64,000 nt of DNA from Nocardioides sp. Its GTDB lineage: Bacteria > Actinomycetota > Actinomycetes > Propionibacteriales > Nocardioidaceae. The stretch covers positions 1 to 64,000 of the forward strand of contig JAICHQ010000007.1 of assembly GCA_025924815.1 (NCBI GenBank). Reading direction: 5' to 3'. Both the position numbers and the translations under genes were made by a program. Under the pieces are notes generated by a model. That model was not told the DNA's origin. It saw nothing but the letters and a program-made list of their open reading frames with translations, and did not search any database. Of the stretch, positions 1 through 64,000 are shown piece by piece. The number at the start of each line of letters is the position of its first letter. The stretch's first letter is position 1.

Positions 1-402
1 GCCGCGCTCGACGCCGAGCAGCCCGACCCCGGCGGCCGCCAGGGCGACCCACGCGAGGTCGCGGGCGCGACGGCTGCCGGCGACGGCCAGGCCGAGCGGC
101 CCGAGGAACTCGATGGTCACCGCGATCCCGAGCGGGATGCGGGCGAACGACTCGTAGATCGCCCAGTTCATGGTCCCGAGGACGATGCCGAAGGCGATCG
201 CCACCCGCCAGTCCTCCGGCGTACGCCCTCGCAGCGCGGGCCGGGCCACCGCGCTGAGGACCACCGCACTCGTGGCGAGACGCAGCCAGACCAGGGTCAG
301 CGGGTCGGCGTCGTCGAACAGGTTCTTGGCGATCGCCGCGCCCAGCTGCACCGACGCGATGCCGACGACCACCAGCCACACCGGCGGGACCCTCGACAGC
401 AC
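1..402 (-). CDS. EamA/DMT-family transporter, 3' end cut by window edge
   Basis: The visible 134 N-terminal residues are rich in hydrophobic segments and read like the drug/metabolite transporter (EamA) superfamily, most similar in feel to RhtA-type threonine/homoserine exporters (PLTLVWLRL near residue 38, then MNWAIYESFARIPLGIAV). The start is GTG at 402; an in-frame stop at 414-412 excludes any longer start. The gene lies 46 bp downstream of the PadR-type regulator gene on the same strand, so the two may be co-transcribed. It is expected to be an inner-membrane exporter, with substrate unknown. The remainder lies beyond the left edge. Confidence 0.8.
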   Translation of the reverse strand, partial: MLSRVPPVWLVVVGIASVQLGAAIAKNLFDDADPLTLVWLRLATSAVVLSAVARPALRGRTPEDWRVAIAFGIVLGTMNWAIYESFARIPLGIAVTIEFLGPLGLAVAGSRRARDLAWVALAAAGVGLLGVERG

Positions 403-448
403 CCGAGCAACCTACCCACCCTCGACTCGGCCCGAAGGTGGGTGCCGA

Positions 449-1024
449 TCACACCCGCTCGGCACAGGCCGACTCGGCGTTCAGCCGGTCCAGGGCCCGT
501 CGGGTGTGCCGGGTCTCCGCGGCGAAATAGTCCAACCCCCAGTCGGCCACCACCGACGGGTAGTAGAAGGCCTCACCGGCGCCGTCGGCGCCCCGCAGCG
601 ACTCGCGCACCTCCCGCAGGTCGCGTCGCGCCACGGCGAGCTCGTCGGCGTACTCCTCGAGCATCGCCCGGATCCGCTCGGGGTCGGAGGCGTGCCCGAT
701 CAGCAGCCGCAGCAGCACGGTGTGCTTCAGCGTGGGGAAGCCGACCGTCGAGCCCGCGATCCAGCCACGGAGCGCCGCCGAGCCCGCCGTGGTGATCCGG
801 TACGCCGTCGTACGCCGCCCCCGGCCGGCGGTCGTGACCGGTTCGAGCAGCCCGTGCTCGGTCAGCCGCGCGAGCTCGGTGTAGATCTGGCTCATCGCCG
901 GCGCGACCCAGTAGAAGCGCAAAGTGTTGTCGGCGCGCTGCTTGAGCTCGTAGCCGGTCAGCTCGTCGCCGAACGTGAGCAGCCCCAGCAGTGCGTACGC
1001 CGTGACCGGCAGGTCTTGACTCAT
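449..1024 (-). CDS. PadR-family transcriptional regulator
   Basis: This 191-residue protein has an N-terminal winged helix typical of PadR (ALLGLLTFGDELTGYELKQR at residues 12-31, then YTELARLTEHGLL and a basic wing GRGRRTTAYRIT), followed by a C-terminal alpha-helical dimerisation region (Vir_act_alpha_C type, about residues 95-185). PadR proteins bind palindromic operators and usually repress a neighbouring exporter or enzyme gene. The gene is divergent from the BNR-repeat gene at 1092, with an inverted repeat between them, and precedes the EamA gene on the same strand. Either neighbour could be its target. The ligand is unknown. Confidence 0.9.
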   Translation of the reverse strand: MSQDLPVTAYALLGLLTFGDELTGYELKQRADNTLRFYWVAPAMSQIYTELARLTEHGLLEPVTTAGRGRRTTAYRITTAGSAALRGWIAGSTVGFPTLKHTVLLRLLIGHASDPERIRAMLEEYADELAVARRDLREVRESLRGADGAGEAFYYPSVVADWGLDYFAAETRHTRRALDRLNAESACAERV

Positions 1025-1038
1025 GGTCCGTCCAGACT

Positions 1039-1059
1039 ACTCTTCCGATTAGGAATAGT
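1039..1059. promoter_or_regulatory. Inverted repeat between divergent genes, candidate PadR operator
   Basis: Arms ACTCTTCC (1039-1046) and GGAATAGT (1052-1059) are complementary at seven of eight positions around a 5-nt spacer. The site lies 15 bp upstream of the PadR start codon and 32 bp upstream of the divergent gene's start. PadR regulators typically autoregulate from such palindromes. Binding by this protein is inferred from location only. Confidence 0.5.
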
Positions 1060-1091
1060 TGGCGGGGTCGAATGACGGAGGGAGCAACCTC

Positions 1092-2180
1092 ATGGGCGAC
1101 ACCGTGGTGATGGTCGGCACGCGCAAGGGTCTGTGGATCGGGCGGTCCGACGAGGCCCGTCGCGACTGGAGCTGGACGGGGCCGCACTTCCCGATGGAGG
1201 AGGTGTACTCGGCCATGATCGACACCCGTGGCGGGACGCCACGGCTCCTGGCCGGCGCGAGCTCGAGCTGGCTCGGCCCCCAGGTGTGGCGCTCCGACGA
1301 CCTCGGGGCGTCGTGGCAGGAGACGCCGAACGGCGCCGTCCGCTTCCCCGAGGACACCGACGCCGCGGTCGCGCGCGTCTGGCAGCTCGTTCCCGGGGTC
1401 GACGACGACGTCGTGTACGCCGGCACCGAGCCGGGCGCCATCTTCCGCTCGGACGACCGGGGCGAGACGTTCGAGCTCGAGCGCGGGCTGTGGGACCACC
1501 CGCAGCGTCCGGAGTGGAACGCGGGCTTCGGCGGCCAGGCGTTCCACACGATTCTGCCGCACCCCACCGAGCCGGCGAAGGTGCTCGCGGCGATCTCCAC
1601 CGGCGGCGTCTACCGCACCGACGACGGCGGCGACTCGTGGTACCCCTCGAACACCGGGGTCAAGGCGGAGTTCTTCCCCGGCGAGCGCAGCTATCCCGAG
1701 TTCGGTCAGTGCGTGCACAAGGTGACCCGCCACCCGACGGCGCCCGACCTGCTCTACCTGCAGAACCACGGCGGGGTCTACCGCTCCGAGGACGGCGGCG
1801 ACAGCTGGCAGGACATCGCCCCCGGACTTCCGTCGGAGTTCGGCTTCCCGATCGTGGTCCATCCGCACGACCCCGAGAGTGTCTACGCGTTCCCGATCGT
1901 GGACGCCGGGGCGCGCTGGCCGGTCGACGGCCACGCTCGCGTATGGCGCTCGACCGACCGCGGTGGGAGCTGGTCGGCGCTGGGCGACGGCAGCCTGCCC
2001 GACGACTACTACATCGCGGTCATGCGCGACGCGATGTGCGTCGACACCCACGACACCCACGGCCTGTACTTCGGAGGCCGCAACGGCGGCGTCTGGGCCT
2101 CACCCGATGCCGGGGAGTCGTGGACCGAGATCCACAAGGACCTCCCCGACGTCTGCGTCGTACGCGCTGCGGTCATCTGA
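1092..2180 (+). CDS. BNR/sialidase-like beta-propeller protein
   Basis: The 362-residue product contains repeated Asp-box-like motifs (VWRSDDLGASW, IFRSDDRGETF, VYRTDDGGDSW, VYRSEDGGDSW, VWRSTDRGGSW, VWASPDAGESW), the signature of BNR/WD40-YVTN type beta-propellers. It has no signal peptide, so it is probably cytoplasmic. Actinobacterial relatives are annotated as exo-alpha-sialidase-like or WD40/YVTN repeat proteins without a proven reaction, and no sialidase catalytic set is evident. The ATG at 1092 follows a purine-rich GGAGGGAG sequence at about 1077-1084. It is divergent from padR and may be regulated by it. Confidence 0.82.
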   Translation: MGDTVVMVGTRKGLWIGRSDEARRDWSWTGPHFPMEEVYSAMIDTRGGTPRLLAGASSSWLGPQVWRSDDLGASWQETPNGAVRFPEDTDAAVARVWQLVPGVDDDVVYAGTEPGAIFRSDDRGETFELERGLWDHPQRPEWNAGFGGQAFHTILPHPTEPAKVLAAISTGGVYRTDDGGDSWYPSNTGVKAEFFPGERSYPEFGQCVHKVTRHPTAPDLLYLQNHGGVYRSEDGGDSWQDIAPGLPSEFGFPIVVHPHDPESVYAFPIVDAGARWPVDGHARVWRSTDRGGSWSALGDGSLPDDYYIAVMRDAMCVDTHDTHGLYFGGRNGGVWASPDAGESWTEIHKDLPDVCVVRAAVI

Positions 2181-2197
2181 GCCCGAGTCTGGGTGAG

Positions 2198-2225
2198 ACG
2201 CCGCGGTCGGGGGATGCCGCGGCGT
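2198..2225 (+). promoter_or_regulatory. Hairpin 16 nt upstream of ilvD
   Basis: ACGCCGCGG (2198-2206) and CCGCGGCGT (2217-2225) form a perfect 9-bp stem with a 10-nt loop. No U-run follows, so it is not an obvious intrinsic terminator. It lies between the BNR gene stop (2180) and the ilvD start (2242), and could be a mRNA 3' end or affect ilvD translation. Its function is unproven. Confidence 0.4.
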
Positions 2226-2241
2226 CACTAGGCTGCGAGGC

Positions 2242-3918
2242 ATGAGTACGCCGGACCTCAAGCCCCGCTCGCGCGACGTCACCGATGGGCTGGAGAAGAC
2301 CGCGGCTCGGGGCATGCTCCGCGCCGTGGGGATGGGTGACGAGGACTTCGCCAAGCCGCAGATCGGGGTCGCCTCCAGCTGGAACGAGATCACCCCCTGC
2401 AACCTCTCCCTGCAGCGACTGGCCCAGGCGGTCAAGAACGGCGTGCACGCCGCGGGCGGATATCCGCTCGAGTTCGGGACGATCTCGGTCTCCGACGGCA
2501 TCGCGATGGGTCACGAGGGGATGCACTTCTCACTGGTCAGCCGCGAGGTGATCGCCGACTCCGTGGAGACGGTGATGATGGCCGAGCGTCTCGACGGCTC
2601 GGTGCTGCTGGCCGGCTGCGACAAGAGCCTGCCGGGCATGATGATGGCCGCCGCCCGCCTCGACCTGGCCAGCGTCTTCCTGTACGCCGGTTCGATCATG
2701 CCCGGGCAGGTCGACGGTCGCGACGTCACCATCATCGACGCGTTCGAGGCGGTCGGGGCGTGCCTGGCCGGGAAGATCAGCCGCGAGGAGGTCGACCGCA
2801 TCGAGCGGGCGATCTGCCCCGGCGAGGGCGCGTGCGGCGGCATGTACACCGCGAACACGATGGCCGCCGTCGCCGAGGCGATCGGGATGAGCCTGCCGGG
2901 TTCGGCCGCGCCGCCCGCGGTCGACCGACGCCGCGACGGCTTCGCCCACCGCTCCGGCGAGGCGGTGGTGAACCTCCTGCGCGAGGGCATCACCGCGCGC
3001 CAGGTCATGACCATGGAGGCGTTCGAGAACGCGATCACCGTCGTGATGGCTCTCGGCGGCTCCACCAACGCGGTGCTCCACCTCCTGGCGATGGCCCGGG
3101 AGGCCGAGGTCGACCTGACCATCGACGACTTCAACCGGATCGGCGACCGGGTGCCTCACCTCGGCGACCTCAAGCCCTTCGGGCGCTACGTGATGAACGA
3201 CGTCGACAAGGTCGGCGGCATCCCCGTGGTCATGAAGGCGCTCCTCGATGCCGGGCTCATGAACGGCGACGCACTGACCGTGACCGGGAAGACCATGGCG
3301 GAGAACCTGGCGGAGCTCTCACCACCCTCGCTCGACGACGACGTGCTGCGGTCCCTCGACCGCCCGATCCACAAGACCGGGGGGCTCACCATCCTCACCG
3401 GGTCGCTCGCGCCGGAGGGTGCGGTGGTGAAGTCGGCCGGCTTCGACGACTCGACGTTCACCGGCACCGCCCGGGTCTTCGACGGCGAGCGCGCGGCGAT
3501 GGACGCGCTGGAGGCCGGGACGATCGCGGCCGGTGACGTCGTGGTCATCCGCTACGAGGGTCCCAAGGGCGGCCCCGGCATGCGCGAGATGCTCGCGATC
3601 ACCGGCGCGATCAAGGGCGCCGGCCTGGGCAAGGACGTGCTGCTGATCACCGACGGCCGGTTCTCCGGAGGTACGACGGGGCTGTGCGTCGGCCACATCG
3701 CTCCCGAGGCGGTCGACGGCGGGCCGATCGCGTTCGTCCGCGACGGCGACCGGATCACCCTCGACGTCGCCCACCGATCCCTCGAGGTCGAGCAGGGTGA
3801 CGACTGGGAGTCGCGCCGCGACGGCTGGGAGCCGCCCCCGCCGAAGTACACCCGCGGGGTGCTCGGCAAGTACGCCAAGATCGTGCAGTCGGCCGCCCAC
3901 GGCGCGGTCTGCGGCTGA
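2242..3918 (+). CDS. ilvD: Dihydroxy-acid dehydratase
   Basis: IlvD dehydrates 2,3-dihydroxy-isovalerate and 2,3-dihydroxy-3-methylvalerate to the keto acids that precede valine/leucine and isoleucine. The 558-residue length is normal for the family. Three cysteines expected to hold the iron-sulfur cluster are present: C53 in ITPCN, C126 in GCDKS and C198 in [10 protein letters not shown]. The C-terminal half has the family [12 protein letters not shown] and [17 protein letters not shown] motifs. It is encoded alone, separate from ilvBNC 10 kb away. The upstream hairpin at 2198-2225 is the only visible candidate control element. Confidence 0.97.
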
Positions 3919-3919
3919 T

Positions 3920-3955
3920 AGGACTCGCCCCGGGACGGCCGGGCGCCGTAGTCCT
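3920..3955. terminator. Imperfect hairpin between convergent genes
   Basis: AGGACT-CGCCC (3920-3930) can pair with GGGCG (3941-3945) and AGTCCT (3950-3955), interrupted by a 4-nt bulge. It starts directly after the ilvD stop and faces the convergent S66 peptidase gene. There is no T-run, so terminator function is only plausible. Confidence 0.3.
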
Positions 3956-4024
3956 CACAGTGGAGGAGGGCCACCTCGCCGTGCGGTTCGCGGGCACCCG
4001 GACGCCGACGTACGGCGCGCCGGC

Positions 4025-5077
4025 TCAGGCATAGTCCGCCCAGACCCGCCGCGCGACGGCGTCGACGGTCATCGTGCCGCCGTAGGGAAGGACCCACTGC
4101 GGCCGGGTGTGGCCGAAGGGCACGCCGATCACCACGACCGCGTCGGGGTTGTAGCGACCGATCGTCGCCAGGGCCGCGTCGCGCTGCGCTCGACGGGCTG
4201 CTGCTCGGTCGTCGGGGGAGGGGCGGTGCTCGTGGGTCGACGTCGGCGGGCGCGACACCACGACGGCGTCGACGGCCGCGAGCAGGCCGCGCTCGCCGAG
4301 CGAGCGGACGATGTAGCCGAACTCCGAGGCCGGAATGAGCTCCTCCGACGACTCCAGCAGCAGGATGCCGCCGCCGAGCACGGACGGGTCCGGCGGGAAG
4401 CGGCCGGCGGTCAGGATCCACTGCAGCACCTCGATGCAGCCTCCCCAGGTCGGCCCGGTCACCGACCGCTCGGGGCCGCCCCAGGTCCAGGACTCGGTCG
4501 GCTCGCGGTCGCCGTACGTCGTCAGCGCGGCCGGGTCCTCCCAGCGCACGCCGACGTCCTCCGACTCGCCGGGCTCGGTGATCTCCAGCCGGCCGCCCTC
4601 GAGCAGCGCGGCCCGCAGCGACCGGAGGTGGACGTCGTCGAGGCCGGGGCCCGGGCCGATCTGCACCTGGGTCGAGCCACCGTGGAAGGAGGCGACGCCG
4701 TGGGTCCACAGCCAGCTGAGGAGGTTGGTGTTGTCGCTGTAGCCCAGGCACGGCTTGGGATCCGCCCGGACGGGTCCGGCGTCCAGGTGAGGCACCACCG
4801 TGATCTGGTCGTCGCCGCCGATGGTGGCCAGGACGGCGCGGATCCCGGGGTCGGCGAACGCGGCGTTCAGGTCGGCGGCCCGGTCGCGTGCCGTCGCGTC
4901 GAGCCGCCGCGTCGTCGGGTACTCCACCGGCTCGAGCTCGAGCACGTCGCGGATCCGCTGGAGGGCCTGCTCGTGCACCGTCGGGGCGACCGCCGGCGCG
5001 GCGAAACCGGGGGAGAGGACCGCCACCCTGTCGCCGGGCGAGAGCTTGGGTGGGTGCACGAGGTCGCGGCCGCTCAT
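4025..5077 (-). CDS. S66-family LD-carboxypeptidase / MccF-like peptidase
   Basis: This 350-residue protein matches the S66 serine peptidase family: a hydrophobic start PGDRVAVLSPG, the nucleophile elbow GYSDNT with S114, FHGGSTQVQ, and a C-terminal FGHTRPQWVLPYGG. S66 enzymes include muramoyl-tetrapeptide LD-carboxypeptidases of murein recycling and MccF, which cleaves microcin C. The sequence does not tell which applies, and no signal peptide is present, so it is cytoplasmic. The ATG at 5077 overlaps the stop of the upstream decarboxylase gene in an ATGA arrangement, so the two are translationally coupled. Confidence 0.9.
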   Translation of the reverse strand: MSGRDLVHPPKLSPGDRVAVLSPGFAAPAVAPTVHEQALQRIRDVLELEPVEYPTTRRLDATARDRAADLNAAFADPGIRAVLATIGGDDQITVVPHLDAGPVRADPKPCLGYSDNTNLLSWLWTHGVASFHGGSTQVQIGPGPGLDDVHLRSLRAALLEGGRLEITEPGESEDVGVRWEDPAALTTYGDREPTESWTWGGPERSVTGPTWGGCIEVLQWILTAGRFPPDPSVLGGGILLLESSEELIPASEFGYIVRSLGERGLLAAVDAVVVSRPPTSTHEHRPSPDDRAAARRAQRDAALATIGRYNPDAVVVIGVPFGHTRPQWVLPYGGTMTVDAVARRVWADYA

Positions 5078-6432
5078 CCGGCAGCCTCCGCCGCGCGATG
5101 GAGCGCCTCGAGCGAGCGGCGTACGTCGTCGTCGGTCGTGCTCCAGTTGCTGACCGAGATGCGCACGATCGCGCGGTCGTGCCAGCGCGACCCGGACATC
5201 CAGGTGACACCGTCCGCGAGCAGCGCCTCCCCCACCGACCGGGTGCGGTCGTCGTCGCCGAAGCTCAGGCAGACCTGGGTGAAGACGACGTCGTTGTGCA
5301 CCTCGCAGCCCGGGATCTCCCGGGCGCCGTCTGCGAGCGTACGGGCATGGCTGGCCAGCCGCTCGACGAGGTCGGCCACGCCGGAGCGGCCCAGGCTGCG
5401 CAGCGCGGCCCAGGTGGCGAAGCCGCGGCCGCGCCGCGACAGCTCGGGAGTGCGCTCCTGGGGGTCGCCCGACGCCTGGATCAGATAGTCGCCGTGCATG
5501 GCCATCGACGACGCCAGCGCGTCGGCGTCGCGCACGATCGCCAACCCGGCGTCGTAGGGGACGTTGAGCGTCTTGTGCGCGTCGGTCGCCCACGAGTCGG
5601 CGTCGGCGAGGCCGCGGACGCGCTCGCGCCAACGTGGTGAGACCGCCGCCCAGAGCCCGAAGGCACCGTCGACGTGCACCCACGCGCCGCGCTCGTGGGC
5701 CAGCGCCACGCAGTCGGCGAACGGGTCGAAGTCTCCGGAGTGGATGTTGCCGGCCTGGAGCACGACGATCGCGGGTCCGCCGACATCGGCCAGGCTTTCG
5801 GCGAGAGCCTCCGGCCGGATCCTTCCGGCGGCGTCGGCCGGTACGGCGATCGGGTCGCCGAGGCCGAGGAACCGCAGCGGTAGGTCCACCGACGGGTGGC
5901 GCTCGGGCCCGACCAGCACCCGTACGCCGGGTCCGCCGCGCAGGCCGGCTCGCACGTCGTACCCGGCGCGGCGCAGCGCGGTGTCGCGGGCGGCTGCGAG
6001 GCAGGTGAAGTTGGCCATCGTCGCGCCGGTCACGAAGCCGACCGCCGACCCGGACGGCAACCCGAACAGGTCGAGCAGCCATCGGCCCGCCACCTCCTCG
6101 ACCGCCGCGCCGGCCGGCGTCAGGCTGCGGAGGCCGACGTTCTGGTCCCATGCAGAGGTCAGCCAGTCCGCGCCCAGGGCGGCGGGCAGCGACCCACCGA
6201 TCACCATCCCGAAGAACCGGCCGGAGGGGATCGCGACCAGTCCCGGCTCGCAGGCCTCGGCGAGGAGGTCGACCACCTCGGCCGCCGGCGTGGGCCCGTC
6301 GGGGAGGTCACCGAGCCGGCGCACCATCTCGTCGGCGTCGACCGCGGGCGGCACCGGGCGCTCGTCGAGCGAGTCGAGCCACGTGACGGCGTGCTCGTGG
6401 GCGCGTTCCAGGGCTGCGGATCGGGATTCCAT
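5074..6432 (-). CDS. Group II pyridoxal-5'-phosphate-dependent decarboxylase
   Basis: The 452-residue protein belongs to the aromatic-L-amino-acid/glutamate decarboxylase family: GFVTGATMANFTCL for phosphate and substrate binding, HVDGAFGLWA in the PLP site, and the Schiff-base lysine K287 in ATDAHKTLN. The amino-acid substrate cannot be read from the sequence. ATG at 6432 is chosen because GGGAGAG lies 8 nt upstream; a GTG three codons earlier abuts that site. The stop overlaps the start of the S66 peptidase gene, making a two-gene operon. Confidence 0.9.
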   Translation of the reverse strand: MESRSAALERAHEHAVTWLDSLDERPVPPAVDADEMVRRLGDLPDGPTPAAEVVDLLAEACEPGLVAIPSGRFFGMVIGGSLPAALGADWLTSAWDQNVGLRSLTPAGAAVEEVAGRWLLDLFGLPSGSAVGFVTGATMANFTCLAAARDTALRRAGYDVRAGLRGGPGVRVLVGPERHPSVDLPLRFLGLGDPIAVPADAAGRIRPEALAESLADVGGPAIVVLQAGNIHSGDFDPFADCVALAHERGAWVHVDGAFGLWAAVSPRWRERVRGLADADSWATDAHKTLNVPYDAGLAIVRDADALASSMAMHGDYLIQASGDPQERTPELSRRGRGFATWAALRSLGRSGVADLVERLASHARTLADGAREIPGCEVHNDVVFTQVCLSFGDDDRTRSVGEALLADGVTWMSGSRWHDRAIVRISVSNWSTTDDDVRRSLEALHRAAEAAG

Positions 6433-6612
6433 GAGGGACACTCTCCCGGTCCCACCGCCGCGGGTCGACAACCTTTTCGCGTCACGACCCGTCCCAGATC
6501 GTCCGCACGTTCGCACCGGCAGACGCCGGTGGGTGCGAGAATCGGACCGCAGACTCGTCGTCGACCCGGCCGCCCCTCGGACGGCCCGGCCCGTGAGGGA
6601 GGGCAGCTCGAG

Positions 6613-7635
6613 GTGAGGTCGGACTTCGCTGCGCGGTGGCGCTCTCCGCTCTCGCTGACCGTCCTGGGACTCGTGCTCCTCGTCCTGCTGGCCGCCGTCG
6701 TGGGGCATGCCGGAGACCGGTCGCCGGCGCAGGCGGTCCCTTCCGACGACCTCGCGGCCGAGGCGCCCGACTCGGCGCTCGTCACCGCGACCGTCCTGCC
6801 GTCGTACGTCGTCCCCGCACCGCCGCCGATCGCGCCGAGGCCGCAGCTCCCGGGTGGCGGCTACCGGATCTTCGGCGATCACGGCCACCCGCGGTTCCTG
6901 GTCGCCTACTACGGCACCGCCCAGACCGGCTCGATGGGGGTCCTCGGCGCCACCGACCCCGAGACCATGCAGCGGCGCCTGATGCACGCGGCGCGGCCGT
7001 TCCGCGAGGCAGGCGAGCAAATCCAGCCGGTCTACGAGCTGATCGTGACCGTGGCCGACCGCTCGCCGGGTGCCGACCACGACTACAGCCACGACATCCC
7101 GCGCGCGCTGGTCGCGCAGTACGTGCGGGCGGCGCACGTCCACGGAGCCCTGCTCCTGCTCGACCTCCAGACCGGGCGAGCCCCGTTCCCCGTCGTCGCC
7201 CAGCGGTGGGCCTGGGCGCTGAAGAAGCCGTGGGTCGGACTGGCGCTGGACCCCGAGTGGCGGATGGGCCCGCACCAGGTCCCGGCCTCGGTGGTCGGGG
7301 CGGTGCGCGCGGCCGAGGTCAACCGCACCTCGCTGTGGCTCTCACGCCTGGTCCAGCGCAGGGGGCTCCCGGAGAAGCTCTTCGTGCTCCACCAGTTCCG
7401 GGTGTCGATGCTGCCCGACATCGGCCGGATCGCCCACCGGTCCGGGCTGGCGATGGTGCAGCACACCGACGGGTTCGGCACCCGGGGGCAGAAGCTCGCG
7501 ACGTACCACGCGGTCGCCCGGCCGCACCGGGTCCGCCAGGGCTTCAAGCTGTTCTACCACTGGGACGTCCACCGCTTCACGCCACAGCAGGTGCGCCGGA
7601 TCCACCCGGCCGTCAGCTTCGTCAGCTATCAGTGA
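6613..7635 (+). CDS. Membrane-anchored or secreted protein, possible TIM-barrel, function unknown
   Basis: The 340-residue product starts with a basic stretch and one hydrophobic segment (LSLTVLGLVLLVLLAAVV, about residues 13-30), then a proline-rich linker (about 70-80), then a globular domain of about 250 residues. Features such as FLVAYYGTAQTGSMGVLG, LDPEWRMGP and MVQHTDGFGT alternate hydrophobic strands with acidic or aromatic ends, as in glycoside-hydrolase-like barrels, but I cannot assign catalysis. GTG at 6613 is preceded by GGGAGG about 9 nt upstream. It stands alone between a divergent decarboxylase gene and kynU. Confidence 0.75.
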   Translation: MRSDFAARWRSPLSLTVLGLVLLVLLAAVVGHAGDRSPAQAVPSDDLAAEAPDSALVTATVLPSYVVPAPPPIAPRPQLPGGGYRIFGDHGHPRFLVAYYGTAQTGSMGVLGATDPETMQRRLMHAARPFREAGEQIQPVYELIVTVADRSPGADHDYSHDIPRALVAQYVRAAHVHGALLLLDLQTGRAPFPVVAQRWAWALKKPWVGLALDPEWRMGPHQVPASVVGAVRAAEVNRTSLWLSRLVQRRGLPEKLFVLHQFRVSMLPDIGRIAHRSGLAMVQHTDGFGTRGQKLATYHAVARPHRVRQGFKLFYHWDVHRFTPQQVRRIHPAVSFVSYQ

Positions 7636-7681
7636 CGGCGGCGGCGACGCGCGTCGCTGCCCGGGTGCAAGACTTCGGAGC

Positions 7682-8884
7682 ATGACGCACGCCCTCGACG
7701 ACGCCGATCCCCTGGCCGCGCTGCGCGACCGCTTCGTCGGCACCGACTCGGACCTGGTCTACCTCGACGGCAACTCGCTGGGCCGGCCGCTGAAGGTCAC
7801 CGCCGACCGGCTGTGCCGGTTCGTCGAGGACGAGTGGGGCGGCCGGCTGATCCGCGGCTGGGACGAGGGCTGGTTCGACCTCCCGCTGTCGCTCGGCGAC
7901 GAGCTGGGCCGGGTGGTGCTCGGCGCCGCTTCGGGGCAGGTCGCGATCGGCGACTCGACGACGGTGCTGCTCTACAAGCTGATGCGCACGGCGATTGCGG
8001 CCCGGCCGGGCCGCACCGAGATCGTGATCGACCGCGACAACTTTCCGACCGACCGCTACCTCGCCGCCGGGGTCGCCGCCGAGTGCGGCCTGACGATCCG
8101 CTGGCTCGACGTCGACACCTCGGCCGGAGCCACCGTCGAGCAGGTGGCTGCTGCGGTGGGCGAGGAGACCGCCCTCGTCGCCCTGAGCCACGTCTCCTAC
8201 CGGTCGGCGTGGATCGCCGACGTCGCCGCGATCACCGCGGCGGCCCATGACGCGGGTGCCCTCGTGCTCTGGGACCTGTGCCACTCGGTGGGCTCCGTGC
8301 CCACCGAGCTGGACTCCTGGGGGGTCGACCTGGCGGCCGGCTGCACCTACAAGTACCTCAACGGCGGCCCTGGCTCCCCGGCGTTCTGCTATGTCGCCGA
8401 GCGCCATCTCGACACCTTCGTCCAGCCGATCCAGGGCTGGATCGGCAACACCGACCCGTTCGTGATGGGGCCGGACTACGTCCCGGTGCCGGGCATCCGG
8501 CGCTTTCTGTCGGGCACGCCGGCGGTGGTCGGGATGCTGGCGATCCAGGACATGGTCGCGCTGGTCGACGAGGTCGGGATCGACGCCGTACGCACGAAGT
8601 CCGAGCGGCTCACGGCCCACACCGTCGACCTCGCCGACGACCGGCTCGCGCCGTACGGCGTGACCCTGGCGTCGCCGCGCGACCCGGAGCGACGGGGAGG
8701 GCACGTGACGCTCCAGCACCCGCGGATGAAGGAGGTCGTGCGCGCCCTGTGGGAGCGTGACGTCCTTCCCGACTACCGCGACCCCGGCGGTCTGCGGATC
8801 GGGCTCTCGCCGCTGTCGACGTCGTTCGACGAGCTCGAGCGAGGGATCGAGCAGGTGAGGATGCTGCTCTCGGATCTCCGCTGA
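7682..8884 (+). CDS. kynU: Kynureninase
   Basis: Kynureninase is a PLP enzyme that cleaves kynurenine (or 3-hydroxykynurenine) to anthranilate (or 3-hydroxyanthranilate) and alanine in tryptophan breakdown. At 400 residues it has the family opening VYLDGNSLGRP, the FPTDRY segment, WDLCHSVGSVP, and the Schiff-base lysine K224 in CTYKYLNGGPGSPAF. No tryptophan dioxygenase or formamidase gene is adjacent, so the rest of the pathway must be elsewhere. A strong hairpin follows the stop. Confidence 0.95.
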   Translation: MTHALDDADPLAALRDRFVGTDSDLVYLDGNSLGRPLKVTADRLCRFVEDEWGGRLIRGWDEGWFDLPLSLGDELGRVVLGAASGQVAIGDSTTVLLYKLMRTAIAARPGRTEIVIDRDNFPTDRYLAAGVAAECGLTIRWLDVDTSAGATVEQVAAAVGEETALVALSHVSYRSAWIADVAAITAAAHDAGALVLWDLCHSVGSVPTELDSWGVDLAAGCTYKYLNGGPGSPAFCYVAERHLDTFVQPIQGWIGNTDPFVMGPDYVPVPGIRRFLSGTPAVVGMLAIQDMVALVDEVGIDAVRTKSERLTAHTVDLADDRLAPYGVTLASPRDPERRGGHVTLQHPRMKEVVRALWERDVLPDYRDPGGLRIGLSPLSTSFDELERGIEQVRMLLSDLR

Positions 8885-8899
8885 CCCCCCATCGGACGG

Positions 8900-8930
8900 C
8901 GAAGGGCCCCGGCGATGCCGGGGCCCTTCG
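8900..8930. terminator. Bidirectional hairpin terminator between kynU and the subtilase gene
   Basis: CGAAGGGCCCCGGC (8900-8913) and its exact complement (8917-8930) form a 14-bp perfect stem with a 3-nt GAT loop, between convergent genes. The AAGGGCCCC...GGGGCCCTT pattern is typical of actinobacterial intrinsic terminators with a weak U-tract. Confidence 0.85.
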
Positions 8931-8950
8931 TGTGTCGCTGTCAGACGGGA

Positions 8951-11900
8951 TCAGTGACGCGACCCCGACTTGGCCACCGGCGGCGCCGGCATGTCGACCA
9001 CCTCGGCACGGTGACCAGGAGCGTTCCGGTAGTGGAACACCAGGGCCTGGCAGGCCGCCGCCGGATCCGCCTGCGTCGCGCATCCGGTGCCTCCGACGGA
9101 CACGGTCTGGGTGCCGTCCTCGAAGATCGCCTCCGCGTCGGCCACCAGGTTCGGAGACCCGACGTCGTACGTCGCCATGTGGGTCCGGTCCTGGTCGTTG
9201 CCGGTGTAGCCGTTGAACGTGCCGGCCCAGTAGTTGATCGTCGCGTCGGGTCCGCTGAGGTCCGGACCCCCCTGGGCCAGGTAGACCAGGTCCACCGGCA
9301 GCATGATCACGTTCGTGTCGTACACGTCCGTGTCGACGTTCCACTGCAGGAGGTTGACCGGCTCGATGTCGAGAAGGTCTCCGGTCTTGTAGTCCACCGT
9401 GAACACCATCATCACGTCCGTGCGTCCCTGCGCCGAGGCGGCGTTCTGGGCGTAGAGCTCGACGTCCGGGAACTGGTCGCCATCGGTGTCGATGTCGACG
9501 TACGGCGTCATGGTGTTGAGGTTCGACCAGTCACGATGCGTCGAGATCCCGAACCACAGGTACGGGTCCCCGAACGCCTGGCCCGATGACGCGCCGGCGT
9601 ACTGGATGTCGCCGGCCCGGTCGGACCGGTTCGTCCAGCAGTTGGAGCGGATCGTCACCGTGCACTTCGGCTGCTGGGGGCTGGTGGCACCCAGCTGCAT
9701 GATCGAGGCGAACCCGGCGTAGGCGTCCTGAGCGTTGTTTCCCTGGTCGATCGTCGGTCCGCTCAGGTCGATCTCGCCGGGCTGTGCCGTCGCGCGAAGA
9801 TGCGACACCGGCTTGGCCGCGCCGTAGACCGGCACTCGCAGCTCCCGCTTGCCGTTCGGCGTGACCGTCAGATGGCCCGACGCGTCGGAGACGTACGTGC
9901 GCGGGAAGTCACCGAAGACGGTCGACTGGGTGCCGGTCATCGTCGGGTCCAGCGTGTGCGTCAGCTTCTTCGGGACCACCGTCATGGTGACCGTGACGGC
10001 CTTCTTCGCGTGTGCCCTGATCACGAGCCGCTTCGGGGACACCGAGTACGTCACGCCCGGCGAGGTGTTCACCGCGTCGTAGGCGAGGTGGTACCCCGCC
10101 TTCTTGCCGCTCAGGTTGCGCACCACGACCGTCTTCTTCTTGGTCACGATGCCGCCGTCGATCATGGCCGGGACGACGCCGAAGCTCGCCGACACGGGCT
10201 GGTCGGCACCCCGGGTGTAGGCGATCGCCTTGGTCCGGACCGCCGCCTTGGCGTCCACGCGGCCGGAGCCGACGCGGGCGGGGGCGTAGCGATCACCGCG
10301 GTGGCCGGGCTCGGTGTACAGGTCGTGGGTCGCGGTGTTCATGACCGCGGCCTTGAGGTACAGCGGGCTCCAGTCCGGGTGCCTGGACTTCACCAGCGCC
10401 GAGACGCCGGCGACCAGAGGAGTGGCCATCGACGTACCGGAGATCACGAGCACGTCGTTGCCGGTGCCCATGCCGGCCGAGGCGATGGTGTCGCCCGGGG
10501 CCGTGACGTCCGGCTTCACCACGCCGATCGACCCGTGGGGGCCGCGCGAGGAGAAGGAGGACAGGGTGTCGGTGATCGAAGGGGTGATGTCCTTGATCGT
10601 CGACTTCAACGAGCCGTCGAAGGTGACGTTCAGCGTGCCCGCGTCCACGGCCGGCGTGAGCCGGTCGGTCTGGGCCTTGGGCAGCTGGATCACCGGGATC
10701 GTGGCACTGCCGGTGATGCCGGCGTTGAACACGTCCAGGCCGGAGGTGAAGATCGCACCGATCGCGCCGGCGGCGGCCACGTTGCCCGAACGGGCCACCG
10801 ATCCGCAGCGACGGGTGCCGTCGTTGTCGTCCCAGACCAGCCAGGCGACTTTCCCGGCCACCGCGGCCGCGTCGGCGGTCGACAGCGGGTCGCACCCGTC
10901 GTTGTTGGCGGCCGAGAGCGGGACGACGTCACCGGTGACGTCGGGCTTGTTGGCCCAGTCGTAGGCGATCGAGAACTGGCCCGCCGCGATGCCCGCGACG
11001 TCGGCCGGGGCGTTGACGCGCAGACCGTCTCGCATCTGGAAGGAGTCGACCGAGCTCGCGACCGCCAGTGAGGCCGGCGCGTTGCCCGGCGACCCGCCGA
11101 TGTCGGTGTTGTCGCCGCCGTTGCCCATCGCGATGACGGGAAGCACGCCGTGCTTGGCGAGCTGCGCCACGACGGCGGTCTCGGGGTCGTCGACGGTGCC
11201 GTCATCGGAGCCCACCGACAGGTTGATCATGTCGAAGTGGTCCTTGGTGTTGCCGTCCTGGTTGGGGTCCATCGCCCGGTCCATCGCCTCGATGACGAGG
11301 TCGGTGGAGCCCTCGCAGCCGAAGACTCGCAGCGAGTACAGCTGCGCCCGCGGGGCCATGCCGGGGCCGACCCTCATGTTCATCAGCCTCGCCGCGTCCA
11401 GCTTGGAGTACCTACCGGTGAAGGTCCTGCCCGACCTGGTCACGCCGTACCCGGCCGCGGTCCCGGCCACGTGGGTGCCGTGCTCGTTGCAGTCGAGGGG
11501 GTTCTTGTCCGGGTGCGGGATGGGCTGGTAGGTGTCGCTGCCGGGGTCGGCGTCGTAGCTGTCGCCGGCGAGGTCGTAGCCGCCGATGATCTTCTGCTTC
11601 CCGAGCTTCGGCAGGGTGTTGCGCCAGGTGGGCGAGGTGTCGTCTGCCTTCGCCTTGTCGTACGCCGCCACGGTGCCTCGGCCGCCGAAGTCGGCGTGGG
11701 TGTAGTCGATGCCGGTGTCGATGACGCCGATCCGCACGCCCTTGCCGGTCTCACCCGGAGACTTCCAGGTCTGCAGTGCCCGGACGAGGTTGGCGGTGTT
11801 GGCGTTCTCCGCCGTCTTGGGGATGATCCGCGACACCTTGACCACGTCGGAGCGGGACGCCAGAGCCTTGACGCCGTCCAGGTCGGTGGTGACCGCGAAG

Positions 11901-12286
11901 CCGGGGATCAGGTTCGTGGTCGTGTACAGCTTGACCGCCTTCGCGTCGGCACCGCGGGCGGCGGTGAAGGCGCGGTCGGCGTTGCCGGTGATGACCGAAC
12001 GCTGGCTCAGGACCTTGCTGGGCACGGTTCGCCCGGCCGTCCGGCCGGCGTCGACGGCGCCCTGGCCGCGCAGCTGGACGAAGTACGCCGCCCGCTCGGG
12101 GGCGCCGCGGTCGAGTCCTGCTGTCTTGCCCTGCCAGACGCTCGGCCTGACGACCTCGTGCGGTGAGGTCTTGGCCGTGAAGTGATGTGTGCTCGGACTG
12201 GCCTGGGCGGCGACGCCCCAGGCGGTCGTGAAGGCCGTCGCGGCAGCAGCTGCCACGAAGCCGGCTCTGCGTGTTCTCGCGGTCAC
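8951..12286 (-). CDS. Secreted S8 (subtilisin-family) serine protease, large multidomain
   Basis: This 1,111-residue protein has a Sec signal peptide (about residues 1-30), an inhibitor/propeptide region (to about 165), and a subtilase domain with D190 (VIDTGID), H269 (NEHGTHVAG) and S619 (SGTSMATP). The long gap between His and Ser holds a protease-associated insert (about 420-560). About 400 C-terminal residues form beta-rich domains ending without an LPxTG anchor. The GTG at 12286 is preferred because AGGTGG lies 5 nt upstream; the GTG at 12295 sits inside that ribosome site. It is predicted to be an exported protease of broad specificity. Confidence 0.93.
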   Translation of the reverse strand: MTARTRRAGFVAAAAATAFTTAWGVAAQASPSTHHFTAKTSPHEVVRPSVWQGKTAGLDRGAPERAAYFVQLRGQGAVDAGRTAGRTVPSKVLSQRSVITGNADRAFTAARGADAKAVKLYTTTNLIPGFAVTTDLDGVKALASRSDVVKVSRIIPKTAENANTANLVRALQTWKSPGETGKGVRIGVIDTGIDYTHADFGGRGTVAAYDKAKADDTSPTWRNTLPKLGKQKIIGGYDLAGDSYDADPGSDTYQPIPHPDKNPLDCNEHGTHVAGTAAGYGVTRSGRTFTGRYSKLDAARLMNMRVGPGMAPRAQLYSLRVFGCEGSTDLVIEAMDRAMDPNQDGNTKDHFDMINLSVGSDDGTVDDPETAVVAQLAKHGVLPVIAMGNGGDNTDIGGSPGNAPASLAVASSVDSFQMRDGLRVNAPADVAGIAAGQFSIAYDWANKPDVTGDVVPLSAANNDGCDPLSTADAAAVAGKVAWLVWDDNDGTRRCGSVARSGNVAAAGAIGAIFTSGLDVFNAGITGSATIPVIQLPKAQTDRLTPAVDAGTLNVTFDGSLKSTIKDITPSITDTLSSFSSRGPHGSIGVVKPDVTAPGDTIASAGMGTGNDVLVISGTSMATPLVAGVSALVKSRHPDWSPLYLKAAVMNTATHDLYTEPGHRGDRYAPARVGSGRVDAKAAVRTKAIAYTRGADQPVSASFGVVPAMIDGGIVTKKKTVVVRNLSGKKAGYHLAYDAVNTSPGVTYSVSPKRLVIRAHAKKAVTVTMTVVPKKLTHTLDPTMTGTQSTVFGDFPRTYVSDASGHLTVTPNGKRELRVPVYGAAKPVSHLRATAQPGEIDLSGPTIDQGNNAQDAYAGFASIMQLGATSPQQPKCTVTIRSNCWTNRSDRAGDIQYAGASSGQAFGDPYLWFGISTHRDWSNLNTMTPYVDIDTDGDQFPDVELYAQNAASAQGRTDVMMVFTVDYKTGDLLDIEPVNLLQWNVDTDVYDTNVIMLPVDLVYLAQGGPDLSGPDATINYWAGTFNGYTGNDQDRTHMATYDVGSPNLVADAEAIFEDGTQTVSVGGTGCATQADPAAACQALVFHYRNAPGHRAEVVDMPAPPVAKSGSRH

Positions 12287-12465
12287 GCAATCCACCTTTC
12301 GGGTTCCGGGGGGAACGGGTGATCCCTCCCGAGCGACCCGAAGCGGATGTGCCCCGAGTCACATGCCCGGGACCATAAACTGAAAGCTCGCTGAGAAGAA
12401 GGGTCCCGCGCCGGTAGGCGTGGCCGACCTTCCACATTCCACCCTTCAGGGTGCAGTCTGGGTCG

Positions 12466-13125
12466 ATGGCCGCGTCCGATCCCCTGTCCTTCGCCGACGT
12501 CGAGGCCGCCGGTCTCTCCGACTGGCGCCAGCTCTTCGAGGCCCTGCACACCCGTTTCCTCACCGGGAACTTCGAGACCGGACTGCGCCTGGTGACGCGC
12601 ATCGGCGAGCTCGCCGAGGAGGCGAACCACCATCCCGACGTCGATCTTCGCTACCCGCACGTCAACGTCAGCCTGTGCAGCCACGACGTCTTCGCGGTGA
12701 CCTCGCGTGACCTCGACCTGGCGCGGCAGATCAGCGACGCGGCCGCAGAGCTGGAGGTGCGGGCCGACCCCGCGGCGACGGCGGTGGTCGAGATCGCGCT
12801 CGACACCTGGGACCACGAGGAGATCAAGCCGTTCTGGCGGGCCGTGCTCGCGATGACCGACCATCCGCACTACGACCAGGAGCTGCGCGACCTCGCCGGC
12901 TCCCAGCCGACGCTGTGGTTCCAGCACACCGAGCGGCACGACGAGCCGCGCATGCGGTTCCACCTCGACGTCCGGGTCGCACCCGAGGTCGCGGAGGCTC
13001 GGATCGCGGCCGCCGTCGAGGCGGGCGGGACCGTGGTCACCGACGAGTACGCGCCGCGCTTCGTCGTCCTCGCCGACGCGCAGGGGAACAAGGCCTGCAT
13101 CACGACCGGTCGGGGCCGCGACTGA
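12466..13125 (+). CDS. Pterin carbinolamine dehydratase-like domain fused to a VOC domain
   Basis: Residues about 10-105 match 4a-hydroxytetrahydrobiopterin dehydratase (PCD/DCoH): the motif E-x-NHHPDVDLRYPHVNV followed by SHDVFAVTSRDLDLA. Residues about 110-219 resemble a vicinal-oxygen-chelate (glyoxalase-like) domain (VVEIALDTWDHEEIKPFW...FHLDVRV...VLADAQGNKACIT). Such fusions occur in Actinobacteria and their substrate is not established. The start is taken as ATG 12466; GTG 12451 is a possible alternative and neither has a strong ribosome site. It lies upstream of the ilvB leader. Confidence 0.8.
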   Translation: MAASDPLSFADVEAAGLSDWRQLFEALHTRFLTGNFETGLRLVTRIGELAEEANHHPDVDLRYPHVNVSLCSHDVFAVTSRDLDLARQISDAAAELEVRADPAATAVVEIALDTWDHEEIKPFWRAVLAMTDHPHYDQELRDLAGSQPTLWFQHTERHDEPRMRFHLDVRVAPEVAEARIAAAVEAGGTVVTDEYAPRFVVLADAQGNKACITTGRGRD

Positions 13126-13220
13126 TCCGGGGTGCCCAGCCCGTGGGATCGGCGTACCAGATGCTGGGACGGCAGGCAGACTCGCTTGACGACGTCGGAC
13201 CCGGGCGGGACCGTGGGCCC

Positions 13221-13262
13221 ATGCGCACGACACTCTTTGTACGCACCCGACGCGCGGGTTGA
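13221..13262 (+). CDS. ilvB leader peptide [13 protein letters not shown]
   Basis: A 13-codon reading frame reads Leu-Phe-Val at codons 5-7 (ctc ttt gta; gta and ttt are rare in this GC-rich genome) and ends 22 nt before the attenuator stem. Short leaders of the type MRTxxLxVxxRRxG upstream of actinobacterial ilvB are known to mediate transcription attenuation. Slow translation at the BCAA codons would favour read-through into ilvBNC. The frame, location and following terminator support the role; only two BCAA codons are present, which is modest. Confidence 0.7.
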
Positions 13263-13284
13263 GCCCGACTCACCCCACGCGTCA

Positions 13285-13314
13285 CCCCTCGCCGTCTCGG
13301 CAGAGGGGTTTTTT
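13285..13314 (+). terminator. Transcription attenuator of ilvBNC
   Basis: CCCCTC-GCCG (13285-13294) pairs with CGGC-GAGGGG (13298-13301 and 13303-13308) around a TCT loop with one bulged A, followed directly by six T (13309-13314). It is a textbook intrinsic terminator between the leader peptide stop and the ilvB start. Confidence 0.88.
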
Positions 13315-13365
13315 GTTCCCCGGAAGTGGCACAGACAGGACAAGGTGATATCCGGTGAAGACCCG

Positions 13366-15123
13366 GTGACGACAGGGCAGACAGGTACGTCCATGACGGG
13401 CGCGCAGAGCTTGATCAGCGCGCTGGAGGCGGCGGGGACCCGCCACATCTTCGGCATCCCGGGCGGCGCGATCCTTCCGGCGTACGACCCGCTGATGGAC
13501 TCCTCGATCCGGCACATCCTGGTCCGCCACGAGCAGGGCGCGGGCCATGCGGCCCAGGGGTACGCCGCGGCGACCGGCCGGGTCGGCGTCTGCATGGCCA
13601 CATCGGGGCCGGGTGCCACCAACCTGGTCACCCCGCTGGCCGACGCGCACATGGACTCGGTCCCGATGGTCGCCGTCACCGGCCAGGTCGGTGCCAGCTC
13701 GATCGGCACCGACGCCTTCCAGGAGGCCGACATCCGGGGCATCACGATGCCGGTCACCAAGCACAACTTCCTGGTCACCGACCCGGCCGAGATCGCGCGC
13801 ACGATCGCCGAGGCCTTCCACATCGCCTCGACCGGCCGCCCGGGTCCGGTCCTGGTCGACGTGGCGAAGTCGGCGCTGCAGGCCCAGACGACGTACGCCT
13901 GGCCGAGCGAGCTCCACCTGCCCGGGTACCGCCCGATCACCCGGCCGCACGCCAAGCAGATCAAGGAGGCCGTCCGGCTGATCCTCGACGCCAAGCGGCC
14001 GGTCCTCTACGTCGGCGGCGGCACGATCCGCGCGGGCGCCTCGCGCGAGCTGCTCGAGCTCGCCAACCTGACCGGGATCCCGGTGGTCACCACGCTGATG
14101 GCGCGCGGTGCCCTGCCCGACAGCCATCCGCAGCACCTCGGCATGCCCGGGATGCACGGCACGGTCGCGGCCGTCGCCGGCCTGCAGCGCAGCGACCTGA
14201 TCATCTGCCTGGGCGCCCGGTTCGACGACCGGGTCACCGGCAACCTCGACTCGTTCGCGCCCGGCGCCCGGGTGATCCACGCCGACATCGACCCTGCGGA
14301 GATCGGCAAGAACCGCACCACCGACGTCCCGATCGTGGGCGACTGCCGCGAGGTGATCACGGACCTGACCACGTTGCTGCGTACCGAGGCGGCCGCCGGT
14401 CGTACCGGGGACTACGAGCAGTGGGTCGACTACATCGTGGGGATCAAGCAGCGCTACCCGGTCGCCTACGACCAGCCGACCGACGGCAGTCTGGCGCCGC
14501 AGTACGTGCTCGAGCGGCTCAGCGATATCGCCGGCCCCGACACGATCTACTGCGCCGGAGTCGGGCAGCACCAGATGTGGGCCGCCCACTACATCGACTT
14601 CGAGAAGCCGCGCACCTGGATCAACTCCGGAGGGCTCGGCACCATGGGGTACGCCGTGCCGGCCGCGATGGGTGCGCAGGTCGGACGCCCGGAGGCCACC
14701 GTCTGGGCCGTCGACGGCGACGGCTGCTTCCAGATGACCAACCAGGAGCTGGCCACCTGCGCGATCAACGCCATCCCGATCAAGGTGGCGATCATCAACA
14801 ACGAGTCGCTCGGCATGGTCCGGCAGTGGCAGACGCTGTTCTACAACGAGCGCTACTCCAACACCGACCTCGACTCCAAGCGGATCCCCGACTTCGTCAA
14901 GCTGGCCGATGCCTACGGGTGCGAGGGCCTGGCCTGCGAGTCGCCCGACGACGTCGACGCCACGATCGAGAAGGCGATGGCGATCGACGACCGGCCGGTC
15001 GTGGTCGACTTCCGGGTGAATCGCGACGCCATGGTGTGGCCGATGGTCGCGGCCGGCACCAGCAACGACGACATCAAGTACGCGCGCGACCTCGCGCCCC
15101 GGTTCGAGGAGGACGAGGCCTGA
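13366..15123 (+). CDS. ilvB: Acetolactate synthase, large catalytic subunit
   Basis: IlvB condenses pyruvate with pyruvate or 2-ketobutyrate using thiamine diphosphate, the first common step to Val/Leu and Ile. At 585 residues it has [17 protein letters not shown], the catalytic glutamate in [17 protein letters not shown], the FAD region [12 protein letters not shown], and the ThDP/Mg motif VDGDGCFQM...NN. GTG 13366 is chosen because GGTGA lies 8 nt upstream; ATG 13393 is a shorter alternative that keeps the whole conserved domain. It is first in ilvBNC and is controlled by the upstream attenuator. Confidence 0.97.
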
Positions 15124-15124
15124 C

Positions 15125-15661
15125 ATGACCACTCATACGCTGTCGGTGCTGGTCGAGGACAAGCCCGGGGTCCTCGCTCGGATCGCGGGCCTGTTCAGCC
15201 GGCGCGGCTTCAACATCGAGTCGCTCGCGGTGGGCCCGACCGAGCACGACGAGATCTCGCGGATGACGATCGTGGTCAACGTCGAGGACTCCCCGTTGGA
15301 GCAGGTCACCAAGCAGCTCAACAAGCTGGTCGAGGTGATCAAGATCGTGGAGCTCGACGGCTCCCTCTCGGTCAATCGCGAGCTGATGCTGCTCAAGGTC
15401 CGCGCGGACACCGCCACGCGCGGCCAGGTGCTCGACGCCGTCCAGCTGTTCCGGGCCAAGGTCGTCGACGTGGCGCCCGACGCCGTGACCATCGAGGTGA
15501 CCGGGAACACCGACAAGCTCACCGACTTCCGCCGGATCCTCGAGCCCTTCGGCATCCGCGAGCTGGTCCAGTCGGGGGTGGTGGCCATCGGCCGTGGCTC
15601 CCGCTCGATCAGCGAACGCACCCCCCGGCCCGTCGCCGTCGCGACGGGCGGCGGATCCTGA
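15125..15661 (+). CDS. ilvN: Acetolactate synthase, small regulatory subunit
   Basis: The 178-residue product has an N-terminal ACT domain ([41 protein letters not shown]) and the usual C-terminal half (NRELMLLKV...). It binds valine and confers feedback inhibition and full activity on IlvB. The ATG is 1 nt after the ilvB stop, so translation is coupled. The length is normal for actinobacterial IlvN/IlvH. Confidence 0.96.
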
Positions 15662-15719
15662 ACCCGAGCCCACCGCACGACGTACCGCACCGACCTATCT
15701 CACCGAAGGAGTGCCCACT

Positions 15720-16748
15720 GTGGCCCAGATGTTCTACGACGACGACGCCGACCTGTCCGTGCTGCAGAGCAAGAACGTGGCGGTCCTCGGCTACGGCAGC
15801 CAGGGCCACGCCCACGCCCTGTCGCTGCGCGACTCGGGGGTCGACGTACGCGTCGGGCTGCCCGAGGGCTCCAAGTCGCGCGCCAAGGCCGAGGCCGAGG
15901 GCCTCCGCGTCCTGACGCCCGCAGAGGCGGTCGAGGAGTCCGACGTGATCGTGATCCTCGCGCCCGACCACGTGCAGCGAACGCTGTACGCCGAGTCGGT
16001 GGAGCCCAACATCACGCCGGGTGACACCCTCGTGTTCGGGCACGGCTTCAACATCCGGTTCGGCTACATCACGCCGCCCGAGGGCGTCGACGTGATCATG
16101 GTCGCGCCGAAGGGCCCGGGGCACCTGGTCCGTCGCGAGTACGTCGACGGGCGCGGTGTGCCGGTCCTCGTCGCCGTCGAGAAGGACGCCTCCGGCAAGG
16201 CCTGGGACCTCGCCCTGGCCTACGCCAAGGGCATCGGCGGCCTGCGTGCCGGGGGGATCAGGACGACGTTCACCGAGGAGACCGAGACCGACCTGTTCGG
16301 CGAGCAGGCCGTGCTGTGCGGCGGTGCGTCGCAGCTGGTGATGTACGGCTTCGAGGTGCTCACCGAGGCGGGCTACCAGCCCGAGGTGGCCTACTTCGAG
16401 TGCCTCCACGAGCTGAAGCTGATCGTCGACCTGATGTACGAGGGTGGCATCGCCAAGCAGCGTTGGTCGGTCTCCGACACGGCGGAGTATGGCGACTACG
16501 TCTCGGGGCCGCTGGTCATCGACGACCACGTGAAGGAGAACATGAAGGCGGTCCTGGCCAAGATCAAGGACGGCTCGTTCGCCCAGCGCTTCATCGACGA
16601 CCAGGACGCCGGGGGCCCGGAGTTCAAGGCCCTGCGGGCCAAGGGCGAGCAGCACCCGATCGAGCAGACCGGACGCGAGCTGCGCAAGCTGATGGCCTGG
16701 GTGAAGTCGCACGACAGCGACTACGTCGAAGGAACCGCCACCCGCTGA
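15720..16748 (+). CDS. ilvC: Ketol-acid reductoisomerase (NADP+)
   Basis: IlvC isomerises and reduces acetolactate or acetohydroxybutyrate, the second common BCAA step. The 342-residue class I enzyme has the Rossmann motif [19 protein letters not shown] near residue 22, the metal and catalytic region [23 protein letters not shown], and the C-terminal knot domain ([22 protein letters not shown]). AAGGAG at 15705-15710 fixes the start at GTG 15720; GTG 15711 would be inside the ribosome site. It is the last gene of ilvBNC. Confidence 0.97.
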
Positions 16749-16757
16749 CGGACCGCC

Positions 16758-16904
16758 TCAGGGCCACGACCACCCGAGCCGGTGGGCCAGCCCCGTGATC
16801 ACGATCGTGGCCGCGAGCACGACCAGGATGCCGATCGTCCACGACACGACCTCCAGGGTGACGGGGCTGGCTCGGAGCCGCGCAAGCCGTCGTGGCCTAC
16901 CCAC
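16758..16904 (-). CDS. Small single-span membrane protein, unknown
   Basis: A 48-residue frame has a basic N-terminus (VGRPRRLARLR) and one strong hydrophobic span (WTIGILVVLAATIVITGLAH, residues 24-43), ending in GWSWP. The GTG at 16904 overlaps the stop of the upstream gene (TAG at 16899-16897), suggesting translational coupling. I do not recognise a family. The hydrophobic pattern and coupling support a real gene, but it is short. Confidence 0.5.
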   Translation of the reverse strand: MGRPRRLARLRASPVTLEVVSWTIGILVVLAATIVITGLAHRLGWSWP

Positions 16905-17628
16905 GAGGACCAGCCTGGCGGTCGAACGGGTTCAGCTTGCCGACCAGCGCCTTGACGGTGCGTAACCCACTGGCACCCTCACCGACCATGCACCCGCCGA
17001 GCGCACCCAGGGCGATCCCCGGTGGGCCGGTGAACGCCGAGCCGGCGCGCGCTGCGGTGAGGACCCCGCCCTCGAACAGGATGCGGGCCGACAGGTCGGT
17101 GGCCGCCACGACGCCGCCTCCTTCCAAGCTTCCCCGGGCACACGGATCAGCGAATCGTCGCACGAGCTCGTGCTGACGGGTGTCGACGTAGCCGGCGAAC
17201 CAGTTCCACGGGGCGGCACACGCCGTCGTGCCCTGGATGCAGAGATCGGCATGCGCCACGGCCCGGCCGGCGGACCGACGCAGAGGGCGCCCGGGCTGGT
17301 GGGGTGACCACAGCCTGCCTTCGACGGCCCGGCCCCAGCACCGGCGTCGGTTGCAGTGCTGCGCGGAGACCCGCAGCCCGTAGAAGCGCTTCGCGCGCAG
17401 GCGCCGGTAGATCCGCACCCGGCGCTGGTAGCGGTAGTAGCCGATGATCCACGTCTCCACGTGGGTGTGGTGGTTGGTCAGGTGTGAGCCGAGGATGCGG
17501 TGCTTGGCCCTCGGCAGCTGGTCGGCGGGGCGGGCGCCGGCCCCGCCCGGAGTGAGCAGGGTGAGCGCAAGCGCCACCAGCACGGCCAGGAGGATCCGTG
17601 CCAGGCGGGGGCGGGAGGTGGTGGGCAT
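16897..17628 (-). CDS. Secreted basic protein, unknown
   Basis: The 243-residue product has a Sec-type signal peptide (MPTTSRPRLARILLAVLVAL... to about residue 36, cleavage near GGAGA). The mature part is rich in Arg, Trp and Tyr (about residues 45-110), has several cysteines (AQHCNRRRCWG, CIQGTTACAAPW, DPCARG) that could form disulfides, and ends with a hydrophobic glycine-rich stretch (GPPGIALGALGGCMVG) that may insert in membranes. ATG 17628 is supported by AAAGGACC 7 nt upstream. No family recognised; the cysteine-rich exported architecture would fit an extracellular effector, but that is speculation. Confidence 0.7.
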   Translation of the reverse strand: MPTTSRPRLARILLAVLVALALTLLTPGGAGARPADQLPRAKHRILGSHLTNHHTHVETWIIGYYRYQRRVRIYRRLRAKRFYGLRVSAQHCNRRRCWGRAVEGRLWSPHQPGRPLRRSAGRAVAHADLCIQGTTACAAPWNWFAGYVDTRQHELVRRFADPCARGSLEGGGVVAATDLSARILFEGGVLTAARAGSAFTGPPGIALGALGGCMVGEGASGLRTVKALVGKLNPFDRQAGPRG

Positions 17629-17724
17629 CGCAGGTCCTTTCCCGAGATCGACGCACGTCGACGAGACGACATCCTGCCATACAAAGATGACCATGTATAG
17701 ATGGTGACCTTACCTGTGGAGGAG

Positions 17725-18072
17725 TCAGGTCGTCTCGAGCCCGAGCAGTTCCTGCAGCACCCTCAGGAGCCGGCCGGCCGAGTCGACGGTGGCGACCATC
17801 CGGAGGCCGCGGCCCTCCTCGCTGACGACCTCCAGCCAGGTCAGGCCGGAGTGTGTCCTGCGCACGAGCCGGGCCACCACGGCCGTGGCCACGGCGAGCT
17901 CGTCGGGCTCGAGGGCGGGGGCGCCGCTGATCACGGCCACGCGACGCGGTCGGCTCGCGTGGTGCTGGTCGTCGGGGTGGAGCCCCGCCGCGTGGTCGCG
18001 TCCGCACCACGGCGGGCACGTGCGGCTCACTGCGGTGGCGTCGGTCTCGTCGGTCATCCGTCCCCCGTTCAT
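17725..18072 (-). CDS. DUF6907-like small protein with Cys/His cluster
   Basis: This 115-residue protein carries CPPWCGRDH followed by an acidic/His stretch (residues about 19-40), which resembles DUF6907 proteins of Actinobacteria and could bind a metal, then a helix-rich acidic C-terminal half (ELAVATAVVARLVRR...LLRVLQELLGLE). A second ATG at 18057 is an alternative start. It is divergent from the XRE-type regulator gene at 18213. Actinobacterial DUF6907 genes often sit near small DNA-binding proteins. Function unknown. Confidence 0.65.
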   Translation of the reverse strand: MNGGRMTDETDATAVSRTCPPWCGRDHAAGLHPDDQHHASRPRRVAVISGAPALEPDELAVATAVVARLVRRTHSGLTWLEVVSEEGRGLRMVATVDSAGRLLRVLQELLGLETT

Positions 18073-18212
18073 CGGACCCCGCCAGGCACGCTAGAGGCGA
18101 TGTCCGACAGCCGGGTGCCCGTTCGGCCGGTTGTCCACAAGAAGTCCGGAGCACCTGGAAATTGCCATCTCGGTATGGCCTCGCCGTTGCTCTCGCGCAG
18201 CACAATCGGGGC

Positions 18213-18497
18213 ATGTCGAGGCAGCGGAGAAGGCAACCGACCTGGGACGAGTTCGGCCGCGAGATCGGGGTGCGGCTGCAGCGCGCCCGCGAGAAGCGGG
18301 GGCTGAGCCAGGAGCGGACGGCGCACCTGGCCGGGATCGCGTCGTACACCTACCAGAAGTTCGAGAAGGGCGAGTCGCGCCCGGGCTCGCCACTCAATCC
18401 GCGACTGGCCACGCTGCTGGCCCTGTGCCGGGTGCTGGAGCTGCGGCTGGAGGACCTTGTGCCCGATCCGCCGCCCGCCACTCCTCTGGAGCGTTGA
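18213..18497 (+). CDS. XRE-family helix-turn-helix regulator
   Basis: The 94-residue protein is almost entirely a Cro/C1-type HTH domain: GVRLQRAREKRGLSQERTAHLAG (residues 19-41) then YTYQKFEKGES as the recognition region and LLALCRVLELRLEDLV. It lacks a ligand domain. It is divergent from the DUF6907-like gene and 5 bp upstream of a methyltransferase gene, so it probably controls this small locus. ATG 18213 has only a weak ribosome site. Confidence 0.85.
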   Translation: MSRQRRRQPTWDEFGREIGVRLQRAREKRGLSQERTAHLAGIASYTYQKFEKGESRPGSPLNPRLATLLALCRVLELRLEDLVPDPPPATPLER

Positions 18498-18502
18498 CGG
18501 CC

Positions 18503-19294
18503 GTGACCTACACCCACGGGCATGCCGAGAGCGTGCTCCGGTCTCACCGCACCCGTACGGTCGAGAACAGCGCGGCCTACCTGTTGCCGTACCTCGCGCC
18601 GGACCACCGGCTGCTCGACGTCGGCGCGGGGCCGGCCACCATCACCGCCGATCTGGCCGGCCTGGTGCGCGAGGTCGTGGCGGTCGAGGTCAACCAGGAG
18701 GCCGCCGAGATCACGCGAGCCGGCCTGGCGACGCGGGCGGTGACCAACGCCGAGGTGGTCGTCGCCGACGTGCACGACCTGGACCTGCCCGACGACGCGT
18801 TCGACGTCGTCCACGCCCACCAGGTCCTGCAGCATCTGGCCGACCCCGTGGCCGCCCTTCGCGAGATGTCACGTGTGACGCGGCCCGGGGGAGTGGTGGG
18901 GGTGCGTGACAGCGACTACGCGGCGTTCGCCTGGTATCCCCAGCTGCCCGCGCTCGACCGCTGGCTCGCGCTCTACCGCGACGCCGCCCGGGCCAACGGG
19001 GCCGAGCCGGACGCCGGACGACGCCTCCTCGCGTGGGCGCACGGGGCCGGGCTCGAGGATGTGCGCGCCTCGTCGACCACCTGGTGCTTCGCGACGCCCG
19101 AGTCGCGCTCGTGGTGGGGCGGGATGTGGGCCGACCGGGTGACCGGGTCGGCCCTTGCTGAGCAACTGGTCCGCGAGGGCCGCGCCGATCGGGACGACCT
19201 GCGTGAGATCGCCGAGGGGTGGCTGGCCTGGGCGGCCGATCCCGACGGCTGGATCTCGATCCCCCACGGGGAGCTGGTGATCAGGGTTCCCTGA
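18503..19294 (+). CDS. Class I SAM-dependent methyltransferase
   Basis: The 263-residue protein has the Rossmann SAM-binding motif I LLDVGAGPATITADLA (about residues 37-52), acidic loop VAVEVNQ, motif FDVVHAHQVLQHLADP and a post-motif RVTRPGGVVGVRDSD, typical of Methyltransf_11/25 proteins of the UbiE group. The substrate is unknown. GTG 18503 begins 5 bp after the XRE regulator stop with GGAG about 11 nt upstream, so the two genes form an operon. Confidence 0.88.
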   Translation: MTYTHGHAESVLRSHRTRTVENSAAYLLPYLAPDHRLLDVGAGPATITADLAGLVREVVAVEVNQEAAEITRAGLATRAVTNAEVVVADVHDLDLPDDAFDVVHAHQVLQHLADPVAALREMSRVTRPGGVVGVRDSDYAAFAWYPQLPALDRWLALYRDAARANGAEPDAGRRLLAWAHGAGLEDVRASSTTWCFATPESRSWWGGMWADRVTGSALAEQLVREGRADRDDLREIAEGWLAWAADPDGWISIPHGELVIRVP

Positions 19295-19482
19295 CTCGGG
19301 CTACAGGCGCTCCCAGGGTGCCCGTGCCGTCTGAATCTACCGGGAACCTGACGATTCGTCGATTCCACATCGTTCGGCCGAAAGATGCGCCACTCTTGTC
19401 CCGACCGGCGACGGGTGATGGGCCACTCATGGGCCATCGGGGGGTAGGCGGCGACTGGAACCTTCGAAAGGCGTACCCCGAG

Positions 19483-20138
19483 ATGACCGTGCTGATGACT
19501 CCGCTGACCCGTCACGTCGGCCATGCCCTTCTTCTCGACCTCGTGTGCATCGGCATCATCGCCTTCGCCGTCTACTACCGGCGCTACCGGCGGGCCGACC
19601 TGGTGATCGCGTACGTCGCGCTCAACGTGAGCCTCTTCTCCGTCGCCGTCCTGATCGTGAGCCAGATGAGGATCGGTGTGGCTTTCGGCTTCGGGCTGTT
19701 CGCCATCCTGTCGTCATCCGGCTACGTTCCGAGCCGATCTCGCCGGAGGAAGGTGCCTACTACTTCGTGGCCCTGGTGCTCGGCCTGATCAACGGGATCG
19801 TCTTCCACAACGCCGACCTCGCGCGGGTGCTCGACTTCGGCATCGTCATGGTGATGCTGCTGCTCGACAACCGACTCGTGGCCCCACGCGGCCGCCGCCA
19901 GGTCGTCACTCTCGACACCGTGCATCCGCACGAGGGAGCGCTGCGCGCCGACCTCGAGCAGCGCCTCGGCGGCAAGGTGAAGCGGATGTTCGTCAAGGAG
20001 ACCGACTATGTGCGCGACACGACGGTCGTCGACGTCCGCTACATTCCGGTGACCAAGGTCCGGACCAGGCTGGCGTTGCGGCGCCGTCAGTCCGCACCCG
20101 GTGAGGACGAGCGCAACCTCCATGAGGTGATCGTGTGA
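19483..20138 (+). pseudogene. DUF4956 membrane protein, interrupted by a single-base frameshift
   Basis: The N-terminal part (from ATG 19483) has three hydrophobic segments ending FGFGLFAILS. The continuation LRSEPISPEEGAYYFVALVLGLIN, another membrane span and a basic cytosolic domain lie in another frame, up to 20138. Joining the frames needs one extra base at about 19711-19712 and restores the DUF4956 pattern GLFAILS-x-IRLRSEPISPEE. DUF4956 proteins are usually encoded beside VTC-domain proteins, as here, with a GTGA overlap. No slippery heptamer is seen. It is either a recent pseudogene or a base-call error. Confidence 0.8.
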
Positions 20139-20968
20139 GCGCGGTCCGCGAGCCGGCGGCCGACCAGCCGGTCGACCTGCTCGCCTGGCGGTCACCGACC
20201 GCCGGCACCGTAGACGCGCTCGCCCGCCGACTGCCGGCGGTGGACCTGTCCACCCTCGAGTCCGGCGCGGCCCTGCTCACCCGCGTCGATCGCAAGTACG
20301 TCGTGTCGCTGCTGACGTTTCAAAGCCTGGTTCACGCGCTCGGCGACGAATGGCGGGCGTTGGAGATCGACGGGTGCCGGCTGTTCGACTACACCTCGAC
20401 GTACTTCGACACCGACGACCTCGTCACCTACCGGGCCCACCTGCAGCGTCGTCGCAAGCGCTACAAGGTGCGGGTCCGCAAGTACGCCGACTCCGAGGTG
20501 TGCATGCTCGAGGTCAAGCGCAAGGGCCTGCGTGGGTTGACTGTCAAGGAGCGGCAGTCGCACCCCGCGTGGCAGCAGACCGAGCTCGGCCCGGATGGAC
20601 GCGACTTCGTGACCGAGGTACTGGGCGAGCACGCCGCCGCTCCGGCGACCGCCCTGCGTCCCGTCGTGGTCACCACGAACCGTCGGGCGACGTTCGCCGC
20701 CGTCGCCGACCGCGCGCGTCTCACCGTCGACACCGATCTCACGTGCGGGTGGCGTGAACGAGTGACCACCCTCCGGCAAGACCACGTCGTGCTCGAGAGC
20801 AAGGTGGAGGGTCACGCCTCCACCGTCGACCGACTGCTCCGTGCCCTCGGAGAGCGCCCGGTCGCGATCAGCAAGTACTGCATCGGGGTCGCCTCGCTCG
20901 GTCTCGATGTGCCCACCAACCCGTGGCGACGCACGATGCGCCGCTACTTCGAGACTCCGCAACCCTGA
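20135..20968 (+). CDS. VTC-domain (polyphosphate polymerase-like) protein
   Basis: This 277-residue protein matches the VTC domain of the CYTH/triphosphate-tunnel fold: TRVDRKYVVS near residue 51, FDYTSTYFDTDDLVTYRAHLQ, the basic strands RRRKRYKVRVRKYADSEVCMLEVKRKG, and a C-terminal SKYCIG. In yeast Vtc4 the domain makes polyphosphate from ATP; bacterial versions are presumed similar but are largely untested. Tunnel-type alternating Arg/Lys and Glu residues are preserved. GTG 20135 overlaps the DUF4956 stop, so the pair is coupled. Confidence 0.88.
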   Translation: MSAVREPAADQPVDLLAWRSPTAGTVDALARRLPAVDLSTLESGAALLTRVDRKYVVSLLTFQSLVHALGDEWRALEIDGCRLFDYTSTYFDTDDLVTYRAHLQRRRKRYKVRVRKYADSEVCMLEVKRKGLRGLTVKERQSHPAWQQTELGPDGRDFVTEVLGEHAAAPATALRPVVVTTNRRATFAAVADRARLTVDTDLTCGWRERVTTLRQDHVVLESKVEGHASTVDRLLRALGERPVAISKYCIGVASLGLDVPTNPWRRTMRRYFETPQP

Positions 20969-20979
20969 GGAGAAAGCCC

Positions 20980-21429
20980 ATGCACATCCAGCGACTCCAC
21001 AAGCGTCTCGCTCTGGTCGCCTGCGTTCTCGGCGTGGTCGCACCGTTCCTCCAGGCCAGCCCGGCCCTGGCGGCGAGCCCGGTCAAGATCACCAGGATCC
21101 ACTACGGCCAGACCGGTACCAACCTCAACACCGAGTACATCGTCTTCAAGAACAAGTCGAGCTCGGCGGTGCAGATGAAGGGCTGGAAGATCATCTCTGC
21201 GCCGAGCACGGACCACCAGTACTACGTCTTCCCCAAGACGCGCGTGCCGGCCGGCCACACCATCACCCTCTACTCGGGCAAGGGCACCAACACCTCCACC
21301 ACGCGATACTGGAACTCGACCACGCCCAAGTGGAACAACGATGGCGACAAGGCGATCCTCAAGAATGCCTCCGGGACCACCGTCGACAAGTGCCTGTACG
21401 CCGGCGGCGGCACCACGGCGTACTGCTGA
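20980..21429 (+). CDS. Secreted lamin-tail-domain protein
   Basis: The 149-residue product has a Sec signal peptide (to about residue 31, ASPALA|A) and a single lamin tail (LTD) beta-sandwich: KITRIHYGQTG, NTEYIVFKNKSS, MKGWKI, YYVFPKTRVPAGHTITLYSGKG, NNDGDKAILKNASG. Bacterial LTDs are extracellular and thought to be cell-surface or polymer-binding modules. The ATG at 20980 has GGAG 8 nt upstream and is 11 bp after the VTC gene stop, completing a DUF4956-VTC-LTD cassette. Confidence 0.88.
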   Translation: MHIQRLHKRLALVACVLGVVAPFLQASPALAASPVKITRIHYGQTGTNLNTEYIVFKNKSSSAVQMKGWKIISAPSTDHQYYVFPKTRVPAGHTITLYSGKGTNTSTTRYWNSTTPKWNNDGDKAILKNASGTTVDKCLYAGGGTTAYC

Positions 21430-21471
21430 CACCGGCGGCGGCTTCGCCTCGGCCGAGTCGCAGGAGCGAGG

Positions 21472-21490
21472 GTAGGTTAGGCAAACCTAA
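21472..21490. promoter_or_regulatory. IdeR/DtxR-type iron box upstream of efeUOB
   Basis: The 19-bp site GTAGGTTAGGCAAACCTAA differs from the IdeR/DtxR consensus at only two positions (the first base and the base after the centre). It lies 22 bp before the efeU start. Iron-loaded IdeR/DtxR binding there would repress the uptake operon when iron is sufficient. Confidence 0.88.
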
Positions 21491-21512
21491 GTTCGTGCCG
21501 TAGGGTGTGGCC

Positions 21513-22394
21513 ATGCTGGGCAACTACCTGATCGGCCTGCGCGAGGGTCTCGAGGCCTCGTTGGTCGTCACGATCCTCGTGGCGTACCTGGTGCGGTCCG
21601 GGCGGCGCTACCTGCTCCCGCGCATCTGGGGCGGGATCCTCCTCGCGGTCCTGGTCAGTCTCGGGTTCGGCGCGCTGCTGACCTTCGGCCCGCGCGGGCT
21701 CACCTTCCAGGCGCAGGAGGCGATCGGCGGCACCCTGTCCCTCGTCGCCGTCGCGTTCGTCACCTGGATGATCTTCTGGATGGCGCGCGCCGCCCGCAGC
21801 CTCAGCGGCGAGCTCCGCGGGCAGATCGACCGTGCCGCGGAGGCCGGACGCTGGTCCCTGGTGGCCGTCGCCGCGCTCGCCGTCGGCCGGGAAGGGCTCG
21901 AGACCGCGCTGTTCCTCTGGGCGGCCACCCAGACCGCGACCGGCGCCAACACCGTCTCGACGGTCCCCGCCTGGCAGCCGATCACCGGCGCCGTGCTCGG
22001 GCTCGCCACCGCCGTCGTCCTGGGCTACCTGCTCTACCGCGGCGCCGTGCGGATCAACCTCACCCGGTTCTTCACCTGGACCGGCGCATTCCTGATCGTC
22101 GTCGCCGCGGGCGTGCTCGCCTACGGCTTCCACGACCTGCAGGAGGCCGGCATGCTGCCCGGTCTGAACTCCCTCGCCTTCGACGTCTCCGGCACGATCG
22201 ACGAGGGCAGCTGGTACGGCACTCTGCTCAAGGGCGTCTTCAACTTCTCGCCGCAGACCACCTGGCTGCAGGCGGGCGCCTGGGCGGCGTACCTGGTGGT
22301 CACCATGACCCTCTTCTGGCGCGGCGTACGCCGTCGGGGCCGGCCCCAGGCGCCGGTCCCGACGCCGGCGCTCGACAAGCAGCCCGCCGCCTGA
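21513..22394 (+). CDS. efeU: EfeU/FTR1-family iron permease
   Basis: EfeU is the inner-membrane ferrous/ferric permease of the EfeUOB system. The 293-residue protein has about seven membrane spans and two iron-binding REGLE motifs, REGLEASLVV near residue 10 and REGLETALFL near residue 127. ATG 21513 follows AGGGTG; a GTG two codons earlier is too close. It is first in an efeUOB operon under the iron box at 21472. Confidence 0.95.
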   Translation: MLGNYLIGLREGLEASLVVTILVAYLVRSGRRYLLPRIWGGILLAVLVSLGFGALLTFGPRGLTFQAQEAIGGTLSLVAVAFVTWMIFWMARAARSLSGELRGQIDRAAEAGRWSLVAVAALAVGREGLETALFLWAATQTATGANTVSTVPAWQPITGAVLGLATAVVLGYLLYRGAVRINLTRFFTWTGAFLIVVAAGVLAYGFHDLQEAGMLPGLNSLAFDVSGTIDEGSWYGTLLKGVFNFSPQTTWLQAGAWAAYLVVTMTLFWRGVRRRGRPQAPVPTPALDKQPAA

Positions 22395-22423
22395 CCGATC
22401 CGCACCCACCGAAAGAGAGCCCG

Positions 22424-23587
22424 ATGCGTCTCGCTGTGCCCGTCGCCGCCCTGGTGGCCGTGCCGCTCATGGTCGGTTGCACCTCGAGCACGACCGACTC
22501 GAACACTTCCGCCGGTGCCGGCGGTCCCATCACCGTGACGTCGGCCGACGACAGCTGCACCCTCTCCGCCGACACTGCATCGGCCGGCAACCTGACCTTC
22601 AACGTGGCCAACAACGGCTCCGAGGTCACCGAGTTCTACCTCTACTCCGCGGACGGGAAGCGGATCGTCGGTGAGGTCGAGAACATCGGCCCCGGGCTCC
22701 AGGGGAAGCTGATCGTGACCGCCGACGAGGGCACCTACCAGACGTCCTGCCGCCCCGGCATGGCCGGCGAGGGCATCCGCTCCGACTTCACCGTCACCCG
22801 CCCGGCCGACGGGGCGCAGGCACCCTCGGAGGACGCGCTGCTGATCAGCAAGGCGCAGAACGGGTACCGCGCCTGGGTCCAGCAGCAGGCGGACCAGCTG
22901 GTGACGCGGACCCGGCAGTTCGTGACGGCGTACCAGAGGGGCGATGACGACCGGGCGCGCACGCTCTACCCGCGGGCACGCTTCCCGTGGGAGGCGATCG
23001 AGACGGTCGCGGAGTCCTTCGGCGACCTCGACCCCAAGACCGATGCCCGTGAGGCCGATCTCACCGAGGGTCAGAAGTGGACCGGGTGGCACCGGATCGA
23101 GAAGGACCTGTGGCCGCAGCGCGCGAAGGACTACACGCCGCTGACGATCGAGCAGCGCCAGTTCTACGGCGCCGACCTGCTGGCGAACGTGACGACGGTG
23201 CGCGACCGGATCCGGGGGATCACCTTCACCACCGACCAGATCGCCAACGGCTCCTCGGGCCTGATGGAGGAGGTCGCGACCGGGAAGGTGACCGGCGAGG
23301 AGGAGTACTGGTCGCACACCGACCTGTGGGACTTCGCCGCGAACGTGAAGGGTTCCGAGGTCGCCTTCGAGCTGGTGAAGCCGCTGCTCGACAAGCGCGA
23401 TGCCGCGTTGGCCGAGACGCTGACGAAGCGGTTCGCCGAGATCGACCGCCTGCTCGCCCGCCAGAAGGTCGGGGGCGGCTACCGCCTGTACACCGACCTG
23501 AGCCAGGCCGAGGTCAAGCGGCTCGCCGACGCGGTCAACGCGCTGTCCGAGCCCCTGTCCCACCTGACCGCAGCCGTGCTGCCCTGA
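22424..23587 (+). CDS. efeO: EfeO iron-uptake lipoprotein (cupredoxin plus M75 imelysin-like)
   Basis: The 387-residue protein begins with a lipobox (LMVGC, lipidated C19), then a cupredoxin-like domain (about 33-125), then an M75/imelysin-like helical domain (about 140-387) with the HxxE metal motif in WTGWHRIEKDLW. EfeO is thought to capture iron outside the membrane and pass it to EfeU. The gene lies 29 bp after efeU. Confidence 0.94.
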   Translation: MRLAVPVAALVAVPLMVGCTSSTTDSNTSAGAGGPITVTSADDSCTLSADTASAGNLTFNVANNGSEVTEFYLYSADGKRIVGEVENIGPGLQGKLIVTADEGTYQTSCRPGMAGEGIRSDFTVTRPADGAQAPSEDALLISKAQNGYRAWVQQQADQLVTRTRQFVTAYQRGDDDRARTLYPRARFPWEAIETVAESFGDLDPKTDAREADLTEGQKWTGWHRIEKDLWPQRAKDYTPLTIEQRQFYGADLLANVTTVRDRIRGITFTTDQIANGSSGLMEEVATGKVTGEEEYWSHTDLWDFAANVKGSEVAFELVKPLLDKRDAALAETLTKRFAEIDRLLARQKVGGGYRLYTDLSQAEVKRLADAVNALSEPLSHLTAAVLP

Positions 23588-23630
23588 CCCGGGCCGACCG
23601 CGGCCGGGCCGCCCGAGAAGGAGGTCTCCC

Positions 23631-24896
23631 ATCCCCGAGCCGAACGTCTCACGACGCGCTCTGATCGGCGGCACCGCCGGCATCGCCGGTGTGGCGGCCG
23701 GCTTCGCCGGCGGGGCCTGGTACGCCGATGACCGCGACGACGGCGCCGGCGCGGCGAGGGGCCCCACGACGTACCCCTTCCGCGGCGAGCACCAGGCCGG
23801 CATCGTCACGCCCGCGCAGGACCGCCTGCACTTCGCGGCGTTCGACATCACGACCCGGTCGCGGGCGCAGCTGGTCTCGCTGCTGAACGCTTGGACCACG
23901 GCGGCGGAGCGGATGACCCGAGGCATCTCGGCCGGGCCGGTCGGTCCGACCGAAGGGGCTCCACTGGTGCCGCCGGACGACACCGGCGAGGCGATCGGCC
24001 TGGCCCCCGGCGGCCTGACCCTGACCTTCGGCTTCGGCCCGGGGATGTTCCGCGACGAGTGGGGTCGCGACCGGTTCGGGCTCGCCGACCGGCAGCCGGA
24101 GGCGCTGCGCGACCTGCCGCACTTCGCCGGCGACCAGCTCGAGCCCGCCAGGTCGCGCGGGGACATCTGCGTCCAGGCCTGCTCCGAGGACCCCCAGGTC
24201 GCGGTGCACGCCATCCGCAACCTTGCCCGGATCGGGTTCGGCACAGTCGCGGTCCGGTGGTCCCAGCTCGGGTTCGGCCGTACGTCGACCACCTCCACGT
24301 CGCAGTCGACCCCACGCAACCTGTTCGGCTTCAAGGACGGCACGGCCAACATCAAGGCGGAGGAGACCGCCGACGTCGAGCGGTTCGTCTGGGTCCAACC
24401 CGGCGACGACCAGGCCTGGCTGGTCGGCGGCTCCTATCTGTGCGCGCGCCGGATCAACATGCACATCGAGACCTGGGACCGGCAAGGACTGAAGCCGCAG
24501 GAGGACCTGGTCGGTCGCACGAAGGGGAGCGGGGCGCCGTTGTCGGGCGGCACCGAGTTCACGCCCCTCGACCTGGCCATGAAGGGCTCCGACGGTCCGC
24601 TCATCCCGGTCGACTCCCACGTGTCGGTGGTCAGCCCCGCACGCAACGGCGGCGTCCGGATGCTGCGCCGGGGCTACAACTTCGTCGACGGCTCCAACGC
24701 CCTCGGCGGCCTCGACGCCGGGCTGTTCTTCCTCGCCTACGTCCGCGACCCCCGCACCCACTTCATCCCGCTGCAGTCCGCGATGGCCGGTCACGACGCG
24801 ATGATGGAGTACCTCCAGTTCACCAGCTCGGCGATCTTCGCGGTGCCGCCGGGCGCCGCCCACGGCGAGCACCTAGGCCAGGCCCTGTTCACCTGA
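23631..24896 (+). CDS. efeB: EfeB/DyP-type heme peroxidase, Tat-exported, apparent ATC start
   Basis: This 421-residue DyP-type peroxidase carries the catalytic aspartate D236 in GFKDGTANIK and the C-terminal RRGYNFVDG region; EfeB oxidises ferrous iron or deferrochelates heme in EfeUOB. A twin-arginine signal follows the start (NVSRRALIGGTAGIAG). No ATG, GTG or TTG exists in frame before the RR; the codon 6 nt after a perfect AAGGAGG (23618-23624) is ATC at 23631. The first conventional codon, GTG 23691, would delete the Tat motif. ATC initiation, or a base error in ATG, is the best reading. Confidence 0.88.
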   Translation: MPEPNVSRRALIGGTAGIAGVAAGFAGGAWYADDRDDGAGAARGPTTYPFRGEHQAGIVTPAQDRLHFAAFDITTRSRAQLVSLLNAWTTAAERMTRGISAGPVGPTEGAPLVPPDDTGEAIGLAPGGLTLTFGFGPGMFRDEWGRDRFGLADRQPEALRDLPHFAGDQLEPARSRGDICVQACSEDPQVAVHAIRNLARIGFGTVAVRWSQLGFGRTSTTSTSQSTPRNLFGFKDGTANIKAEETADVERFVWVQPGDDQAWLVGGSYLCARRINMHIETWDRQGLKPQEDLVGRTKGSGAPLSGGTEFTPLDLAMKGSDGPLIPVDSHVSVVSPARNGGVRMLRRGYNFVDGSNALGGLDAGLFFLAYVRDPRTHFIPLQSAMAGHDAMMEYLQFTSSAIFAVPPGAAHGEHLGQALFT

Positions 24897-24899
24897 CGC

Positions 24900-25022
24900 C
24901 GAAGTGGGACTTCTCCGGCCCCGAGGTGGGAGTTCTCCGCCTTCGAGGTGGGACTTCTCCGCGCGCCGCTCGGATGCGTGACCGGACAACTCCCACTTCG
25001 ATGGCGGACAACTCCCACTTCG
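24900..25022. repeat. Five-copy 18-bp element, 3 direct and 2 inverted, 22-bp period
   Basis: Copies of CGARGTGGGASTTSTCCG start at 24900, 24922 and 24944 on the plus strand, and as complements at 24983-25000 and 25005-25022. Starts within each set are exactly 22 bp apart. Each copy is partly self-complementary (GAAGT-GGG-ACTTC in the first). The array lies right after efeB. It could form alternative stem-loops that end the efe transcript, or present repeated sites on one face of the helix. Function unknown. Confidence 0.85.
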
Positions 25023-25061
25023 GCGGGAACAGGAGGCGGCCCGGATTAGTTGAACATTCAC

Positions 25062-25761
25062 ATGAAGGTCGAGATCTGGTCAGACGTCGTGTGTCCGTGG
25101 TGCTACATCGGCAAGCGCAGGTTCGAGAGGGCGCTGGAGGCGTTCCCGCACGAGGTCGAGGTGGTGTTCCGCTCCTTCGAGCTGGACCCGGCCGCACCGG
25201 AGGTCCGGCGAGACGGTGACTGCGTCGCTGGCCCGGAAGTACGGCGGCGCCGAGCGCGTAGCCGCGATGCAGGAGCACGTACGCCGTCAGGCCGCCGACG
25301 AGGGACTGGTCTTCCGCCTCGACGAGACGCCGCACGCCAACACCGTGGACGCCCATCGCCTGCTGCACCTGGCCCTGGACGAGTACGGACTCGAGGTCCA
25401 GGCGCGCGTGAAGGAAGCCCTGATGTCGGCCTACTTCGAGGACGCGCGCGACGTCTCGGACCCGGCCGTGCTGCGTGAGGTGGCGACGGCAGCGGGTCTG
25501 GAGAGCGGGCGGATCGAGGCGGTGCTCACCGGCGACGAGTACGCCGACGACGTGCGTGCCGACGTCGCCGCTGCCGCGGCGTACGGCGCGAACGGTGTGC
25601 CGTTCTTCGTCTTCGAGGGCCGGTACGCCGTCTCCGGCGCCCAGCCCGCCGAGGTCTTCGGCCGGGCCCTCGAGCAGGTCTGGGAGGCGACCCGACCGAG
25701 CCCGGTGACGGTCGTGGCGGGCGCCGCCGGCGACGTCTGCGGCCCCGACGGCTGCGCGTGA
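25062..25761 (+). pseudogene. FrnE/DsbA-family oxidoreductase, interrupted by a frameshift
   Basis: The first segment (from ATG 25062) reads as a DsbA-like thioredoxin fold, VEIWSDVVCPWCYIGKRRFE with the CPWC active site, then FRSFELDPAAPE. The rest (SLARKYGG..., GVPFFVFEGRYAVSGAQP) is in another frame up to 25761. Removing one G at about 25202-25203 joins them as PESGETVTASLARKYGG. An internal GTG at 25216 would give a protein without the active site. Together it matches FrnE-type 2-hydroxychromene isomerase/DsbA proteins of about 230 residues. Real inactivation or base-call error. Confidence 0.82.
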
Positions 25762-25872
25762 GACATGCACCGTCCGGCGCTCCGCGTCGGGTAGGGTCGG
25801 CCGGGCACAGCGTCGTGCGGAGCCACGCGGGCTCCTCCCATCCCAGATCACCGAGCTGAGGACGTCCCCGCT

Positions 25873-27459
25873 GTGAACAAGCCCGTCGTACTGATCGCCG
25901 AGGAGCTCAGCCCCGCCACCGTGGAGGCCCTCGGTCCGGACTTCGAGATCCGTCACTGCAACGGCGCCGACCGCGCCGAGCTGCTGTCCGCGATCGCCGA
26001 CGTGGACGCCATCCTGGTCCGTTCGGCGACCAAGGTCGACGCCGAGGCGCTGTCCGCGGCCCCGCGCCTGAAGGTCGTCGCCCGGGCTGGGGTCGGCCTC
26101 GACAACGTCGACGTCAGGGCTGCCACCCAGTCCGGGGTGATGGTGGTGAACGCGCCCACCTCCAACATCGTCAGCGCCGCGGAGCTCGCGATCGCGCTGC
26201 TCCTCGCGGCAGCCCGCCACCTCAGCCCGGCCCACGCCTCACTGCGCGCGGGTGAGTGGAAGCGCGCGAAGTTCACCGGCATCGAGCTGTACGAGAAGAC
26301 GCTCGGCGTCGTGGGCCTGGGCCGCATCGGCGTGCTCGTCGCCCAGCGCCTGGCGGCGTTCGGCATGGACGTGATCGCCTACGACCCCTACGTACAGGCC
26401 GGGCGCGCGGCGCAGATGGGCGTCCGGCTGGTCGACCTCGACACCCTGCTCGCCGAGTCGGACTTCATCAGCGTCCACCTGCCCCGGACCCCGGAGACCC
26501 TCGGGTTGATCGGCACCGACGAGCTGGCCCGGGTGAAGCCGTCCCTGGTGCTCGTCAACGCCGCCCGCGGCGGCATCGTCGACGAGGGGGCCCTGTACGC
26601 CGCGCTCAAGGAGGGCCGGATCGCCGCGGCCGGGGTCGACGTCTACGGCCACGAGCCCTGCATCGACAGCCCGCTGTTCGAGCTGGAGAACGTCGTCGCG
26701 ACACCCCATCTCGGTGCGTCGACCGACGAGGCGCAGGAGAAGGCCGGCATCGCGGTCGCCCGGTCGGTGCGGCTCGCCCTGAGCGGTGAGCTGGTCCCCG
26801 ACGCGGTCAACGTCCAGGGCGGCGTGATCGCCGAGGACGTCCGGCCGGGGCTCCCGCTGACCGAGAAGCTCGGCCGGATCTTCACCGCCCTGGCCGGCGA
26901 GGTCGCCCAGCAGATCGACGTCGAGGTGCGCGGCGAGATCGCCGAGTACGACGTGAAGGTGCTCGAGCTGGCGGCCCTCAAGGGGGTCTTCACCGACGTC
27001 GTCGAGGACGCGGTGACCTACGTCAACGCGCCGCTGCTCGCGGCCGAGCGCGGCACCGCCGTACGCCTGGTGGCCGAGACCGAGAGCCCCGACCACCGCA
27101 ACCTGATCACGATCCGCGGCACGCTCGCCGACGGGTCGCAGGTCTCGGTCGGCGGGACCCTGGTCGGCCTCGCGCAGAAGGAGCGGCTGGTGTCGGTCAA
27201 CGACTTCCCGGTAGATCTCGAGCCCACCGAGCACCTGGCGTTCTTCACCTACGCCGACCGCCCCGGCATGGTCGGCACGGTCGGGCGCATCCTGGGCGAC
27301 AGCTCGATCAACATCGCCGGCATGCAGGTGGCCCGCGACAGCGTGGGCGGGCACGCCCTCGTCGCCCTGTCGGTCGACTCGGCCATCCCGCCCGAGGCGC
27401 TCGGGGAGATCGAGCAGGCCATCGACGCCACCACCCTGCGTGCCGTCGACCTGGTCTGA
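25873..27459 (+). CDS. serA: D-3-phosphoglycerate dehydrogenase, long form
   Basis: SerA starts serine synthesis by oxidising 3-phosphoglycerate with NAD+. At 528 residues it is the long (type I, Mycobacterium-like) form: substrate domain, Rossmann motif GVVGLGRIGVLVAQRL (about residue 143), catalytic Arg in NAARGG, Glu and His in ATPHLGASTDEAQ, then an allosteric substrate-binding domain (about 320-450) and a C-terminal ACT domain (FFTYADRPGMVGTVGRILGD). Serine feedback via ACT is expected. It uses a GTG start. It lies among BCAA genes, as in many actinobacteria. Confidence 0.97.
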   Translation: MNKPVVLIAEELSPATVEALGPDFEIRHCNGADRAELLSAIADVDAILVRSATKVDAEALSAAPRLKVVARAGVGLDNVDVRAATQSGVMVVNAPTSNIVSAAELAIALLLAAARHLSPAHASLRAGEWKRAKFTGIELYEKTLGVVGLGRIGVLVAQRLAAFGMDVIAYDPYVQAGRAAQMGVRLVDLDTLLAESDFISVHLPRTPETLGLIGTDELARVKPSLVLVNAARGGIVDEGALYAALKEGRIAAAGVDVYGHEPCIDSPLFELENVVATPHLGASTDEAQEKAGIAVARSVRLALSGELVPDAVNVQGGVIAEDVRPGLPLTEKLGRIFTALAGEVAQQIDVEVRGEIAEYDVKVLELAALKGVFTDVVEDAVTYVNAPLLAAERGTAVRLVAETESPDHRNLITIRGTLADGSQVSVGGTLVGLAQKERLVSVNDFPVDLEPTEHLAFFTYADRPGMVGTVGRILGDSSINIAGMQVARDSVGGHALVALSVDSAIPPEALGEIEQAIDATTLRAVDLV

Positions 27460-27487
27460 CCCGTCCTGACCGACCGGGCCGGGTGGC

Positions 27488-28933
27488 TCAGGCCACCATC
27501 ACCCGGGACCGCCGGGTCGGGTCGTGGCCGCGCCCGCTCCGGACCGCGTCCCAGGCCTCGGCGATCCGGTCGACGGCCGTGCGGAGGTCGTCCTCGGGTC
27601 GCGTGTAGGGGATCCGGACGAAGGTGTCGAGTCCGCCGTCCGGTGCGAACGCCGGCCCGGCGGAGATCGCCACGTCGAGCCGCTCGGCCTCGTCGGTGAG
27701 CTCGATCGCGCCGCAGCGTTCGTCGGCCGGCAGCTCGCACCACAGCGACAGCCCGCCCCTGGGCAGCCGGAACCGCCAGTCGGGCAGTCGCGCGGTGAGA
27801 GCCGCAGCCAGGGTGTCGCGCTGGGCCCGCAGACGCTCGCGCTGCGCGCCCCAGTAGGTCTCGCGATCCGGCAGGAGGCGAGCCGCGACGAGCTGCTCGA
27901 GGACCGGGGAGCCGAGATCCATCGCGATCCGCGCTGCGACCAGGCGCTCGGTGAGGTCCGCGGGGCACCGGATCCACCCGATGCGCAGGCCCCCCCACAG
28001 CGACTTGCTCACGCTGCCGACGGTCACCGCCTCGGGTGCGAACGACGCGAACGGCCGCGGCATCGACCCGCCGTCGAGGCGGAGGGCCTGGTGCGACTCG
28101 TCGACGACCGGGACCGTTCCGGCTCGCCGGAGCAGCGCGGCGTACTGCTCCCGCTGGGCGGTGCTCATCAGGTTTCCCGTCGGGTTCTGGAAGTCGGGGA
28201 CGAGATAGGCCAGGTGCGGGCGGGCGTCCTTGACCATGCGGCCGATCGCGTCGAGGTCCCACCCGTCGACGTCGACGGGAGCCCCCACCCAGCGTGCGCC
28301 GGCACGCCGGAGGGCGGCGTGTCCGTTGGGGTAGCCCGGCGACTCCACCAGCGCGCGGTCGCGCGGCCGCAGCAGCCCCTGGGCGACCACCATCAGCGCC
28401 GACAGCGCGCCCGGCACGACGAGGACCTGGTCGGGGTCGGTGGGCAGGCCGCGCGCGTCGTACGTCGCGGCGATCGCCTGCTGGAGCGCCGGCAGGCCGG
28501 TGGGGAAGTAGCCGGTGCCACCGAGGTACAGCGGGAGGTCGGCGACGGCCTCGGCGTAGGCCGCGGCGATGCCGGGTGCGGCCGAGGCGGCGGCGCAGCT
28601 GAGGTCGATCAGGTCCTCGGAGCCACTGTGGGGGGTCAGCGAGCGATCGAACGCCTGGCGGCGCCCGCCCGGCAGCCGGGTGTAGGTGCCGGAGCCCTGC
28701 CGGGCCACCGCGAAGCCGGCGTCGACCAGCGCGGCGTACGCCCGGGTGACCGTGGTGCGCGAGACGCCCAGCGCGAGACACAGGTCGCGCTCGCTGGGCA
28801 GGCGGAGGTCGACGTCGATCCGGCCACCCGCGATGAGCAGCCGCAATCGGTCGGCCAGGCCGGCGTACGCCGGGGACCGGTCGAAGCCGCCGGCCAGCGT
28901 GGCCAGCCGGATGGCCGCAATGGATCCCGTCAT
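27488..28933 (-). CDS. MocR-family regulator (GntR HTH fused to aminotransferase-like PLP domain)
   Basis: The 481-residue protein has an N-terminal GntR winged helix (about 20-85; LPSERDLCLALGVSRTTVTRAYAAL) and a fold-type I aminotransferase-like domain with PNG..., QNPTGNLMS and the PLP lysine in GSVSKSLWGGLRIGW. MocR proteins use PLP as an effector. It is divergent from a YczE-like membrane gene, the arrangement described for the YczR subgroup that regulates yczE. ATG 28933 is used. It converges with serA across 28 bp. Confidence 0.92.
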   Translation of the reverse strand: MTGSIAAIRLATLAGGFDRSPAYAGLADRLRLLIAGGRIDVDLRLPSERDLCLALGVSRTTVTRAYAALVDAGFAVARQGSGTYTRLPGGRRQAFDRSLTPHSGSEDLIDLSCAAASAAPGIAAAYAEAVADLPLYLGGTGYFPTGLPALQQAIAATYDARGLPTDPDQVLVVPGALSALMVVAQGLLRPRDRALVESPGYPNGHAALRRAGARWVGAPVDVDGWDLDAIGRMVKDARPHLAYLVPDFQNPTGNLMSTAQREQYAALLRRAGTVPVVDESHQALRLDGGSMPRPFASFAPEAVTVGSVSKSLWGGLRIGWIRCPADLTERLVAARIAMDLGSPVLEQLVAARLLPDRETYWGAQRERLRAQRDTLAAALTARLPDWRFRLPRGGLSLWCELPADERCGAIELTDEAERLDVAISAGPAFAPDGGLDTFVRIPYTRPEDDLRTAVDRIAEAWDAVRSGRGHDPTRRSRVMVA

Positions 28934-28951
28934 GCAGTCCACTGTCCCACA

Positions 28952-28976
28952 ATTGGCTATTGAGAACCAGACCAAT
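28952..28976. promoter_or_regulatory. Inverted ATTGG/CCAAT repeat, candidate MocR operator
   Basis: ATTGG (28952-28956) and CCAAT (28972-28976) are exact complements spaced by 15 bp, in the 61-bp region between the divergent mocR and yczE-like starts. Arm centres are 20 bp apart, about two helical turns. Assignment as an operator is from position alone. Confidence 0.35.
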
Positions 28977-28994
28977 GCTCGACACCCTGGGTCC

Positions 28995-29666
28995 GTGACC
29001 ATCGTGGCGCCCCCACCCGTCGTGCTGAGCGATCTCGGCCCGATCGCCCAGCTGCGCGCCGGGCGGCTTCCGCGCCGGCTCGCGCAGCTGTACGCCGGGC
29101 TCCTGCTCTACGGCTTCTCGATCGCCCTGATGGTGCGCGCCCACCTCGGGCTCGCCCCGTGGGACGTGCTCCACTCCGGGCTGACCGAGCACGTGCCGAT
29201 CGACATCGGTCAGGCAGTGGTGCTCGTGAGCTTCGTGGTGATGCTCGCGTGGGTCCCGCTGCGGGAGATCCCGGGCCTCGGGACGATCTCCAACGCGATC
29301 GTGATCGGCCTGTCCGCGGACGCCTTCCTGAGCGTGCTGCCGACCCCGCACGGGATCGCCGTCCGGGCCGTGCTGCTGGTCGCCGGCGTCGTCCTGCAGG
29401 GCGTCGCCACCGCGGCGTACATCGGCGCGCAGCTCGGTCGCGGACCGCGCGACGGTCTCATGACGGGGCTGGCGCGGCGCACGGGCCGGTCGCTACGGCT
29501 CGTGCGCACGCTGATGGAGCTGACCGTCTTCGGCGTCGGGCTCCTGCTGGGCGGGGTCGCAGGACTCGGCACCGTGCTGTACGCCGTGTCGATCGGTCCG
29601 CTCAGCCAGGCGCTCCTGCCGGCATTCCTCGTGTCCACCGCTCGCCCGGACGGCTCGTCCGCCTGA
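28995..29666 (+). CDS. YczE/YyaS-like integral membrane protein
   Basis: This 223-residue protein has about five to six membrane spans and the motifs LYAGLLLYGFSIALMVRAHLG, APWDVLHSGL, and GAQLGRGPRDGLMTGL, typical of the YczE/YitT-like membrane family. The molecular role is unknown. GTG 28995 is taken as the start; the ribosome site is weak. Pairing with a divergent MocR regulator supports a YczR/YczE module. Confidence 0.82.
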   Translation: MTIVAPPPVVLSDLGPIAQLRAGRLPRRLAQLYAGLLLYGFSIALMVRAHLGLAPWDVLHSGLTEHVPIDIGQAVVLVSFVVMLAWVPLREIPGLGTISNAIVIGLSADAFLSVLPTPHGIAVRAVLLVAGVVLQGVATAAYIGAQLGRGPRDGLMTGLARRTGRSLRLVRTLMELTVFGVGLLLGGVAGLGTVLYAVSIGPLSQALLPAFLVSTARPDGSSA

Positions 29667-29677
29667 TCCGGGACCGT

Positions 29678-30247
29678 TCAGCGCTTGGTGGCGATCAGGG
29701 CGGAAGCATCCGGCGCGACCAGCACCTCGACCGCGGCGAACCGCTCGTCGCTGAGCCACTCCTCGCGCAGGGTGTCGACGCGGCCGTCGAAGATCGGCGG
29801 CCACGACTCGCACGGCGTGAAGTCGTCGAGCACCACGATGCCCCCCTCGTCCATCAGCTCGACCACCTTGTCGGGTCGCGACGCCGAGGGCTTGCCCGAG
29901 TCGAGGAACAGCAGGGAGAAGGGCCCGCGGTCGAGCATCGTCGCCCAGTCGGCGGCCAGGACCTCGACCTGGGGGTCGTCGTCGAAGATCTCGGCCGCGG
30001 CCTCGGCCAGCCGGGGGTCCAGCTCGGCGGTCAGGATCCGGGCGTCGTCGCCGCGCAGGCCGGACCGCAGCCACGCTGTGCCCACGCCGCAGCCGGTGCC
30101 GAACTCGGCCATCGTGCCCGCGCGGGTGGCGGCTAGCGTCGCCAGCAGGCGGCCGGTCTCGTTGCGGCAGAACGAGACGTAGCCGGCGCGACGCGACACG
30201 TCGAACGCCCGGGTGACGATCTCCGGCAGCTCGGGCGGTGCGCTCAT
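29678..30247 (-). CDS. O-methyltransferase-like SAM-dependent methyltransferase
   Basis: The 189-residue protein has SAM motif MAEFGTGCGVGTAWL (about residues 45-59), acidic TAELDPRLAEAA, and SLLFLDSGKPS followed by GGIVVLDDFTP, as in Methyltransf_24/class I O-methyltransferases. The substrate is unknown. It ends 11 bp from the convergent yczE-like gene and points away from the leuB leader region. Confidence 0.85.
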   Translation of the reverse strand: MSAPPELPEIVTRAFDVSRRAGYVSFCRNETGRLLATLAATRAGTMAEFGTGCGVGTAWLRSGLRGDDARILTAELDPRLAEAAAEIFDDDPQVEVLAADWATMLDRGPFSLLFLDSGKPSASRPDKVVELMDEGGIVVLDDFTPCESWPPIFDGRVDTLREEWLSDERFAAVEVLVAPDASALIATKR

Positions 30248-30366
30248 CCGGACATCCTGGCCCTGTTCCGCGGGCCAGCCACATCCTGGTACCGCTGTCT
30301 CGCATGGTGAGCAGATGGGCGTATCCGGCTGAAACGGCCGCGCCCGCGACGTACGGTGGTCACATC

Positions 30367-30411
30367 ATGCGGAGCGCGTTCGTACTTATCGAGTGCCGCG
30401 GCGGGTCCTGA
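30367..30411 (+). CDS. Putative leuB leader peptide MRSAFVLIECRGGS
   Basis: A 14-codon frame starts at ATG 30367 with GGTGG 7 nt upstream. Codons 6-8 are gta ctt atc (Val-Leu-Ile), and gta and ctt are rare in this GC-rich sequence, as expected of a stalling cassette for branched-chain aminoacyl-tRNAs. Its stop lies inside GGTCCTG, a segment that can pair with the 3' arm of a downstream hairpin. This is inference from pattern; the leuB start is 368 nt downstream. Confidence 0.55.
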   Translation: MRSAFVLIECRGGS

Positions 30412-30509
30412 CAGACGGGACCGACTCGCCGCGGTGTTCGGCGTCGCGCCCAGGTCCTGTCGCCAGATCCACCCGATGAGCCGCTCCGCGGCGGATCCGC
30501 ACAGGACCT
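30404..30509 (+). promoter_or_regulatory. Candidate structured leader with alternative helices upstream of leuB
   Basis: AGGTCCTGT (30452-30460) and ACAGGACCT (30501-30509) form a perfect 9-bp stem closing about 40 nt. The 3' arm can instead pair over 7 bp with GGTCCTG at 30404-30410, which overlaps the leader-peptide stop. Translation of the leader could therefore select the helix. No U-run follows, so any switch would act by Rho, processing or another route. Confidence 0.5.
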
Positions 30510-30639
30510 CTTCTCTCGCGCGATCCGCGATCCCGAGCTCTTGATTCTCTTTCGTGAGATCCACGACCCGGATGCGTCGGCTCCGCCACGAGGCGGCTCG
30601 TCGTCCGCACGTCCCATCTCATAGACCAGGAGCAGCTCC

Positions 30640-30768
30640 GTGTACGACATGTACCCCGACTCGTGGGGTCCCGCCAACCACCAGTCCGAGAACCCGCACA
30701 GCGCCGAGGCCCTGCAGGCCTCGCTCGACCTGCGGGACAACGGCGGCGAACGCCCCGACGACAACTAG
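30640..30768 (+). CDS. Small acidic protein upstream of leuB, unknown
   Basis: A 42-residue frame starting [18 protein letters not shown] and ending [11 protein letters not shown] begins at GTG 30640 with AGGAG at 30628-30632, 7 nt upstream. It ends 10 bp before leuB. It is hydrophilic with no membrane span. The strong ribosome site and immediate proximity to leuB suggest a co-translated small protein. I do not recognise a named family. Confidence 0.5.
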
Positions 30769-30778
30769 CCTCTGCTCC

Positions 30779-31849
30779 ATGACGCCCGCCTCGACGCCCG
30801 CTGACCCGGCCGCCCCGATCCGGGTCGCCGTGATCGGTGGCGACGGCATCGGGCCCGAGGTGACCGCCGAGGCCCTGAAGGTCCTCGAGGCGGCGGCCCC
30901 GGTGAAGACCGAGCAGACCCGCTACGACCTCGGAGCCGAGCGCTACCTCGCCACGGGGGAGGTACTGCCCGACTCGGTCCTGGCGGAGATCCGCGGCCAC
31001 GACGCGATCCTGCTCGGCGCGGTCGGGGGCAGGCCGGGCGAACCCCGGCTCCCCGCGGGCGTCCTGGAGCGCGGGCTCCTGCTCCGGCTGCGGTTCGAGC
31101 TCGACCACTACGTCAACCTGCGCCCCTCGCGCACCTACCCCGGGGTCCCCTCGCCGCTGGCCGACCCCGGCGAGATCGACTTCGTCGTCGTCCGCGAGGG
31201 CACCGAGGGGCCCTACACGGGCAACGGCGGACGGCTCCGGGCGGACACCCCGGCCGAGGTGGCGACCGAGGTCAGCCTGAACACGGCGTACGGCGTGGAG
31301 CGGGTCGTGCGCGACGCCTTCGCCCGCGCGGCCCGGCGACCGCGACGATTGCTGACGCTGGTGCACAAGACCAACGTGCTGGTCCACGCGGGCTCGCTGT
31401 GGGCGCGGATCGTGGCCGCGGTCGGTGCGGAGTTCCCCGACGTGACCGTCGACTACCTCCATGTCGACGCGGCCACGATCTTCCTGACCACCGACCCGGC
31501 GCGCTTCGACGTGGTGGTGACCGACAACCTCTTCGGCGACATCATCACCGACCTCGCCGCCGCCGTGACCGGTGGCATCGGGCTGGCCGCCTCGGGGAAC
31601 ATCAACCCCGAGCGCACGGCGCCCTCGATGTTCGAGCCCGTCCACGGCTCCGCGCCCGACATCGCAGGCCAGGGGATCGCCGACCCGACCGCGGCCATCT
31701 TGTCGGCGGCCCTGCTGCTCGACCACCTGGGCCATCCCGACGCGGCCGCGGCGATCGACGCCGCCGCCGTCGCGGACCTCGCCGCCCGAGTACCCGGCGC
31801 CACCCGGCGTACGTCGGAGATCGGCGACGCGATCGCGTCCCGTCTCTAG
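30779..31849 (+). CDS. leuB: 3-isopropylmalate dehydrogenase
   Basis: LeuB oxidatively decarboxylates 3-isopropylmalate in leucine synthesis and can do the same for 3-methylmalate on the citramalate route to isoleucine. The 356-residue actinobacterial form has [13 protein letters not shown], substrate arginines (LRLRF, NLRPSR), [14 protein letters not shown], the metal aspartates in [16 protein letters not shown], and [12 protein letters not shown]. The start ATG 30779 lies 10 bp after the small upstream gene. Control by the upstream leader is inferred. Confidence 0.96.
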
Positions 31850-31896
31850 GGCGAAGTGGCCCCGAGGCGGTCCAGCCCCGGCCCGGCCGCCTCGCC

Positions 31897-31955
31897 CGCC
31901 GAGTCGGCGCAAGAGACCTCGATTTCTCGCCGAGTCGTCCGTTGCCGACTCGGCG
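31897..31955 (+). promoter_or_regulatory. Alternative hairpins between leuB and ilvE
   Basis: CGCCGAGTCG occurs at 31897-31906 and 31928-31937, and its complement CGACTCGGCG at 31946-31955. The last can pair with either copy (10 bp), giving an 8-nt loop or a larger one. No U-run follows and no BCAA-rich leader frame is seen. Located 50 nt before the ilvE start. Confidence 0.45.
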
Positions 31956-32004
31956 ATCATGCAGGACCGCAGGCCCCGAGAGCCACGACCGGAGGTGGAC
32001 TAAC

Positions 32005-33114
32005 GTGCGTTCCATGGAGATCAGCACCACTCGGACGACTCGACCGGTGACCGACGACCGGCTCGCCGAGATCCTGGCGAACCCCGGCTTCGGCACCTAC
32101 TTCACCGACCACATGTTCACCGTGGAGTGGACGCCGGCGGAGGGGTGGCACGGCGCGCGCGTCTCCCCGTACGGTCCGCTCACGCTCGACCCCGCCACCG
32201 CCGTCCTGCACTACGCGCAGGAGATCTTCGAGGGCATGAAGGCCTACCGGCACGACGACGACTCCATCTGGGCGTTCCGCCCCGAGGCCAACGCCGACCG
32301 GATGGTGCGCTCGAGCCACCGCCTGGCGCTGCCGGTGCTCGAGCCCGACGACTTCGTCCAGGCCGTCGAGGCGCTGGTGTCGGTCGACGAGCGCTGGGTG
32401 CCGCCGAGCGCCGGTGAGAAGAGCCTCTACGTGCGCCCGTTCATGATCGCCACCGAGACGTTCCTCGGGGTGCGGCCCTCCCAGCACGTCACCTTCATGG
32501 TCATCGCCAGCCCCGCGGGCGCCTACTTCAGCAAGGGTCCGCTGCCGGTCACCCTGTGGCTCAGCACCCGGTACACCCGCGCCGGACGAGGCGGCATGGG
32601 CGCCGCCAAGACGGGCGGCAACTACGCGTCGTCCCTCGTGGCCCAGCAGGAGGCCACGGCGAACGGTTGCGACCAGGTCGTCTTCCTCGACAGCCAGGAC
32701 CTCACCTACGTCGAGGAGCTCGGCGGCATGAACATGTACTTCGTGTACGCCGACGGGCACATCGTCACCCCCGAGCTCGGGACGATCCTCGAGGGGATCA
32801 CCCGGTCCAGCATCATCGAGCTCGCGGGCAAGCTGGGGCACCAGGTGGAGGAGCGCAAGATCTCCATCGACGAGTGGCGCGACGGCGTGACCAGCGGCGA
32901 GATCTCCGAGGTCTTCGCCTGCGGCACGGCCGCGGTCGTCACCCCGGTCGGGTCGCTGAAGTGGGGCGCGTCGGCCGACTCGGGACGACCGTCGGGTGAG
33001 ACCCCGCAGGTCACCGAGGCCGGCGAGGTCACCATGAAGATCCGCCGCGCGCTGGTCGACATCCAGTACGGCCGGGCCGACGACACGTTCGGCTGGATGC
33101 GTCGCATCTGCTAG
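32005..33114 (+). CDS. ilvE: Branched-chain amino acid aminotransferase
   Basis: IlvE carries out the last transamination to Leu, Ile and Val. The 369-residue fold-type IV PLP enzyme has HYAQEIFEGMKAY, RPFMIATE, the PLP lysine in GMGAAKTGGNYASS, the VEELGGMNMYFV motif, GITRSSIIELA and EVFACGTAAVVTPVG. GGAGGTGG at 31991-31998 places the start at GTG 32005, 9 nt downstream; ATG 32014 would be 18 nt away. It lies downstream of leuB, separated by hairpins. Confidence 0.96.
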   Translation: MRSMEISTTRTTRPVTDDRLAEILANPGFGTYFTDHMFTVEWTPAEGWHGARVSPYGPLTLDPATAVLHYAQEIFEGMKAYRHDDDSIWAFRPEANADRMVRSSHRLALPVLEPDDFVQAVEALVSVDERWVPPSAGEKSLYVRPFMIATETFLGVRPSQHVTFMVIASPAGAYFSKGPLPVTLWLSTRYTRAGRGGMGAAKTGGNYASSLVAQQEATANGCDQVVFLDSQDLTYVEELGGMNMYFVYADGHIVTPELGTILEGITRSSIIELAGKLGHQVEERKISIDEWRDGVTSGEISEVFACGTAAVVTPVGSLKWGASADSGRPSGETPQVTEAGEVTMKIRRALVDIQYGRADDTFGWMRRIC

Positions 33115-33238
33115 AACCCGCCCCGCGCCCGACCACCCTCGTTGCATGATGTGGATAGGCGACCGAACCACCCCGCGTCTCGGTGCGTCCTAGCAGACGA
33201 TCACAACGCGTGGTTCCGCTCTCGAAACGAGGTGTGAC

Positions 33239-34576
33239 GTGTCATCGCTCTCGCGCCGCACGGTGCTGCAGACCCTGGGGGGTGCCGGCCTCACCGCCGC
33301 GGCGGGCGCAGCCACCTCGGGGCTGGTCCTCAGCCGGGGCGTGACGGCACAGGCCGCGAAGTCCCTCGACCCGGTCTTCACGTTCGTCTCCCTGCCCGAC
33401 TTCATGAACGGCGACGTCGCGGACCTGCAGGTCCTGCCCACCTGGGACGGCGGAGCCAACTCGGTCAACCAGTCGTGGGAGGGCGCCATGGAGCGCGCCC
33501 TCCTGGCCGTCGCCGACGTCCAGCCCGACGCGGTCTTCCTGGCCGGTGACATGGTGGAAGGGCGGTGGAACGTCGACACCGAGAACCGGCAGCTGTTCGG
33601 TCCGGTCAACCAGGGCATCGACCCGGAGAGCATCGCGATGTGCAAGTCGGCGATCACGTCGGCGGGAGGCGTCTACTACTCCTACCACGCGGATCTCTTC
33701 GCGAGCCACGACCTCCCGCTCTATCCCGCGGTCGGCGACCACGAGATCCTCGACGACCGGCCCGGGCCGCTGAACGACCGGTGGAACCCGTCCGGGGTCA
33801 CCCTCGGGCAGCCCGACAACCGCTACTACCTCGTCGACCACGCCAAGAGCGTGTGGGCCGACCACTTCACGCGGCCCGGGGGAGTGCCCCGCTTCACCCG
33901 ACGCCCGGTCGGCACGGCGGCGGAGTTCTCGGCGTACTCGGTCTCCTTCGCCGACGCGCTGACCCTGATCACCGTCGACACGTTCATGCGCACCGCGCAC
34001 GGCGTCCGGCTCGGCGTCTTCGACGCCCAGCTGCGGTGGCTGCAACGGGAGATCCGGCGGGCGAAGCGGCGCGGTCACGTGGTGGTGGTCCAGGGCCACA
34101 TCCCGGTGATGCATCCGACCCGCTGGTGGGCTTCGGGCCGCCTGCGCGTGCCCGAGGGTCGCCAGTCGGTGTTCTACCAGGTGCTCCGTCGCGAGGGCGT
34201 CGACGTGTACCTGTGCGGGGAGGTGCACGACTCGACGGTGATCCAGCACGGCCGCCGGGCGCCGGTACAGATCAGCCACGGCTGCATCTTCGAGTACGGC
34301 TTCAGCTATCTGGTCGGCCGGCTGTACCCCGACCGCCGGCTCGTGCTCGACCTCTACGAGATCCCGCTCGTCGGGGCGAGTCTCGAGCGTGAGCTCTGGT
34401 GCACCCAGGGCGGCAAGTCGCAGCGCACCTTCCTGGAGTACGGCGCGCCCGCCCACCGCGGGCGCCTCGTGCAGCAGGACCGGGAGGTGCTCCGGCGTAC
34501 CGCCAAGCTGGGCCGCTACGACCGAAACGACGACCCGTACGACCTGCGGCACCACTCGCAGACCCAGCCGATCTGA
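33239..34576 (+). CDS. Tat-exported metallophosphoesterase-like protein, copy 1
   Basis: The 445-residue protein begins with a twin-arginine signal (SRRTVLQTLGGAGLT). Calcineurin-like phosphoesterase motifs follow: FLAGDMVEG (about 99), VGDHEILDD (about 165, GDHE in place of GNHE), VVQGHIPVM (about 285) and CGEVHDS (about 328). The usual N-terminal D-x-H appears as SLPDFMNGD, without the His. It is expected outside the cytoplasmic membrane; the substrate is unknown. It is followed by a close paralogue, indicating tandem duplication. Confidence 0.85.
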   Translation: MSSLSRRTVLQTLGGAGLTAAAGAATSGLVLSRGVTAQAAKSLDPVFTFVSLPDFMNGDVADLQVLPTWDGGANSVNQSWEGAMERALLAVADVQPDAVFLAGDMVEGRWNVDTENRQLFGPVNQGIDPESIAMCKSAITSAGGVYYSYHADLFASHDLPLYPAVGDHEILDDRPGPLNDRWNPSGVTLGQPDNRYYLVDHAKSVWADHFTRPGGVPRFTRRPVGTAAEFSAYSVSFADALTLITVDTFMRTAHGVRLGVFDAQLRWLQREIRRAKRRGHVVVVQGHIPVMHPTRWWASGRLRVPEGRQSVFYQVLRREGVDVYLCGEVHDSTVIQHGRRAPVQISHGCIFEYGFSYLVGRLYPDRRLVLDLYEIPLVGASLERELWCTQGGKSQRTFLEYGAPAHRGRLVQQDREVLRRTAKLGRYDRNDDPYDLRHHSQTQPI

Positions 34577-34744
34577 CCTCCCGGTAGGGCCCCGCCGACG
34601 ACACGGTCGCCCGGATGCGACGTATCGCAGACATCCTCGGTCCGACCCTGCACAATCGACCTGCGGCCGAGCCCACTCGGGTCGCTCGCGGGCGGCCGAT
34701 GAGGGGTCGGTCGCGGCCATCCGTCTCGGCAGGCAAGGGAACCG

Positions 34745-36073
34745 ATGTCACCGGTCACGCGACGCACTCTGCTGCAGTCGGTCACCGGTGCCGGCCTGAC
34801 CGTGGCCGGTGCGACGGAGACCCACCGCCTCGTCACGCAGCCGCGCGGCACGGGCGCAGCGGCCGACCCGGTGTTCACCTTCGCCTCGCTTCCCGACTTC
34901 TTCAACGGCGACGTCGGGGATCTGTCCGGACTGCCGACCTGGGATCTCGGCCTCAACTCGATCAACGACTCGTGGCGCGCCGCCATCGACCACTGCCTCG
35001 GAGCGATGTCGGCGCACCAGCCCGACGCCGTCTTCCTGGCCGGAGACATGGTCGAGGGCCACTGGAACATGGACGACGACGACCGCCGGATCTTCGGGCC
35101 GGTCAGCCGAGGCATCGACGCCGAGAGCATCGACATGTGCAACGCGGCCATCACGTCGGCGAGTGGCGTGTACTACCCCTTCCTGGCCGACCTGTTCTCC
35201 AGCCGCGGACTCGATCTCTACCCCGCGGTCGGCGACCACGAGATCCTCGACGACCGGAGCGGTCCGCTCAACGACCGCTGGAGCCCCTCGGGGTTCCACA
35301 AGGGCGAACCCGACAACCGCTACTACCTCGTGAAGCACTGCAAGGACGTCTGGTCGGACCACTTCACCCGGGTGGGCGGCGAGCCGCGCTTCTCACGCCG
35401 TCCCCGCGGCACGGCGTCCGAGTTCACGGCGTACGCCGTCTCGTTCGCGGACTCCCTCACCCTGATCAACGTCGACGTGTTCATGCATCACTCGCAGGGT
35501 GTCCGGCTCGGGGTCTTCCACGGCCAGCTGCGCTGGCTGCGTGACGAGATCCGACGTGCCAAGCGTCGCGGCCACACCGTCGTCGTCCAGGGGCACATTC
35601 CGGTCATGCGGCCCACGCGTTGGCTGGCCTCCGGCAAGCTGCACGTCCCGGAGGCCAGGGCCTCCGCGATGTACCACGTGCTCGACCGCGAGGGGGCCGA
35701 CGTCTACCTCTGCGGTGAGGTCCACGACAACACGGCCATCCAGCGCGACCGGCGCGCACCCGTGCAGATCAGCCACGGCTGCATCTTCCGGTACGGGTTC
35801 AGCTACCTCGTCGGTCGTCTCTACCCCGATCACCGCCTCGTGCTCGACCTCTACGAGATCCCCCTGGAGCGCGCGAGCCGCTCGACCGAGATCTGGTCGA
35901 CGGCCCGGGCCCGGCGGCAGCACACCGTGCTGGAGTTCGGCGACCCCGTCCACCGCGGACGGCTCGTGCAGCGCCACCGGGAGGTGCTCCGGCGTACGGT
36001 CAAGCTCGGCCGGTACGACGCCCGGCACGACCCCTACAGCAACCGCCTCCACAACACGACCGTCTACTTCTGA
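34745..36073 (+). CDS. Tat-exported metallophosphoesterase-like protein, copy 2
   Basis: This 442-residue paralogue of the upstream gene shares nearly every block: Tat signal TRRTLLQSVTGAGL, SLPDFFNGDVGDL, FLAGDMVEGHWN, YPAVGDHEILDD, VVQGHIPVMRPTRW, CGEVHDNTAI and SHGCIF. The two differ mostly in the signal and tail. ATG 34745 has AAGGGA 5 nt upstream. Retention of both copies with intact motifs argues for selection, perhaps for different substrates. A Ser/Thr kinase gene follows at 65 bp. Confidence 0.85.
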   Translation: MSPVTRRTLLQSVTGAGLTVAGATETHRLVTQPRGTGAAADPVFTFASLPDFFNGDVGDLSGLPTWDLGLNSINDSWRAAIDHCLGAMSAHQPDAVFLAGDMVEGHWNMDDDDRRIFGPVSRGIDAESIDMCNAAITSASGVYYPFLADLFSSRGLDLYPAVGDHEILDDRSGPLNDRWSPSGFHKGEPDNRYYLVKHCKDVWSDHFTRVGGEPRFSRRPRGTASEFTAYAVSFADSLTLINVDVFMHHSQGVRLGVFHGQLRWLRDEIRRAKRRGHTVVVQGHIPVMRPTRWLASGKLHVPEARASAMYHVLDREGADVYLCGEVHDNTAIQRDRRAPVQISHGCIFRYGFSYLVGRLYPDHRLVLDLYEIPLERASRSTEIWSTARARRQHTVLEFGDPVHRGRLVQRHREVLRRTVKLGRYDARHDPYSNRLHNTTVYF

Positions 36074-36137
36074 CGACGGCGCGTCGGCCCCGCGGCGGAT
36101 GCCCGGAGTCCGGCCCGGCGGCCGGTACCGTGAGAGC

Positions 36138-37670
36138 GTGTCCGTCCAGCCGTCCTCCGCACGCACGGTGGGCGACTACACGCTGCTCGCGCTCCTGGGT
36201 GAGGGCGGCATGGGCGTGGTCCATCTCGCGCGCAAGGCGGACGGCCCACGCGTCGCGCTGAAGGTGCTGCGCCCCCACATCGTCGGTGACGAGGAGGCGC
36301 GGCGCCGCCTGGCGCGTGAGGTGAGCTCGCTGGAGCGCATCCGGAGCCGTTGGATCGCCGAGATCGTCGACGCCGATCCCTGGGCCCCCACGCCGTACGT
36401 CGCCACCCGCTACGTCCCCGGCCTGAGCCTGCACGACCAGGTGCTGCGGGAGGGGCCGATCACCGGAGTCGACCTGCGATGGTTCGCCCGGTGCCTGGCC
36501 GAGGGGGTCGCCAGCGTCCATGCCGTCGGCGTGCTGCATCGCGACGTCAAGCCCTCGAACGTGCTCCTGGAGGGGCGCACCCCGATCCTGATCGACTTCG
36601 GCCTGGCGCGCGTGGCCGACGACCCCAAGCTCACCCACACCGGCTGGCTGCTCGGCACGCCGGGGTACCTCGCCCCCGAGATCCTGTACGGCGACGACGC
36701 GACCACCGCCTCCGACGTCCACTCCTGGGCCGCGACGGTTGCGTACGCCGGCACCGGTCACCCGCCGTTCGGTCGCGGCCCGTCGATGGCGATCATGGAC
36801 CGCGTACGTCGCGGCGAGCACGATCTGACCGGACTGCCGGCCGATCTGGGCTCGATCGTGGCGGCCGCGCTCGAGCCCGACCCGGCGCGCCGGCCGGGAC
36901 TGCGCGAGATCCTCGGCCGGCTGGGAGGCGACGCCCCGGCAGCTCCGGCACCCGTGGGGCCCGTCGCCGACGACCCGTTCACCCTGCCGCTGGCACTGGC
37001 CGCCCACGACGACTCGGTCGCGCCGACCCGGGCGTTCCCCGCATCGGGCCGCGACGTCGTCGACGACCCCGACGACTACCCCGTCGACCTGGCGCCGGTC
37101 CCCGAGCGGGCGAGCCCGGCGCTCGCGCCGCGACGCGGGCTCACCGTGCTCGCCGCCGGCCTGGTCGGCGGTGCCGCCGTCGCGGCGCGGCCCTACCTCA
37201 CCCTCGCCGTGCTGCTCGTCGGGTCGTGGTTGCTGCGCACGTGCACGGTCGTCGTCACCGCCCACGGAGACCGGCGCCGGCTTCGTGGCGCACGGTGGTA
37301 CGACGTGCTGGTGGCACCGCTGTCGGCGCCCTGGTACCTCGTGGCGGCCCTGCCCGGGGCGCTCCTGCTCGCCGCCTGGACGTTGGGCCTCGGTCTGGCG
37401 GGCGCGCTGGTGTCCTACGCGCTGGGGCTCTCGACGGCCACGTCGCTTTTCGTGACCGGTCTGTGCGTCACGGCCGGCGTGTGGGTGGGGCCGGGCGCGT
37501 CCCACGTGCGGTGGCCGGTGCGGGTGGTCGCCCACGCCGTCGCGCGCCGTACCGGACGCTGGGCGGTGATCACCGTCCTGCTGGTCGCTGCGGCAGGGTT
37601 CCTCGGCCACCAGGCCTCGCTGGGCGTCGCCTGGTCGCCGTTCGGCGAGCCGCACCTCCTGGGCCGCTGA
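36138..37670 (+). CDS. Transmembrane Ser/Thr protein kinase (PknB-type kinase domain)
   Basis: Residues about 12-270 form an Hanks-type kinase: GEGGMGVVHLA, K42 in VALKVL, HRDVKPSN with D136, DFG with D153, APE and a DVHSWAATVAYAGTGHPPF segment. A Pro/Ala/Asp-rich linker (about 275-335) precedes a C-terminal region with several hydrophobic spans (about 340-500), unlike the single span and PASTA repeats of PknB. The kinase is probably cytosolic with a polytopic sensor or anchor. The start is GTG 36138. It lies between the phosphoesterase pair and the cimA leader. Confidence 0.9.
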   Translation: MSVQPSSARTVGDYTLLALLGEGGMGVVHLARKADGPRVALKVLRPHIVGDEEARRRLAREVSSLERIRSRWIAEIVDADPWAPTPYVATRYVPGLSLHDQVLREGPITGVDLRWFARCLAEGVASVHAVGVLHRDVKPSNVLLEGRTPILIDFGLARVADDPKLTHTGWLLGTPGYLAPEILYGDDATTASDVHSWAATVAYAGTGHPPFGRGPSMAIMDRVRRGEHDLTGLPADLGSIVAAALEPDPARRPGLREILGRLGGDAPAAPAPVGPVADDPFTLPLALAAHDDSVAPTRAFPASGRDVVDDPDDYPVDLAPVPERASPALAPRRGLTVLAAGLVGGAAVAARPYLTLAVLLVGSWLLRTCTVVVTAHGDRRRLRGARWYDVLVAPLSAPWYLVAALPGALLLAAWTLGLGLAGALVSYALGLSTATSLFVTGLCVTAGVWVGPGASHVRWPVRVVAHAVARRTGRWAVITVLLVAAAGFLGHQASLGVAWSPFGEPHLLGR

Positions 37671-37759
37671 CGCCCGGTGCGTGCACGACCGGCCGCGATG
37701 CTCGGCCCGGCGGTCGGATCGTGAGATCCACCGGTCCTGTGCCGGGGCTTCGTGGCACC

Positions 37760-37795
37760 ATGGTGCGCGTGAGCACCACCATCATCATCACCTAG
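37760..37795 (+). CDS. cimA leader peptide MVRVSTTIIIT
   Basis: An 11-codon frame has three consecutive Ile codons (atc x3 at 37781-37789) plus two Val codons. It ends in TAG at 37793-37795, overlapping the 5' edge of a hairpin, and is followed by an intrinsic terminator. Such a leader would stall ribosomes when isoleucyl-tRNA is short, relieving termination before cimA, which makes an isoleucine precursor. The logic matches the end product of the gene. Confidence 0.85.
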   Translation: MVRVSTTIIIT

Positions 37796-37849
37796 CGCGT
37801 CGGCACTTCCCCGACGCGCAGACTCCTCGTCCCACGGGGGGTCTTTTTT
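37795..37849 (+). terminator. Isoleucine attenuator of cimA
   Basis: Two stems follow the leader codons. GCGCGTCGG (37795-37803) pairs perfectly with CCGACGCGC (37811-37819). GACTCCTCGT (37821-37830) pairs with ACGGGGGGTC (37834-37843) over 10 bp with two G-T wobbles, followed by six T (37844-37849). The second is a clear intrinsic terminator; the first is a likely pause or antiterminator partner. Confidence 0.88.
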
Positions 37850-37901
37850 GTTGGCCGCTCACGACCACGACCAGACCGACTCGAGCCCAGGACGGCACCG
37901 G

Positions 37902-39503
37902 ATGAGCACCCCCGCGGAGTTCCACGTCTACGACACCACGCTGCGCGACGGCGCGCAGCAGGAGGGGCTCAACCTCTCCGTCGCCGACAAGCTGACGATC
38001 GCCCGTCAGCTCGACGAGCTCGGCGTGGGGTTCATCGAGGGCGGGTGGCCCGGGGCCGGCCCCAAGGACACCGAGTTCTTCGCGCGCGCCCGCGAGGAGC
38101 TCGACCTGCGGCACGCCCGCCTGGCGGCGTTCGGCTCGACCCGTCGGGCCGGCGTACGCGCCGCCGACGACCCGCTGGTGGCAGCCCTGCGCGACAGTGG
38201 CGCATCGGTGGTGACCCTCGTCGCGAAGTCGCACTCGCGACACGTCGAGCTCGCGCTGCGCACCACGCCGGCGGAGAACCTCGAGATGGTCCGCGACACG
38301 GTCAGCCACCTGGTCGCCGAAGGACGACAGGTCTTCCTCGACGCCGAGCACTTCTTCGACGGGTTCCGGGCGGACCGCGCCTACGCGCTCGAGGTGCTGC
38401 GGACGGCGTACGACGCGGGGGCCGACGTGGTGGCGCTGTGCGACACCAACGGCGGCATGCTGCCGGACTGGGTCGGCGAGGTGGTCGCCGACGTGGTCGC
38501 GACGACCTCGGGCCGCGTCGGGATCCACTGCCACAACGACACCGGGTGCGCGGTGGCCAACACCCTGGCGGCGGTCGAGGCCGGCGCCACGCACGTGCAG
38601 GGCACGATCAACGGCTACGGCGAGCGCACCGGCAACGCCGACCTGGTCTCGGTGGTGGCCAACCTCGAGCTCAAGCTCGACCGGCCCGTGCTCCCCGACG
38701 GGCTCCTCGGCGAGGCCACGCGGATCGCGCACGCGGTCGCGGAGGTCACCAACGTGCCGCCGGCCTCGCGTCAGCCGTACGTCGGGGCCTCGGCGTTCGC
38801 GCACAAGGCGGGCCTCCACGCCAGCGCGATCAAGGTCGACCCGGACCTCTACCAGCACATGGACCCGGCGGGCGTCGGCAACGACATGCGGCTGCTGGTC
38901 AGCGACATGGCGGGCCGCGCCTCGATCGAGCTGAAGGGCCGCGAGCTCGGCTACGACCTCTCCGGCGACCGGGACCTCGTCGACCGGGTGACGGCCCGGG
39001 TCAAGGAGCAGGAGGCCCGCGGCTACACCTTCGAGGCGGCCGACGCTTCGTTCGAGCTCCTGCTGGCGGAGGAGGCCGACGGCCACCGCCCGACGTACCT
39101 CGCCGTCGAGTCGTGGCGGGTGATCACCGAGACCCTGACGCACGCGCGGCCGGGGGAGGAGGCGGTCTCGGAGGCGACCGTCAAGCTCGTCGCGGAGGGA
39201 GTGAGGTACGTCGAGACCGGCGAGGGGAACGGCCCCGTCAACGCCCTCGACCAGGCCTTGCGGCAGGCACTGGTGCAGGCCTACCCCGAGGTCGCGAAGT
39301 TCGAGCTGATCGACTACAAGGTGCGGATCCTCGACCAGGGTCACGGCACCGACGCGATCACGCGGGTGCTGATCGAGACCTCCGACGGCGAGGGCTCCTG
39401 GTGGACCGTCGGCGTCGGCGCCAACGTGATCGAGGCGTCGTGGGAGGCGCTCCTCGACGGGATCACCTTCGGCCTGCGCCGGCTCCGGAGGGCCACCGGC
39501 TAG
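37902..39503 (+). CDS. cimA: Citramalate synthase
   Basis: CimA condenses pyruvate and acetyl-CoA to (R)-citramalate, giving 2-ketobutyrate for isoleucine without threonine. The 533-residue protein has the HMGL-like/LeuA catalytic barrel: VYDTTLRDGAQQEGL, FIEGGWPGAGPKD, EHFFDGFRAD, LCDTNGG, GIHCHNDTGCAVANTL, NGYGERTGNADL, and a C-terminal LeuA-type allosteric domain (about 395-525). The FFDGFR and GWPG blocks fit citramalate synthase rather than LeuA. The isoleucine-codon leader upstream supports this role. Confidence 0.95.
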   Translation: MSTPAEFHVYDTTLRDGAQQEGLNLSVADKLTIARQLDELGVGFIEGGWPGAGPKDTEFFARAREELDLRHARLAAFGSTRRAGVRAADDPLVAALRDSGASVVTLVAKSHSRHVELALRTTPAENLEMVRDTVSHLVAEGRQVFLDAEHFFDGFRADRAYALEVLRTAYDAGADVVALCDTNGGMLPDWVGEVVADVVATTSGRVGIHCHNDTGCAVANTLAAVEAGATHVQGTINGYGERTGNADLVSVVANLELKLDRPVLPDGLLGEATRIAHAVAEVTNVPPASRQPYVGASAFAHKAGLHASAIKVDPDLYQHMDPAGVGNDMRLLVSDMAGRASIELKGRELGYDLSGDRDLVDRVTARVKEQEARGYTFEAADASFELLLAEEADGHRPTYLAVESWRVITETLTHARPGEEAVSEATVKLVAEGVRYVETGEGNGPVNALDQALRQALVQAYPEVAKFELIDYKVRILDQGHGTDAITRVLIETSDGEGSWWTVGVGANVIEASWEALLDGITFGLRRLRRATG

Positions 39504-39513
39504 CGTCGGCCCC

Positions 39514-40905
39514 GTGACCGAGCTGCGCGACCTGACCGCGCTCGAGCAGGGCGACGCGGTACGTCGTGGCGAGGTGTCGCCGCGCGAGCTCGCCGTGCAC
39601 TACCTCGAGCGGCCCGACGACGTCGGTGCGTTCGTGACCCGGACGCCGGAGCTCGCCCTGGCCCGGGCCGACGCGTTGCTGCCGGTGCCCCCGGACGCCG
39701 GCCCGATGTACGGCGTACCGACCGCGATCAAGGACCTCAACCTCACCGCCGGCGTGCGCACGACCTTCGGCTCCGCGGCGTACGCGGACTTCGTGCCGGA
39801 CGTCTCCGACGGGGTCACGCTCTCGATCGAGGCGGCCGGGATGGTCAGCCTCGGCAAGACCAACACCCCGGAGTTCGGCTCGCCCTGCTACACCGAGCCC
39901 GAGGTCGCGCCGCCCGCGGTGACGCCGTGGGACCGCACCCGGATGGCCGGCGGCTCGTCGGGCGGGGCGGCAGCGGCGGTCGCGGCCGGACTCGTGGCCG
40001 TGGCGCAGGGCTCCGACGGCGGCGGTTCCATCCGGATCCCCGCCTCGTGCTGCGGGCTGGTCGGGCTGAAGCCGACGCGCGGCCGGATCAGCGGCTGGCC
40101 GATGTACGGCGAGGTCACCGGGCTCGCCACCGGCGGCTCGCTGGCGCGCACCGTGCGCGATGCCGCCGCGATGCTCGACGTGCTGGCCGGTCGCCGGCCG
40201 GGTGACCCGTCATGGGCACCGTCACCGTCGGCTTCGTTCCTGTCGGCGTGCGACCGCCCACCCGGCCGGCTGCTGGTCGCGCGGTTCGTCGAGCCGGTGA
40301 TCGCGGACGCCGACGTCGACCCGGAGTGCCTGCAGGCATGGCAGGACGCCTCCTCCCTGCTCGAGAGGCTCGGTCACGAGGTCGAGGACATCGCGGTCCC
40401 GATGCCGCGCGAGGCGGTGCCGACCTTCGAGACCTGCTGGGCGGTGCTGACCGCGCTGTCGCCCGCACCTCCGGGGTCCGAGGCGCTGCTGCGTCCGCTC
40501 ACCCGCTGGCTCGCCGAGAAGGGACGAGCGTACTCCGGCCCGGAGTTCGGGCTCGCGCTGGGCGCGATGCGGCGGTACGCCGCCGACTGCCTGACGGTGC
40601 TCGCGCCGTACGACGCCGTGCTGACCCCGACCCTCGCCGTACCCCCGCTGCCGGTCGGTGCCCTGCGCGACGACAACGACCCGGCCGGGGACTTCGAGGC
40701 GCAGAAGGCCTTCACTCCGTGGACGTCGGCGTGGAACGTCACCGGCATGCCCGCGGTGTCGCTGCCGCTGCACCGCACAGCCGCCGGACTGCCCGTCGGC
40801 GTGATGCTCGCCGCCCGGCCGGCCGAGGAGGAGCTGCTGCTCGCGTTGTCGGCCCAGGTCGAGGCAGCCGCTCCCTGGGCCGACCGTCACCCGCCCGGCT
40901 GGTGA
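39514..40905 (+). CDS. Amidase-signature family hydrolase
   Basis: The 463-residue protein has the amidase-signature triad: K73 in GVPTAIKDL, cis-Ser S148 in AGGSSGGAAAAV, and nucleophile S172 in SDGGGSIRIPAS. Members hydrolyse amides, including indole-acetamide and aryl-acylamides; the substrate cannot be read here. GatA is unlikely because no gatC or gatB is adjacent. It starts at GTG 39514, 10 bp after cimA, and converges with the DUF2087 gene. Confidence 0.9.
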   Translation: MTELRDLTALEQGDAVRRGEVSPRELAVHYLERPDDVGAFVTRTPELALARADALLPVPPDAGPMYGVPTAIKDLNLTAGVRTTFGSAAYADFVPDVSDGVTLSIEAAGMVSLGKTNTPEFGSPCYTEPEVAPPAVTPWDRTRMAGGSSGGAAAAVAAGLVAVAQGSDGGGSIRIPASCCGLVGLKPTRGRISGWPMYGEVTGLATGGSLARTVRDAAAMLDVLAGRRPGDPSWAPSPSASFLSACDRPPGRLLVARFVEPVIADADVDPECLQAWQDASSLLERLGHEVEDIAVPMPREAVPTFETCWAVLTALSPAPPGSEALLRPLTRWLAEKGRAYSGPEFGLALGAMRRYAADCLTVLAPYDAVLTPTLAVPPLPVGALRDDNDPAGDFEAQKAFTPWTSAWNVTGMPAVSLPLHRTAAGLPVGVMLAARPAEEELLLALSAQVEAAAPWADRHPPGW

Positions 40906-40915
40906 CCGGGCCGCG

Positions 40916-41182
40916 TCAGACCTCGAACGTCCCGCCGGATCGCCAGTAGACGTTGTCCTCCCGGGTCAGGAACGAGTTGTCCACGAGGTATCGGCGCAGC
41001 GCGGCGTAGTCGGGGTGGAAGCGCTGCAGGATGTCGTTCACCTCGGCCTCGGGATAGGTCTGTCCGGGCTCGAACTGCTGTGAGAGGTGGTCGAGCACGA
41101 CGAGCAGCTTGGAGTGCTTGGTCGGAATCGTCGTGAGCCGACCGTCATCGCCGAGGAAATGGTGGAGCACCCGGTCGTCCAT
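40916..41182 (-). CDS. DUF2087 domain protein
   Basis: The 88-residue protein matches the DUF2087 pattern: LHHFLGDDGRLTTIPTKHSKLLVVLDHLSQQF, YPEAEVNDILQRFHPDYAALRRYLVDNSFLTRED, ending VYWRSGG. DUF2087 is a winged-helix-like C-terminal domain sometimes fused to ArsR-type regulators. Here it stands alone, so its role is unknown. The gene converges with the amidase gene, 10 bp apart. Confidence 0.85.
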   Translation of the reverse strand: MDDRVLHHFLGDDGRLTTIPTKHSKLLVVLDHLSQQFEPGQTYPEAEVNDILQRFHPDYAALRRYLVDNSFLTREDNVYWRSGGTFEV

Positions 41183-41245
41183 GGCTCCAGCCTAGGAGTC
41201 TCCGGCCGGGGTCGGACGCAGCACCGGCGCCACGGATCGGCCCGG

Positions 41246-42082
41246 CTACTCCGATGACCGATCGCCCGGGGCCGAGGAGTCGCGGGCCAGGCGCTCGCAG
41301 TGACGGATCAGCTCCGCTCGGAGGGGTTGGGCGCGCTCGGCGAACGCGCGCTGGTGCGCGACGTACTCCTGCTTGCCCTCCGGCGTCTCGATCTTGATCG
41401 CGGTCCAGGGCTCGCCGGTGGGGTCGAGGCGGGTGCCGGTCAGGTCGTACGGCGCCGCCCGCATGTCGACGATGCGCACGTCCCAGGCGAGCTCGAAGCA
41501 GTCGGCGACCAGACCGGAGCCGACCAGGGGTGAGAGCCGGAACGCATGCCGGTAGAGGTCCATCGTGGCGTGCAGGCATCCCGGCTGTTCGTACGCCGCG
41601 CGATCGTCCGGGCCCGGCCGTAGCGCGTTGAGCGGCTCGGCCGACGGAGTGAAGAAGCGGAAGGCGTCGAAGTGCGAGCAGCCGATCCGGTGCGACTCGA
41701 CCACCTCGTCGGTGCCGGTACCGCCGAGTCGCAGCGGCACCGGGTGCCGGGTCCGGTCGGCCCGGTGCACCATCGCCCATTCGTGCAGGCCGAAGCAGCC
41801 GAGCGTCGGGGCCCGCGTCGCTGTCGCACGCAGCAACGCGAGCGTCGACCTGATCAGCGGTCGCCGCTTCGCGAGCAGCGCGGGCGATCCCGAGGAGGGC
41901 CAGCCGGGCTGCCAGTCGAGGAGCTTGGCGGGGGAGAAGGAGTAGTAGGTGAACAGGAAGTCGTGGACCGGATGCGCAACCCCCGCACGGCGTCGCGCCA
42001 GGTGCGGCTCGACGTACGGCGCCAGCCGGGCGCGGTGGACCGCCACCCGGTCGCTCCGGTGGGTCGAGGTTGTCGAGACCAC
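41246..42082 (-). CDS. Actinobacterial protein of the family often labelled 3-methyladenine DNA glycosylase, function uncertain
   Basis: The 278-residue protein contains HPVHDFLFTYYSFSPAKLLDWQPG (about residues 37-60), GCFGLHEWAMVHR, RIGCSHFDAFRFFTP, QPGCLHATMDLYRHAFRLSP and a C-terminal ETPEGKQEYVAHQRAF. I recall this conserved actinobacterial family being annotated as 3-methyladenine DNA glycosylase, but it has no visible HhH-GPD or AlkA/MPG motif, so the label is doubtful. The His, Cys and Glu-rich conserved blocks suggest an enzyme. GTG 42082 is used; a perfect palindrome lies just upstream. Confidence 0.7.
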   Translation of the reverse strand: MVSTTSTHRSDRVAVHRARLAPYVEPHLARRRAGVAHPVHDFLFTYYSFSPAKLLDWQPGWPSSGSPALLAKRRPLIRSTLALLRATATRAPTLGCFGLHEWAMVHRADRTRHPVPLRLGGTGTDEVVESHRIGCSHFDAFRFFTPSAEPLNALRPGPDDRAAYEQPGCLHATMDLYRHAFRLSPLVGSGLVADCFELAWDVRIVDMRAAPYDLTGTRLDPTGEPWTAIKIETPEGKQEYVAHQRAFAERAQPLRAELIRHCERLARDSSAPGDRSSE

Positions 42083-42096
42083 GGATCACATGATCC
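42083..42096. promoter_or_regulatory. Palindrome in divergent promoter region
   Basis: GGATCA (42083-42088) and TGATCC (42091-42096) flank CA, a 6-bp perfect inverted repeat directly upstream of the minus-strand start at 42082 and 28 bp before the divergent GTG at 42124. It could be an operator; no regulator gene is adjacent. Confidence 0.3.
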
Positions 42097-42123
42097 ACGA
42101 CAGCGATGGATAGGCTCGGGCCC

Positions 42124-42933
42124 GTGCGCATCGCGAGGTTCAGCACGGGCGACGACCCGGCATACGGCGTGGTCACCGGCGACCTCGATGAGTTCGGCCA
42201 GCCCGCCGAGGACAGCGGCCTCGTCGAGCTGACCGGCGATCCGCTGTACGCCGGGATCCAGGTGACGCAGACCGAGCACCGGCTCGCCGACGTCAAGCTG
42301 CTGGCGCCGGTCATCCCGCGGAGCAAGGTCGTGGCGATCGGCCGCAACTACGCAGCCCACGCGAGCGAGCTCGACCACGACCTCCCCGAGGAGCCGCTGA
42401 TGTTCCTCAAGCCGAACACGTCGGTCATCGGACCCGGCGACCAGATCTTCTACCCGTCTCAGGCAGGGCGGGTCGACTACGAGGGCGAGCTCGCGATCGT
42501 GGTGGGCCGGATCTGTCGCGACGTGCCGGCGGAGCAGGCGACCGACGTGATCTTCGGCTACACCATCGCCAACGACGTCACCGCACGCGACCTGCAGAAG
42601 AAGGACGTGCAGTTCACGCGGGCCAAGGGGTTCGACTCGTTCTGTCCGCTGGGTCCTTGGATCGAGACCGACCTCGATCCGCAGGCCTTCGCCGACGGCG
42701 TGAGCATCCAGACCCACCTCAACGGCGACCTGGTGCAGGACGGTTCGACGAAGGACATGATCTTCGACATTCCGACCCTGATCGCCACCATCACCAGCGT
42801 GATGACGCTGCTGCCCGGCGACGTGATCCTGACCGGCACCCCCGAGGGTGTGGGTCCGATGAAGCCCGGCGACGAGGTCGAGGTCTCCATCGCCGGCCTC
42901 GGTGCCCTGACGAACACGGTGGTGAAGCGATGA
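42124..42933 (+). CDS. Fumarylacetoacetate hydrolase-family protein
   Basis: The 269-residue protein is a short FAH-fold hydrolase: [31 protein letters not shown], the metal-binding [49 protein letters not shown] and [10 protein letters not shown]. These Mg-dependent enzymes include acylpyruvases, oxaloacetate tautomerases/decarboxylases and HpcE-like isomerases. The substrate is unknown. GTG 42124 gives a normal family length. The stop overlaps the gltX start (ATGA), a pairing seen in other actinobacteria. Confidence 0.92.
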
Positions 42934-44408
42934 CCGATCCGGTGCTCGGCGACCTGCAGCCCTCGGAGGTCCGCGTCCGCTTCCCTCCGAGCCCCACTGG
43001 CAACCTCCACGTCGGCAACGTCCGCAGCGCGCTGTTCAACTGGGCGTTCGCCCGCCACCACGGCGGCACGCTCGTCCTGCGCATCGAGGACACCGACCTC
43101 GCCCGGAACACCCTTGAGGGCTACCGCTCCATCATCGACTCGCTGCACTGGCTCGGCATCGACTGGGACGAGGGTCCCGAGGTCGGTGGCGACCACGGTC
43201 CCTACCGACAGTCCGAGCGCTTCCCGATCTACGCCGAGGTGGCGCAGGCGCTGCGCGAGGAGCAGGCGGCGTACGACTGCTACTGCACCACCGAGGAGGT
43301 CGATGCGCGGCGCAAGGCGAGCGGCTCGAAGAACCAGGGGTACGACGGGTTCTGCCGTGACCTCGATCCCGACCGGCTCGCGGTCTGGCAGGCCGAGGGC
43401 CGTACGCCGGTGCTGCGGTTCCGGATGCCCGAGGAGCCGATCGTCTTCGACGACCTGGTGCGCGGTGAGGTGACCTTCCTGCCGGAGCACGTGCCGGACT
43501 TCGCGATCCTGCGGGCCAACGGCGATCCGCTCTACACGCTGGTGAACCCGCTCGACGACGCGATGATGGGGATCACCCACGTGCTCCGTGGTGAGGACCT
43601 GCTCTCCTCGACCCCGCGGCAGATCCCGCTCTACCGGACCCTGCAGCGCCTGGGCGTCGGCAACGGTCCGCCCCGCTTCGGCCACCTGCCGATGGTGATG
43701 GGGGAGGGCAACCGCAAGCTGTCGAAGCGCGACCCCGGCTCCGGGCTGCTCGACTACGTGGACCGCGGCTTCCTGCCCGAGGGGCTGCTCAACTATCTGG
43801 CCCTGCTCGGGTGGGGCATCGCCGAGGACCGCGACGTCTTCACCATGCAGGAGATGGCCGAGGCCTTCGACATCCGTCGCGTCAACCCGAGCCCCGCGCG
43901 CTTCGACGTCAAGAAGCTCGAGGCGATCAACAGCGCCCACATGCGTCGCATCTCGCTGCCCGACATGACGGAGCGGGTGATCCCGTTCCTCGTGGAGGCC
44001 GAGCTCGTCGACGAGCCGATCACCTCCGACCAGCGCTCACTGCTCGATGCGGCGATGCCCTTGGTGCACGAGCGCATCAACACGCTCTCGGAGTCGGTGT
44101 CGATGCTCGGCTTCCTGTTCGTCGACGAGCAGGCGTTCGCCGTGACTGACGAGATCGACGACGCCGGTCGCGACGTCGTGCGCGCGTCGTACGACGCGTT
44201 GGCGGACCTCGACGACTGGTCAACGTCGACGATCGAGGCGGCGCTGCGGGAGACGCTCGTCGACGGAATGGGTCTGAAGCCCCGCAACGCCTTCGGGCCG
44301 GTCCGGGTTGCCGTGACCGGCAGCAGGATCAGCCCGCCGCTGTTCGAGTCCCTCGAGCTGCTGGGCCGCGAGCGCTCGCTCGGGCGCCTGCAGGCGGCCC
44401 TGGCATGA
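42930..44408 (+). CDS. gltX: Glutamyl-tRNA synthetase
   Basis: GltX charges tRNA-Glu and, in bacteria lacking GlnRS, also tRNA-Gln for amidation by GatCAB. The 492-residue class I synthetase has the HIGH-type motif [26 protein letters not shown], and the KMSKS-type motif KLSKRD, with a C-terminal helical anticodon-binding domain. The ATG overlaps the FAH gene stop. tRNA-Gln and tRNA-Glu genes follow 1.0 kb downstream. Confidence 0.97.
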
Positions 44409-45376
44409 CCTATCCCGGGTCGGCCAGGCTCCGGGACCCGGTCGTCTCCGACGGGCTTCCGTACCACCGCATCCATCAGGCCGGCCGCCCCGGACTGTGG
44501 CGTCCGCTGACCGGCATCCTCGTGATGTTCCTCGGCTTCCTGCTCCTCGGGGCCGCCGTCGCCTCGGCGCTGTTCGTGATCGTGTACGCCGCCACCGGCC
44601 AGGGCCTTCCCGACATCCCTCGGTTGGCAGACCTCAGGCATCCGACCCCCGCGGGGCTGGCGTTCCTCAACGTCGCGCTCGCGACGTTCATCCCCCTGGC
44701 CATGATCGGGCAGCGACTCCTGCACGGCATCCGGCCGCGATGGTTGGCGTCGGTGCGCCCGCGCCTCCGGTGGCGTTACCTGATCGCCTGCCTGGGCCTC
44801 TCGGTGGTGGCTCTCGTGGCGACCGTGATCGTGGGCTCGCTCGTCCCGGGCGACGACGGCGACATCGGCACCCATGCCAACGCGTTCACCACCACGACGT
44901 TCCACTACCTGCTGGTGATCGTGCTGCTCACGCCCTTCCAGGCGGCGGGGGAGGAGTACCTCTTCCGCGGCTACCTCACCCAGGCCGTCGGTGGTGTCTT
45001 CCGTCGCGCGTGGGTGGCCGTGCTCGTGCCCGCGTTCCTGTTCGGGCTGGCGCACGGTCTCGGCCAGAGCGTGCCGGTGTTCTTCGACCGCTTCGCCTTC
45101 GGGCTCGTCGCCGGCGCGCTGGTCATCCTCACCGGTGGGCTCGAGGCCGGCATCGCGATGCACGTCCTGAACAACTTCCTCGCCTACGGGCTCGCGCTCG
45201 CCTTCAGCGACATGGCATCCGCTCTGAACCCCTCGGGCGGCAGCTGGTGGAGCATCCCGGTGACTCTCACCCAGTCGCTGGTCTACCTCGTTCTCGCCGT
45301 CCTGGTGGCCCGCCGCATGGGCCTTGCGACCACCACCGCATCGCGCGTTTTGGAGGCCCCGCGCGCCCGCGTGTAA
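44405..45376 (+). CDS. CPBP-family intramembrane glutamic endopeptidase
   Basis: The 323-residue protein has about eight membrane spans and the CPBP/Abi (CAAX protease-like) motifs: EEYLFRGYL with the catalytic Glu pair, FGLAHGL with His, and HVLNNFLAY with His and Asn. Members process membrane-bound peptides; the substrate is unknown. The start overlaps the gltX stop by 4 nt (ATGA), so it is co-translated. Confidence 0.9.
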   Translation: MTYPGSARLRDPVVSDGLPYHRIHQAGRPGLWRPLTGILVMFLGFLLLGAAVASALFVIVYAATGQGLPDIPRLADLRHPTPAGLAFLNVALATFIPLAMIGQRLLHGIRPRWLASVRPRLRWRYLIACLGLSVVALVATVIVGSLVPGDDGDIGTHANAFTTTTFHYLLVIVLLTPFQAAGEEYLFRGYLTQAVGGVFRRAWVAVLVPAFLFGLAHGLGQSVPVFFDRFAFGLVAGALVILTGGLEAGIAMHVLNNFLAYGLALAFSDMASALNPSGGSWWSIPVTLTQSLVYLVLAVLVARRMGLATTTASRVLEAPRARV

Positions 45377-45453
45377 CCTTTCCCGGCGGTCGGTCCCGTG
45401 CCCGCCGGGGCGCTCCTCGCAGAGCGTTGCAGGCACGAAAGCCGGTCAACCAT

Positions 45454-45525
45454 TGGGGTATGGTGTAATTGGCAGCACGACTGGTTCTGGTCCAGTTAGT
45501 CTAGGTTCGAGTCCTAGTACCCCAG
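45454..45525 (+). tRNA. tRNA-Gln (CTG)
   Basis: TGGGGTA at 45454 pairs with TACCCCA (45518-45524). The cloverleaf has D-loop AATTGGCAG, anticodon arm ACTGG-TTCTGGT-CCAGT with anticodon CTG, and TTCGAGT in the T-loop. CCA is not encoded. An intrinsic terminator follows at 45563. Confidence 0.97.
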
Positions 45526-45562
45526 CGAGAGCCAGTCTGGGGTGCAGCGCGAGCATCGCGAC

Positions 45563-45585
45563 ATCCCGGTTCCGACCGGGATTTT
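45563..45585 (+). terminator. Intrinsic terminator after tRNA-Gln
   Basis: ATCCCGGT (45563-45570) pairs with ACCGGGAT (45575-45582) around TCCG, followed by TTT then GTTG. It would end the gltX/CPBP/tRNA-Gln unit before tRNA-Glu. Confidence 0.8.
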
Positions 45586-45636
45586 GTTGCCTCTCCGGGC
45601 GTTCGATAGGGTCTCGTCTCGCGTGTGAACGTGCTC

Positions 45637-45709
45637 GCCCCCGTTGTGTAGCGGCCTAGCACGCCGCCCTCTCAAGGCGGTAGCGCCGGTTCGAATCCGG
45701 TCGGGGGTA
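45637..45709 (+). tRNA. tRNA-Glu (CTC), island integration site
   Basis: GCCCCCG (45637-45643) pairs with CGGGGGT (45702-45708). The anticodon arm CCGCC-CTCTCAA-GGCGG has anticodon CTC, the T-arm is CCGG-TTCGAAT-CCGG, and CCA is encoded at 45710-45712. The 3' half from 45672 is duplicated at 58509-58550, marking integration of the island into this gene while keeping it intact. Confidence 0.97.
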
Positions 45710-45713
45710 CCAC
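45672..45713. repeat. attL: tRNA-Glu end copy of the 42-bp direct repeat
   Basis: TCAAGGCGGTAGC (45672-45684), one variable base (G), then 28 bp from CCGGTTCGAATCC to the CCAC after the tRNA (45686-45713) recur in the same orientation at 58509-58550. Forty-one of 42 positions match. This is the usual pattern for tyrosine integrase insertion at a tRNA 3' end. Confidence 0.9.
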
Positions 45714-45789
45714 TCCGAAAGGCGGTCCTGACCAGCGGCAACGCTGTCCGGGGCCGCTTCGTCGTTTCGACTCGAATGGGTCTCGGGCA

Positions 45790-46530
45790 ACACCGGGGCA
45801 ACACCGGGCAAACGCGCGCAGTCGCTCGCCGGGCTCGCGCCGTTTCGGGGGCGGCGTCCATCGCGCTGCCGACCTCGTCGAGCCGGTCCTCGAAGAGATC
45901 CCCGTATTGTCCAGCGTGATCGTCGCCGAGCTGTGCCCGAGCATCTGCTGGACGACCTTGACGTCGGCGCCGCTGGCGATCGCCACGCTGGCGGCGGTGT
46001 GCCGCAGCTGGTGCAGGTGGAGGTCGGGCACGCCGATCGCCATGGCCGCCGCACCGAACGCGGTCCGGAAGGTGCTGACCCGCAGTGGCTGGCCGTTGCG
46101 GATGCCCGAGAAGACCAGGTCGTCGGGTCGTTTGCCGCGCACGTGTTCGGCGAGCTCGGCGGCGCGGAACCGCGGGATCGGCACCTCGCGTGTGCTGGTG
46201 GGTCTTGGGTGTGCCCCAGACGACGCCCAGACCTTGGACGGGCCGACTCTACGATGACGGCGCATCTGCGGCGTAGGTCGAGCCGGGGACGCGGAGGGCG
46301 GCCACCTCGCCGAATCGGACTCCGGTGTGGGCGAGGAACAGCACGACCAGCCGGTAGGTCTCGTTGGCGCGGGTGTCGAGGCTGCTGTGCTTGCTCGGGT
46401 CGCTGGGATACCCGGTCGTCGTGGCGAGATCGTCGACCTGGTCGTGGGTGAGGTAACGGTGCTCGTGCCTGTCCGCGTGGTCGAGGACGCCTCCACGGCC
46501 GACGGCGGGGAGCTGGTGCCGGTCCCCGCC
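45790..46530 (-). pseudogene. Tyrosine recombinase (phage-type integrase), frame-broken remnant
   Basis: Three frames together give a phage integrase catalytic domain: YLTHDQVDDLA...LAHTGVRFGEVAALRV (ArgI, about 46460-46290), then DLVFSGIRNGQPLR...HLHQLRHTAASVAIASGADVKVVQQMLGHSSATITLD (His/ArgII, to about 45910), then YGDLFEDRLDE with the catalytic Tyr in a third frame. At least two frame changes (near 46280 and 45908) and absence of a recognisable N-terminal arm-binding region indicate a pseudogene. It points toward attL, as is usual. Ends are approximate. Confidence 0.85.
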
Positions 46531-46619
46531 GAAGGCGATCCCGCCGGAGGTCTCGTCGGTGATGGTGAGCAGTGCGGGGGCGGTGTCCTGGTCGAGCCCT
46601 CGCGCTCGGAACCTCGGTG

Positions 46620-47299
46620 GTCTTCCTTCGGCGGCTCCCGCAGCGCGATTGGCCCCGTGACCCCAAGGCACACTCTCCGATGCGAGCCGAGATCACCGAA
46701 GGCATGCGCTGGATCTTCCGAGATCCCACCCTGCGTGCCTTGGCCATCGCGACGACCTTGCTCGCCGCCTCCACCGGCATGTTGCTTGCGGTCCTGGTTC
46801 TCCACGTCGTCAGCACGCTCCGGGCCTCCGAAAGCAGCTACGGGCTCCTGTTCACCCTCTACGCAGGCGGCGGCCTCGTCATCTCGACCGTCGTAGCCAG
46901 AGCACACTCCCAATGGGGAACGCGCAGATGCCTCGTCAGTTCAGCATCACTCGGTGCCCTGAGCCTGCTCATCGTCGCCCTGGGACGACGGTGATCCAGA
47001 CTGCCATCGGAATGGTGGTCCTCGGAATCGCCACCATGCTCTACAACGTCATCGCGGTCACGGTGCGCCAGCGACGAACCCCCAACCCACTCTTGGGTCG
47101 CGTTTCCAGCGTCTTCAACGTGTTGGGCGTGGGCTCACTGCCCCTCGCAGCCCTCGCCGCCGGAATGCTCGCCAAGGCCTACGGCACACGACCCACCATC
47201 GCGATCAGCGCCGCACCCTGCCTCCTGACGACCTTCGCAATCCTTCTGTTCGTTCCCCACCACGACCCTTCAGTGCAACACCCGCAATGCTCCAAGTGA
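46620..47299 (+). pseudogene. MFS transporter, 5'-truncated and frameshifted
   Basis: The first frame (to about 46985) reads EITEGMRWIFRDPTLRALAIATTLLAAS...YGLLFTLYAGGGLVIS, typical of the cytoplasmic loop and seventh-eighth spans of EntS-like major facilitator exporters. The second (from about 46985 to 47299) continues TVIQTAIGMVVLGIATMLYNV...LLGRVSSVFNVLGVGSLPLAALAAGMLA. The N-terminal half is missing, and the frames are joined by an indel near 46980. It abuts the broken integrase, so this end of the island is decayed. Confidence 0.8.
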
Positions 47300-47343
47300 G
47301 TGCACGCTCATGCCGGCGCTCACACTCGCCCTCACGTGAGCGG

Positions 47344-47523
47344 TCAAATCGACGGCCCGCTCTGAGGTGGGTGCTTCGCCAACGAGTCGCGCGCACTCCC
47401 ATCATGCTGACCCGGTTCGGCTCCCGACCTTCGGCGAGACCGGTACATGTTCGTTCGGCTGAACCACCACAAGCCGAGCACGACACAGATGATCAGGAAC
47501 GCAATTTCGACCACCGCGACCAT
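47344..47523 (-). CDS. Small single-span membrane protein, unknown
   Basis: The 59-residue frame starts MVAVVEIAFLIICVVLG with a membrane span followed by WWFSRTNMYRSRRRSG, then a polar tail. GGAGGGAAG lies about 7 nt before ATG 47523, a strong ribosome site. Positive residues after the span predict the C-terminus in the cytoplasm. No named family recognised. Confidence 0.6.
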   Translation of the reverse strand: MVAVVEIAFLIICVVLGLWWFSRTNMYRSRRRSGAEPGQHDGSARDSLAKHPPQSGPSI

Positions 47524-47600
47524 GGCGCACTTCCCTCCCCCGAGGATCACCACGATACGCGCGCACCGCTGACATCGATGTCACGGCGAAACGCCAACGA

Positions 47601-47624
47601 ATGCCGCTGACATGGGACTGCCGG
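47601..47624 (-). repeat. Dispersed palindromic repeat, copy 1 (partial)
   Basis: On the minus strand it reads CCGGCAGTCCCATG-TCAGCGGCAT, matching the 3' half of the element best seen at 58053-58092. It lies in a 244-bp non-coding stretch before the gene at 47768. Confidence 0.6.
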
Positions 47625-47767
47625 AATCCCGGCGTAACTGGCCACTGGCGTCCTAGTTGTCCGAGGGGCTGATGCGCCCCTCGAAGGTGGCCGCCCGCAC
47701 CTGAACGCCTCCATGCCAGTGGCATGAGAGTGCTTTGGTTCCTGGTGAGCTGCGCCAGACTGAGAAC

Positions 47768-48331
47768 GTGACGGAGGTACGACCTGCTGTGGACGCGGAC
47801 CCAGCCCAATGGCTGCTTCGGTCTCATGTCGATTGGCGGGACCTTGTTCGCTACGGTCCGCCGGGCTTTGACGTGTACGTGCGGATCGCCCTTGTCGAGG
47901 ATGCCGACGGAGCCGGCCGGGAAGGAGAAGAACCTGCCCTGCGAACAGCACTTGCGACCCTGGTAGGCCATACCACCACGCCCGCGAGCGGATACGCCGC
48001 GATCTGGGAGAGCTGGATCAGCGGGGTCCCGGCCCCCAGGGCTCCGCGAGTGGCGATTCCGGATCGAGTCATGCTGCTGTTCACCGGCCCGGTTGAAGAA
48101 CTCAGAGATGCGCCGGCTCTGGCTTGGTACGGCTCCGCGCGAGGCGTCTATCAAGAACCGCACCTCGTATGGCCCGAGGACCACGCCTGGTGCCTGGCCT
48201 GCGAGGTCGACGAGGAGGTCGAGTTCACCGTGGGATGCTCCGTCGGCGCGTCCCTAGCTCTGGCTAGAGCGCTACCCGGCGGAGTCCGAAGGGTGCTCTA
48301 CGGAGAGTCCGCTCCGTTGTACCGCGGCTAG
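47768..48331 (+). CDS. Hypothetical protein, unknown
   Basis: The 187-residue soluble protein has no signal peptide. It contains PAQWLLRSHVDWRDLVRYGPPGFDVYVRI near residue 10 and several Trp-rich acidic segments (VWPEDHAWCLACEVDEEVEF). Similar actinobacterial hypothetical proteins with the WLL...DW..L..YGPPGF block exist to my recollection, but I know no function. GTG 47768 is the likely start. It is island cargo between two copies of the dispersed repeat. Confidence 0.7.
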   Translation: MTEVRPAVDADPAQWLLRSHVDWRDLVRYGPPGFDVYVRIALVEDADGAGREGEEPALRTALATLVGHTTTPASGYAAIWESWISGVPAPRAPRVAIPDRVMLLFTGPVEELRDAPALAWYGSARGVYQEPHLVWPEDHAWCLACEVDEEVEFTVGCSVGASLALARALPGGVRRVLYGESAPLYRG

Positions 48332-48340
48332 CGCCAGCAT

Positions 48341-48374
48341 CCGCTCATCAGCAAGACCGCCCAGATCAGCGGCA
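48341..48374 (+). repeat. Dispersed palindromic repeat, copy 2
   Basis: CCGCTCATCAGCAAGACC then GCCCAGATCAGCGGCA aligns with the 58053 copy over its first 34 nt. It lies 9 bp after the stop of the gene at 47768 and just before the SnoaL-like gene. Confidence 0.65.
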
Positions 48375-48385
48375 GAGGAGTGCAC

Positions 48386-48802
48386 TTGCGCGATGCTGTG
48401 ACTGTGAAGCAGCCAACCCCTGTGATCGTGCGCTGGCTCGAAGCGGGAGACGGTGGCGACGTTGATCAGTTCGATGATCTGCTCCACGCCGATGCTGTGA
48501 TCCACGCGCCTCGTGGCCTGTCTACGGACTCTCGAGACGCCGAGAAGTCGGTGTGGCTAGCCGCAATAGCGGCCATGCCCGACCTTCGGCACGAGGTCCA
48601 AGAAGTCATCGTCGATGGTGATACCGAGATGGCGCGAGTCGTCGTGACCGGAACCCTTGTGGCTGAGTTCGGCGGGTTCCCAGGCTCGGGCCGGAGCTTC
48701 CACATGGATCAGGCCGTGATCTGCCACCTGCGGGACGGGAAGATCATTGAAGCGTGGGAGATCGCGGATGTTGGATCGCTCAGCGACCAGGACCAGCCGT
48801 AG
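48386..48802 (+). CDS. SnoaL/NTF2-fold polyketide cyclase-like protein
   Basis: The 138-residue protein has the SnoaL-like (NTF2-fold) pattern: IVRWLEAGDGGDVDQFDDLLHADAVIHAP, AIAAMPDLRHEVQEVIVDGD, ARVVVTGT, GGFPGSGRSFHMDQAVICHLRDGKIIEAWEIAD. Such proteins are ester cyclases or small hydrolases, many uncharacterised. GAGGAG at 48375-48380 favours TTG 48386 (5 nt spacing); GTG 48398 is an alternative. Confidence 0.8.
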   Translation: MRDAVTVKQPTPVIVRWLEAGDGGDVDQFDDLLHADAVIHAPRGLSTDSRDAEKSVWLAAIAAMPDLRHEVQEVIVDGDTEMARVVVTGTLVAEFGGFPGSGRSFHMDQAVICHLRDGKIIEAWEIADVGSLSDQDQP

Positions 48803-48814
48803 GGAACGATCCAA

Positions 48815-48858
48815 CCGCTGATCGGCAGGACTGCGCGCACGACCAGCGGCATGAGCGG
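48815..48858 (+). repeat. Dispersed palindromic repeat, copy 3
   Basis: It begins CCGCTGATCGGCAGGACT and ends ACCAGCGGCATGAGCGG, 13 bp after the SnoaL-like gene stop. The ends CCGCT-ATC and ATGAGCGG are near-complementary. Confidence 0.65.
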
Positions 48859-48935
48859 AACGCCATGCCGGACAGCGGCACGGGCGGTCACTGCATCGTC
48901 TCGCTCAACCGCTCTTGATCGTGCGCTTGGTTGCC

Positions 48936-49349
48936 TCAGTCGTCGGTGTCTCGGTGGAGCGTCCCGATGGAAACGAGTCGGCCCCCTGGTGTGCGGACGC
49001 GGACCACGTTGCCCGGGACCATCTTCGGTACGCCGGAGTGCCGGTCCATGTGCGCCCGTCCGCCTTGGTCGACGCGCATCTTTCCCACGAAGGTGCCGTG
49101 CACGCGGACCGTCAGCCGCTTATCGTGCAGGCTCCTGACGCCAGAGATGAAGATCTCGAACTCGCGACCGCTGCGGTCGGACTCATACTCCGCGTAGCCT
49201 CCTGCGCGGGGAAGGGCGGCGGTGGAGTGCATCTGGGTTTCGAGGTCGACCTCGGCTGCCTGCACTGGGGCGGCCATGGGCACGAGCAGGATTCCACTAG
49301 GTCCTGCCGCGAGCAGTCCCACCAAGAGCCTGTGCTGCGTCGTGGACAT
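48936..49349 (-). CDS. Small secreted protein, unknown
   Basis: The 137-residue product has a Sec signal peptide (MSTTQHRLLVGLLAAGPSG... to about residue 32, VQA|AE). The mature part is hydrophilic with beta-like strands (EFEIFISGV, RLTVRVHGTFVGKMRV, NVVRVRTPGGRLVSIGTL). GGAGGGAGAAAAAC immediately upstream of ATG 49349 is a very strong ribosome site. No family recognised. Confidence 0.7.
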   Translation of the reverse strand: MSTTQHRLLVGLLAAGPSGILLVPMAAPVQAAEVDLETQMHSTAALPRAGGYAEYESDRSGREFEIFISGVRSLHDKRLTVRVHGTFVGKMRVDQGGRAHMDRHSGVPKMVPGNVVRVRTPGGRLVSIGTLHRDTDD

Positions 49350-49660
49350 GTTTTTCTCCCTCCTGTGGCCAGCGGTCGCTGCTGAGCGCCGATTCACGGT
49401 CCACGGAGCGCCCACACGTTGTACTCGGCCGAGCGCTCCAGGGCCGCTCATCTACCGTCTCTCCTGAGCACCACGGGAGCAGAGAGCACAACGTCACCCG
49501 GCGGCTGGACCTACTTCCCGGGTTCGCTGTTCGGCAGGAGCGCTCAGGGACAGCGGCATGAGCGTGCTTTCGCCTGATGGTTTGCCATGGGCGGATGGCG
49601 GGGAAGGCGATCATCGCGATGTTGTCTGCACCCGGCGGGGCTGCGGTCAGTTCCCGTGAG
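49350..49660. other. Non-coding stretch in the island
   Basis: No convincing gene is seen in these 311 bp. It holds the presumed promoter of the secreted-protein gene and, at 49532-49564, a copy of the dispersed repeat. Confidence 0.5.
49532..49564 (+). repeat. Dispersed palindromic repeat, copy 4
   Basis: CGGCAGGAGCGCTCAGG then GACAGCGGCATGAGCG matches the 3' two thirds of the 58053 copy. It lies about 100 bp beyond the 3' end of the minus-strand response regulator gene. Confidence 0.6.
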
Positions 49661-50326
49661 TCAGGGTTCGAAGCGGTAGCCCATGCCGGGCTCGGTGATC
49701 AGGTGGCGGGGGGAGGCCGGGTCGTGCTCGAGCTTCTTGCGAAGGGCAGCGACGTACACGCGAAGGTAGTGGGTCTCGCGGCCGTAGGCCGGTCCCCATA
49801 CTTGGTGCAGTAGGTCCTGCTGGCTGACGAGTCGACCGGGTGTGCGCACAAGCAAGTCGAGCAGACCCCACTCGGTCGGGGTAAGACGGATGACGACGCC
49901 GGCCCGCGCGACCCGACGTGCGGGAAGGTCGATCACGAGGTCGCCTGCCCGGATGACGGGCACGTCGGATCCGGCGCGACGGGCGACGGCGCGGATGCGG
50001 GCTAGCAGCTCGTCCATGCCGAAGGGCTTGGTGACGTAGTCGTCGGCACCGAGATTGAGGGCCTGCACCTTCTCCGTCGATTCGGCCCGGGCGGAGAGGA
50101 CGACAACGGGGATGGTGCTCGAGGCACGCAACCGTTGCAGCACGTCGAGGCCGGACAGGTCGGGCAGGCCAAGGTCTAGCACGACGACGTCCGGGGCATC
50201 CTCGTGCGCCGCCTGGATCGCCGAGCGCCCGTCGGCGGTCACCAGAACCTCGTGTCCGGCAGCCCGTAAGCCGATCCCCAGGGTCTGCCGCAACGTCGGG
50301 TCGTCGTCGACAAGCAGGACCTTCAC
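49661..50326 (-). CDS. KdpE-like OmpR-family response regulator
   Basis: The 221-residue protein has a receiver domain (VDDDPTLRQTLG, phospho-acceptor D51 in VVVLDLGLPD, DDYVTKPF) and an OmpR-type winged helix (LTPTEWGLLDLLVRTPGRLVSQQDLLHQVWG...LRVYVAALRKKLE). The sequence is closest in character to KdpE. Its start overlaps the kinase gene stop by 4 nt. No kdpFABC genes are in the window, so it probably controls the neighbouring permease. Confidence 0.93.
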   Translation of the reverse strand: MKVLLVDDDPTLRQTLGIGLRAAGHEVLVTADGRSAIQAAHEDAPDVVVLDLGLPDLSGLDVLQRLRASSTIPVVVLSARAESTEKVQALNLGADDYVTKPFGMDELLARIRAVARRAGSDVPVIRAGDLVIDLPARRVARAGVVIRLTPTEWGLLDLLVRTPGRLVSQQDLLHQVWGPAYGRETHYLRVYVAALRKKLEHDPASPRHLITEPGMGYRFEP

Positions 50327-51663
50327 GAGTCCTCCCCCGGCAGGTCGAGCACCATGGTCAGGCCACCGCCGGGGGTGTCGAATGCGTTGAGGGTGCCGCC
50401 CTGTGCCTCTGTCAGCCCGCGGGCGACCGCGAGTCCGAGACCGACCCCGGTGCCGACGTCTCCGTGCTGCTGTAACGGCTCGAAGATCCGGGCCCGCAGC
50501 TCCGGGTCGACGCCAGTTCCGTGGTCGACGACGCGGAGCTCGACGCGCGGACCGCGGGTCATGGCCTCGATCTCGACGGCCTCGCTGTAGCGCAGTGCGT
50601 TGGTGACCAGGTTGGCCAGGACGCGCTCGAGCAGCCCGGGATCGACGGACGCCGTCGGGAGGACTCCGCTACGGACCCGTTCGGCTCCCTCGAGCCCTGC
50701 CAGGGCCCGGCCGAGCACCTCCCCGAGGGGCACCTCCTGGGCGATCGGTAGCACGGCCCCGGTCTGCAGCCGGCTCATGTCGAGCAGGTCGCTCACCATC
50801 GTGGTCAGGCGCGCGATGGACGTTCCCATTGCGTCGAGAAGCTCGTGGCGCTCGGCCGGCTTGAGGTGCTGATGGTGCGTCTGCAGGGTCTCGGTCGCCG
50901 AACGGAGACCGGCCAAGGGTGTGCGCAGGTCGTGGGAGACGGCGGCCAGCAGGGCGGTGCGCGTGCGGTTGCCCGCCTCGAGCTGCTGGGCGGCCATGCT
51001 CTGCTGGACCAGGAGTTCCCGCTCGCGGAGCACGCCCATGTGTGAGGCGAACGCGGCCGCGATCGACTGTTCTCGTTCACCGAGGTGGACGTCGCGGAGG
51101 ACGAGCCAGCCTCCGGCACCCGCGGGCAGGGACGCACTGTTTGGGGTCGGGACGGGCTCGTTGGTCAGCAGGTCGGCGGCCGAGGCCCCGAACGTCTCGC
51201 CGGCCAGCTCGAGCAGCCGGGGGACGCCGTACTCCCCGCCGAGAACGCGGCGGTTGAGCATTGCCAGCGTCGCCGCCTCCTGATCTGCGCGCAGCGCCTG
51301 CTCACGGCGCCGCGCTGCCGCGTCCACGACCGTCGCGACAGCGACCGCCGTGACCGCGAAGACCAGCAGCGCCCAGAGGTCGGATCCCGAGGCGATATCG
51401 AGCGTGTGGACCGGTGGGATGACGAAGTAGTTGAGCAGCAGCGCCGCGGCGACAGCGGCGACCAGCCCCGGCCAGCGGCCACCGACGATGGCGACGAGCA
51501 CGGTGAGGCTGAGGTACAACATCGTGGCCAGCGCGACCTCGGCGTTGACCACGATGAGCAGCACTGTGAGCGCCGGAAGGCCCACGAGAGCGAGTCCCCA
51601 CCCGAGCAGGACCCGGCGTACGCCGAGTCCGCGACCGGTCTCCTTCACGCGCTCAGTGTCCAC
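50323..51663 (-). CDS. KdpD-type sensor kinase lacking the N-terminal KdpD/USP domains
   Basis: The 446-residue protein starts with the DUF4118 membrane region of KdpD (about 18-115, four spans), then a linker/GAF-like part, a HisKA domain with H244 in AAVSHDLRTPLAGL, and HATPase motifs NLVTNALRYS, DHGTGVDPE and GVGLGLAVARGL. Canonical KdpD is about 850-900 residues with N-terminal KdpD and USP domains; both are missing. GTG 51663 is taken as the start. It is 17 bp downstream of the permease gene. Confidence 0.92.
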   Translation of the reverse strand: MDTERVKETGRGLGVRRVLLGWGLALVGLPALTVLLIVVNAEVALATMLYLSLTVLVAIVGGRWPGLVAAVAAALLLNYFVIPPVHTLDIASGSDLWALLVFAVTAVAVATVVDAAARRREQALRADQEAATLAMLNRRVLGGEYGVPRLLELAGETFGASAADLLTNEPVPTPNSASLPAGAGGWLVLRDVHLGEREQSIAAAFASHMGVLRERELLVQQSMAAQQLEAGNRTRTALLAAVSHDLRTPLAGLRSATETLQTHHQHLKPAERHELLDAMGTSIARLTTMVSDLLDMSRLQTGAVLPIAQEVPLGEVLGRALAGLEGAERVRSGVLPTASVDPGLLERVLANLVTNALRYSEAVEIEAMTRGPRVELRVVDHGTGVDPELRARIFEPLQQHGDVGTGVGLGLAVARGLTEAQGGTLNAFDTPGGGLTMVLDLPGEDS

Positions 51664-51680
51664 CTCTGCTCGCGCCAGGT

Positions 51681-53591
51681 TCAGCCGACGTGCACATGCG
51701 GACGTCGCTGCGGATCAGGCTCGGCCCGGCGCAGCACCTCACGGGTCACCGGAGCGATCTCACCGGACCCCAACAGCAGGAACCGCAAGAACTGCTGGGC
51801 CGGATTCCCCTCCGTCCACGCGAAGTAGATGTGCGGGACTACCCCCGCGTCGTCGCGGATCCGCAACGCCAACGCGGCCAGGGCGTTCGGCACCGACGGA
51901 GCGATCACCGAGATGACGCGGTAGCGCTGGTGGAGCACCTCGCCGTGTGCCTGGAGCGGACCCTGGAAGTCACTTGCGTCGACCACGGTCACCTCGACGA
52001 AGACCACGTCAGGGTCGGACGGCAGATCGTGGTCGCGCCTGAGCTGCTGGATCTTCTCCAGGTACTCCTCGACGGCCCGGTCCTCGGTCTTGTGCGCGAC
52101 GAGCCGGATCGTGCGACGAGCGCAGTCGCGCAGGAACACCCGGCTGGGTTCGTCGAACTCGATCTCGGTCGCGCGGAGCTCGAAGACGCGACGGATTCGC
52201 GACAGCGATGACACCAAGACGATGGCGAGCACGAAGCAGGCACCGATCTTCACGCCGTCCGGACGCTCGATCACGTTATTGACCGTCGTGTAGGTCAGCA
52301 CGAGCGTGATCACAGCGAAGGCGACCGTCCGCTTCCGCTGACGTGTCCGGCGTGCCGCCAAGGTGACCGCGACACCCGCACTGGTGAACAGGACGAGCAC
52401 TCCGGTCGCGTACGCCCCGCCCTGGCCGTCGACGCTGGCGTCGAAGATCCAGGTGATCAAGAACGACGTACCGGTCAGGATCAGGACCAGAGGGCGCACC
52501 GCCCCGGCCCACTCAGGTGACATGCCGTAGCGAGGGAGGTAACGCGGGATCAGGTTCAGCATTCCCGCCATGGCCGAGGCTCCTGCGAACCAGAGGATCG
52601 CGATGGTCGAGGCATCGTACGTCGTGCCGAAGGCGTTGCCGAGGTACTCATGCGCGAGGAACGCCAACGCGCGACCGTTGGCCCGGCCCCCTACCTCGAA
52701 CTGGGCGCTGGGGATGAGCAGTGTGGTGACAAACGAACTGGTCACCAAGAAGAGGCTCATCAGAACCGCGGCCGTGGTCAGCAGCCGCCTGGTGCCGCGG
52801 ATGCGCCCGGCGGGCGAGGACTCCGTGTCGATGGCGTCACCGCGGACGTGCGGCATCACCGCCACCCCTGTCTCGAAGCCGGACATGCCCAGCGCCAGCT
52901 TCGGGAAGACGAGGAGGGCGACGCCGACCATCGCCAGCGGGTTGCCGTGCTGCCGGGTGAGCGCGGCGCCCCAGTCCGGCACGAGGTGCGGGTGGGCGGC
53001 GACGTGCCAGAGCCCGACACCGATCACCACGACGTTGAGGGCCAGGTAGACCCCGACCAGACCCACCGCGAGACCGATCGCCTCGGTGAAACCTCGGAGG
53101 AAGACCGCGCCGAGCAAGGCCAGGAGAACCAGCGTGATGGCCACCTGGTGCCCAGAGAGGACTGGACTCAGGTTGGGATTCTCGATCAGGTGCGCGCTCG
53201 CGTCGGCGGCGGACAACGTCATCGTGATGATGAAGTCCGTGGCGGCGAATCCGAGCAGCGCGAGGACGAACAGCTTGCCCTTCCAGAAGCTCAGCAGCCG
53301 CTCCAGCATCGCGATCGAGCCCTCCCCATGGGGGCTCTCCTCAGCGATCCGACGGTAGACCGGGAGGGCTCCCAACAGAGTGAGGGCCACCAACACCAGC
53401 GTCGCCACCGGCGACAGGAGCCCGGCGGCGAGCGCGGCGATCCCCGGCTGGTAGCCGAGCGTCGAGAAGTAGTCGACACCAGTCAGGCACATCACCTTCC
53501 ACCAGGGCTGCCCAGTGTCGGCGCGCTGCACCTCACCCTCGGTCACCAGCCACGCCCTGGCCCGACGGCTCAGCGGCAGCGTCGCGCTCAT
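51681..53591 (-). CDS. APC-superfamily permease, candidate potassium or amino-acid transporter
   Basis: The 636-residue protein has about 12 membrane spans (residues about 35-455) followed by a soluble C-terminal domain of about 180 residues. [40 protein letters not shown] and [19 protein letters not shown] are APC-type motifs. The large cytosolic tail and the KdpDE-type neighbours recall KUP/KimA potassium importers, but the ion-binding residues cannot be assigned by eye. ATG 53591 overlaps the stop of the upstream DUF4118 gene. Confidence 0.85.
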
Positions 53592-53947
53592 CGCGGCGCC
53601 CGAGTCGCCAGGGTCGCTCGCGTCGCGACCAGCGCCAGGGAGATCAGCAGGGCGAGGACGCCTAGGTCGCGCCAGAAATCGAAGCCGAGGATGCCGTAGC
53701 GGTGCTCGACGAAGCCGTCGACCAGTGACCAGCCCACCACCGCCGACACCAGGCCGGTGGCGGGACGCATCCCGATCGACGCAGCTGTTACGAGGAGGCC
53801 CACCGCCCCCAGTTCGACGTACGACGGGGCAGCGGCGATGCGGGCCACATCCAGGATCGCGAGGCCACCCCAGAGGACGACCCCGACCCGCACTCCGGCT
53901 AGATCAGCCCACGGGATGTGGCGGGGCGCAGACAGATGGAGACTCAC
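53588..53947 (-). CDS. Small DUF4118-like membrane protein
   Basis: The 119-residue product has three to four hydrophobic spans and reads like the isolated DUF4118 membrane region of Kdp[45 protein letters not shown], and [21 protein letters not shown] 53947 is taken as the start. Its stop overlaps the permease start (ATGA). It heads a four-gene operon: DUF4118 protein, permease, kinase, regulator. A stand-alone DUF4118 beside a DUF4118 kinase is unusual. Confidence 0.72.
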
Positions 53948-54169
53948 GTCCGCCAGCGTGCGCGCCGCCCAACACCACGTTGCCGATCTTGACGAGTTCC
54001 TGACGCCGGGAGCTACCAACCGGCCCAAGCCAAGAACGCGTCCTCGGGGTGTTGGAGTCTCCCTGGCGCCCGACCTGCGGTGACGCGCCGAGGCGGCAGG
54101 ACTGCATCGAGTCCTGCCGCCTGGGCCTCGATGCTCAGAGCTGGCACCGAGTCGATGTGTCCTGGCTGC

Positions 54170-54628
54170 TCAACCGGTGATGTGAACCGGAGGCAGGTCA
54201 TCACCTGTGAGAGTCAGGTCGAAGCTCGCGCTCAGGATGACGACGTGCTGGTTGCCGGTGCACTGGAGTGTGGAAATCGGCGAGACCGTGAGCGAGCCGG
54301 TTGTCTGTCCGTTCCGAACGGGGAACGTACCGGTTGCGTTCACGTTGATCGTCTCCGACTTGGGGACACCGTTGACGGGGTTACCGCTCTTGGTGAAGCA
54401 CTGCGACGTTGTGTTGATGGTGCCGGTGAGGGCGAAATCGACACTGGTCACCGTGTTGCCCAAGCCGGCCGCCTTCCACGAGACGGTGAGGCTGTTCCCC
54501 GACACCGTTGCCGTGGGGCCCTGGACGTAGTGCGGGCTGTCGGCGAGCGCGGGGGAGGACATGGCGCCTCCCGCTACGACGAGAGTCGCTAACAGTGAGG
54601 CCAGTAGTGCGAAGAGGTTCTTGTGCAT
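54170..54628 (-). CDS. Secreted beta-rich protein, unknown
   Basis: The 152-residue protein has a Sec signal peptide (MHKNLFALLASLLATLVVAGG..., cleavage near PALA|DS at about residue 29). The rest is Thr/Ser-rich with alternating strands (TATVSGNSLTVSWKAAGLG, TGSLTVSPISTLQC) and two cysteines (SQCF, LQCTG) that may form a disulfide. ATG 54628 has GGGAGAAG about 7 nt upstream. No family recognised. Confidence 0.72.
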   Translation of the reverse strand: MHKNLFALLASLLATLVVAGGAMSSPALADSPHYVQGPTATVSGNSLTVSWKAAGLGNTVTSVDFALTGTINTTSQCFTKSGNPVNGVPKSETINVNATGTFPVRNGQTTGSLTVSPISTLQCTGNQHVVILSASFDLTLTGDDLPPVHITG

Positions 54629-55339
54629 GAGACTTCTCCCAAAGGAGTGCGTTCTTGGTGTTCCTTCTTGAGCCGTTGTCGGGGGTTGTCCCTCCCGTTT
54701 TGGTAACAACGGTCTCGTTGGCGACCAGAAGAACATGTCTCGGGGATACGCTGCATGCGCCCCCGGTCCGGTCGCGATAACTGCGAAGCGCCTGGCAAGG
54801 TCTCGTCGTGGAGATCCCCGGGTCGGGGGCCCGCGCTCACACGACGGAGGGCACGCCGAAGGCACCGAGACGATCCCGTCCCCTGCCCCCTGCACGGTGG
54901 GATCTCTTCCCTACGGTCCGTATCCCTCACGCACGATGGCCACCATCCTTGCTGGCGCTCAGTCACGCATACATCGATCACGCTTCTCTCACCGTTGTTG
55001 CCTGTCAAGGCCGAACCACCGCACTGGGCGAGTCATGAGGCTCCCTTAATACTCCTGCGGCGTGACTTCGACGCGGCGCGACCGATCATCCGCAGGTCCG
55101 CGCCCATCAGCGGCACGAGGTGGCGCGCCGAGGATGGGGTGAGGCTTACCCCGTTCGGGCGACGCTTGCCGGGAGATGGTCGGGCCATCGTGGCGCGGGA
55201 CCGGATCATTCGGTGCCTCCGATCAGCCCCGCCGACCTCCCCCGTGCAGCACTGCTGCGGCCGGCAGGGCGCCTGCACCAGCCCCGAGCGGATCCGGCAT
55301 CAGCGGGCACCTCTGGCGAGGGGTGCAGGATTGGTCCAC
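54629..55339. other. Long non-coding stretch before the yibE/F-like gene
   Basis: The 711 bp show no convincing gene. The frame of the downstream gene stays open through part of it, but the predicted residues look like random high-GC translation. A 7-bp inverted repeat CCGTTGT/ACAACGG (54673-54679, 54706-54712) is the only local structure noted. Promoters for the flanking divergent genes probably lie here. Confidence 0.5.
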
Positions 55340-56572
55340 GTGGGCCACTCGCACCGTGCGTTGTCCGATGACGATCTTCCGATTGGGCGCAGCGTTCGCG
55401 TATCGCTGCTCGCCGCCTTGGCGGTCGTCGCGGCATTGACCGTTCTGGGCGTGGTCTTCCTCTGGCCGGACGGCACCAAGCTCGACACCATCCGCCAGCA
55501 GACACCCTTTGCTGCGCCTGGTGTCACGACTACGACCGGTCGGGTCACTCGTGTAGCACCCGCCTGCTCAGGTTCTCACCAGTCAGGAGAGGGCACGGGG
55601 TCCTGCGGCACCATCGACGTCCGAGTTCTCCGTGGGGCCGGCCAGGACGACCAGGCCCAGGTACGAGTGGCGCCCGAGGTCACCGCCTCCGGTCTTCGTG
55701 CAGGTGACGAGGTCCAACTCGTCCGGACGCCGCCCCAGCACGGACAACCGGCCTCCTACACCTACGACACGATCAAGCGCACCACGCCGCTGCTGTGGCT
55801 CACGCTGTGCTTCGCGCTTGTCGTCATCGCCGTGGCACGCATGCGCGGCCTGATGGCGATCATCGGGCTGTGCTTCAGCGGCCTGACGATCTACTACTTC
55901 CTGCTTCCGGCACTGCTGGCCGGCGAACCACCGATCCTCGTGGCGATGGTGAGCGCCTCTGCGATCATGTTCGTGGTCCTCTACAGCACCCACGGCCCGA
56001 ACCTACGAACCAGCACCGCACTTGCTGGAACGCTGGTCGGCATCGTGCTCACGGCAGCACTGTCCGTGCTGACCATCGGGTACACCCATCTGACCGGCAT
56101 CGCGGACGAAACCGGAGGCATGGTGTCCACCTTCGCCGCCGGCCTCGACTTCCAAGGTCTCTTGGTGTGCGGGGTCATCCTTGCGGGTCTCGGCGTGCTC
56201 AATGACGTGACCATCACCCAGACATCGTCGGTCTGGGAGTTACGCGCCGCCTCGCCCGCTATGTCGCGACGCCACCTCTTCCTCAGTGCGATGCGGATCG
56301 GCCGGGACCACATCGCCTCGACGATCTACACCATCGCCTTCGCATACGCCGGCGCCTCCCTGGCCGTCCTCATGCTCCTCACGATTTACGACCGGCCCCT
56401 GGTCCAGTTGATCTCCAGCGAGTCCTTGGCCGAGGAGATCGCTCGCACTCTGGTCACCTCGATCGGACTGATCCTCGCCGTACCGATCACCACAGTCATC
56501 GCGACGCTCGTGACCTCCCCCGCCCCGGCCGGTCAGCCGACCGGCCCGCGCGCACCCCTGGGTCAACTCTGA
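55340..56572 (+). CDS. YibE/F family membrane protein
   Basis: The 410-residue protein starts with a short His-containing stretch (VGHSHRAL), one membrane span (VSLLAALAVVAALTVLGVVFLW), a periplasmic/extracellular beta domain (about 55-150), then about seven spans with the YibE/F blocks MRGLMAIIGLCFSGLTIYYFLLPALL, MVSTFAAGLDFQGLLVCGVILAGLGVLNDVTITQ, and ASTIYTIAFAYAGASLAVLML. The role is unknown; it is a conserved polytopic protein. GTG 55340 is preferred to TTG 55331. Confidence 0.88.
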   Translation: MGHSHRALSDDDLPIGRSVRVSLLAALAVVAALTVLGVVFLWPDGTKLDTIRQQTPFAAPGVTTTTGRVTRVAPACSGSHQSGEGTGSCGTIDVRVLRGAGQDDQAQVRVAPEVTASGLRAGDEVQLVRTPPQHGQPASYTYDTIKRTTPLLWLTLCFALVVIAVARMRGLMAIIGLCFSGLTIYYFLLPALLAGEPPILVAMVSASAIMFVVLYSTHGPNLRTSTALAGTLVGIVLTAALSVLTIGYTHLTGIADETGGMVSTFAAGLDFQGLLVCGVILAGLGVLNDVTITQTSSVWELRAASPAMSRRHLFLSAMRIGRDHIASTIYTIAFAYAGASLAVLMLLTIYDRPLVQLISSESLAEEIARTLVTSIGLILAVPITTVIATLVTSPAPAGQPTGPRAPLGQL

Positions 56573-56579
56573 GCCACGA

Positions 56580-56617
56580 CCGCACATCGCGATCGTCTAT
56601 GTCAGCGGCATGAGCGG
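56580..56617 (+). repeat. Dispersed palindromic repeat, copy 5
   Basis: It begins CCGCACATCGCGATCG and ends TATGTCAGCGGCATGAGCGG, 7 bp after the YibE/F stop and 12 bp before the convergent chrA stop. Confidence 0.65.
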
Positions 56618-56628
56618 ACGTTTCGACG

Positions 56629-58011
56629 TTAGAAGCTAGCCCCAATCTGCCAAACGATGCCGGCAAGAGCGCACGCCCCAAGGCTTCGAAGGACGTTCCA
56701 CCGGAGCCGGAAGATCATCAGGAAGCCGAGGGCCGTGATGACAACGGCAGACCAGACGACAGTGCCGGGGACCGGGAGTCCGGTCTTGATCGGACCCCAC
56801 TTGTGCTGCTCGGTCTCGGAGAAGAACGTGTGAATCGCGAAGTACAGTGCGAGGTTGGCGATGACGCCGACGATGGCGGCCGTGATCCCGGACAGCGCTG
56901 CAGAAAGGCTTGGGTTGGCTCTGAGCCTCTCGACGTAGGGGGCTCCGACGACCACGAACAGAATGGACGGCACGAACGTCACCCACGTGGTCAGCAGAGA
57001 GGCCAGGACAGCCGCCGCCCAAGGATTTAAGGAGCCCGGATCGTTGTACGCGCCGAGGAAGGCAGCGAACTGCACGACCATGATCAGTGGTCCCGGGGTG
57101 GTCTCGGCCAGGGCCAGGCCATGGACCATCTCGCTGCCAGTTAGCCAGTGATAGTTGTTGACCGCCTGCTGGGCCACGTAGGCCAGGACTGCGTAAGCAC
57201 CGCCGAACGTGACCACGGCGGCACCGGAGAAGAACTCTCCCTGCTCGACGAACACGCTGTCCGATCCGAACAGAGCTGCGGCTGCGAGCACCGGGGCGAA
57301 CCACGAGGCGAGTCCGACAACGAGGACGAGCAGGCTGTGTCGGCGGGATGGGCGTTCGTGGTGAAGTGCCGCGTCGCTGATCAGAGGCTCGTGTCCGGAT
57401 GCCGTTTCAACCTTCGCGCGGGGCTGCAGACCCGTCTTGGGCCTACGCCCGACAACCCACCCGACCAGGGCCGCGCCGGCGATGACCACCGGAAAGGGCA
57501 GGGCGACGAAGGCCAAGGCAGGCAGCGAGCACACCGCGACGACCACCTGCCAGGTCTCGGTGAGCGCCCGGCGACCGACCCGAGCCAGAGCCTGGACGAC
57601 GATTGCGATCACGGCTGGCCCGAGCCCCAGGAACACCGCCTCGACAGCGGAGGTGTCTCCATACCCGACGTAGATCGCTGACAGCGCAAGTAGCGCCGCC
57701 ATACCCGGGAGGACGAAGAGCACCCCGGCGATCAGAGCGCCCCGGATACCGTTGAGGAGCCAACCGACGTAGGTCGCCAACTGTTGCGCCTCCGGACCTG
57801 GCAGGAGGGTGCAGAAGCTGAGCGCGAACAGAAACCGTTGCTGACCGATCCAGCGCCGCTCCTCGACCAGCATCCGCTGCATAACTGCGATCTGCCCGGC
57901 AGGCCCGCCGAACGTCTGCAAGGACACCAGGAACCAGGCCCGGGTGGCCTCCCGGAGTGGGACGACATCAGGGCCGTTCCGGCTCGTACGTCCGGGCTCC
58001 TGAGCGTGCAC
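56629..58011 (-). CDS. chrA: ChrA-type chromate transporter
   Basis: The 460-residue protein is a long-chain CHR family member with two homologous halves: VSLQTFGGPAGQIAVMQR and LLPGPEAQQLATYVGWLLNG in the first, VTFGGAYAVLAYVAQQAV and TPGPLIMVVQFAAFLGA in the second. ChrA exports chromate in exchange or with proton motive force. About ten spans. No chrB regulator gene is adjacent. The start is GTG 58011. Island cargo of metal-resistance type. Confidence 0.93.
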   Translation of the reverse strand: MHAQEPGRTSRNGPDVVPLREATRAWFLVSLQTFGGPAGQIAVMQRMLVEERRWIGQQRFLFALSFCTLLPGPEAQQLATYVGWLLNGIRGALIAGVLFVLPGMAALLALSAIYVGYGDTSAVEAVFLGLGPAVIAIVVQALARVGRRALTETWQVVVAVCSLPALAFVALPFPVVIAGAALVGWVVGRRPKTGLQPRAKVETASGHEPLISDAALHHERPSRRHSLLVLVVGLASWFAPVLAAAALFGSDSVFVEQGEFFSGAAVVTFGGAYAVLAYVAQQAVNNYHWLTGSEMVHGLALAETTPGPLIMVVQFAAFLGAYNDPGSLNPWAAAVLASLLTTWVTFVPSILFVVVGAPYVERLRANPSLSAALSGITAAIVGVIANLALYFAIHTFFSETEQHKWGPIKTGLPVPGTVVWSAVVITALGFLMIFRLRWNVLRSLGACALAGIVWQIGASF

Positions 58012-58052
58012 GGGAACAGCCTGCCATCCGCCTTAGGCCACGGTGCGTTGTG

Positions 58053-58092
58053 CCCGCTCATCGGCAAGACGGCCCATGTCAGCGGCATGAGC
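58053..58092 (+). repeat. Dispersed palindromic repeat, copy 6 (best copy)
   Basis: This 40-nt copy starts CCGCTCATCGGCAAGACG and ends CATGTCAGCGGCATGAGCG. The ends CGCTCAT and ATGAGCG are complementary over 7 bp. It lies 42 bp upstream of the chrA start, at the island's right side. Confidence 0.75.
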
Positions 58093-58110
58093 GTGGCTGG
58101 GGCATCACAG

Positions 58111-58329
58111 TCAAGTGCGCGGATCTTGCTCCGTTGGAGCACCTTCGAGACCGGTGGCAGTCGTGCCGAGAATCGCCGCGGCCGAGGTCCCCGCCAACCA
58201 CACTAAGATGCCGAGCAGGATCGAGAACACCGCGATGGCAATCCCGAGGCGCGCATTCGGGTGGACGCGGCAGTTGGAGTTCGTTGTGCCCGCGGGAAAG
58301 TAACTTCGCATCGGGACAGGGCGCCACAT
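58111..58329 (-). CDS. Small single-span membrane protein candidate
   Basis: A 72-residue frame (ATG 58329; ATG 58311 also possible) has one strong hydrophobic span, LGIAIAVFSILLGILVWLAG, in its middle and a short polar tail. Ribosome site is weak. It sits between chrA and attR. It could be a real short gene; no family is recognised. Confidence 0.4.
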   Translation of the reverse strand: MWRPVPMRSYFPAGTTNSNCRVHPNARLGIAIAVFSILLGILVWLAGTSAAAILGTTATGLEGAPTEQDPRT

Positions 58330-58508
58330 GGCGCTTGGACGCCATCACGACTCCGTCGACCAAGCCGGACCAGACCCTCTTGGCCAAGAGAAGCTCGGGG
58401 AGAGGGCGCGTTCGGAGCCGGGTCCTCAGCCATGGTCGGACAGTAGTAGAGGTGTCGACGCGACGCCCGCTCATCCTCAACCTGTCCGTCGGCCCCTGGA
58501 TCCCTCTT

Positions 58509-58550
58509 TCAAGGCGGTAGCACCGGTTCGAATCCGGTCGGGGGTACCAC
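58509..58550. repeat. attR: second copy of the tRNA-Glu 3' end
   Basis: It matches 45672-45713 at 41 of 42 positions (A58522 for G45685). Preceding bases CTTTCAA would give anticodon TTC if part of a tRNA, but the 5' half of the gene is absent, so it is not a tRNA. It marks the right end of the island. Confidence 0.9.
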
Positions 58551-58623
58551 CCGCGACTAGCGGTGGGAGATCGACCATTCGCCAGTCGCGTACGGTGGAT
58601 CCGGCACCGCCATACGCGCACTC

Positions 58624-58658
58624 CTCTGTCGCTGACGTAGTCGGTTCTGATGAGCGGG
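58624..58658 (-). repeat. Dispersed palindromic repeat, copy 7, outside attR
   Basis: On the minus strand it reads CCCGCTCATCAGAACCG then ACTACGTCAGCGACAGAGG, closest to copy 2 at 48341. It lies 74 bp beyond attR, so the element is not strictly confined to the island. Confidence 0.55.
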
Positions 58659-58690
58659 CATCGGCGACTCCGCGCGTCAGTAGCCGGGGT

Positions 58691-59812
58691 CTACATCGGG
58701 CGTCGGGTCTCGTGGAGTTGCGCCACCACGTACGCGGCGACCCGGTCCGGTGCCTCGCGCGGGAACGGGATGACGCTGCTCGCGTTGATCTCACACAGCA
58801 CGAACCGTGGCTCGCCGTCAGCCTCTAACGTATCGGAGATCAGGAGGTCGATGTCCCACAGGGCCGGTAGGTCGCTCACCCCGAGGCCGACTATCGAGAG
58901 CGTGCTGGGCACCCACTGGGTCTCCAGGCGTTGACGTAGCCGGGCGAAGGCTGGCTCTGCTGGCGCGAACATCGTCTTGGGTGACGGCAACCCCATGATC
59001 TCCCGCGCCGACGGTCCCGAGCCCGGTATCACCTGGAGGGGGCCGTCCGGGACGGCCCCGTCGGGGTACTGACGAGCGAACCCGACCACCTGTCCGCCCA
59101 CCAGGTAGCAGCGAACGATGCCGCGGGTGACGCCGTCGATGAACTCCTGGTCGACCAGACCGCCCGCTCCGCCCCAGGCGTCGAACGCGCCGGCGCAGGT
59201 GTTCATGAACTGGGCCAAGGGCATTGTCACGGTTGACCCATCCCGTATCCGGGCATGCTGAACGGCCACCGCCTGCGTCGGGCTGAGCGCCATCAGGGAC
59301 TCCCCGCCTGGCAGCCGGACCTTCCACACGGTGCGCCCGCCGTTGCCGCGGCTGGCCTTCAGAACCCGCACCCCGTCGGCGGCCAGGCGCGGCGGGAACT
59401 CCGCGCGGAGCTCCTCGACGCTGTGGTACGCGTGAGCATCGCTGCCCCAGGACATCCCCCGGGTGGAGACCAGCACTTCCTTGGTGCCCAACCGGTCCAC
59501 CGTGTCCGGGTGCGCGCTCACCCACACCCCCATCGCGGCTGCCTGGCGCAGCACCTCGTCCAGGCCGTGCCGGTCACCGTCGTCGCTGAGCGGATCTGCC
59601 CACACGATCACGCCGTCCACACCGGTCAGCGCCGAGGCCGTCTCGGCCTCCCGATCCTCGGCGTAGGGCACCGGAACCACGTCCAGACCGTGACGGGTGA
59701 GCGCCGCGGCCATGGGAAACAGTCTCGGGTTAAGCGCAGGCTCCAGTCCGCGGCTGCGGAACAACACCGCAACCCGCACGACGCCGGCACCGTCCGTGCC
59801 CTTGTCGGTCAT
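58691..59812 (-). CDS. Cj0069-like ATP-grasp family protein
   Basis: The 373-residue protein has an N-terminal nucleotide-fold domain (VRVAVLFRSRG...GVDGVIVWADPLSDDGD) and an ATP-grasp-like core (KEVLVSTRGMSWGSD, VLKASRGNGGRTVWKV, DQEFIDGVTRGIVRCYLVGGQVVGFARQ, LWDIDLLISD, FVLCEINASSVIPFP). It corresponds to the family named after Campylobacter Cj0069, of unknown reaction. The final EIN motif is the metal-binding Glu/Asn of ATP-grasp. It is the first gene beyond attR. Confidence 0.82.
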   Translation of the reverse strand: MTDKGTDGAGVVRVAVLFRSRGLEPALNPRLFPMAAALTRHGLDVVPVPYAEDREAETASALTGVDGVIVWADPLSDDGDRHGLDEVLRQAAAMGVWVSAHPDTVDRLGTKEVLVSTRGMSWGSDAHAYHSVEELRAEFPPRLAADGVRVLKASRGNGGRTVWKVRLPGGESLMALSPTQAVAVQHARIRDGSTVTMPLAQFMNTCAGAFDAWGGAGGLVDQEFIDGVTRGIVRCYLVGGQVVGFARQYPDGAVPDGPLQVIPGSGPSAREIMGLPSPKTMFAPAEPAFARLRQRLETQWVPSTLSIVGLGVSDLPALWDIDLLISDTLEADGEPRFVLCEINASSVIPFPREAPDRVAAYVVAQLHETRRPM

Positions 59813-60168
59813 GAATCGAGACTACGGAATCCCTGGCCCGCTCTTACTCTGGAACGTCCACTCAGCAGCCGAAGGCCGGGCGTGTCAATGGCTTGGTCGG
59901 TGCCCTGCTCCGTCCTAGGTTCCTCCACAGCTGTCATCGCCAGCCCTGTGCGGTGAGAGGGGCGTCGATGATCCGCGCCGGCTCCCACGGTTGGCACCAC
60001 CTGCCGAGGATTGCCTCCCGGGCCCTGATCGCGTTCCTGTCGGACCGGGAGCAGGCTCCGACGTCGGCGGCACCGGAGGATGGACTGGTTCGATGAGCGA
60101 GCAGTAGTGTCCCTCAGCGGCTCTCGCCTCGGCGCCGGGGCCCGGTCAGAGGATCGAAGGGGTCCCTC
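59813..60168. other. Non-coding stretch
   Basis: In these 356 bp I see no gene with good support. A 42-codon frame beginning at ATG 59968 (MIRAGSHGWHHLPRI...) has only the weak upstream sequence GAGAGGGG and is not called. The segment should hold promoters for the divergent flanking genes. Confidence 0.45.
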
Positions 60169-60459
60169 ATGCCGATCAAGGTCATCGTCGAGTTCCAAGC
60201 CAGGCCGGGGGCGCGAGCAGAGCTCAGGTCGCTGCTGGCCTCCATCTCGACGACCCACGGGTCGCAGGTGCCCGGCTTCCTGGGAAGCACGGTGTACGAG
60301 GTGCTCGACAGCCCTGACGGTCTGGTCGAGATCGCTGAGTGGGACTCCCCGGAAGCGCAGAAGACGGCAGTGCAGCAAGCAATGGCGGAGGGACTCTACG
60401 CGCCCGTCGTCGAACTGGTCGCCGCTCCGTTCCGGGCCACGCGAATCGGCCCGTCGTAA
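60169..60459 (+). CDS. Antibiotic biosynthesis monooxygenase (ABM)-fold small protein
   Basis: The 96-residue protein has the ABM dimeric alpha/beta-barrel pattern: IKVIVEFQARPGARAELRSLLASI, VPGFLGSTVYEVLDSPDGLVEIAEWDSPEAQKTAVQ. Such proteins are heme-degrading or quinone-forming monooxygenases, or of unknown function; no heme ligand is clear. ATG 60169 is supported by AGGGG upstream. It is followed after 15 bp by a second protein of like size and fold. Confidence 0.8.
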   Translation: MPIKVIVEFQARPGARAELRSLLASISTTHGSQVPGFLGSTVYEVLDSPDGLVEIAEWDSPEAQKTAVQQAMAEGLYAPVVELVAAPFRATRIGPS

Positions 60460-60474
60460 GAAGGAGAACGTCCC

Positions 60475-60780
60475 ATGTGGGCACAGCTCATCAGGGTCCG
60501 AGTGCAGCCTGGTGCCGATCTGCGGGCCATGGCCGATCTGCTGAAGAGGTACGAGCAGGAGGACTCGGGACTCCTGCGCGAGCTCTTCATGCAGGAGGAG
60601 GGCGACCCCGACTCGGCCTACATCCTGGCCCTGTTCGAGAGCGAGGAGAAGGCCCGTCGGCGGGAGCAGGATCCACGTCGGTCAGAGGGGCAGCAAGCCA
60701 CCCGGGAACTGATGGCGGAAACACTCGCGGGTCCGCCCGAGTTCACCGATCTCACCGTCATCGCGGAGTGGGTTCCCTAG
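60475..60780 (+). CDS. ABM-like small protein, second of pair
   Basis: The 101-residue protein resembles its neighbour in layout: MWAQLIRVRVQPGADLRAMADLLKRY, then ELFMQEEGDPDSAYILALFESEEKARRRE, ending FTDLTVIAEWVP. It reads as a ferredoxin-like/ABM dimeric barrel but is more divergent and charged. AAGGAG lies 8 nt upstream of ATG 60475. The two genes form an operon. Function unknown. Confidence 0.75.
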   Translation: MWAQLIRVRVQPGADLRAMADLLKRYEQEDSGLLRELFMQEEGDPDSAYILALFESEEKARRREQDPRRSEGQQATRELMAETLAGPPEFTDLTVIAEWVP

Positions 60781-60879
60781 GACCCCAGGTGATGCGGTGG
60801 TCGCGCTCCCCGGGTAGCCGAGGCGCGACGAGGGCATGGTCGAGAACGCGCAAACGGGCGCATCGGTCGTACGAGCGCA

Positions 60880-61068
60880 TGGTCGAGGAGGGTGCCGCGG
60901 TGCTCGTCACCGACATCCAGGTCGAGGCCGGGAGTGGCCTATCTCACCGGTGACGATGCTGCCTTCGTGGCCGGTCTCGAGCTCCACATCGACGGCGGAT
61001 ACACGGGCCGCTGCTTCGCTTGCCACGGCTTGACCGCAGTCAAGGCCATCGTCGCCTCCGACGGCTGA
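60880..61068 (+). pseudogene. Short-chain dehydrogenase/reductase remnant
   Basis: One frame reads EEGAAVLVTDIQVEAG, the second strand and helix of an SDR Rossmann fold. Directly after, another frame reads VAYLTGDDAAFVAGLELHIDGGYTGR, the SDR C-terminal motif, to the stop at 61068. About 180 internal residues, including the Ser-Tyr-Lys active site, are missing. It is an internally deleted relic. Confidence 0.75.
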
Positions 61069-61107
61069 GATGGAGTCATCGACCTCGAGATCCGAACGGA
61101 GATTGAC

Positions 61108-61710
61108 ATGACGCTCACACTGATCATCGCGGCTTTCCTCGGGACGCTCGCTGCGCTGTTGCTCAAGCCGCTGCGGGCGAGCGCCCACTGCGACACGATG
61201 GACGGGCCCACCGCCCAGGACGGCCTGCGGTCGCTCGAGACCGGAGACCCGGCGCCCGCCTTGAAGTGGGTCGGGCCGGCTGACGAGAACGAGCTGCGCG
61301 AGGTCTTCGAGCAGGCTCTCGCCGCCCGCGACCTCGGGCCGGCCGCCCGGTCGGTGGCCGAGCGCTGGTTCATCGAGAACCTGGTGCGTATCCACCGAGC
61401 CGGTGAGGGCGCTCCCTACTCCGGCGTGCAGCCTTACGGCACCCCGGTCGACGAGCGGGTCGCCGCCGCGGACGCGGCCATCGCCTCGGGCGACCTGGCG
61501 CCGTTGGAGGGGCTGGTGCCGGCCGACCGGTGGGCCGAGCTCCAGCGCAGGTTCGCCGCCGCGCTCGACCGCAAGGACTACGACACCAGCGACGTCGACG
61601 CGGGGCGCGCCTACATCGAGACCTACGTCTCCTTCTTCAAGTACGCCGAGGGTGAGGACCACGAGCACGGAGAACACCACGCCCTGGCCCACGCCCAGCA
61701 CCAGCACTGA
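61108..61710 (+). CDS. DUF6448 family protein, membrane-anchored, His-rich tail
   Basis: The 200-residue protein begins with a hydrophobic segment (MTLTLIIAAFLGTLAALLL) and then AHCDTMDGP, the hallmark of DUF6448, followed by a helical domain with WFIENLVRIHRAGEGAPYSGVQP and FKYAEGEDHEHGEHHALAHAQHQH. Eight histidines in the tail suggest metal binding. It is expected outside or at the membrane. GAG-rich sequence precedes ATG 61108. Confidence 0.85.
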   Translation: MTLTLIIAAFLGTLAALLLKPLRASAHCDTMDGPTAQDGLRSLETGDPAPALKWVGPADENELREVFEQALAARDLGPAARSVAERWFIENLVRIHRAGEGAPYSGVQPYGTPVDERVAAADAAIASGDLAPLEGLVPADRWAELQRRFAAALDRKDYDTSDVDAGRAYIETYVSFFKYAEGEDHEHGEHHALAHAQHQH

Positions 61711-61721
61711 GCGCGGTCCCG

Positions 61722-62258
61722 GTGCACACGTCGGCGGCGGTGGCCGTCGCGATGACCTCGGCCATGGCGCTGGCGTGGGCGGTCCACCGGTGGCTGGGGT
61801 TCGTCACCGTGGTGGAGTCCGTCTCCATGGCCCCCACCCTGGCGCCGGGCCAGCGGCTGTTGGCCCGGCGCCGGCGTGCGACACGCCCGCTCCGGCGGGG
61901 CGACGTCGTGGTCGTCGCCTCCGTCGAGGTCGGCCGCCCCGTCATCAAACGGGTCGTGGGGCTCCCGGGCGAACACATCGACGTCGGCGCTGACGGCCGG
62001 ACCCGGGTAGGGGGACACGTTCTGGACGAGCCGTACGTCGTCCACGGGGGCGGTAGGCCGGCAGCGTTCGAGGTGCCGGCCGGCCACGTGCTGCTGCTCG
62101 GAGACAACCGGGCGGGCTCGAACGACTCCCGGGTCTGGCGGGAGCCGTACCTCCCGGTCAGTGCGATCCTGGGTCGAGTGGTGCCGGTCGGGTGGTCATC
62201 TGCTGCAGCCGGGTCCGGTCCAGGATCTCCACGGTGCGCCGCGGCCCCAACCGGATGA
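61722..62258 (+). CDS. S26-family signal peptidase-like protein
   Basis: The 178-residue protein has an N-terminal membrane span, the catalytic S35 in ESVSMAPTL, K76 in PVIKRVVGLPGE, and the box-E motif LLGDNRAGSNDSR, as in type I signal peptidases. It is shorter than housekeeping LepB, and lies in an accessory-type region, so it may serve a dedicated substrate. It begins 12 bp after the DUF6448 gene. The last 34 codons overlap the convergent regulator gene. Confidence 0.88.
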   Translation: MHTSAAVAVAMTSAMALAWAVHRWLGFVTVVESVSMAPTLAPGQRLLARRRRATRPLRRGDVVVVASVEVGRPVIKRVVGLPGEHIDVGADGRTRVGGHVLDEPYVVHGGGRPAAFEVPAGHVLLLGDNRAGSNDSRVWREPYLPVSAILGRVVPVGWSSAAAGSGPGSPRCAAAPTG

Positions 62259-62865
62259 CGTGCGCCCGTTGCAGCGAGCCGAGGCGCCGGCTGAGCGTCT
62301 CCGGTGTCGTGCCGAGGTAGGACGCGAGGTCCTTCTTCGAGGTGGGCAACCCGAAGCGCGGTGTGCCCGCCTCGTCGGCAAGGTGCAGCAGCTGCTGCGC
62401 CAGCCGCTCACCCACGGACCGGCCGGTCACCGCCGCAAGCATCTCCTCCGCCGCCCCGAGCCGACGGGAGACGGCCTGCAGCATCTGCATCGTGACGGTC
62501 GGCCGGTCGGCCAGGAGGCGGCGCATCCCCTCCCGCGGCACCGAGCAGACCTCGCTGGGCCGGGTGGCGACGGCGAAGTGGTCGCTCACGGTGTCGGCGA
62601 GCAGCGCGGACTCGCCGAGGAAGTCCCCCGCGGACAGGAGTCGGACGAGCTGCTCCGAGCCGTCCTCGGTCAGCCGGTACGCCTTGAGTTGTCCCTGGTG
62701 CACGATCTGCAGGCCGGTGCGGTCCCCCGCGCCGTACACCTGCTCATGGGCCTGGAAGTGTCTGGTCACGGCGGTCTCGGCGATCCGATGCTGGTCGGCC
62801 TCCGAGAGGCCGGCGAAGATCGGCACCCGTCGCACGCACCCGAACCGATGATCCTGGTCGCGCAT
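62158..62865 (-). CDS. Crp/Fnr-family transcriptional regulator
   Basis: The 235-residue protein has an N-terminal cyclic-nucleotide-binding-like jelly roll (VPIFAGLSEADQHRIAE, LQIVHQGQLKAYRLTEDGSEQLVRLLSAGDFLGESALL) and a C-terminal winged helix with TSKKDLASYLGTTPETLSRRL. A single N-terminal Cys (RFGCVRR) does not make an Fnr iron-sulfur cluster. It reads toward the signal peptidase gene, overlapping its 3' end by 101 bp, and is divergent from the P1B ATPase gene. Confidence 0.9.
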   Translation of the reverse strand: MRDQDHRFGCVRRVPIFAGLSEADQHRIAETAVTRHFQAHEQVYGAGDRTGLQIVHQGQLKAYRLTEDGSEQLVRLLSAGDFLGESALLADTVSDHFAVATRPSEVCSVPREGMRRLLADRPTVTMQMLQAVSRRLGAAEEMLAAVTGRSVGERLAQQLLHLADEAGTPRFGLPTSKKDLASYLGTTPETLSRRLGSLQRAHVIRLGPRRTVEILDRTRLQQMTTRPAPLDPGSH

Positions 62866-63127
62866 CGTGTCACCTCCGCTCCCACGACAGGCGTCGACGC
62901 CGGGGGCTCGCCCACCCTATGCGCAGAGTCTGGTGGCCGAGCCCAGGTGTGCGTCTCGCCTTCCTGCCCGTCTCCGCGCTGGTACGACCGATGCGGGTCG
63001 CCCGCACGACTGCGGCGAGCGTGAGCGCGGCCTGAGATGATGTCCTGGACGAGCGGAAGACCACCCGTGGTGCGGCCGACTGCCTCCGACCTCGGCGGCC
63101 CCGCGAGGACCACGAAGGGATCTTCAG

Positions 63128-64000
63128 GTGCGTGACACCATGGCGTTCCTGCGTCAGCAGCTGCTGACCGTGGTGGCCCTCGCCGGGCTCGCCCTCGGAG
63201 TCGGGTTCGAGACGTTCGACCGGACGACGGCGCTCGCGGTCACCGCCTTCGTCGTCATCGGGATCGTCATCGTCGTGACGGCCGTCGACATGGTCCGCGA
63301 TCTGATGTCCGGACACTGGGGGCTGGATGTCCTCGCCGTGATCGCCATGGTCGCGACGCTGGCCGTCGACGAGTACGTGGCCGGTCTCATCATCGCTCTC
63401 ATGCTCACCGGCGGTGAGGCACTCGAGGCATGGGCGGCCCGCCGGGCCGGCCGCGAGCTCGACACGTTGCTCAACCGCGCGCCGGCGTTCGCCCAACGCA
63501 TCGATCCGCACACCGGAGACACTGAACAGATCCCGGTCGACGAGGTGGCCGTCGGCGACGAGCTGCTCGTCCGGTCCTCCGAGATCCTGCCGGTCGACGG
63601 AACGCTCCTCTCGGAGCGCGCAGTCATCGACGAGTCGTCGGTCACCGGTGAACCCGTCCCGGTGACCTACGGAGCGGGAGACTCGGTGTTGTCCGGGACG
63701 ATGAACGGCACTGTCGCCTTCACCATGCGGGCCGACAAGGCCGCCCGGGACTCCCAGTACGCCTCGATCGTGCATCTGGTGGAAGCTGCTGTGGAGTCAC
63801 GGTCGCCGATGGTGCGCCTCGCCGACCGCTATGCCGTCCCGTTCACGATCGTGTCGCTGCTCATCGGCGCACTCGCGTGGTACGTCAGTGGTGATCCGGT
63901 CCGCTTCGCCGAGGTGCTGGTCGTCGCGACACCGTGTCCGTTGTTGATCGCGACGCCGATCGCGTTCATGGGCGGGATGAGCTCTGCGGCGAAGCTGAAC
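63128..64000 (+). CDS. P1B-type heavy-metal-translocating ATPase, 3' end cut by window edge
   Basis: The visible 291 residues contain hydrophobic spans, the actuator TGE motif in IDESSVTGEPVPV (residues about 172-184), and a membrane metal site VVATPCPLLIATPIAF. The TPCPL sequence replaces the common CPC of Cu/Zn pumps. No N-terminal HMA domain is present. The DKTGT phosphorylation site lies past the window. GTG 63128 follows GAAGGGA. Divergent from the Crp/Fnr gene, which may regulate it. Confidence 0.9.
   Translation, partial: MRDTMAFLRQQLLTVVALAGLALGVGFETFDRTTALAVTAFVVIGIVIVVTAVDMVRDLMSGHWGLDVLAVIAMVATLAVDEYVAGLIIALMLTGGEALEAWAARRAGRELDTLLNRAPAFAQRIDPHTGDTEQIPVDEVAVGDELLVRSSEILPVDGTLLSERAVIDESSVTGEPVPVTYGAGDSVLSGTMNGTVAFTMRADKAARDSQYASIVHLVEAAVESRSPMVRLADRYAVPFTIVSLLIGALAWYVSGDPVRFAEVLVVATPCPLLIATPIAFMGGMSSAAKLN

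Follow-up and report, generated by a model that had tools for sequence, protein, structure and literature searches.

The window analysed here (a stretch of 64,000 nucleotides from Nocardioides sp., contig JAICHQ010000007.1, positions 1 to 64,000) raises the question of how cimA, the gene for citramalate synthase, is controlled: at 37756-37849 a short open reading frame (ORF) with isoleucine codons is followed by a perfect 9-bp hairpin (P1), then by an intrinsic terminator (T), and then by cimA. The initial annotation had described a leader MVRVSTTIIIT with three tandem Ile codons, a 9-bp hairpin overlapping its stop codon, a terminator with six T, and a citramalate synthase gene downstream. 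The corresponding features are as follows.

37753..37761 (+ strand): extended -10-like element TGG-CACCAT, hexamer CACCAT at 37756-37761 (from the sequence)
37769..37795 (+ strand): leader ORF, probably leaderless, GTG AGC ACC ACC ATC ATC ATC ACC TAG (MSTTIIIT, 8 codons; from the frame control in relatives)
37781..37789 (+ strand): three tandem Ile codons ATC ATC ATC, the proposed sensor (from the sequence and relatives)
37793-37795 (+ strand): leader stop codon TAG (from the sequence)
37795..37819 (+ strand): hairpin P1, arms GCGCGTCGG and CCGACGCGC, 9 bp, 7-nt loop (from the fold and covariation)
37820..37849 (+ strand): intrinsic terminator T, 11-pair stem with 3-nt loop at 37820-37844, six T at 37844-37849 (from the fold, a terminator scan and covariation)
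37902..39503 (+ strand): cimA, for citramalate synthase, the presumed target of the regulation (TIGR00977, 624.5 bits, cut-off 450)

The Ile codons, the hairpin, the terminator (which covaries in relatives) and the gene call stand as first described, the overlap of P1 with the leader amounting to one base, since the final base of the TAG also serves as the first G of P1. The proposed start at ATG 37760 is dropped: this ATG lies within the -10-like hexamer, and GTG 37769 is the likely start. P1 and T follow each other with zero spacer (37819 / 37820). Folding of 37769-37851 gives -35.9 kcal/mol (z = -5.24; 0 of 200 shuffles as good), and a terminator scan of 37600-38000 returns four overlapping versions of one site, compared with a mean of 0.1 in shuffled sequence. 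A sigma-70 promoter scan, which demands a near-consensus -35, finds nothing. The Rfam 15 covariance models, run over the window, return two tRNAs only and no riboswitch, T-box or known leader; among ten cimA loci (E<=5) the sole overlapping Rfam match is sub-threshold and at chance level (L004, 25.5 bits, cut-off 50).

Two observations concern the DNA further upstream. The word TGAGATC stands at 37722-37728, about 28 nt upstream of the -10 hexamer, and GAGATC- or GAGAC-like words recur upstream of the promoter in relatives (including L001, L004, L005, L010 and L099); perhaps a word of this type is an operator. The ORFs at 33239-34576 and 34745-36073 adjoin and encode clearly similar proteins, an apparent tandem duplication.

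Conservation, reading frame and geometry in relatives

Relatives of cimA were collected by protein search in titled contigs and whole genomes, and many have the same upstream arrangement. A covariance model was built from a MAFFT alignment of 35 elements, the window's among them. In this alignment 15 of the 22 pairs in the two hairpins show both-side changes (7 of 11 in P1 and 8 of 11 in T), a number that none of 500 shuffles reaches, and pairing is found in 90.9% of cells versus 36-55% for slid versions. When 100 of the 190 matches described below are aligned on the model, an alignment that for this reason leans towards the model, both-side changes occur at 17 of 22 pairs (again 7 of 11 in P1, and 10 of 11 in T; 0 of 500 shuffles). 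At E<=0.1 the model matches in 178 of the 196 genomes of the window's genus and in 209 of 296 genomes, representing 98 of 114 genera, of the class; these counts include weak matches, some of which may be something other than cimA elements. In all, 194 sources (100 listed places and 29 loci in the class, 34 titled-contig and 29 genus loci, the window's genome, and the window itself) yielded 190 matches, the sources that lack one being L032, L034, L036 and L100. In 183 of the 190, cimA lies at most 900 nt downstream; the cimA counts given here rest on these 183 elements, to the exclusion of seven matches that do not adjoin cimA. The 183 comprise 176 distinct sequences, and loci from different collections may be the same genomes. 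Energy calculations cover 181 of them, the P1 stem of the other two scoring less than 5 bp. The alignment upstream of cimA that the initial annotation had suggested thus finds the Ile codons, P1 and the terminator conserved in many relatives, as the 183 parsed elements attest.

In 181 of the 183 elements a hexamer of the form xAnnnT precedes the start codon of the Ile frame by 4-9 nt. It precedes the chosen leader start by 6-7 nt in 165 of the 183, and this start is ATG or GTG in 156 of the 165, the starts so spaced having been chosen within the Ile frame. An Ile-independent control takes any ATG or GTG up to 75 nt upstream of P1 that has TGn[TC]AnnnT 6-7 nt ahead: 128 elements possess one, and it falls in the Ile frame in 128 of 128, compared with a chance expectation of one third. 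Among the 148 elements outside the model the same control gives 99 of 99, and with the TG requirement lifted it gives 116 starts in the Ile frame and one out of it. The automatic choice of start is unreliable in the 15 leaders for which it returns CTG (two of them lacking a -10-like hexamer) and in the one for which it returns TTG. In the relative L028 the ATG matching 37760 is out of frame with the Ile codons and the GTG is in frame. A frame of His codons (CAC CAC CAT CAT CAT CAC) was dismissed as well: no ATG or GTG in that frame is seen nearby, and the conserved start motif belongs to the Ile frame. These comparisons suggest that the leader probably starts at GTG 37769, 7 nt downstream of the hexamer, and that the ORF is probably leaderless, in which case transcription would begin at or next to this GTG. 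In Streptomyces lividans, transcripts are described as having a TAnnnT -10 box that precedes the start by a mean of 6.3 nt (PMC8079986).

Ile accounts for two or more of the last five leader codons in 170 of the 183 cimA elements, and for a single one in the other 13; in model-found elements such counts lean upwards, because the reading frame is the one of three with the most Ile codons and the model itself holds Ile-codon columns. Among loci fetched by protein similarity the corresponding figure is 58 of 60, or 24 of 25 for those outside the model alignment. The last five codons contain 218 ATT, 210 ATC and no ATA, compared with 97 ATT, 1902 ATC and 14 ATA among the 2013 Ile codons in the cimA coding stretches of 181 of these loci; ATT, a codon generally avoided in these genes, is thus favoured in the leader.

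The spacing of the parts is likewise conserved. The last Ile codon is 5 nt from P1 in 145 of the 183 elements; the stop codon sits at the base of P1 or immediately ahead of it in 117 and inside its 5' arm or loop in 66, and 17 nt or more separate its end from the terminator in every one of the 183. In 178 elements P1 begins with the four pairs GCGC/GCGC; its loop ranges from 3 to 65 nt. P1 and T are 0-2 nt apart in 181 of the 183 elements and in 59 of the 60 protein-fetched loci, the search having covered spacers of -1 to 6 nt, a range that together with the model favours short ones. Elements with late stop codons have longer P1 loops (median 15 vs 10, Mann-Whitney p 4e-8, n = 66 vs 117), a relation that is suggestive at most, given the kinship among the sequences and a smallest distance of 6 nt from stop codon to 3' arm. 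In the terminator, bases 4-10 of the 5' arm stay near CCTCTCG and the 3' arm varies via G-U pairs, with U-G being the most frequent pairing at one of the positions (60 of 99 in the model-aligned set of further matches), as if the 5' arm were under some further constraint.

In the window's genus, a cimA match at E<=1e-100 is found in 179 of 196 genomes, of which 170 also show a model match at E<=1.5e-10, a comparison of presence per genome rather than of adjacency in each. The initial annotation had held that loss of the Ile codons or terminator in close relatives would speak against an attenuator; loss is met with in a minority, namely in 9 of the 179 cimA genomes. Eight of the nine are without a match and one (G146) has a leuS element only; relaxing the filters adds weak matches (E 0.002-0.07) in four of the eight, and the two of these that could be placed precede ilvB (L253, L257). 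In G144 absence means nothing, because the contig begins 62 nt before cimA. Six of the nine element-less upstream regions were examined. Four (L100, L327, L328, L329) have a -10-like hexamer 9-10 nt before the cimA start codon and nothing between, which indicates that the whole switch is gone and that the mRNA would be nearly without a 5' leader; L331 retains a short leader devoid of Ile codons, and L330 is not plainly of either kind. The 17 genomes of the genus that lack such a cimA have no model match better than 2.4e-10, and their seven matches consist of five leuS elements (2.4e-10 to 2.9e-6) and two chance-like hits (0.004 and 0.008).

The model was also used to search 77 titled-contig loci, taken from 80 by leaving aside L045, L051 and L052, which have a partial cimA and no upstream DNA. 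There are 31 strong matches before cimA (E<=1e-12) and nine weaker ones (E 6e-10 to 0.002). The weaker matches occur in 9 of 47 loci, and six bear titles of Acidimicrobiia families; no match was found in the other 38 of the 47, which include fresh-water actinobacterial, Coriobacteriia, Chloroflexi and Bacillota-like records. At L075 and L077 the weaker match stands directly before cimA. In six records, mostly Acidimicrobiia-like (L053, L057, L059, L064, L069, L078), the element precedes a leuB-like gene located 1.1-2.3 kb upstream of cimA, and its leader has either Ile codons or a mixture of Ile and Val codons; the match in L067 is at the same place as that in L069. It is plausible that in those records leuB and cimA form a unit under one such switch. 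The element is present, among other named records, in Nocardioides, Nonomuraea, Amycolatopsis, Pseudonocardia, Kutzneria, Lentzea, Cellulomonas and Pedococcus. The Streptomyces homologue of cimA we take to be SCO5529.

Sister elements upstream of ilvB and leuS

Five of the seven matches that do not adjoin cimA precede ilvB-like genes (L174, L215, L226, L231, L236), one precedes leuS (L243) and one another ORF (L209), the genes at these and other placed matches being assigned from the translated protein as read. The last case (L209 / L332, G368:C37) is a second Ile element, GTG ATC ATT ATG TAG, before an ORF of about 127 aa that is ACT-like by eye; the same genome has an element at cimA on another contig (L232).

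The upstream regions of ilvB and leuS in the genus, the genes having been identified by TIGR00118 and TIGR00396 respectively, were searched with a codon-blind parser for the same chassis, that is, a start codon behind a -10-like hexamer, then P1, with T following at 0-3 nt. The chassis was parsed in 27 of 29 ilvB loci and 23 of 30 leuS loci; a second ilvB copy in one genome (L296) lies outside this set. The spacer between P1 and T is 0-2 nt in all 27 ilvB and all 23 leuS elements, in a search range of 0 to 3 nt that favours short spacers. The ilvB leaders have an I/L-L-V triplet in 25 of 27 (18 ILV, 7 LLV) and the leuS leaders LLL in 21 of 23; among the 183 cimA leaders, 164 contain II and none contains ILV or LLL. 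The window itself contains an ilvB element:

13209-13314 (+ strand): ilvB sister element, whole (from the parser)
13221..13262 (+ strand): its leader, with Leu-Phe-Val codons (from the parser)
13249..13314 (+ strand): its P1, arms 13249-13254 and 13278-13283, abutting the terminator 13284-13314 (from the parser)
13393-15075: ilvB (from a profile match)

This element scores weakly against the cimA model (15 bits, E 0.79), and its leader is one of the two, among 27, without the I/L-L-V triplet. Elsewhere in the window's own genome, leuS (L243 / L316, contig C50) has the same chassis with MQHRTCTLLLRQPR.

The triplet thus appears to track the product of the gene that follows: Ile at cimA, all three branched-chain amino acids at ilvB and Leu at leuS. 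Of all the evidence, this match argues most strongly for the codons as the sensor, and the Ile specificity of the cimA switch is supported by the fact that the same chassis bears other branched-chain codons at ilvB and leuS; the initial annotation's pairing of sensing codons with the pathway product gains accordingly, ilvB and leuS having the chassis with branched-chain codons of their own. Whether the three represent one modular chassis retuned by its triplet (III or II at cimA, ILV at ilvB, LLL at leuS) and operating with no shared antiterminator/terminator pairing, such that the flush hairpin would block T and the terminating ribosome would remove the hairpin, is a question to which we incline somewhat towards a negative answer.

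Proposed mechanism and rival explanations

The cimA element is in all likelihood an Ile-responsive attenuator, and ribosome-mediated attenuation that ties cimA expression to charged tRNA-Ile is probably the best explanation for it; the chassis very probably raises each of cimA, ilvB and leuS when the respective amino acid runs short. The coding frame, the Ile codons, the hairpins, their geometry, the association with the gene, and the ilvB and leuS codons come from sequence comparison, and from these we infer the transcription start, the stalling, the direction of regulation and the blocking step. If transcription starts at or next to GTG 37769, a 70S ribosome would load on the 5' end and read the leader while RNA polymerase is still in the first ~80 nt. 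With plentiful Ile-tRNA the ribosome would arrive at the stop codon and there cover the 5' half of the P1 stem, leaving the terminator free to form. With Ile-tRNA in short supply the ribosome would halt on the Ile codons just before P1, P1 would form, and the intact, flush P1 would keep the terminator stem from closing inside the polymerase, so that cimA would be transcribed. Feedback in the expected direction demands that P1 oppose T, and the spacing of 0-2 nt leads to the proposal that P1 itself blocks T: the base of the closed terminator would sit at the upstream edge of the RNA-DNA hybrid, and a helix 0-2 nt away should not fit. That an intact P1 blocks the terminator in this way is in our judgement very nearly an even call. 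P1 and T coexist in the minimum-energy fold of 180 of 181 elements, which speaks against such a block in freely folding RNA, and exclusion must therefore come from the polymerase or from kinetics. An overlap of the ilvBNC kind was also sought, and P1 can be extended past its base (without bulges) by one pair in 16, by two pairs in 10 and by none in 157 of the 183 elements.

The general layout of leader ORF, two hairpins and U tract would equally suit a trp-type attenuator, in which P1 is a 1:2 pause hairpin and a stalled ribosome allows the 3' arm of P1 to pair with the 5' arm of T as a 2:3 antiterminator. When these arms (with the terminator loop) were folded together in 181 elements, no competing antiterminator was found: the 2:3 pairing averages -3.1 kcal/mol versus -16.6 for T and is stronger than T in none of the 181, even though it reaches -5 kcal/mol or lower in 27 (best -9.8). 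In 24 of 181, half or more of the 5' arm of T is already paired within the nascent RNA by the time its 3' arm is transcribed. The 3' arm of P1 and the 5' arm of T are moreover contiguous, with scant room for a loop. A ribosome with its A site on a codon covers about 12 nt downstream, and since P1 begins 5 nt past the end of the Ile run, one stalled on the first of these codons would be expected to leave P1 free, not to cover it. A trp-type switch is therefore unlikely here, although candidate attenuators with antiterminator hairpins have been put forward at Streptomyces leuS (Seliverstov et al., PMC1262725). Much the same probability attaches to the view that P1 is a pause or factor-docking hairpin (for NusA, for example) that merely times RNA polymerase, while the ribosome modulates termination via coupling: in its favour stands the stable, conserved hairpin directly upstream of T, and to judge by the title of the report concerned, the Escherichia coli S10 leader requires a hairpin upstream of its terminator, yet a pause hairpin alone leaves unexplained both the fixed 5-nt distance from Ile codon to P1 (145 of 183) and the position of the stop codon at the base of P1 (117) or inside it (66).

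Against the Ile attenuator stand the leaders with just one Ile among the last five codons (13 of 183) and the results cited for Streptomyces coelicolor, in which changes to candidate ilvB leader codons had no effect and changes at leuA did not fit classical attenuation (cited in PMC1262725); the latter are a real caution for the whole class. The ilvB result would also suit a leader that acts after or beside intrinsic termination, through Rho-dependent termination or mRNA decay, with the terminator as a constitutive partial stop; the terminator stem covaries, however, and T belongs to the model and hence is present in the matched elements, and we regard this explanation as distinctly improbable. 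That the terminator simply serves the upstream gene, whose ORF ends at 37670 and which might unsurprisingly have one there, and that the short ORF arose by chance, is scarcely credible: the in-frame start, the Ile codons and the geometry are kept across many genera, together with the association with cimA.

If Ile-responsive attenuation is correct, cimA, which opens the pyruvate route to isoleucine, would be controlled by isoleucyl-tRNA in a large share of the actinobacteria. A single genus with three sister elements (III, ILV and LLL) offers a natural experiment on attenuator specificity, and the abutting hairpins without a shared arm provide a testable case of a stalled ribosome preventing termination in GC-rich bacteria, in which the earlier codon mutations at ilvB and leuA gave ambiguous results. 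An annotation rule also suggests itself: a leader with tandem Ile codons ahead of a citramalate synthase.

Comparison with known attenuators

The element is well supported by comparison as a widely conserved, apparently unreported relative of ribosome-mediated attenuators, with a probably leaderless leader and abutting hairpins. In enterobacterial trp-type attenuators, the position of the ribosome on the sensing codons decides between alternative hairpins; the cimA element resembles these in the logic of its layout and differs in that no 2:3 antiterminator shares a terminator arm and in its probably leaderless start. Actinobacterial leader peptides at ilvB, leuS, leuA and trp have already been published (PMC1262725, PMC8079986, PMC10272879). 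For cimA, searches of an open-access library yield no description of an attenuator; most subscription journals fall outside this coverage, and the review of Lopatovskaya et al. 2010 or the supplementary list of 150 premature transcription units from the Streptomyces clavuligerus term-seq study (PMC8269248) may hold one. PMC13158618 concerns an archaeon and mentions cimA only as a deletion.

The leaderless leader peptides of S. lividans TK24 (leuL2 at leuS, ilvL at ilvBHC, trpL1 at trpE; PMC8079986) are alike in having a short leaderless ORF with pathway codons, hairpins and a U-rich stretch, leuL2 being MRAVRLLLSEPR; eight attenuators are listed there, cimA is not among them, and 'cimA' and 'citramalate' are absent from the main text. 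The leuS and ilvB attenuators of Seliverstov et al. 2005 (PMC1262725) are likewise actinobacterial leader peptides with terminators, and the leuS and ilvB elements of the window's genus are presumably of the kind predicted there; the text of that paper contains neither 'cimA' nor 'citramalate', and its leuS cases have separate antiterminator hairpins. The Corynebacterium ilvBNC and ilvB-II elements (PMC11857589, PMC10272879) also have branched-chain codons in a short upstream ORF, but precede another gene and contain other codons; the ilvB-II motif comprises two hairpins, P1 and P2, of which P2 is the terminator, as in the cimA layout (PMC10272879). Mutational analysis of ilvBNC in C. glutamicum gave rise to a model of adjacent antiterminator and terminator hairpins that compete for the trinucleotide at their border (PMC11857589). 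The ilvBNC hairpins overlap at this trinucleotide, GCC, whereas P1 and T of cimA are 0-2 nt apart with little or no shared pairing; by analogy, the cimA switch would be the limit case of the ilvBNC model, with zero overlap.
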